IMG/VR virus record: IMGVR_UViG_3300047445_000068
Location: 1-22,848 of that record
DNA from: a virus
Reading direction: 5' to 3' (one strand)
DNA: 22,848 bases
In this document: positions 1-22,848 of the stretch, piece by piece
Position numbering within the stretch: position 1 is the stretch's first letter
Layout: each line of letters opens with the position of its first letter
The notes under the pieces: model-generated
What the model was told of the DNA's origin: nothing
Seen by the model: the letters and a program-made list of their open reading frames with translations, nothing else
Databases searched by the model: none
Translations under genes and position numbers: made by a program

Positions 1-189
1 ACCGCCAGCGGTCAATCCCGCGCGCTGCCCGTACTCCGTGAACGTGAGGTCGGGTTGCGCAACGATGTTCAGGAACAGGCTGATTTGTTGGGCCTGCATC
101 TCGGTGTTCAGCTTCCTGAACTCGTCGATGAAAGCGATGAATTTGCGGGCCGTCTTGTTCTCGACCCCTCGCGAGACAGCAGCGTTCAT
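1..189 (-). CDS. MarR-like winged-helix DNA-binding protein, N-terminal part
   Basis: The gene begins at ATG 189-187 and runs off the left edge of the window, so only 63 codons are seen. A strong ribosome-binding sequence (GGAAGGAAG) lies just upstream. The protein starts MNAAVSRGVENKTARKFI. A segment around residues 30-63 (MQAQQISLFLNIVAQPDL, then TFTEYGQRAGLTAGG) has the pattern of the first helices of a MarR-type winged helix, where the second block would enter the recognition helix. That is a family resemblance, not a proven assignment, because the wing and dimerisation helices are outside the window. It is the third DNA-binding-type gene in this early block. A general phage transcription or host-takeover regulator is plausible. 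Existence of the gene is likely; the function is moderately supported. Confidence 0.6.
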   Translation of the reverse strand, partial: MNAAVSRGVENKTARKFIAFIDEFRKLNTEMQAQQISLFLNIVAQPDLTFTEYGQRAGLTAGG

Positions 190-296
190 GGTAACTTCCT
201 TCCAAGTGATAGGTACGAGGCAGTTGTTATTCCAAGTCCGCATCTGCTGCAATAGCGGAGGTGCCCTCTCACACCCCCGCCGCAGCCCCTCTGTTT

Positions 297-312
297 CAGC
301 CTCCCCAGGCTG
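297..312 (-). terminator. small stem-loop after the 318-683 gene
   Basis: A perfect 6-bp stem (CAGCCT / AGGCTG on the minus strand) closes a GGGG loop five bases after the TAG stop of the upstream gene. There is no T-run behind it, only AAACAG, so it is a weak terminator at best. It could equally be an mRNA-stabilising or processing hairpin. The remaining bases to the next start (about 107 nt) hold only that gene's ribosome-binding site and a poor promoter-like pair (TTGGAA, 18 nt, TATCAC). Confidence 0.3.
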
Positions 313-317
313 TCGTC

Positions 318-683
318 CTACTGAATGCGCTCCTTAAGGAGTTCGACAGGGTAGGCGTTGATCTCATTGATGCCGATCTCAATGAGGGGTTCCGGCGCTG
401 GCACCTTGATGATGCTGATGCCCCGCCGATTGGCTTGATGCGTTAGCCAATGTCCGTCCCGTAGGGTTCCGGTGATGGGATCATCCATCATCTCGAACGC
501 CCCCGGCATAGTCTTCGAGAAGTATCCAAGCACGGTGTCGTAGCCTGTCGGCACTTCCGGGCTTTCGTAGGGGTTGATGGGTACACTCGCGCTGACCCCC
601 GGCGCGATCCCATTTCTCCCTTCAAGTGCAACTGCAATACGGGTCAATACACCGAGGATTGCATCGGCCTGCGCGTCATTCAT
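318..683 (-). CDS. hypothetical early phage protein, 121 aa
   Basis: The gene starts at ATG 683 (MNDAQADAILGVLTRIAVAL) with an AGGGAAC ribosome-binding sequence about ten bases upstream, and ends at a TAG. The N-terminal 20 residues form an amphipathic helix. A proline- and glycine-rich stretch follows (around residues 25-50), then a mixed alpha/beta C-terminal half with the segment GYFSKTMPGAFEMMDDP. I see no signal peptide, membrane span or catalytic motif, and I do not recognise the family. It sits between two DNA-binding-type genes at the leading part of the presumed early region. The opposite-strand reading frames here are GC-driven shadows without ribosome-binding sites. Confidence 0.7.
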   Translation of the reverse strand: MNDAQADAILGVLTRIAVALEGRNGIAPGVSASVPINPYESPEVPTGYDTVLGYFSKTMPGAFEMMDDPITGTLRDGHWLTHQANRRGISIIKVPAPEPLIEIGINEINAYPVELLKERIQ

Positions 684-712
684 TTCTTAAGTTCCCTGAG
701 ACTATAGATTAA

Positions 713-737
713 GGAGCGTCCCTCCATGGGGCGTTCC
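713..737 (-). other. imperfect hairpin between two early genes
   Basis: Two 10-base arms (713-722 and 728-737) pair at 8 of 10 positions around a 5-base loop, directly after the TAA stop at 739. The mismatches become G-U pairs only in plus-strand RNA, so the structure is not obviously made for the minus-strand transcript. It is followed on the minus strand by TTAATCTATAGTC. It may be a weak terminator or simply chance in GC-rich DNA. Confidence 0.25.
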
Positions 738-738
738 G

Positions 739-1146
739 TTACCGGGTGTTACGTTTCGTGTCTACAATTGAACTGTCCAATTTGGACAGGTTAGAAGCGG
801 CTAATAGAATGAGCCGGTTTATGTCGTCGTAGAACGGCCCAACAATGGCCCGCTCGGTATCGCTTAAGATCGGGATCGAGCGCCGCCCGATGGTGACCGT
901 CTTGACCCTTCCCAACTCCTCCAGAGTTTGGACGTGGCGCATGACAGTGGAGCGGGGCAGGCCGGTAGCCTTCGCGATGGCAGTCAGGTCCAAGGGCTTC
1001 CTCTCGTAGATGCCCATTCTGATCGCCATCATGACGACGTTCAGGTAGGCGTTGTCGCCTAACTCTATGACCCTCCGCGTGATCCCGAGGATCAACTTAA
1101 TCGCTATTACTCTCTTGGCTCTCTCCTTCGGTGGTGTCTTCGGCAT
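739..1146 (-). CDS. winged helix-turn-helix transcriptional regulator, 135 aa
   Basis: The protein is basic at its N-terminus (MPKTPPKERAKRVIAIK). It carries a winged helix at about residues 35-90. The block LDLTAIAKATGLPRSTVMR (53-70) is a textbook helix-turn-helix, and the following HVQTLEELGRVKTV is the usual helix leading into the wing. The pattern is that of IclR/MarR-type regulators, here without an effector domain. The C-terminal 45 residues look helical and may dimerise. It sits downstream of the HTH_39-like gene, separated by a strong hairpin (1193-1230), so it may be transcribed or attenuated separately. A role in shutting off or timing early transcription is inferred. DNA binding is well supported; the target is unknown. 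Confidence 0.82.
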   Translation of the reverse strand: MPKTPPKERAKRVIAIKLILGITRRVIELGDNAYLNVVMMAIRMGIYERKPLDLTAIAKATGLPRSTVMRHVQTLEELGRVKTVTIGRRSIPILSDTERAIVGPFYDDINRLILLAASNLSKLDSSIVDTKRNTR

Positions 1147-1182
1147 TCAAATTCCCTTGTTCCAAAATGGGTCACTTAGGGG

Positions 1183-1230
1183 AAATGAGGTGGGGAGCGT
1201 GACTGTACATTAGTAGAACCTCACGCTCCC
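1183..1230 (-). terminator. strong hairpin between two regulator genes, followed by CTCATTT
   Basis: A perfect 10-bp inverted repeat (GGGAGCGTGA / TCACGCTCCC on the minus strand; arms 1221-1230 and 1193-1202) encloses an 18-base loop, seven bases after the TAA stop of the HTH_39-like gene. Within the loop, TAC-TAAT-GTA can extend pairing. The 3' side reads CCAC then CTCATTT (1183-1189). The same heptamer lies just 3' of the two hairpins that flank the gp16-like gene. There is no long T-run, so factor-independent termination would be weak. RNase III-type processing is the alternative. Confidence 0.55.
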
Positions 1231-1236
1231 TTGCCC

Positions 1237-1689
1237 TTAGGCCACGGCCTGCAAATGGTAGCGGGCGTACTTCTGGCCGGTCGGGTCGACCTTCAGTTCG
1301 GTGACGATCTTGTGCCCGAGGCGCTTCAGATCGAGGACGCGGGCCGGCAACTGGCGACAGCGCAGGACGCCCTGGGCTTCGAGCGACGTGATGGCACCCT
1401 TACGGCGCAGCAGATCGAGGACAGCCTTGGCCATGGGCGCGGTGGGCTCCTTCACGATGGCCGTTACGAGGGTGCAATCCTGCAGCTCGACGTACCAGCC
1501 GGTGATCGGGTGACCGTTCAGCGCCGCTAGATCGAGCCCGTCGACGATGGTCATCTCGGACTTGCTAAGAGGCCAACCCTGTCCCTTGAGCGGGATCACG
1601 ACATGTTCTCCGCGCTTGCCGGCGTAGATGGCATGGAAGCCGTCCACTTTGACGATGTCGCCTGCATTGAAGGTCTTGGTCTTGGTCAT
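1237..1689 (-). CDS. HTH_39-type helix-turn-helix protein, 150 aa
   Basis: The start is ATG 1689 with GGAG a few bases upstream. The protein has two parts. Residues 1-80 form a beta-rich domain that begins MTKTKTFNAGDIVKVDGFHA and resembles a small SH3/KOW-like barrel (GDIVKV, then GEHVVIPL); this is my reading of the hydrophobic pattern only. Residues about 87-146 (AKAVLDLLRRKGAITSLEAQ, then LPARVLDLKRLGHKIVTELK, then GQKYARYHL) match the winged-helix family often annotated as HTH_39 in phage genomes. In that family a helix pair is followed by a conserved R-x-x-x-L-K/R-x-x-G-H/Y and a short wing. Function in those phages is generally unknown. The fusion to a barrel domain is worth noting. 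It is followed by a strong hairpin. Confidence 0.82.
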   Translation of the reverse strand: MTKTKTFNAGDIVKVDGFHAIYAGKRGEHVVIPLKGQGWPLSKSEMTIVDGLDLAALNGHPITGWYVELQDCTLVTAIVKEPTAPMAKAVLDLLRRKGAITSLEAQGVLRCRQLPARVLDLKRLGHKIVTELKVDPTGQKYARYHLQAVA

Positions 1690-1714
1690 GTGTGTTCTCC
1701 GATTGAATGGTTGA

Positions 1715-1876
1715 TCAGTTGAAGCGAGCGCCGACGACTTCCCAATACTGGCCGCAGCGGGAGCGCCGCTTGGTCAGCCGGGTGCCGTAGGTGCATGGCC
1801 GATAGGTGTCCGAGTAGTCGCGCATCCATGCGGACGCCTTCCCCTCGGTCAGGAACTGCTCGTTGATTGTGTGCAT
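1715..1876 (-). CDS. small basic early protein, 53 aa
   Basis: The start is ATG 1876 (MHTINEQFLTEGKASAWMRD), chosen because GAGGAAG lies upstream and because the same frame further upstream overlaps better-supported genes. The C-terminal half is Arg/Lys- and Tyr-rich (YRPCTYGTRLTKRRSRCGQY) with two cysteines, which would suit a nucleic-acid or small protein-protein interface. I do not recognise a family. It is spaced 25 bases from the HTH_39-like gene and 68 bases from the preceding micro-ORF. Confidence 0.6.
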   Translation of the reverse strand: MHTINEQFLTEGKASAWMRDYSDTYRPCTYGTRLTKRRSRCGQYWEVVGARFN

Positions 1877-1944
1877 AGGAATATCTTCCTCGTTGTTTGG
1901 TGTCAACAGGGTTTGTGAGTTACGCTTGCAAATGCGAGTTGGGC

Positions 1945-2034
1945 TTACGCGATCTTGACCAGCCACCAAGCGGTGAAGAGGCAGACGAAGGCGTAGCCGG
2001 CGACGGTGATCTGGACGAACTCCCAGAGGGTCAC
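1945..2034 (-). CDS. micro-ORF: 29-aa single-span membrane peptide
   Basis: It starts at GTG 2034, overlapping the TGA of the upstream 95-aa gene by four bases (GTGA), which is the coupling used throughout this cluster. The product begins VTLWEFVQITVAGYAF and continues VCLFTAWWLVKIA. Almost the whole peptide is one hydrophobic helix with aromatic residues and a terminal lysine. Phage early regions often encode such tiny membrane proteins (lysis-timing, exclusion, inhibition of host membrane enzymes), but no specific role can be given. Support comes from the overlap and the coherent membrane-span composition; length alone is not evidence. Confidence 0.5.
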   Translation of the reverse strand: MTLWEFVQITVAGYAFVCLFTAWWLVKIA

Positions 2035-2318
2035 GCTGGCACCCCGACGAGCTGGTCGACGAAGTATTCCTTGGTGCCGCCGTAGAGGTACGGGTCACGG
2101 TCGATGACAGACCTGACCGGATAGGGACCGTTGTTCGGGGTGCAGATTGTGACGACCACGCTGATGGCCTTCGAGCGCACGAAAGGGGTTGCCCGATGGA
2201 GCGCCTTATGGGCCGCGTCGAGTGACCCGCAGGCCTCATAGGCAGGGTCGAGGAGGTCGCCCGAGGACCGCAGTGCGCCAGTGGCGTTGCGATACCAGAC
2301 CATAGACTTGAACATCAT
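2031..2318 (-). CDS. hypothetical early protein, 95 aa
   Basis: The start is ATG 2318, overlapping the previous stop as ATGA. The upstream TTG in the same frame is disfavoured because it would overlap further without its own ribosome-binding site. The sequence begins MMFKSMVWYRNATGALRSSG and has an alpha-helical N-terminal half with a beta-rich middle (AISVVVTICTPNNG). It ends with a tyrosine-rich DPYLYGGTKEYFVDQLV. No recognised motif, signal or membrane span. It belongs to the coupled early polycistron. Confidence 0.7.
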   Translation of the reverse strand: MMFKSMVWYRNATGALRSSGDLLDPAYEACGSLDAAHKALHRATPFVRSKAISVVVTICTPNNGPYPVRSVIDRDPYLYGGTKEYFVDQLVGVPA

Positions 2319-2515
2319 GCCCAATCCCCATCAGGCCACTCGACCGGCACCATGCGCAAAGCCCAGCCCTGCCCATCCGGTGCCCTCCACAGGAAGACCT
2401 CGTGCTTGTCGTTGCCGCTCTTCCGAGCCCATGTGATGGCCTCGTGTTTGACCGTGAAGCCAGCGATGGGCTCGCCGGCCTTCCAGACCGTGTAGATGTG
2501 GCTGGCGCGGCTCAT
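2315..2515 (-). CDS. hypothetical early protein, 66 aa
   Basis: The start ATG 2515 overlaps the upstream TGA (ATGA). An in-frame alternative five codons earlier lacks that coupling. The product, MSRASHIYTVWKAGEPIAGF then TVKHEAITWARKSGNDKHEV, ends in a Trp-rich tail (FLWRAPDGQGWALRMVPVEW). The pattern of two or three strands and one helix resembles a small single-domain fold of the kind common in phage early genes. No family is recognised. Confidence 0.7.
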   Translation of the reverse strand: MSRASHIYTVWKAGEPIAGFTVKHEAITWARKSGNDKHEVFLWRAPDGQGWALRMVPVEWPDGDWA

Positions 2516-2730
2516 GCCTCGATCCTCCAAGCGGTCACCCTGGCCGGCTTGTTGCGAACCTCGACCTTGCCCTGCCGACCAGCCAAGAGGCGGGCGACGG
2601 TCTCACAGGCCTTGCGAGTGCGGTGGAACCCGATGGCAGTCGTTGCCCCGGTCGTGTGGGACACCTTAAGCGCCCATTTGTTGCCCCGTTCGGTGTACTC
2701 GTCGAGGCGCTGGCAGATGTAGGTGGTCAT
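2512..2730 (-). CDS. hypothetical early protein, 72 aa
   Basis: The start ATG 2730 is preceded by GAGGGT at good spacing and lies seven bases after the stop of the secreted-protein gene. The sequence MTTYICQRLDEYTERGNKWA has a beta-strand pattern followed by a basic helix (RTRKACETVARLLAGRQGKV). It is positively charged overall. It ends inside the start of the next gene (ATGA). No family recognised. Its shape (strand, strand, helix, strand) is similar to that of the following 66-aa protein, which could reflect an old duplication; identity is too low to assert it. Confidence 0.7.
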   Translation of the reverse strand: MTTYICQRLDEYTERGNKWALKVSHTTGATTAIGFHRTRKACETVARLLAGRQGKVEVRNKPARVTAWRIEA

Positions 2731-2737
2731 CGGACCC

Positions 2738-3127
2738 TCACAGGATGAAGAAGAAGACGAAGAAGGCGACGGCTACCAGCCCGAGGAAGATCAGGGCAGC
2801 GGTTGAGCCGTCATCCTCCTGCGGTGGGATGGTGTTGGCTGCAGGCGCAGCCTGTTGCTGCTGCTGGTTGTTGGACTGCATCCACAGCAGGGCGATCCAC
2901 GGCAGCGCCGAGGTGAACGTCGAGGGCGCAGAGGGACGGTAGGCCGGCGCGCTTGGCCGATAGGATGGCCGATAGGACGGCGTCGAGCGGAACGACGGTG
3001 TCGACCTGAAGGATGGCGAGGCGCGGAAGCCACCCGAGAAGCCACCAGCGCGGCCTCCGAATGAACCAGCGGTGGCCGGCGAGATCGCGGCGACGAGAGC
3101 GGTGGCGAGGAGCAGTTTCTTGATCAT
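2738..3127 (-). CDS. secreted or membrane-anchored low-complexity early protein, 129 aa
   Basis: The N-terminus MIKKLLLATALVAAISPATA is a clear Sec signal peptide with probable cleavage after residue 20. A Gly/Phe-rich stretch (GSFGGRAGGFSGGF) follows, then Ser/Pro/Arg repeats (FRSTPSFRSTPSYRPSYRPS), a short hydrophobic segment (about 73-84), a glutamine run (NNQQQQQ) and a C-terminal membrane span (about 108-129, rich in Phe). The product should therefore sit in or across the inner membrane with a low-complexity periplasmic part. Its start overlaps the upstream stop (ATGA). A signal-peptide protein in a phage early operon suggests envelope modification or superinfection exclusion, but this is inference. 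Similar low-complexity proteins occur in bacterial genomes, so host origin is possible. Confidence 0.78.
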   Translation of the reverse strand: MIKKLLLATALVAAISPATAGSFGGRAGGFSGGFRASPSFRSTPSFRSTPSYRPSYRPSAPAYRPSAPSTFTSALPWIALLWMQSNNQQQQQAAPAANTIPPQEDDGSTAALIFLGLVAVAFFVFFFIL

Positions 3128-3318
3128 GTGAGGTTTCCATCCAAGAGGCAGATCAGGGCTTCACGTTCGAAGACGTCAGCGCCGAAGGTTGGGGCAGCGA
3201 TCCAGTCGCGGACGATCTTGATGACCGTGTCCGACGAGATCGAGGTAAGGGCAACGGTGCGGGTGAGCAGTTGGTAAAGCTCGACCGCGTCCATGGTGGT
3301 GACGTCGGGCCGGGTCAT
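3124..3318 (-). CDS. hypothetical early protein, 64 aa
   Basis: The start ATG 3318 overlaps the upstream TGA (ATGA), and its own stop overlaps the next ATG in the same way. The sequence MTRPDVTTMDAVELYQLLTR is followed by a helical stretch and the segment DTVIKIVRDWIAAPTFGADV, ending LICLLDGNLT. It appears all-alpha and acidic to neutral. A longer frame upstream has no coupling or ribosome-binding support and is rejected. No family recognised. Confidence 0.7.
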   Translation of the reverse strand: MTRPDVTTMDAVELYQLLTRTVALTSISSDTVIKIVRDWIAAPTFGADVFEREALICLLDGNLT

Positions 3319-3677
3319 GCTGGCACCTTGCGGGCGAGCAGATCGGCAGCCATTGCGGCCTCGTCGATGTCGTCGAAGTGGCGACTGTCGTGCGGCTCGT
3401 TGAACTGGACGCGGCGCAGGAAGGCCGGGATGAACTCCCAATCGTAGGGGACCAAATGATCCTCCTCGCCGGTCTCCCGAACGGCCTCCCAAACGCGTTC
3501 AGCGATGGGTGCCAGAGCGATGCACACATGGCGCATCTCGCAGGTGCCCCATTGGTCCCACCGAGCGTGGAGCGGCAGTGCCCATTCGTGGCCGGGCTTG
3601 CCCTCTTCGCGGTACTCGTCGAGCATGGCCTCCCAGAGGCACATGGCGGCTTCGCAGATTGAGGTGTCCATGGTCAT
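3315..3677 (-). CDS. hypothetical early protein, 120 aa
   Basis: The start ATG 3677 overlaps the upstream stop (ATGA); a second Met two codons later is possible. The protein (MTMDTSICEAAMCLWEAMLD) is acidic, helical, and rich in Trp and Glu. The block WDQWGTCEMRHVCIALAPIA sits mid-protein and the C-terminus is a Glu/Asp/Ala helix (HFDDIDEAAMAADLLARKV). Three cysteines are spread without a zinc-finger spacing. Acidic small early proteins in phages are sometimes DNA mimics or inhibitors, but I see no signature that would justify that call here. Confidence 0.72.
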   Translation of the reverse strand: MTMDTSICEAAMCLWEAMLDEYREEGKPGHEWALPLHARWDQWGTCEMRHVCIALAPIAERVWEAVRETGEEDHLVPYDWEFIPAFLRRVQFNEPHDSRHFDDIDEAAMAADLLARKVPA

Positions 3678-3910
3678 GCCTCGTCGTTCAGGGACCGCAC
3701 AGCCGCATCAATGTCGGCCTGCAGATCGGTTGTGGTGATGATTTTGAGTTCCTTGGCCTTCCAGCCCTTGTCGCGGTACTCGTCGCGCTCGGCCTTCACG
3801 GTGTCCAAGTCGTAATCCCCGAAGGCGATGCCCCAAGGGTTGTCGGCTATGTGGTCGCCCTCATGGACCACCAAGGTGTAGTAGGGGCGCGGCTGTTTGG
3901 TCCGGCTCAT
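3674..3910 (-). CDS. hypothetical early protein, 78 aa
   Basis: The start ATG 3910 (MSRTKQPRPYYTLVVHEGDH) has GGAG six bases upstream and overlaps the stop of the 32-aa membrane peptide (ATGA). The longer frame upstream is Arg-rich read-through of another gene and is rejected. The middle holds WGIAFGDYDLDTVKAERDEY, a strand-helix pattern in which the helix is highly charged. The C-terminus ends with a helix (DLQADIDAAVRSLNDEA). No family recognised; unknown role in the coupled early cluster. Confidence 0.72.
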   Translation of the reverse strand: MSRTKQPRPYYTLVVHEGDHIADNPWGIAFGDYDLDTVKAERDEYRDKGWKAKELKIITTTDLQADIDAAVRSLNDEA

Positions 3911-4005
3911 GACGGGCTCCGAAGGGTTGCGATGAAGAACACGGCGCAGAACGTGATCAGACCCGACCACAGGACGGCGGCGACGATTGTTTCGGTTTGA
4001 GGCAT
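3907..4005 (-). CDS. micro-ORF: 32-aa single-span membrane peptide
   Basis: It starts at ATG 4005, three bases after the stop of the 139-aa gene, with GGGGAG upstream, and ends in a TGA that overlaps the next ATG by four bases. The product is MPQTETIVAAVLWSGLITFC then AVFFIATLRSPS: a single hydrophobic helix with a short polar N-terminus and a basic C-terminus. The correct spacing at both ends makes it credible despite its length. A role in the membrane is inferred. It and the 29-aa peptide at 1945-2034 are the two tiny membrane proteins of the cluster. Confidence 0.6.
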   Translation of the reverse strand: MPQTETIVAAVLWSGLITFCAVFFIATLRSPS

Positions 4006-4008
4006 GGG

Positions 4009-4428
4009 TCAGCACTCCCCGGCTGGTTTGAGGGTGGCGAGATCGAGGGTGGCGATGGGCTTGGCAGCGGTATGCCTGAAGGCGACTTGCCAGTTGCCCG
4101 CGACGACGTGTTCGGGGTCCACCTCGTAGACCCGCAGGACGGCTAGACCGCCTGCCTGCATCGCTTCGCGGCCAGCCTTCGACCTGAACCAGCGAACCAG
4201 TTGCGTCTTGGACCGGAAGCCGAAATAGAAGTCGTGGTAGTCCGCGCGGCAGGCGTTGAAGAGGGCAAAGAGCGCGGTGCCATGCTCGCCAGAGCTACGC
4301 GGTCCCGGTGGATCGTAGGCGCTGTGGTCCCCACTGACACGCGGATGGCCGTCATAGCGGCAGACAGCGCCGGTTTGCCAAGGTCCCTCGCTAGGGAATG
4401 CAGGGTGTTCGATGCGGTAGACGTTCAC
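4009..4428 (-). CDS. hypothetical early protein, 139 aa
   Basis: I place the start at GTG 4428, which overlaps the upstream stop (ATGTGA) and has AGGGGG five bases before it. The longer frame to 4650 is Arg/His-rich and overlaps the upstream gene. The protein begins VNVYRIEHPAFPSEGPWQTG, followed by a Pro/Gly/Ser loop. The central block DYHDFYFGFRSKTQLVRWFR leads into a helix and a strand (GGLAVLRVYEVDPEHVV), and the last third has the pattern of strands (NWQVAFRH). The Tyr/Phe-Gly-Phe plus charged helix is typical of small phage proteins of unknown function. No catalytic motif. Confidence 0.72.
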   Translation of the reverse strand: MNVYRIEHPAFPSEGPWQTGAVCRYDGHPRVSGDHSAYDPPGPRSSGEHGTALFALFNACRADYHDFYFGFRSKTQLVRWFRSKAGREAMQAGGLAVLRVYEVDPEHVVAGNWQVAFRHTAAKPIATLDLATLKPAGEC

Positions 4429-4607
4429 ATCCACCCCCTGTGGTTCGCATAGGCGTCGACGATCTCGACCGCATAGCCGCACTCGACGTGGCGCGTGTCT
4501 GGATTGCGGCGTGTGACTGGCTTGATGCGGAAGGCCTTGATGTCGCGATTGGCGATGGCCACGTTGGCGAAGCGGATGGCCGATGTTTGGGACAGGTAGA
4601 GGGTCAT
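4425..4607 (-). CDS. hypothetical early protein, 60 aa
   Basis: The start ATG 4607 (MTLYLSQTSAIRFANVAIAN) has AGGACC upstream. A 93-base gap separates it from the 262-aa gene; I see no terminator or gene in that gap. It is basic, has a strand-rich pattern (RDIKAFRIKPVTRRNPDTRH, then VECGYAVEIVDAYANHRGWM) and overlaps the next GTG at its stop. It could bind nucleic acid, but no motif proves it. Confidence 0.65.
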   Translation of the reverse strand: MTLYLSQTSAIRFANVAIANRDIKAFRIKPVTRRNPDTRHVECGYAVEIVDAYANHRGWM

Positions 4608-4700
4608 GGCAGGGTCCTGTTAGGTTTGCCCGAGCGACACCGGCCAGCACTGGAGGATGCCGACCGATGCGCTCAGGGAACTAGTACCTTGTGGGATGCA

Positions 4701-5489
4701 TTAGGCCGCAGGGGCGAAGCGCTTGGCCGTTGCGCCGTGGGCAATGATGACCATCGACACCTTGGCCTTGGCCGACAGACCGCCGCAGGCTTTGCAGTCA
4801 GCGCAGCTAGTGCGATTGCCGGCCTCATTGGAGGCAGGGCAGATCACTTCACGCTTGGCAGTGACAGGCTCATGAGCGGCACGAACCCGGAACGTCCGCC
4901 AGCCCAATTCGTGGGCATGTTCCATGTCCGCGACACTGTCAGCCGATGCCATGCAAAGCAGACGGAAGGCCTGAAACTCGACTTGACGCCATTGATGCGT
5001 GTAGCCGTTGATCACTGCGGCGTTGACGGTAGCACGACGCCAGACCATGAAAGGGGCCGCTGCAGGGTCACCATAGGAACCCATGCGGAAGGCGAGACCA
5101 CGAAACAGGTCAGCCGTCAGCTTGACGTCATAGTCGACGCCCGGCCTAGCATACCGATTGCGCTTGTATGCCTTGAACGTGGAAGCGACCGACTGGAACA
5201 CCCTAACGTAGCATGTGCCGTCGTTTGCCGGACGATGCGGGCAATCGCCGCAGACCGATGCATCGTCGCCAGTCTTCAATGCCGTGACAGGGTCAATGTC
5301 CGACCGAATGATGAAAGTCTGGACCATTGCGCCGGTCTTTTCATTCTTGGAACGGGCAGCAATCCGATTGGCGATAACGACGATTGGCGAACCGTCAATC
5401 ATGCTCGGGCCTTCATACAGGATGACGCCAGCGAACGTTGGCTTGCGCTTGCTAAGAGCGGCGAGCATTTCCGAAGCGGTAGTGATCAT
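4701..5489 (-). CDS. first early gene: conserved phage protein with two cysteine clusters, 262 aa
   Basis: This is the first gene after the long non-coding region and begins at ATG 5489 with GAGG upstream. It starts MITTASEMLAALSKRKPTFA. A cysteine cluster lies at about residues 80-93 (SVCGDCPHRPANDGTCYV: C80, C83, C93) and a second at about 217-235 (CPAS, then SCADCKACGG: C217, C229, C232, C235). Between them is a basic, aromatic-rich region (FKAYKRNRYARPGVDYDVKL). The CGDCPHRP...CYV signature recurs in hypothetical proteins of many unrelated tailed phages, sometimes under a DUF name; I recall no established function. The clusters could bind zinc or iron-sulfur. It is also possible that the two clusters come together as one site. 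Leading position suggests it acts soon after DNA entry. Confidence 0.85.
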   Translation of the reverse strand: MITTASEMLAALSKRKPTFAGVILYEGPSMIDGSPIVVIANRIAARSKNEKTGAMVQTFIIRSDIDPVTALKTGDDASVCGDCPHRPANDGTCYVRVFQSVASTFKAYKRNRYARPGVDYDVKLTADLFRGLAFRMGSYGDPAAAPFMVWRRATVNAAVINGYTHQWRQVEFQAFRLLCMASADSVADMEHAHELGWRTFRVRAAHEPVTAKREVICPASNEAGNRTSCADCKACGGLSAKAKVSMVIIAHGATAKRFAPAA

Positions 5490-5547
5490 TGGGAACCTCT
5501 TGTGTGAACTTGTCGATACCCTACCGGAGCTAGTCCCTTAGAGTATT

Positions 5548-5565
5548 GATAAGCTCACACTTATC
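5548..5565. promoter_or_regulatory. operator-like dyad upstream of the first early gene
   Basis: GATAAG and CTTATC form a perfect 6-bp inverted repeat with a 6-base centre (18 bp in total), 58 bp upstream of the first early ATG. The size and spacing fit binding of a dimeric winged-helix protein. The phage encodes at least two complete proteins of that type in this window. A chance 6-bp dyad is not rare, so position is the main support. Confidence 0.35.
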
Positions 5566-5824
5566 GCGCTGCCCGGTTCACCTTTCGGCTTGCCACTGCG
5601 TTAGTTGCGGTCCACCTAGTTCTTCTGCTTTCGCTCTAGGCTCTTGTCTCGCAACCATCCCGGTTATGCGCGCCTACCGTTTCGATGGGTTGGCCTTTGT
5701 TTCCGCTGTATTCGCAGGGCCGTTGGAGGCCCCTTGATGCGCCGAGGGGTTGTCCCCGGCCCCGTCGCTTCCGCTTCGGTGACCAATATGTCCCATATCC
5801 GAGTTAGATACGCAAGCGTCGATA

Positions 5825-5905
5825 TTGAAAAAAACGACAGATAGGGTGCATTTTGTGCCTAAGCCTATGATTTCATTACGAAAGAAAATTCGAAGAAATC
5901 GCTTG
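5825..5905 (-). promoter_or_regulatory. AT-rich island, possible early promoter zone
   Basis: This short stretch is markedly AT-rich in otherwise GC-rich DNA and includes a run of seven T on the minus strand (5828-5834), TTTCTTCGAATTTTC and TAATGAAATCAT. Early genes of T7-like phages are started by host RNA polymerase from promoters placed between the genome end and the first gene, so this is a sensible place for them. I tried minus-strand hexamer pairs at 16-18 base spacing and none matched well. Confidence 0.3.
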
Positions 5906-5953
5906 GAATGCCCGTTATGTCCCTTTGTGTCGCTATTGGTGACCCTAGATTGC

Positions 5954-6017
5954 CCATGCGTTGCACCCTGGCCTTGGCATTGCCGATCACCTTGCGCCGC
6001 GCCATGCGTTGCACCCT
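5954..6017. repeat. 16-bp direct repeat, 48-bp period
   Basis: The sequence CCATGCGTTGCACCCT occurs at 5954-5969 and again, exactly, at 6002-6017. A related GGGTGCAT occurs at 5837-5844. Sixteen identical bases in two copies are very unlikely by chance in so short an interval. The 48-bp period is near 4.5 helical turns. Possible uses are protein-binding sites or recombination remnants. Confidence 0.75.
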
Positions 6018-6107
6018 TGCGGAACACTGACAGGAAACCGGGCGCGCCACGTATACGCGCGGAGCTAGAGACAGCCCGAGGTGTGGCCTAGGGTTATCGC
6101 TGGGTCA

Positions 6108-6128
6108 TTTTGTGACAGATTGTCAAAA
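6108..6128. promoter_or_regulatory. dyad TGACA-GAT-TGTCA overlapping a minus-strand TTGACA
   Basis: TGACA (6113-6117) and TGTCA (6121-6125) form a perfect dyad with a 3-bp centre, flanked by TTTTG and AAAAC, which extends the symmetry with one bulge. On the minus strand it contains a consensus TTGACA -35 hexamer (6126-6121), but no -10 hexamer lies at 16-18 bases. It shares the box TGTGACARAT with 6282-6291. An operator is the best reading; a promoter is not established. Confidence 0.4.
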
Positions 6129-6388
6129 CCACCGATTGGGAAACAGGGGAACGAACATTCCACGTTGGAACGTCTATTCCGCCTTCAGTGCCGTTATGTG
6201 ACCCTAAGCCTGCCCTAACTGGCATTGGAAGGATACCACATCCATTCCATGTCGTTGAAATCGTTGGATAATCCTTTTGGCTGTGACAAATGACGTGACA
6301 ATGGGAGCCTTGACGCGCCGTGAGGTGGCCGACGAAGGGGGCATGGGGGGTCTTCGCGCGGTTCCGCTTTCTCGATGGTCGCTCAGAA

Positions 6389-6401
6389 ATTTGTACCAAA
6401 T
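6389..6401. promoter_or_regulatory. dyad ATTTG-TAC-CAAAT
   Basis: A perfect 5-bp inverted repeat around TAC lies in a locally AT-rich patch, directly beside the 12-bp tandem array. Its geometry (5-3-5) is the same as that of the dyad at 6113-6125, though the sequence differs. It may be another protein-binding site, or the boundary of the repeat array. Confidence 0.3.
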
Positions 6402-6402
6402 A

Positions 6403-6449
6403 TTCCGACCCACCTCAGGGTCACCATCAGGTCCACCTCCAGGCCCACC
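6403..6449 (-). repeat. four degenerate 12-bp tandem repeats
   Basis: On the minus strand the four units are GGTGGGCCTGGA, GGTGGACCTGAT, GGTGACCCTGA and GGTGGGTCGGAA, read from 6449 down to 6403. All share GGTG followed by a CCTG- or TCGG-like core. The period is 11-12 bp, about one helical turn, so bound proteins would stack on one face of the DNA. It lies about 240 bp past the large terminase stop. Confidence 0.75.
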
Positions 6450-6463
6450 TAGCGTCTGTCTGT

Positions 6464-6650
6464 CTAGGGGACTACGGACTACCTGTACCCCCTAGGCCAC
6501 ACCATGGGAGAACTTCATGGGGGCCATAAGGGGAGCCTTGACTGAAGGCTATCAGGTGTCACCTAGGGGTCACCCTAGGGGCTACCTTATGGTTCCTCTC
6601 AGGTGACACTTAAGGTAACACTCTAAGGGGAACCATCGGGGTAGTCCTAG
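6464..6650. repeat. scattered CTAGGGG/CTAAGGGG repeats near the presumed concatemer junction
   Basis: Plus-strand copies of a C-T-A-(A)-G-G-G-G type motif occur at 6474-6480, 6491-6496 (CCTAGG), 6524-6533 (ATAAGGGG), 6562-6569, 6573-6581, 6610-6615 (TTAAGG) and 6623-6630. A tandem 7-mer GGACTAC (twice) begins at 6478, and a TCTG/GTCT microsatellite sits just before it. T7 has arrays of a short 7-base repeat flanking its terminal repeat. The position and style here are analogous, though the sequence differs. Confidence 0.6.
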
Positions 6651-6687
6651 TGGTGGCCTTATTGTCCACCGAGGGGTTCGTGAGGGC

Positions 6688-8397
6688 CTAGAAGAACCGA
6701 GGGGGTGACTGTAAGGAGCCCCCGAGGGCGTTCTCCATGAAGCGAGCCAGCTCCGCATCGAGCAGCTCCTGCTTCCTCTGTTCGACAGCCACAGTCGTGT
6801 TCCTAGCCATCCATTCGATCCAGTAGGCGACACAGCCGGCCACAGCGTCCAGTCTGTCGTCATGAGCCAGGGCACCACGGTTCTTGGTGATCCGGGTCAT
6901 CTGGTAGAACAGGCGGAACTTGTTGACCTCGTCAGGGATGAAGGCAGCGGTGCTGTCGTAGTCCCATTCGACCACCGAGGAGCAGACCACGAGCCGGTGC
7001 TGGTTCATGATCGGTTCGAGGGTGTCGATGATGCGGGCTTCCTTCTGGGCCTTGGACCACTCAGCGTCCTCGATCAGCACGGGGTACCGCAGGGCTGCCC
7101 GAGAGCGGAGGAGCTGGGCGAACATGCCGTCGCCGTAGTTGGGCTCGACCTTGATCGTGTTGACGCCCTGCTGCTTGGCGCAGTCGAGGATCATGTCCAG
7201 CACCTTGTCGGCGTAGCCGTGGCCACGGACAGCGCCCACAGCGGTCAGGTAGAGGATGCCGTTGAGCATCTTGACCACGGCCCACGCGGTCTCGTCCTTG
7301 CCCCGGCCCGAGGGGTCGATGAACATGCACGATCCCTCGTAGTCGAGGAAGTCCTTGTCGTGGAAGATCGGGCGGTGGTAGCGGTCACCCGGCAGCCCGA
7401 CCATGGGCAGCTTCTCGTTGACCTGTTCAGGGCCTGAGCCCCAGACGACCTCTCTCGGGGCCTTCTTCGGGTTCAACCCCATGACGATCAGATCGGACAG
7501 CTTCAGCGGGAACCTGTCCTCGTCCGACAGGCTGGTGTCGAGCATGAACTGCAGGGAGAAGCCTGAGCGGCCATAGGACAGCTCACGCTCGGTCAGGTCG
7601 ATCTCGTTGAACCGCTCGGGGTCCGTCGTGCTGCCCACTATGTCGGGCTTCTCGTCGAGCATCCTCCCGAACATCGGGGCGAGCCTCGAACCGTACTTGG
7701 CGCGGCGCTCCTCGTCGGGATAGCGGGCCGGCCAGATGCGAACCACGTAGCCGCGATCCGGCAGGAGGTTGTAGATCGACATCTCGGTCTGCGGGGTGCC
7801 AAGGTAGATGATGCGGCCACCGGGCGACAGGACGGCGTCGAACTCTTTGATCTGTTCGGCCAGCTTCTCGCGCTTCAGGTGGGTGTCGGAATTGTTCGGG
7901 ACTTCGATGTCGTCCGCGATGATGTAGTTGGCGCGCGATCCAGCGATCTGCGAGGTGATGCCTAGCGACTTCACCGAGGGGCTGTGGGACGCACGGGCGG
8001 GGCCGACGTCAAATGCTACCTTCGACTGCCGCTGGTCTGCTGTGGGCCTCAGGTGGGCCAGCAATTCCATCTCAAAGATGAGGCGCATGGTGAAGGTGGA
8101 GAAGTCATCGGAGCGCTGCTTGGACGCCGAGATCACGAGGACCTTGGCCTGCGGGTCGCAGTAGAGGAGCCAGCACACGAATGCCGACGTGACCCAGCTC
8201 TTGCCGACGCCACGGAAGGCCTCGATCACGAGACGCTTGGGGCCGTGCTGTAGGAACGATGCAATGTCGTACTGGACCTTTGTCGGGTCCGGCAGATTGA
8301 GGTGCTTCCACACGACGTAGAGGAAGTTGCGGAAGTCCAGAAGGGGGTCGTTCTGCGTCGACAGGTGCGTCGAGGCAGCGAGGGTCTGCTTGGTCAT
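6688..8397 (-). CDS. terL: large terminase subunit (DNA packaging ATPase-nuclease, gp19-like), 569 aa
   Basis: It powers DNA translocation into the prohead and cuts concatemers. The N-terminal ATPase shows the adenine/Walker A region FRGVGKSWVTSAF (61-73; K66), Walker B YIIADDIE (158-165; D162, D163) and coupling motif YLGTPQTE (198-205). The C-terminal RNase H-like nuclease shows MFIDPSGRGKDETAW (D361), a conserved KVEPNYGDGMF (416-426) and AHDDRLDAVAG (511-521; D513/D514). Length is close to T7 gp19 (about 586 aa). The start ATG 8397 has AGGAG directly upstream. It is the last late gene; the genome junction follows. The 101-base leader carries alternative hairpins. All catalytic residues I can place are present. 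Confidence 0.97.
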   Translation of the reverse strand: MTKQTLAASTHLSTQNDPLLDFRNFLYVVWKHLNLPDPTKVQYDIASFLQHGPKRLVIEAFRGVGKSWVTSAFVCWLLYCDPQAKVLVISASKQRSDDFSTFTMRLIFEMELLAHLRPTADQRQSKVAFDVGPARASHSPSVKSLGITSQIAGSRANYIIADDIEVPNNSDTHLKREKLAEQIKEFDAVLSPGGRIIYLGTPQTEMSIYNLLPDRGYVVRIWPARYPDEERRAKYGSRLAPMFGRMLDEKPDIVGSTTDPERFNEIDLTERELSYGRSGFSLQFMLDTSLSDEDRFPLKLSDLIVMGLNPKKAPREVVWGSGPEQVNEKLPMVGLPGDRYHRPIFHDKDFLDYEGSCMFIDPSGRGKDETAWAVVKMLNGILYLTAVGAVRGHGYADKVLDMILDCAKQQGVNTIKVEPNYGDGMFAQLLRSRAALRYPVLIEDAEWSKAQKEARIIDTLEPIMNQHRLVVCSSVVEWDYDSTAAFIPDEVNKFRLFYQMTRITKNRGALAHDDRLDAVAGCVAYWIEWMARNTTVAVEQRKQELLDAELARFMENALGGSLQSPPRFF

Positions 8398-8429
8398 TTG
8401 CTCCTAGTTGTTCAGGGCGTAGAGGGGGT

Positions 8430-8490
8430 CAGGAGAGGCTCTGCGAGCTTGGGGCATCGGTGGGCCGGGATGGACCTGAAGCCTCTCCTG
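8430..8490 (-). promoter_or_regulatory. mutually exclusive hairpins in the terL leader
   Basis: An 11-bp perfect inverted repeat (CAGGAGAGGCT at 8490-8480 and AGCCTCTCCTG at 8440-8430 on the minus strand) encloses 39 bases. The 5' arm can instead close a local hairpin, AGCCTC-AGGA-GAGGCT (8495-8480), so the two structures compete. A 9-base direct repeat of AGGCTCTGC also flanks the element. It begins two bases after the SGNH gene stop and ends about 30 bases before the terL start. It could attenuate or process the message. Confidence 0.5.
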
Positions 8491-8498
8491 AGGCTCTG

Positions 8499-9752
8499 CT
8501 ACCGCACGAAGCGGGTGGGATCGACAGCTCCGCTCGACTGGATCGAGGCGTAGCCGAATGGGGAGGCGTGGAGACCGTCAGCCGTCCACTTGCTGGCCGT
8601 GCCGTCGAACTTCCACTTGCCGCTGTTGCGGGCCGTTTCGATCACGTCAGCGATCTCGAAGTAGCCAGAGCTTCCCGCTACGCCGGCACGGATGGCGTCG
8701 TTGTAGGCTGCGATCTGGGCAGCGTTCGAGTTGAGCGTCTGGCCGGTGGCTGTGGCCCAGAGGTCGCTGGAGGTCGACGATGGCGAGGTCGTAGAGGTGA
8801 ACCTGACCTTCGACGCGAAGTAGCCGAGGATGGTCTGCTGTTCAGCCAGGACGGCGGCGGCTGTCTTGTTCTGGCCGGTGCCCGACCGTAGCGCGTTGAT
8901 CGCGGTTTGGACCACGACGTGCGAGCAGTACTGCTGGAGGGCCTGCCTGCGGGTGCTGGAAGCGATGAACTCGGACAGGCTGTCACCCGCCGATCCTGCG
9001 TTGATGTAGCCCATTGCAGGGCCTAGCGAACGGGCCAGCTCGCCACTGTCACCAGCGGCATTGAAGAAGTCACCAAAGCCTGCCACCCGGCTGTCGCCAA
9101 TGAGGAGGACCGAGGGCTTCCGCGTGTTGGCAACGATGGCCGAGGGGTGGAAGATCGCGGCGTCGTTGGTCGTCTTGTTCGGGGTCAGAGTGCCACCCAT
9201 CGTCTTATCGGTGATACCCGACGCCGCGTACTCGTAAGCCTCGCCGTTGGCGAAGTCACAGGTCCAGAAGTTGGACCCCGAGGTCGCGTCAGAGAACACG
9301 ATGGAGTGTGTGGCGACCGCATACGTGCGGACCCAGAAGCCTGCCCCGTTGGGGATGTTGACGTTGACCCAGTCGGACAGCAGCGGAACGGTCCCCGTGG
9401 CTAGGCCCGAGGTGGCCCCTGCGAACAGGACTTGGGTGAACACCCCAGCAGGGTACTCAATGGCTGCCTTGTAGGAGATGTTGCCGGTGACGCCGATCTC
9501 GGTCTTAGTGCTGGTCCGATACCAATACCAAGCGGGCAACTCGATCTTGAGCGAGGTGATGTCGTCCCGAGCGATGTGGTAGGTGCGACTGTTGGCCTGC
9601 TTGTTGGTGGTTGAGAGGTTGGTCGGTATGCGGCACTTCGTGGCGACTTGCCCGAGGTAGAGCGAGGCCAGCGGAGTGGAGGCGGTCGTCAGCAAGATGT
9701 TCCGAAGGACGCCTTTAAGGACGACCCTCGGAACCGCTCTAATGTGAGCCAT
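8499..9752 (-). CDS. SGNH/GDSL hydrolase-like protein (putative carbohydrate esterase), 417 aa
   Basis: SGNH hydrolases remove acyl groups from glycans or lipids. The C-terminal half shows the ordered blocks: LLIGDSRVAGFGD (217-228; nucleophile S221), a Gly-containing block II (YINAGSAGDS, 249-258), QTAINALRSG (282-291; N286 in the GxND position) and DGLHASPFGY (392-401; D392 and H395). Residues 1-200 look like a beta-rich stalk or binding domain with no signal peptide. The gene lies between the two terminase subunit genes, where T7 has its Rz spanin gene 18.5. Its start overlaps the upstream stop (TAATG), so it is co-expressed with late genes. A virion-associated deacetylase acting on capsule or exopolysaccharide is likely. 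It could also be a free enzyme. Confidence 0.85.
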   Translation of the reverse strand: MAHIRAVPRVVLKGVLRNILLTTASTPLASLYLGQVATKCRIPTNLSTTNKQANSRTYHIARDDITSLKIELPAWYWYRTSTKTEIGVTGNISYKAAIEYPAGVFTQVLFAGATSGLATGTVPLLSDWVNVNIPNGAGFWVRTYAVATHSIVFSDATSGSNFWTCDFANGEAYEYAASGITDKTMGGTLTPNKTTNDAAIFHPSAIVANTRKPSVLLIGDSRVAGFGDFFNAAGDSGELARSLGPAMGYINAGSAGDSLSEFIASSTRRQALQQYCSHVVVQTAINALRSGTGQNKTAAAVLAEQQTILGYFASKVRFTSTTSPSSTSSDLWATATGQTLNSNAAQIAAYNDAIRAGVAGSSGYFEIADVIETARNSGKWKFDGTASKWTADGLHASPFGYASIQSSGAVDPTRFVR

Positions 9753-10012
9753 TAGTCGAACAGGTCAACCACGACAGTGCCCGACGTGAAGCCGCCCGTC
9801 TTGACGCCGATACGGAAGTACCAAGCCGAGCCGGCAGAGCCGGTGTTCTCGACCGGGGCGGTGAAGCTTGCGACGTCAAGCCAAGTGACCTGATCCTTGG
9901 ACCTCTGCAGGACCACGGTTGCAACGAAAGTGCCACTGACGGTGATGTCGAAGGAGTTGCCCGGCTGAATGAGGAGGGGCGTGGTGAAGGTGTTCTGGGC
10001 CGTGATGTTCAT
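9752..10012 (-). CDS. small beta-sandwich phage structural-type protein, 86 aa
   Basis: The start ATG 10012 overlaps the terS stop (TGATG) and the stop overlaps the next start (TAATG), so it is coupled on both sides. The sequence is nearly all strands: SGTFVATVVLQRSKDQVTWL, then a Pro/Thr turn (FTAPVENTG), then AWYFRIGVKTGGFTSGTVVV. The pattern of an aromatic residue after a strand, RIGVKTG, and repeated Thr-Val strands is like small Ig-like or decoration-type proteins that are common next to phage tail genes. I infer a virion role, perhaps paired with the following SGNH protein. No enzyme motif. Confidence 0.7.
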   Translation of the reverse strand: MNITAQNTFTTPLLIQPGNSFDITVSGTFVATVVLQRSKDQVTWLDVASFTAPVENTGSAGSAWYFRIGVKTGGFTSGTVVVDLFD

Positions 10013-10281
10013 CAGTTTCTGTACCGGTCTTGGTGTTCGGAGCCGTCAAACGGCAGATTGGCGACGATGTCGTTCACGGCCTTGTTGGTGCCTGGAGCGA
10101 CGGTCGTGCCGGTGTGCTTGAGGAAGTTCAGGATGACCGTCAGGGACGCCGCGTCGGGCGTGATCTTGACGGCCTCTCCGGTCTCCTTGTCGACCACTGT
10201 TCGGCCATCCGTCAGGATAGTCTTGAGCTGGCCGGCGAACGTGTCGAAGAGGTCTTCGAGGGCGGTCGAGTTGGTCTTCAC
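10012..10281 (-). CDS. terS: small terminase subunit (DNA maturase A, gp18-like), 89 aa
   Basis: It recognises phage DNA and loads the large subunit on concatemers. The start is GTG 10281, which overlaps the holin stop by four bases (GTGA). The longer frame is read-through of the holin gene. At 89 aa it equals T7 gp18 in length. It begins VKTNSTALEDLFDTFAGQLK (Val read as Met). The middle has the pattern ITPDAASLTVILNFLKHTGT, typical of this family in T7-like phages, followed by a polar C-terminus (LPFDGSEHQDRYRN). Order holin-TerS matches T7 17.5-18. Separation from terL by two genes is unusual. Confidence 0.85.
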   Translation of the reverse strand: MKTNSTALEDLFDTFAGQLKTILTDGRTVVDKETGEAVKITPDAASLTVILNFLKHTGTTVAPGTNKAVNDIVANLPFDGSEHQDRYRN

Positions 10282-10490
10282 TTGGTGTCCTTTCGGGTCA
10301 TGTCGCGGACCTTGGCGACGATCTGGACGACGAGCCAAACCGTGCCGAGGAGGGGTGCGATCAGAGCTGCGCCGTCAGACGCCATGTGGAGCCACGGAAG
10401 CCAGACAGCGCTGGTTACTGCGGAGACGGCGACCGCAGCGGTGGTGTTATCCACGGCAGTAGTTCCTGTGATTAGAGCGATTGGGGTCAT
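10278..10490 (-). CDS. holin-like membrane protein (gp17.5-like position), 70 aa
   Basis: Holins make the timed lesion in the inner membrane that lets endolysin out. The start ATG 10490 overlaps the upstream stop (ATGA); a start five codons earlier lacks this coupling. Two hydrophobic segments are visible: residues about 13-32 (AAVAVSAVTSAVWLPWLHMA) and about 40-57 (LIAPLLGTVWLVVQIVAKV), followed by a basic C-terminal tail (RDMTRKDTK). This two-span layout with a charged tail and the position just before terS fit T7-like type II holins. No endolysin or spanin gene is in the window. Another membrane function cannot be excluded. Confidence 0.8.
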   Translation of the reverse strand: MTPIALITGTTAVDNTTAAVAVSAVTSAVWLPWLHMASDGAALIAPLLGTVWLVVQIVAKVRDMTRKDTK

Positions 10491-10903
10491 AGTTCGGAGG
10501 CCCATAGCCAGAGCGCGTCAGTCTGCTCCGGGGTGATTGAGAAGGTCGCGCCGAGGGCGTCGACGAGGGGGTGGGTGCGGCGGAAGTAGCTGGCGTATCG
10601 CCACTCGACCATGCCGGCTGGATCGTTCACCAGCTTGAAGTCGACATCAGCCTCGTGGATGCCAATGGATAGGAGCGCCAGACGGAGCTGCCTCGCGGTG
10701 AGCGATGGCAACGTGGGTCTGACCTCCTCAGGGGTTGGCGGGACGAAGGGGGTAGCGTCCACCGAGGCAGCCGCGAAGATGTCCCTGCCATACTCCTCAG
10801 TGTCATCTGGAGATGCCGTGAAGGGTATCCAGCCATAGACCGGATGGTCGATCTCGCAGTCGATGGTGCCGGCGCTGTTGAAGGCGGCGTTGCGGTGATC
10901 CAT
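10487..10903 (-). CDS. tail-fibre assembly-like protein, 138 aa
   Basis: The start ATG 10903 overlaps the stop of the second fibre gene (TAATG). The longer frame is fibre read-through. The N-terminal half (DHPVYGWIPFTASPDDTEEY) has the pattern seen in tail-fibre assembly proteins. The C-terminal domain (LTARQLRLALLSIGIHEADV, then DPAGMVEWRYASYFRRTHPL, then ITPEQTDALWLWA) is a helical module that recurs in many phage tail and tail-assembly proteins. Placement directly after a fibre gene supports a chaperone or fibre-tip role. It is coupled to both fibre and holin genes. The exact mode of action is inferred from neighbours. Confidence 0.72.
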   Translation of the reverse strand: MDHRNAAFNSAGTIDCEIDHPVYGWIPFTASPDDTEEYGRDIFAAASVDATPFVPPTPEEVRPTLPSLTARQLRLALLSIGIHEADVDFKLVNDPAGMVEWRYASYFRRTHPLVDALGATFSITPEQTDALWLWASEL

Positions 10904-12213
10904 TAGGCGATCCTTAGAAAGAGGGTCGTTATGCCTGTGCCACCAACCACACCCATCGTCCTCCATGTCCCCGAGAGAACTGAGCTTGTTTGGACTTGGT
11001 TGACGTTGGAGTATTTGAGGCTGGACCCGGCGATGGTCTGACCCGGCACCAAGGAAGGCGAAGCCACGGTGACCACGCACATCGCATACGTTCCGATTGC
11101 TCCCGTACCCATGGCTGCCACAATGTCAGCGACCGCAGACGCGGCGGGGATCGGGCGAAGGTAGTTGTCAGCGCCAGCCCCGAGGGCGTTCTGAGTGACG
11201 AAATAAGCCCCGGTGGACCCGGCAGTGCTATTGTACTCGGACCGAAACAGGCGCGTGGTGATGTCGCCGCTGGCGTCACGAATGGGGACGGTGTTGACGG
11301 CGTTGACAGCGGAACCTTGGGAGCCATCGAGCATATCAGCGTCAAGACCCGAGCCAGAACCATCGTTGGCCGAGGTCCAGATCAGGTTGCCGAACGCGTA
11401 GGCATCGCTGTTGGCGACGTCGAGCTGTAGCGCGTGTGGTCCTTCCCAGGTCCCGTCGTTGTTCCTGTCGACTAGGACGTAGAAGTTGTTCGAGTTGGCG
11501 TGGACCCAGAAGTCATAGGCACTCGCGTCCACGTCCTGCATGTACAGCATCGGGCCGCTGTTCGAGATCGTGAGAGTGCCCGTGAACGTCTTGGCGGTCT
11601 GGGTCACTGGAAGCCTAGCGTCCGCGATGGTGCCAGCATTCAGGTTGGTGGCATTCTGGTAGAAACTACCTTGCTGCCCATCGAGCAGATCGGCGTCGAG
11701 ACCAGAGGCCGCTCCGTCATTAGCTGCGGTCCATACCGTGCTACCGTTCAGCGTGAATGAGCCTGAAGTCGAGAAGGTGATGCCGCCAGTTCCAAGGCTT
11801 TGGATGCTCAAGGACCCATTGACGCCGGGGTTCCTGATGATGCGAGCGCTGAAGTCGGCGTTCGTGTCCTCGGAGTGGAAATCGATGTAGCTATTCCGGT
11901 CCCCGGTAAGGCTGCCACCAATCTCGATACCGGGCACGTTGGTGAGGGCTTGTTGGAAGTAGCTTCCGTGCTGGCCGTCGAGCAGATCGGCGTCTAGGCC
12001 TGTGCCTGCGCCATCCACGGTCTTGATTGCAGTAAGTATCTCGGTAGGGGTCTGGTCCCCAGTGGCACCAGCTTCTATGCCATCCAGCTTGACCTTGTCG
12101 GCAGCAGACATAAGGCCAGTGCGGGTGGAGGAGACGAGGGCCGGCCCGTCAAAGCCAGCCCCCTGTGTTTCCCTACCGAGGTCGGATGCACCGACGTCGA
12201 TAGAACCTGTCAT
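10903..12213 (-). CDS. second tail fibre protein with LDG repeats, 436 aa
   Basis: It probably contributes to host receptor contact. The N-terminus (MTGSIDVGASDLGRETQGAG) is Gly-rich and includes LMSAADKVKLDGIEAGA (34-50), a motif found in many phage fibres. The motif GLDADLLDGQHGSYF recurs at about 72-86, 171-185 (GLDADLLDGQQGSFY) and 289-300 (GLDADMLDGSQGS), as in T4-type fibre shafts. The C-terminus ends SVLSGTWRTMGVVG...LFLRIA, sharing its pattern with the end of the first fibre. The gene starts one base after the first fibre's stop. It has no collagen repeats. It may be an accessory fibre or a tip subunit. Confidence 0.85.
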   Translation of the reverse strand: MTGSIDVGASDLGRETQGAGFDGPALVSSTRTGLMSAADKVKLDGIEAGATGDQTPTEILTAIKTVDGAGTGLDADLLDGQHGSYFQQALTNVPGIEIGGSLTGDRNSYIDFHSEDTNADFSARIIRNPGVNGSLSIQSLGTGGITFSTSGSFTLNGSTVWTAANDGAASGLDADLLDGQQGSFYQNATNLNAGTIADARLPVTQTAKTFTGTLTISNSGPMLYMQDVDASAYDFWVHANSNNFYVLVDRNNDGTWEGPHALQLDVANSDAYAFGNLIWTSANDGSGSGLDADMLDGSQGSAVNAVNTVPIRDASGDITTRLFRSEYNSTAGSTGAYFVTQNALGAGADNYLRPIPAASAVADIVAAMGTGAIGTYAMCVVTVASPSLVPGQTIAGSSLKYSNVNQVQTSSVLSGTWRTMGVVGGTGITTLFLRIA

Positions 12214-12214
12214 G

Positions 12215-13729
12215 TTATGCGACCCTTTGGATCAAGTATGTGTGGCCATCGGTGACGACGGTCTGGTTCTGGCCCTGAAGGTGTGTAGTGGTTCCCAAGA
12301 CGCCACGGCTCCTCCACGTCCCGCTCAGGGTCGTCGTAAGGGTGCCGTTCATGGTAGTCGGGAAGGACCCATCAGCAATGTAGTAGACCATCGTGTGACC
12401 AATCGGGTACACGGTCTCAGCACCGGACGTGCCAGTGTAGACGATTGCTGCACCAGCCGGACCCTGTGGGCCGGTGTCGCCCTGCGGACCACGCGCACCA
12501 GCAGGACCAGTCGGGCCGGTAGGACCAGCAGGACCCTGAGAACCAGCCGGACCAGCGTTGCCCTGCGGACCCGTGGGACCGGTAGGACCGGAGGGACCAG
12601 CCACACCGTTCGCACCCTTGGCGACAACCTTCTGCCAGTACGTGGTGTTGTCCGGCTGGACGTTGATCGTCTGCCCGGTGCCGACGCGAATGTAGCTCTC
12701 GCCAGACCAGTAGACGACGTCCTTCGGGTCGTAGTTCGAGGTGCCGACATAGGTGCCCTTCCAGAGCATCCCGTAGGTGCCTGCGGGGCCAGTAGCGCCG
12801 GCTGGGCCGGTCGGACCAACGACACCCTGAACGCCCTGAGGACCAGTCGGACCAGTCGGGCCTGCGGGGCCAATCGGGCCGGTCGCGCCGGTCACACCTT
12901 GCGGACCCTGAACACCCTGCGCACCTTGTCCAAAGGCAACGCCTGCGGACCAGTCGCCGGACGTGGCCGAGAGCTTCCAGTACATGAGGCCCTCATTGAG
13001 GGACAGGTAGGCGAAGCCCTTCGGCTGGGTGTCGTAGGTGGCCCGGTCGGTGCCGGTGCCGAATGCGTTCGGGTTGAAGGACGGGCCAATGACACCCTGC
13101 AAGCCCTGCGGACCCATGATGCCCTGCGGACCTTGCGGACCAACCGGGCCTTGCGGGCCAACCTGACCTGTCGGACCCTGAGGACCCTGAATGCCAACCG
13201 GGCCTTGATCGCCAACAGGACCCTTGTCACCTTCAGGACCACGCGGGCCGGACGGCATGTTGTCCTCGGTGTAGATCATGAAGGCACCTTCGCTGTCGAA
13301 GCCCATGATCTTGTTGCGCCGATCTTCAATCGACGGGATCACGAGGTTGACGCGACCTGCATCACTCTCAGGTGCGATGATGACGCCGGTCGCAATGTGG
13401 ACCGCGACGTCCTCGGCCTCTTGGGCGACGTAGAGGGCCTGAAGCTGTGCCCTGTTGAGGTCGACCGCACGGAGCGAAGAGCCGTCAGCGATGGTCACGA
13501 TGGGGGACGCGGAGGGCGTCTCACGCGCGATCTTGACCTTCTTGCCGGTCGCCGGGGCAGTGTTGAAGCGGATGGAGTAGACGCCCATCCAGACGAAGTC
13601 GCCGTAGGGCACACCGTCGATGTAGACCTTGACGTGATCACGGTCGAGGTAGGGGAAGTCGAACGTCCAGTCTTTCGTCGCGCCATCGGCGTCGTAGAAG
13701 ACCATGGACTTGAGTATTGAGGTGGCCAT
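12215..13729 (-). CDS. tail fibre protein (gp17-like N-terminus) with collagen-like shaft, 504 aa
   Basis: It attaches to the tail and reaches for the host receptor. I start it at ATG 13729 (MATSILKSMVFYDADGATKD) with AAGGA upstream, four codons inside a longer TTG frame. Residues 1-150 match the pattern of the T7 gp17 tail-attachment domain (WTFDFPYLDRDHVKVYIDGV, VDLNRAQLQALYVAQEAEDV). Three Gly-X-Y collagen-like stretches follow, at about 161-217, 269-318 and 372-427. Two small domains interrupt them: 218-268 (YLSLNEGLMYWKLSATSGDW) and 319-371 (WKGTYVGTSNYDPKDVVYWS, like carbohydrate-binding modules of the CBM5/12 type). The C-terminal tip (428-504) ends with the shared LSGTWR motif. A terminator-like hairpin precedes the gene. 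Confidence 0.93.
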   Translation of the reverse strand: MATSILKSMVFYDADGATKDWTFDFPYLDRDHVKVYIDGVPYGDFVWMGVYSIRFNTAPATGKKVKIARETPSASPIVTIADGSSLRAVDLNRAQLQALYVAQEAEDVAVHIATGVIIAPESDAGRVNLVIPSIEDRRNKIMGFDSEGAFMIYTEDNMPSGPRGPEGDKGPVGDQGPVGIQGPQGPTGQVGPQGPVGPQGPQGIMGPQGLQGVIGPSFNPNAFGTGTDRATYDTQPKGFAYLSLNEGLMYWKLSATSGDWSAGVAFGQGAQGVQGPQGVTGATGPIGPAGPTGPTGPQGVQGVVGPTGPAGATGPAGTYGMLWKGTYVGTSNYDPKDVVYWSGESYIRVGTGQTINVQPDNTTYWQKVVAKGANGVAGPSGPTGPTGPQGNAGPAGSQGPAGPTGPTGPAGARGPQGDTGPQGPAGAAIVYTGTSGAETVYPIGHTMVYYIADGSFPTTMNGTLTTTLSGTWRSRGVLGTTTHLQGQNQTVVTDGHTYLIQRVA

Positions 13730-13739
13730 TTGTTCCTTC

Positions 13740-13774
13740 AAATGAGAAAGGCCCCCGGTGGTTAGCCGAGGGCC
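13740..13774 (-). terminator. terminator-like hairpin after the gp16-like gene
   Basis: On the minus strand GGCCCTCGG (13774-13766) pairs with CCGGGGGCC (13758-13750; one T-G wobble) around the loop CTAACCA, 23 bases past the gp16 stop. It is followed by TTT and then CTCATTT (13746-13740). The T-rich 3' side makes it the best factor-independent terminator in the window. The same stem recurs at 17523-17548. Confidence 0.75.
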
Positions 13775-13797
13775 TGTTGTTTAGGTGCCGATTTGGG

Positions 13798-16700
13798 TTA
13801 GTGCTTGCCCACGCGCGGGGCGTGTTCGGGCATGTCGCTGATCAGGGAATTGATCGTTGCCGTGACCGGCGCGAAGTTGCCGAACATAAGGACCCGAGCT
13901 ATGGAGCGAGCCTCATCCTGCGACCAGTCGCGATCCTCGAACAGACCGGCGAATGCCGCTGATGCCTGCATGAGGTCGTCGACACCGCCCGTGGTCGGGT
14001 TGCCGAGGAAGATGTCGCTAGGCTGCCCCGAAGTTCTCGTAGCGGAGAACCAAGGTTCCCTGCGGGTGGCATAGCGGGCCGTGTCGATCAGCATCGGGAG
14101 AACCGAGGAGGTTCCCGAGCGAGCGAACGCCGCAGCCGCGATTGTCCCCGGAGCTAGGCGCTTCTCAAGGAACTGGTCCTTGTCGCTGCGTCCAATGGCC
14201 TGAACCTTGGTCTGCAAGACATACGACAGACTGGCGAGGCCCATGGTGAAGGCCAGCGTCTTTGCTGCGGTCACGTCGCGGAAGTGGAGCGCCTTGAGCG
14301 TGTCCTTGACGTAGGCCCCGACCATGAAGGTGCGGAACTGCATCAGAGCCCGCGCGAGCGGGTAGCGCATGAACGGGATCAGCGCCCCGATGTCGTTCCT
14401 CTGGACGAGGTTGTGGGCGAGACGCCGGCCAGCCAGACGGAACATCGTGGCGGCTTCCCTGTCGTCCCATTGGGCGAAGTTGATCTTGGCGACCTTCTTG
14501 CCGATACCGGGGACGCGCTCAACGTGCTTGTTGAACTGGCCCATGATCCGCTGGGTCATGTCATCAGACAACCCGAGGTCTGCCAGACGTTCCTTCGTAA
14601 GACCCTTGGAGCCAGCCGCCATGTCCGAGAAAGTCTGGACGATGGAGTTGCCCACCCAACGCTCTTGCGTGATGGTGGACTGCAGCAGACCGGAGCCCTC
14701 TGCGGTGACCCTGTTGGCCTTCTTCATGAACTTCTCGATCTTGCCTTTGACACCCATGGACGGCTTGTCAAAGAAGTCTCCGTACAGCTCGTATCGGCTA
14801 TCGTGCATGTCCCGTAGGCGGTCGATGCCGGTGCCGAAGATGCTCTCAACCTCGTTGGCCAGGTTGTCCCTCAGGATCGTCTCGCCATCGGCGGTGACCA
14901 TTCGGCGGAACGCGGGAGCATGTTGCAGCGTGGCCTTGAAACCGAGCGCAGCAATAGGCTTGCCGTACTCCGCTATCTGAGCGAAGCCGACCTGACCGAG
15001 CAGGCGGGTGAAGTTGTAATTGCCGACCTGTCTCAGGAGCCAGTTCACGTCACCGCTGTTGTCGGCAATGGGTCGCCCCATGATCGAGTTGTAGGCGATG
15101 TTGAGGTTCCTGATGTCCTTCTCGGCACCCTTCTCGGCGTCCTTGATGGAGCCCTTGTGGTCGGCCCACTGTTCCCTGACGCGCTGTAGGAGTGTGTCCC
15201 ACTCGGCGTCACTGGTAATGCCGTTGATGACGACATCGCCAGACCTCGGGTCGCGCACCACGTACTTGGACAGAGCCACACGTCCGGTGTTCCGGCGCAT
15301 GTACCTATCGTAGTTGTGGAAGGCGTTCGTCTCCATGAGGTCGTAGACGTCGAGGGCCTTGTCGGATCGAGTGCCGTCTCTGAGCAACGGGTTGTTGACG
15401 CGGGCGTGCTGCATGTCAATGAACAGGCGGTGCTTGAGGGTAGCATCGCGTCCCGCATCGTCGGCCTTGGTGAAGCCCTTCAGCAGGGCCTTCGCGTCGT
15501 CCTCAGCGAGCCCACCGTCCTTCTTCAGGATGTCCAGAAGCGACGTCATGTCTTCCATCGAGATGGACCTACGGGACAGGTCTTCGAGACCATGGGCGCG
15601 GTTCATGATGGCCTTGACGAAAGACTTGGACATGCGGCTGATAGCAGCCTCTTCAAGGAACGGGGATGCCTTGCGGATGCCGTTCCCGATGGCTTCCTCG
15701 ATCACACCATCAGCGAAGGTATGGCGGGCGTTGACGAGGCGCTGATCGTCCCAGACGTGAGGGACGTAGTGCTTGTCGGGCTGGAGGAACTCGGAGCCCT
15801 TTGCGCCACGGTAGGCTTGGCCTTCGCGGACGCCGGGGTTGGTGAGGAGCTTGGCCATTTCCTGATAGCCTTCGGACAGCTTGTCGCCAGACTTGCGAAC
15901 CGCTTCCTCGTAGTAGTCAGCCCTGTTTGGCCTCTGGTCTTCGATGTAGCGGGTCACCAACGAACCGAAGTCGTTGAATGCCTCGTCCTTGTCGAAGCGA
16001 CCGTACTTGCCGGCCTTGACGCCGTTGTCGAAGTACGCCTGGAACTGCGGCTTGGTGGTGATGGCAGCCGACCGTGAGAACTCGTCGTAGAGCTGGGACT
16101 TGATCTCGGTGACCGCGATCTGGTTCACAACGGCCTTGTCAGCCCGACCCACGCTGTCCAGCACGAGGCCAGACAAGAGCTTGGTCGTGGTGCTTCCCTT
16201 GGAGGTCTGCAGTTGCGCCGAGAGGTCGGCACGGACGCGGCGGAAGGCGGGGTTCTGGAAGTCCTCGTGACCAATGACCTCAAGGGCCTCGTCGTTGACG
16301 AAGGTGTCGGCGTTCAGGTTGCGCGCAGCGCCGGTCGAACCGGGGGCGACCTGTACGGTTGGGTTCAGGTTGTTGCGGACGACACGCTCGATCTGCTCGC
16401 CTTCAATGGCGGTAGCCGACTTGGACATCAGGGCACCCACGAGGGCACCGCCAGCGCCGCCGAAGACGGTCCCTGCGAGTGCGTCCATCTGGTCCCTGTG
16501 GGGATTGTATTGGGCAGCCACCTCGGCACCAGCGAAGCCACCGGCAGCGCCAGTTACGGCACCGTGGAGGATTTCACCGAAGCGTCCTGCACGGCGCAGG
16601 AAGGCGACCTCAGGGCCGACAGCGGCAGAAGCCACAAGGTCAGCACCGAGCTGCGGGATGTCGAGGATCGAGTTGGCTATCGAGGAGAAGGTGCCAAGGG

Positions 16701-17502
16701 AGCCAGCCGCCGCGAGGGTCTCGCCCGACTTGGCGTACTTCTCAGCGTCGTTGAGGGTTTGCTGGAAGTGTTCCTCAGAGTGCGGGGTGTAGTGGCCGAC
16801 GTAGTCCTCCACGTCAAATCCTCGGTTCTTTGCCTCCTCCTGCAGGCGACCGTAGTCGAACTGCCAGTTGGGGTCCGGTGCCGGATCGGCAGGACCGAAG
16901 AGGCGCTTGGAGATACCCGGAATGGAACTCTCCCGATCATAGCCAGCCTTGAACGTCTCGAAGACGCTGGGGCCTTCATCAGCCACCGGAGGCGGCGTGT
17001 ATGAGGGGTAGTCGGGGATCTCGTTCGGAGCCTGGAGGGCCGTGTCGTTGCTGTACTGGTCAGAGGTGCTGATGGGCGTGAACTCCATGTTCAGGAGCTT
17101 CGCGGCCTTGGCACGTTGGGCGCGCATGTTCGCGCTCTCGACCTTCTGCCGAACGGTCGTGCCGTTGTCGACAGCGTCGTACTTGCCGGGGCCACCAGCG
17201 TTGATCGTCGAGTACATGTCGAGGAGGCTCATGCCGGGTTTCCAGCCGCTACCTTCAAGGTAGTCGAAGGAGGACTTGACAGCTTCCTCAGGGGTCAGCC
17301 CGTCGTGATAGTTGAATTGTTTGCGTTGCGGCTCGCCCATCTGGATGAGGCCGCGATGCTGGCCCCACTTGGTGACTGGACCCTTCTGCCAGATGTCGAA
17401 TGTGCCGCCGGTTTCAAACCCTACGAGGGTGGCAAAGTCCAAGGGGTCGGCACCACGACGTTTGCTCTCGTCGATGATGGCCTGTGCTAGTGTGTTATCC
17501 AT
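13798..17502 (-). CDS. internal virion protein with lysozyme-like domain (gp16-like), 1234 aa
   Basis: During infection, gp16-type core proteins leave the capsid, cross the envelope and extend the DNA conduit. An N-terminal transglycosylase trims peptidoglycan. Here the N-terminus (residues 1-130) is lysozyme-like: LVGFETGGTFDIW places the catalytic glutamate at E30, and GQHRGLIQMGEPQRKQF (47-63) is the usual following block. A further SYNTAGGxGKY-like segment (STINAGGPGKYDA, 98-110) completes it. The rest is long and helical with a glycine-rich hydrophobic stretch at about 295-360, which could insert in membranes. Length is near T7 gp16 (1318 aa). The start ATG 17502 has AGAGG upstream. Terminator-like hairpins flank the gene on both sides, unlike all others in the block. 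Confidence 0.93.
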   Translation of the reverse strand: MDNTLAQAIIDESKRRGADPLDFATLVGFETGGTFDIWQKGPVTKWGQHRGLIQMGEPQRKQFNYHDGLTPEEAVKSSFDYLEGSGWKPGMSLLDMYSTINAGGPGKYDAVDNGTTVRQKVESANMRAQRAKAAKLLNMEFTPISTSDQYSNDTALQAPNEIPDYPSYTPPPVADEGPSVFETFKAGYDRESSIPGISKRLFGPADPAPDPNWQFDYGRLQEEAKNRGFDVEDYVGHYTPHSEEHFQQTLNDAEKYAKSGETLAAAGSLGTFSSIANSILDIPQLGADLVASAAVGPEVAFLRRAGRFGEILHGAVTGAAGGFAGAEVAAQYNPHRDQMDALAGTVFGGAGGALVGALMSKSATAIEGEQIERVVRNNLNPTVQVAPGSTGAARNLNADTFVNDEALEVIGHEDFQNPAFRRVRADLSAQLQTSKGSTTTKLLSGLVLDSVGRADKAVVNQIAVTEIKSQLYDEFSRSAAITTKPQFQAYFDNGVKAGKYGRFDKDEAFNDFGSLVTRYIEDQRPNRADYYEEAVRKSGDKLSEGYQEMAKLLTNPGVREGQAYRGAKGSEFLQPDKHYVPHVWDDQRLVNARHTFADGVIEEAIGNGIRKASPFLEEAAISRMSKSFVKAIMNRAHGLEDLSRRSISMEDMTSLLDILKKDGGLAEDDAKALLKGFTKADDAGRDATLKHRLFIDMQHARVNNPLLRDGTRSDKALDVYDLMETNAFHNYDRYMRRNTGRVALSKYVVRDPRSGDVVINGITSDAEWDTLLQRVREQWADHKGSIKDAEKGAEKDIRNLNIAYNSIMGRPIADNSGDVNWLLRQVGNYNFTRLLGQVGFAQIAEYGKPIAALGFKATLQHAPAFRRMVTADGETILRDNLANEVESIFGTGIDRLRDMHDSRYELYGDFFDKPSMGVKGKIEKFMKKANRVTAEGSGLLQSTITQERWVGNSIVQTFSDMAAGSKGLTKERLADLGLSDDMTQRIMGQFNKHVERVPGIGKKVAKINFAQWDDREAATMFRLAGRRLAHNLVQRNDIGALIPFMRYPLARALMQFRTFMVGAYVKDTLKALHFRDVTAAKTLAFTMGLASLSYVLQTKVQAIGRSDKDQFLEKRLAPGTIAAAAFARSGTSSVLPMLIDTARYATRREPWFSATRTSGQPSDIFLGNPTTGGVDDLMQASAAFAGLFEDRDWSQDEARSIARVLMFGNFAPVTATINSLISDMPEHAPRVGKH

Positions 17503-17516
17503 TGTCCTCTAGGGTG

Positions 17517-17548
17517 AAATGAGGCCCCCGGAGGTTAATCCGAGGGCC
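17517..17548 (-). terminator. terminator-like hairpin between the gp15- and gp16-like genes
   Basis: On the minus strand GGCCCTCGGA (17548-17539) pairs with TCCGGGGGCC (17532-17523) through ten positions with one T-G wobble, around a TTAACC loop, 8 bases past the gp15 stop. CTCATTT (17523-17517) follows at once. The next start is only 14 bases further. It would lower transcription into gp16 or mark a processing site that separates the messages. The T-run is short, so termination is probably partial. Confidence 0.68.
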
Positions 17549-17556
17549 AATTGGGG

Positions 17557-19881
17557 TTACTTGTTGAGCGCCCCCGAGAAGTCGGGCTTGCCAATCTCGA
17601 CGCCGGGAAGCATGTCCCAGATCGTCTTACCGAAGCGCTTCAGGCTGTCCCTGTTCTGCTGCTCCATCTGCAAGTTGCGGCCATTGACATCCTTGATGCC
17701 ACGGACAGCGCTGTTGACGCCGTTGTAGACCGGGTTGTCAGTCCGCGTGATGATGGCGCGCTTGTAGCGCTCACCAGTCGGCGTCCAGCTTGGTGTTGCC
17801 GTCTCATCCTTGCCGTACTCGGGGCGGAAGATTTGGCGGGTCTTGGGATTAACCCACACCGACTTGCCACCGTCACCAATGGCTTCGACCAGACCACGAG
17901 AGGCTGCGGAAGCGTCGAAGTTCGCCTTCTTCCGGGTCTCATCGGCCTGACGCTTCTGCTCGGAGTTGGTCCACTGACGGACCTGATCGAGGCTGATGTA
18001 GCGGGAGTGGCCGTCCTTATCGTGGACCGGAACGCCAGTGCTATCCACCAGCCGGAACAGGCTGCGGGAGCCCATGGGCTGGATGGTGATGTCGTCGGCC
18101 CCGAGGTGTTGGGCGTCGAGGGCGGCAGCGTTGTCCTTGGCGAACTTGTCGATGAAGAAGTCGAACGCCTTGTCGGGGTTGTTCGGGACGACCATCCCAT
18201 CAAAGTGCAGGAGCGTTCCACGGTACGGGAAGGTGTTGGACTTCATCTCGCTGACCGCCGTCTTGGTGGCATCGTCAACGGACATGCCGGTGCCAACGTA
18301 GCGGTTGATCTGGTTGTAGAGATCGTTGCGGACGGTGGAGACCATGTTGGGCTTCATGCCCACAGTGCCGAACCACTTGTTCACACCGAGTTCATCGAGC
18401 TGCCCGTCGAGTTTGTCGAAGTCGACCCTCGGGAGGCCGCCCTTGTTGCCCGGTGAGTTGAGCTGGATGGTAGCCCTAAGGGCATCGTCATCGGACCATG
18501 GGGTTCCATCTGCATGGTGACCCTGCTTCATCGCCCAGAAGTCGTCAGCGATCTGGCGATCCTTGTCGTCCCCGTACGCGGAATAGGCGTTGGGGCTCTG
18601 CTCCCTGATCTTGCGGGCTGCCTTGAGGCGTTCCAGAAGGGTTGCCTTGGCGTTCGGATCGGCCAGGGTGGTGTTGTTGGTCGCCGCTGCAAGGCCATCG
18701 ATCTGGGCCTTGAACAGGGGATGCTGCATGTTGTTCTGGCTGAACTTCTCGATCTCTCGATCATCGGTCTCGTTGCCGTCTTCACGCATGGAGCCAGCCC
18801 TGACGCGGCTCTCGCGGATGTAGTCCTTGGAGAACTGTTCCCGCTGTTCCTTGGCCGTCAGCGTCTGCTTGGTGCCATTCTCGTCGGTGTAGTCGAAGTC
18901 TTGGATCATGCCGGCAGCGCCCTCGTTAAAGAGCTGCTTGTTGACGGACTGGACCTCTGCGATCTTCGCCTCGTTCGAGATGCGGATGCGCGACTTGGCG
19001 ATCTGACCGTTGATGCGGTAGACGTCGTCCTTGTGGGCATCGCTGCCCGACAGGCTGATGTCCTGCCCACCGCGTCCCTTACGGGTAGCCGTGAGGATGG
19101 CAGCGGCCACGTCAGGGTTCGTGGCGGCGAGCTTCCGAGCGATGGTCAGGCGTTCCTCGTCGAGGTCGTCGTAGTTGACCCCGAGGACGCCATCCTTGCC
19201 GTAGTCGGTGTACGCCTTGAGCTGGAGCTGGGCGATTTCCTCAGGCTTCCGGTTCTCGTCAACCCACTTGGCTGTCAGGCCGGTGAGCCCGACGAAGGCG
19301 GCATCCTTGCGCTCTTGGACGACCTGTCCCGACCTACGCTTGGAGGCGTAGTCTAGTGCCCAGTTGACGGTGGCGTCACGGGCTCGAAGGACGGCAGCGC
19401 CGAAGTTCGGGTCGTCAAGGTTCTCTTTCGGGATCGCCGCGAACTGCTCATTGATGTAGGCGTTCGGGTCACCCTTGTCCCAGTCGAACTCCGACATGAG
19501 ATGCTCGCGGACGGTTTGGGACACCTCGGCCCCATAGGCGGTGCCGGTGATGTTTCTCGCGGCAGCCTGAGCGCCAACGTCAGCTTCGACCGGGAGACCA
19601 CCCTCGTCGATGTGCTTGCGGATGTCGGCCTGTGTCATGCCGTTCCATTTGCGCTCCGCAGCCCACTGCTCCTTCTGCTTCTGTTCGGGGGTCTTGCGAT
19701 TTCCCAGTAGGGCGATCTGACCGACGGACGTGGAGAAGGACCCGAGGGCGTCTGCCAGTCGAGCGAGATTGTTGTTCTCGACAGGGCGCGGCGGTGGTGC
19801 GTAGGTGTCCGACTGCATCGGTGCCGGCGTTAGCCGAACGTTCGACTGCAGTTCGGGTGTCTGAACTCTTCCTTGTGCCAT
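17557..19881 (-). CDS. internal virion protein (gp15-like), 774 aa
   Basis: In T7, gp15 stacks with gp14 and gp16 in the ejectosome that passes the genome across the periplasm. The assignment is mainly from position, size (T7 gp15 is 747 aa) and a helical composition rich in Lys, Asp and Gln (KTPEQKQKEQWAAERKWNGM near residue 65, then RKHIDEGGLPVEADVGAQAA). The N-terminus is Pro-rich and flexible (APPPRPVENNNLARLADALG). There is no signal peptide or enzyme motif. The start ATG 19881 overlaps the gp14 stop (TAATG). It is followed by a terminator-like hairpin. A divergent homologue is expected, because these proteins evolve fast. Confidence 0.88.
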   Translation of the reverse strand: MAQGRVQTPELQSNVRLTPAPMQSDTYAPPPRPVENNNLARLADALGSFSTSVGQIALLGNRKTPEQKQKEQWAAERKWNGMTQADIRKHIDEGGLPVEADVGAQAAARNITGTAYGAEVSQTVREHLMSEFDWDKGDPNAYINEQFAAIPKENLDDPNFGAAVLRARDATVNWALDYASKRRSGQVVQERKDAAFVGLTGLTAKWVDENRKPEEIAQLQLKAYTDYGKDGVLGVNYDDLDEERLTIARKLAATNPDVAAAILTATRKGRGGQDISLSGSDAHKDDVYRINGQIAKSRIRISNEAKIAEVQSVNKQLFNEGAAGMIQDFDYTDENGTKQTLTAKEQREQFSKDYIRESRVRAGSMREDGNETDDREIEKFSQNNMQHPLFKAQIDGLAAATNNTTLADPNAKATLLERLKAARKIREQSPNAYSAYGDDKDRQIADDFWAMKQGHHADGTPWSDDDALRATIQLNSPGNKGGLPRVDFDKLDGQLDELGVNKWFGTVGMKPNMVSTVRNDLYNQINRYVGTGMSVDDATKTAVSEMKSNTFPYRGTLLHFDGMVVPNNPDKAFDFFIDKFAKDNAAALDAQHLGADDITIQPMGSRSLFRLVDSTGVPVHDKDGHSRYISLDQVRQWTNSEQKRQADETRKKANFDASAASRGLVEAIGDGGKSVWVNPKTRQIFRPEYGKDETATPSWTPTGERYKRAIITRTDNPVYNGVNSAVRGIKDVNGRNLQMEQQNRDSLKRFGKTIWDMLPGVEIGKPDFSGALNK

Positions 19882-20426
19882 TAGGACCCTGCGAGCTGCT
19901 TCTGCTTCTGATAGGTGCCGTAAGCATCGAGACCGCCGCCGAGGATACGGATGGCAGCGTCAGCGAACGACGGCTTCTGGCCCTGCTGGACCGAGTTGAT
20001 GCGCCCCTCGGCCTGCGCCTGGGTGCTGTCCATCTCCCCACGGAGGTAGTCGGACTGCATCTGATAGTTGTTGTCGAGGGTGCGCTCGTAGCGGCCCTGC
20101 TGCCCGTAGTAGTCGGCCATGAGAGCGTCCACGGAGAGACCCGTAACGCCAGCCTCGCCAGCGGCAACTTCAGCCGTGCCCCGCGCCTTCATGGCGTCGG
20201 TCTGGAGGTTCTGCGTCTCCTGAGAGGCAGCCTTGCGTTCCTGTAGGGCGCGGTTCTGGTTGGTCGCGTAGGTGTTGACGGCAGCCTTGTTCGCTGCGTC
20301 ACGGTTGTTCTTGTAGTATTGCTGTTGCGCCTGAGCCTGCTGTGACTGCGCCGCGAAGCCTGCGACAGTGCTGGCAGCGGACAGGGCAAACTGAGCAACA
20401 GCCATACCGACTGCGCCGATGCACAT
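19881..20426 (-). CDS. internal virion protein (gp14-like), 181 aa
   Basis: T7 gp14 forms the outer-membrane part of the ejected channel. This protein begins MCIGAVGMAVAQFALS; T7 gp14 likewise begins with Met-Cys, followed by a hydrophobic Ala/Ile-rich segment. Residues 25-110 are a Gln/Ala/Asn-rich helix (AQSQQAQAQQQYYKNNRDAA) that suggests a coiled coil, and the C-terminus is Gly-rich (AAIRILGGGLDAYGTYQKQK). Length is close to the T7 protein (196 aa). The start lies three bases after the gp13-like stop with GAGG upstream, and its stop overlaps the next gene. Confidence rests on order plus the N-terminal pattern. Confidence 0.88.
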   Translation of the reverse strand: MCIGAVGMAVAQFALSAASTVAGFAAQSQQAQAQQQYYKNNRDAANKAAVNTYATNQNRALQERKAASQETQNLQTDAMKARGTAEVAAGEAGVTGLSVDALMADYYGQQGRYERTLDNNYQMQSDYLRGEMDSTQAQAEGRINSVQQGQKPSFADAAIRILGGGLDAYGTYQKQKQLAGS

Positions 20427-20429
20427 TCG

Positions 20430-20894
20430 TTATGACCTCAATCTTGCAAATTCGTGGAAGGGACGCTTCTCAACGCCGAACTCATCGTGGGTCCTCAGGA
20501 ACGAGAAACCCATGCGCTTGAGCCAGCGGATGTGCGTAGTGTTGCGAGCGTCTATGTGGTTGCCGAGGAGTGGGCGAACCCGGTGCAGCCTCTTGAGCCA
20601 CTTAGGGGTGAGCGTGATCAGCTCTCGGCGGTATTTCATGATGGCCGGCGTGGAGACCATCCAGATGATCCCCATGTGAGGATTGCCCTTGACGGGGTCG
20701 ACGCCGAACAGGCCGAAGACTTCGCCTGAAGGTTCCACGCCGGCCCACACGTAGTTGCCCTGCTGAACGAGCAGCGGCAGGACAACCTCAGGCTCCATGC
20801 CCAAAGCTGCCCTGCATTCGTCTCGATCTGCTGACCGCAATCGCGGGGCCAGTGAAGTAGCGTCGGCCACTTTGGCCCTGCGAATTGTGATCAT
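20430..20894 (-). CDS. gp13-like GNAT-fold virion assembly protein, 154 aa
   Basis: T7 gp13 (138 aa) is needed for particle assembly and has a degenerate acetyltransferase-like fold. This protein begins MITIRRAKVADATSLAPRLR, the usual first strand and helix of a GNAT domain. It ends with NTTHIRWLKRMGFSFLRTHD (118-137), which aligns with the T7 gp13 block NTSHIRFLKTIGAVFHEEY. The block around residues 60-82 (FGLFGVDPVKGNPHMGIIWM) is the central strand pair. A clear acetyl-CoA loop (R/Q-x-x-G-x-G/A) is missing, so catalysis is doubtful. Start and stop are coupled to neighbours (TAATG). The identity is well supported by order and motif. Confidence 0.88.
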   Translation of the reverse strand: MITIRRAKVADATSLAPRLRSADRDECRAALGMEPEVVLPLLVQQGNYVWAGVEPSGEVFGLFGVDPVKGNPHMGIIWMVSTPAIMKYRRELITLTPKWLKRLHRVRPLLGNHIDARNTTHIRWLKRMGFSFLRTHDEFGVEKRPFHEFARLRS

Positions 20895-22848
20895 TAAATC
20901 CTTCTGGACTTGGCGGTGTAGCTACCAATCCACTCGACGCTGAGGAGCGAGCTGGGGAGGTAGCTGTCGTTGACGATGTCGACCTGTACGCGGTCATTCT
21001 TCGAGAGGATCGGAACGCGGCACGTCCCGTCACTCAGGGTGACCGTATCGACCTTGTTCTCGGGATCGCCCATCATGCGCCCGTTGGTCACGTAGGATCG
21101 CGTGGCCTGAGCCAGCGGTGTGACCTCGATACGGAAGTAGGCGGTCTTGGAGTACAGGAAGATCAGTTGGAGGAGCTGAAGGCGTCCCTCGGACAGCACC
21201 GTGGTGCCGCCGCTCTGTGACTGCTGCCGGATGAAGATGTCCGATAGCCTGTAGCGCTTGGTGTACAGGATGCCGAAGTGGAGGGGCGTCTTGGTCAGAT
21301 TGCCTCGAACCACGATGTGGTCTGGTGCCGCTTCCACAACCTCGACCTGTAGGCCGACCCTAAGGGCACCCGGATTGGTCGATCCAGCGGTCACACAAAG
21401 GTAGCCTCCGGTCGACACGTCGATCTCCATTGGGATGTACGTGTGGTCCTCGTAAGGGTCATAGTCGACGCCCGAGAGGTTTGGCACGTCCACCATGAAG
21501 CGGCGGTCGAGGTGGGTGATGAAGTTCGAGTTGTCGTCCACGCCGCCCGGCTCAACGTCGATGGCCTCGATCAGTGTCTCGACCCCTCGCTGAACGATCA
21601 GGATCAAGCGCGACGAGATGAAGCCAAAGTCGAGGATGCGGGTCACTCCGGGGAACGTCCAGTTGGACCACGATGCCTGGAGCTTCTCGTTGTTCGACCA
21701 GTAATACTTGTAGACGAACAGCTCCTCGGGCTTCCCGTCAGCCTGCACCACGAGGATGTCCTCATGGCTCGATGCGGCCATCTTCATGATGGAGCCGGGG
21801 ATGTACTGAGGGACGTGGCCGGTGACATCGTCTGCGGATGCCTCGCCCGATGCCGCGTCGATGCGGTACTCCCTGACCATGGAGAATTGCCCACGGTCGA
21901 CAGGGAAGAAGATCGCGTCACCAACCGCAACCGGCCTTGCCTTGCTGGACGCCGAATAGGACGTCGAGGCGCGGATCGAGGCGGTCTTCGGGGTGAGTAG
22001 CTCGTTACCCTTGAAGGTGAACTGGTTCTGGTCAGCGAACAGGACGAGCCTGTCAGCGAAGCCAATACCAGACCGCAGGATCGACACGTTCGTCTCGGAG
22101 GACGCCACGTCAATCGGATCATCGTCTAGCAGCGCCGTGGCGGTGGCCTTCCAGAAGTCGAAGAACGAGCCTGCACGAGACAGGACCACGTTCTCCCCTG
22201 AGAGGAAGCCGAGGCGGTTCTTGAAGAACACGACATCGCTCACCTTCTGGCCGACGAACGATGGGGCTGGCGACGTGATGTCATCGCCGGCCTTGCGAAG
22301 GTCCCATGTGGCCTTCTTGAAGGTGAAGGTGCCATTGGCCTCGCGGACGAGGACGTGGGGCATGGTTGCCGCGTCGAATGCCTTGGAGGCACCCGGCTTG
22401 GGTATCTCGCGCCACACACCGGGGGTGCTGATGGTGTCCGTTGGGGACTGCTTGCCGAAGCGCACGAAGTAGTCGTCGAACTTGGTCGAGACGGACCCGG
22501 TGATCTGGATCGCTACGCCATCGGTGCAGAACGGCGGGAGGTCCGCGAAGTCCTGCGTGGTCTTCTGGATCGACTTCATGGCGTGGCCGTTGTAGCCATC
22601 CTCGACGCCGATTGAGAACGCAGCTCCATCGTTCTTCTTGATGTAGATGGTGCCCTTGTTGACCGTGACGGTCCACCCGTTGCCGGCAGTGATGCCAGCC
22701 GCGACGAGGTTCGTGTCGGCAGCCTTCCAAGCCCAATCGCCGTTGGCGCCGCCGTTGACGGTCGTGGACAAGGCCACGGTCTCGCCAGTGGTCAGCCTGC
22801 GCGCGATGAAGTTGGTATCGACTGCAGGGGCCTGAGCAGCACTCGTCC
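20894..22848 (-). CDS. tail tubular protein B (gp12-like nozzle), 3' part
   Basis: It forms the distal nozzle of the short tail, to which fibres attach and through which DNA leaves. The frame stays open to the right edge (...APAVDTNFIARRLTTGETVA...), so the start lies outside the window and at least 651 codons are seen; T7 gp12 has 794. Recognisable parts include the aromatic WREIPKPGASKAFDAATMPH, the block VGQKVSDVVFFKNRLGFLSG, ENVVLSRAGSFFDFWKATA and the strand-rich LFADQNQFTFKGNELLTPKT, all of which have the pattern common in T7-like nozzle proteins. The end (LLSVEWIGSYTAKSRRI) is also typical. It precedes gp13-like with a TAATG overlap. Confidence 0.95.
   Translation of the reverse strand, partial: TSAAQAPAVDTNFIARRLTTGETVALSTTVNGGANGDWAWKAADTNLVAAGITAGNGWTVTVNKGTIYIKKNDGAAFSIGVEDGYNGHAMKSIQKTTQDFADLPPFCTDGVAIQITGSVSTKFDDYFVRFGKQSPTDTISTPGVWREIPKPGASKAFDAATMPHVLVREANGTFTFKKATWDLRKAGDDITSPAPSFVGQKVSDVVFFKNRLGFLSGENVVLSRAGSFFDFWKATATALLDDDPIDVASSETNVSILRSGIGFADRLVLFADQNQFTFKGNELLTPKTASIRASTSYSASSKARPVAVGDAIFFPVDRGQFSMVREYRIDAASGEASADDVTGHVPQYIPGSIMKMAASSHEDILVVQADGKPEELFVYKYYWSNNEKLQASWSNWTFPGVTRILDFGFISSRLILIVQRGVETLIEAIDVEPGGVDDNSNFITHLDRRFMVDVPNLSGVDYDPYEDHTYIPMEIDVSTGGYLCVTAGSTNPGALRVGLQVEVVEAAPDHIVVRGNLTKTPLHFGILYTKRYRLSDIFIRQQSQSGGTTVLSEGRLQLLQLIFLYSKTAYFRIEVTPLAQATRSYVTNGRMMGDPENKVDTVTLSDGTCRVPILSKNDRVQVDIVNDSYLPSSLLSVEWIGSYTAKSRRI

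Follow-up and report, generated by a model that had tools for sequence, protein, structure and literature searches.

Why a T7-like phage should carry a gene for a putative surface enzyme between the genes for its two terminase subunits is the question raised by the stretch of viral DNA considered here, a window of 22,848 nucleotides (IMG/VR record IMGVR_UViG_3300047445_000068, positions 1 to 22,848). This fragment comes from a rhizobial-type T7-like phage. Read on the minus strand, its genes follow the order collagen-type tail fibre, second fibre ORF, fibre-assembly-like ORF, ORF at the holin position, terS, an 86-aa gene that we call BS86, the 417-aa payload gene X next after it, a gap of 101 nt, and terL (Table 1). 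A preliminary description had placed the 417-aa ORF between the terminase genes, and the matches of its neighbours to PHROG 38 (TerL) and PHROG 891 (TerS) bear this out. The coupling by TAATG to the upstream 86-aa gene, also described then, agrees with the sequence of the BS86/X junction (GACTAATGGCT), and the TerS/BS86 junction is a TGATG stop-start overlap (CTGATGAAC). The same order of terS, an 87-aa BS86 relative, an SGNH gene and terL is found in genes 60-63 of Mesorhizobium phage Lo5R7ANS (vB_MloP_Lo5R7ANS, Pairvirus), with identities to the window of 76% for the BS86 relative, 62% for the SGNH gene and 83.5% for TerL, and the arrangement is therefore not a product of chance. Elsewhere in the window, the two fibre-type ORFs form a tandem pair (10903-13741, minus strand), and a 154-aa GNAT-acetyltransferase-like ORF (20430-20894, minus strand) lies directly behind the gene for tail tubular protein B (assigned by eye); small ORFs like it occupy the same place in relatives and stand behind a tail gene in two other podoviruses, L077 and L099 (by eye).

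Table 1 Features of the payload locus and neighbouring genes in the window
Feature	Position	Strand	Basis or remark
X, 417-aa two-domain SGNH esterase payload	8499..9752	-	PHROG 8480
N-terminal tag of X, residues 1-27 (MAHIRAVPRVVLKGVLRNILLTTASTP)	9672..9752	-	common to payloads with unrelated bodies
N-terminal beta domain of X, ~residues 30-176	9225..9665	-	AlphaFold2 secondary structure; full-length match to two-domain esterases
SGNH domain of X, ~residues 205-410	8523..9140	-	conserved residues, AlphaFold2, Foldseek, PDB profile
S221 codon of X	9090-9092	-	
N286 codon of X	8895-8897	-	
D392 codon of X	8577-8579	-	
H395 codon of X	8568-8570	-	
BS86, 86-aa beta-sandwich protein, constant partner	9752..10012	-	TAATG overlap with X, TGATG overlap with TerS
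Terminase small subunit	~10012..10281	-	PHROG 891, E 6.6e-9; start placed from relatives, ORF open to 10338
75-aa ORF, holin position (T7 17.5)	10278..10505	-	holin assignment from position alone
RNA element with a three-way junction, in the gap from X to terL	8407..8492	-	covariation
Terminase large subunit	6688..8397	-	PHROG 38, E 3.5e-111; Pfam PF22530 (T7 terminase RNase H), E 2.1e-33
Tail fibre, T7 tail N-domain and collagen repeats	12215-13741	-	Pfam
Second fibre ORF, DADLLDG repeats	10903-12213	-	

By sequence and modelled fold, the payload of the window is an SGNH esterase. X matches the profile of PHROG 8480, 'lysophospholipase L1-like esterase', with an E value of 2.6e-70. The Pfam family Lipase_GDSL_2 is matched only below threshold (19.9 bits, E 0.0011, where the cut-off is 32.9 bits), yet the PHROG 8480 match and a sequence-profile match to PDB entry 9kr0 (E 1e-16) are strong, and X is thus a divergent member of the SGNH/GDSL group. 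The hallmarks of that group are present, namely the serine in GDS, the asparagine of block III, and the aspartate and histidine of block V. The catalytic residues first proposed (S221, N286 and D392/H395) hold up across 26 diverse homologues, in which G219, S221, N286 and H395 never vary and at least 90% retain D392. An AlphaFold2 model of X alone, built from the 26-sequence alignment, has a mean pLDDT of 91.5. Behind an N-terminus modelled with low confidence over most of residues 1-23, it shows a beta domain followed by an SGNH domain with the expected alpha/beta/alpha fold; in Foldseek the whole chain resembles two-domain SGNH esterases (9kr1, E 3e-18; 7toh, E 1e-13). The same two-domain architecture is shared over the full length by a polyvinyl alcohol esterase (PDB 9kr0/9kr1) and the acetyl xylan esterases PbeAcXE and CspAcXE (Foldseek E 3e-18 to 2e-12), although these are bacterial enzymes with 12-14% identity to X and without the phage tag described below. 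Deacylation of a host glycan would be the natural reading of the modelled fold, and the substrate is not predictable from these data.

The model of BS86 is all-beta (AlphaFold2, pLDDT 96.5), in keeping with the beta-sandwich first proposed for the 86-aa gene. Foldseek gave no match to a solved structure below E 1e-3, and among viral proteins the best match (E 6e-7) is to a phage protein without a name; as neither sequence nor Foldseek points to a confident PDB relative, the molecular function of BS86 cannot be read from its fold. Two candidate relationships were discarded: a kinship with the papain family, for which the PDB sequence search gave chance matches only, and a natural BS86-SGNH fusion in L167, which looked plausible by eye and received an hhalign probability of 1.6%.

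BS86 relatives were found at 80 loci in a scan of viral contigs, and a search of genome contigs added three further loci only. The gene lies between terS and terL in the window and about 15 contigs of a Rhizobium-type T7-like group, several of them near-identical. In about 14 others, of which a few hold only one of the two flanks, it lies between the scaffold and major capsid genes. Rhizobium phage RHph_I20 is among the latter; as in the window, its BS86 relative is followed directly by a PHROG 8480 esterase (E 6e-154), but it differs in its scaffold-major capsid position, in its tag (MSISPSLWSSASRLAMG) and in an extra 294-aa fibre-like gene. Where relatives have no BS86, the terS-terL gap is short (~125 nt in Paadamvirus, ~75 nt in Pasto) or otherwise filled, in LUZ100 by a putative endonuclease, and RHph_X3_9 has an SGNH gene downstream of TerL with no adjoining BS86. 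The cassette between scaffold and capsid genes is also seen in L180 (NZ_RZTT01000109.1), a 15,688-base contig that is filed under a Mesorhizobium genome and is a T7-like phage fragment.

What follows BS86 varies. The payloads include several kinds of PHROG 8480 esterase and GDSL esterases in which the partner domains are different ones; one protein of 816 aa has its GDSL domain at the N-terminus, and another payload is 957 aa long. A further family of about 400 aa (L021, L022, L030, L031 and L033) matched nothing in Pfam or in the PDB profile search, and its PHROG matches were no better than E 0.009; a lectin reading of this family was weak, being drawn from a C-terminal pattern seen by eye, and was set aside. 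The payload bodies fall into separate BLAST clusters, and across them the first ~27 residues recur (MAHIRAVPRVVLKGVLRNILLTTAS in the window, MAHIRAVPRVVLRGVLRDILLTTSS on the other body of L022, MAVTTPVLQSVLRSVLWGTSS in L055). An HMM of this tag, trained solely on the tags of the non-SGNH ~400-aa payloads, retrieves, among others, SGNH payloads from the window (E 1.6e-13), L009 (2.7e-9) and L055 (4e-5); all of its finds sit directly behind BS86, and its best match outside the cassettes has an E value of 1.0. In L001, L038 and L039 the likeness of the tag to the consensus is only loose, which speaks against the display cassette proposed below. The tag of Lo5R7ANS is shorter and glycine-rich (MGILMPVLRRTLWVPPGGGGG). 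L104 has a PHROG 8480-like esterase (2910-4160) that follows an SU10-type portal gene directly and has no BS86; its N-terminus is of SPIRSP type (MTLVGLPLHSPIRSPYYAP), perhaps another docking tag.

Alignment of the window with L022 locates the exchange: DNA identity is 93% in BS86, stands at 87% over the 75 nt with which X begins, then falls to about random, and returns to 89% in terL. The enzyme does vary, as the idea of a swapped gene had it, but the exchanged part is the body after residue ~27 and not the whole gene. Sequence comparison shows swaps in both directions. L008 has the enzyme body of the window (86% identity) in the scaffold-major capsid position, together with a BS86 of the L033/L034/L036 lineage and a tag nearest to that of L034. 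RHph_I20 (L011) and L053 share a different tag, identical in its first 16 residues, on unrelated bodies, and the RHph_I20 body is about 80% identical to those of L045 and L046, two cassettes that differ from RHph_I20 in BS86 lineage and in tag. Among 18 cassettes, the distances of BS86 and tag are correlated (rho 0.43, P 0.002), whereas those of tag and body are not (0.13, P 0.14). The tag thus appears to track the BS86 lineage and not the payload, and linkage of the adjacent tag and BS86 could explain part of this pattern.

These comparisons bear on two further suggestions of the preliminary description, which had taken the terS-terL interval for a swappable site and the 86-aa protein for a binding partner perhaps acquired with the enzyme. 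The payload is indeed exchanged among relatives, but the unit is not tied to the interval between the terminase genes, given its other home between scaffold and major capsid genes. Similarly, the pair recurs at both positions and the tag follows BS86, but BS86 is not swapped along with the enzyme and stays constant while the enzyme changes. Both suggestions are thus supported in part, and better than a single window could show.

We propose that BS86 and the gene behind it form a two-gene display cassette with a lineage-matched docking tag and an exchangeable body that acts as a surface tool, a reading to which we assign a probability of roughly 0.6. BS86 would be the small constant beta-sandwich protein of the cassette, and the next gene would encode a tool that acts on the host surface. 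The initial ~27 residues of this tool would serve as its docking tag and would fit either the BS86 of the same cassette or the place that BS86 takes on the virion. The body of the tool would be replaced by recombination just behind the tag, and the stop/start overlaps at terS-BS86 and BS86-X would couple translation. In the window, the SGNH esterase would most likely strip ester-linked groups (O-acetyl or similar) from host exopolysaccharide, capsule or O-antigen during adsorption. In rhizobia, acylated exopolysaccharides matter for symbiosis. Attachment to the virion, binding of the tag to BS86 and deacetylation of such a substrate are what we infer from the esterase fold and its catalytic residues, from a tag that is conserved, follows BS86 and is found on unrelated bodies, from the BS86-like domains in PHROG 376 tail proteins, and from homologous esterases fused to fibres. 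A broader version is doubtful, though worth stating: BS86 might serve podoviruses in general as a small socket on the particle, perhaps located on the head, with each lineage's socket reading its own ~25-residue tag and any tagged downstream protein being displayed. A location on the head is conceivable because one of the two homes of BS86 lies between the scaffold and major capsid genes, and if the socket existed, nature would have in these two genes a system for displaying esterases and other surface tools on the capsid or the tail.

Three other readings, with BS86 as a chaperone, the esterase outside the virion or a role in lysis, all rank below the display cassette. The first of these would make BS86 a dedicated assembly chaperone that binds the nascent tag and is absent from the virion, like tail-fibre assembly proteins. 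Translational coupling, the one-to-one pairing of BS86 and payload, and a tag that follows the BS86 lineage would all be expected of such a protein; stand-alone BS86 relatives, however, adjoin tailspikes and terminase in other podovirus-like contigs, and some have no tagged neighbour. Furthermore, the PHROG 376 tail proteins of L077 (4951-7530, residues 325-416, E 4e-25) and L099 (4981-7581, residues 319-410, E 2e-17) each contain a BS86-like domain, which suits a structural part better, and we regard the chaperone as unlikely.

One may also postulate that the esterase is no part of the particle and acts inside or on the infected cell, for instance by altering surface glycans against superinfection. 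Some PHROG 8480 relatives do start with an apparent signal peptide (e.g., L162 and L171), which suggests that the family need not always be virion-borne. X, however, has no classical signal peptide as read from its sequence, its N-terminus having charged residues every 3-4 positions; several unrelated bodies carry the tag, and homologues of X in other genomes either form fusions with collagen fibre or fn3/Ig modules or are annotated as 'minor tail protein'. This makes a purely intracellular or cell-surface role quite improbable.

We give still less credence to a shared N-terminus that merely marks a recombination hot-spot, that is, homologous DNA kept by the exchange mechanism with no docking peptide in it. 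The breakpoint just behind the tag and the physical linkage of tag and BS86 would follow from such a mechanism, but the tag peptide is under purifying selection (dN/dS 0.26-0.33), and the tags of the window and L031 are still recognisable as protein where their DNA identity of 36% is no more than that of shuffled sequence. That selection has preserved the peptide on bodies unrelated to one another argues for a function of the tag. Least probable of all is a lysis enzyme in place of the Rz/Rz1 spanins, whose genes T7 keeps in its terS-terL gap: X shares that gap, a holin-position neighbour and a lysophospholipase-like family name, but the same cassette stands between scaffold and major capsid genes in ~14 contigs, the payloads include a non-esterase family, the nearest folds are polymer and glycan esterases, and Pfam and PHROGs gave no Rz/Rz1 family match for X or BS86, whose predicted folds are those of an esterase and an all-beta protein.

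Between the payload and terL, outside the swapped part, the window and its relatives share an 86-nt RNA element. It has a 13-bp stem in which 10 pairs are changed on both sides, and two inner hairpins with the conserved motifs GGTC and CCCCAAGCTC complete a three-way junction; its covariation score is 0.471, against 0.214 when shuffled and at most 0.114 when slid. The element occupies the same place in L001, L009, L010, L021-L024, L028, L030, L031 and L038, strong covariance-model matches to it occur only before terL in the phage group of the window, and Rfam gave no match in the window. It is possibly an RNA-processing or translation-control element, the former being suggested by the RNase III site that T7 has near gene 18.5.

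The genes and their position were already on record in Lo5R7ANS, where they are annotated as hypothetical (GenBank) or esterase (RefSeq) with no cassette described; our literature search found no paper on this phage and none on phage proteins named 'lysophospholipase L1-like esterase'. A known modular principle appears to take a new form in the tagged cassette, and what is new here is BS86 as the constant part of a two-gene cassette at two genomic positions with a variable tagged payload. The cassette would predict surface-acting tools among unannotated genes, namely in any tagged gene directly behind BS86.

SGNH esterases on podoviruses have precedents in the tailspikes of Pectobacterium autographiviruses and in G7C gp63.1, for which O-antigen deacetylation has been demonstrated (PMC7693777). 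In PP1 and POP72 the SGNH gene is at the genome end, and the SGNH proteins of Q19, PP47 and PP81 are fused to a T7 fibre N-domain, whereas X has the short tag only (PMC7693777). The closest parallel for the tag is in the T7-like phages K1-5, KP32 and KP34, whose second receptor-binding proteins have unrelated enzyme bodies but share a conserved peptide of 7 to 29 residues at the N-terminus; in the model for these phages, the peptide docks the enzyme to a T4gp10-like domain that belongs to the first fibre protein or an adaptor (PMC6872550). Payloads of the window type likewise have a short conserved N-terminal peptide over variable bodies, and by analogy with these phages the tag would dock the enzyme to the particle. 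A Pfam search (E up to 1) detected no T4gp10-like domain in the fibre ORFs of the window, with a T7 tail N-domain and collagen in the first and nothing in the second, and BS86 is the obvious candidate for the dock or adaptor. Phage host range is driven by modular exchange of receptor-binding enzymes, and the docking systems compared here use a domain inside the main fibre or an adaptor; the candidate dock of the window differs in being a separate, translationally coupled 86-aa protein in a cassette that has a second genomic position. A free-standing partner of this kind, its tags matched to the lineage, would give phages of nitrogen-fixing rhizobia a second and compact docking solution.
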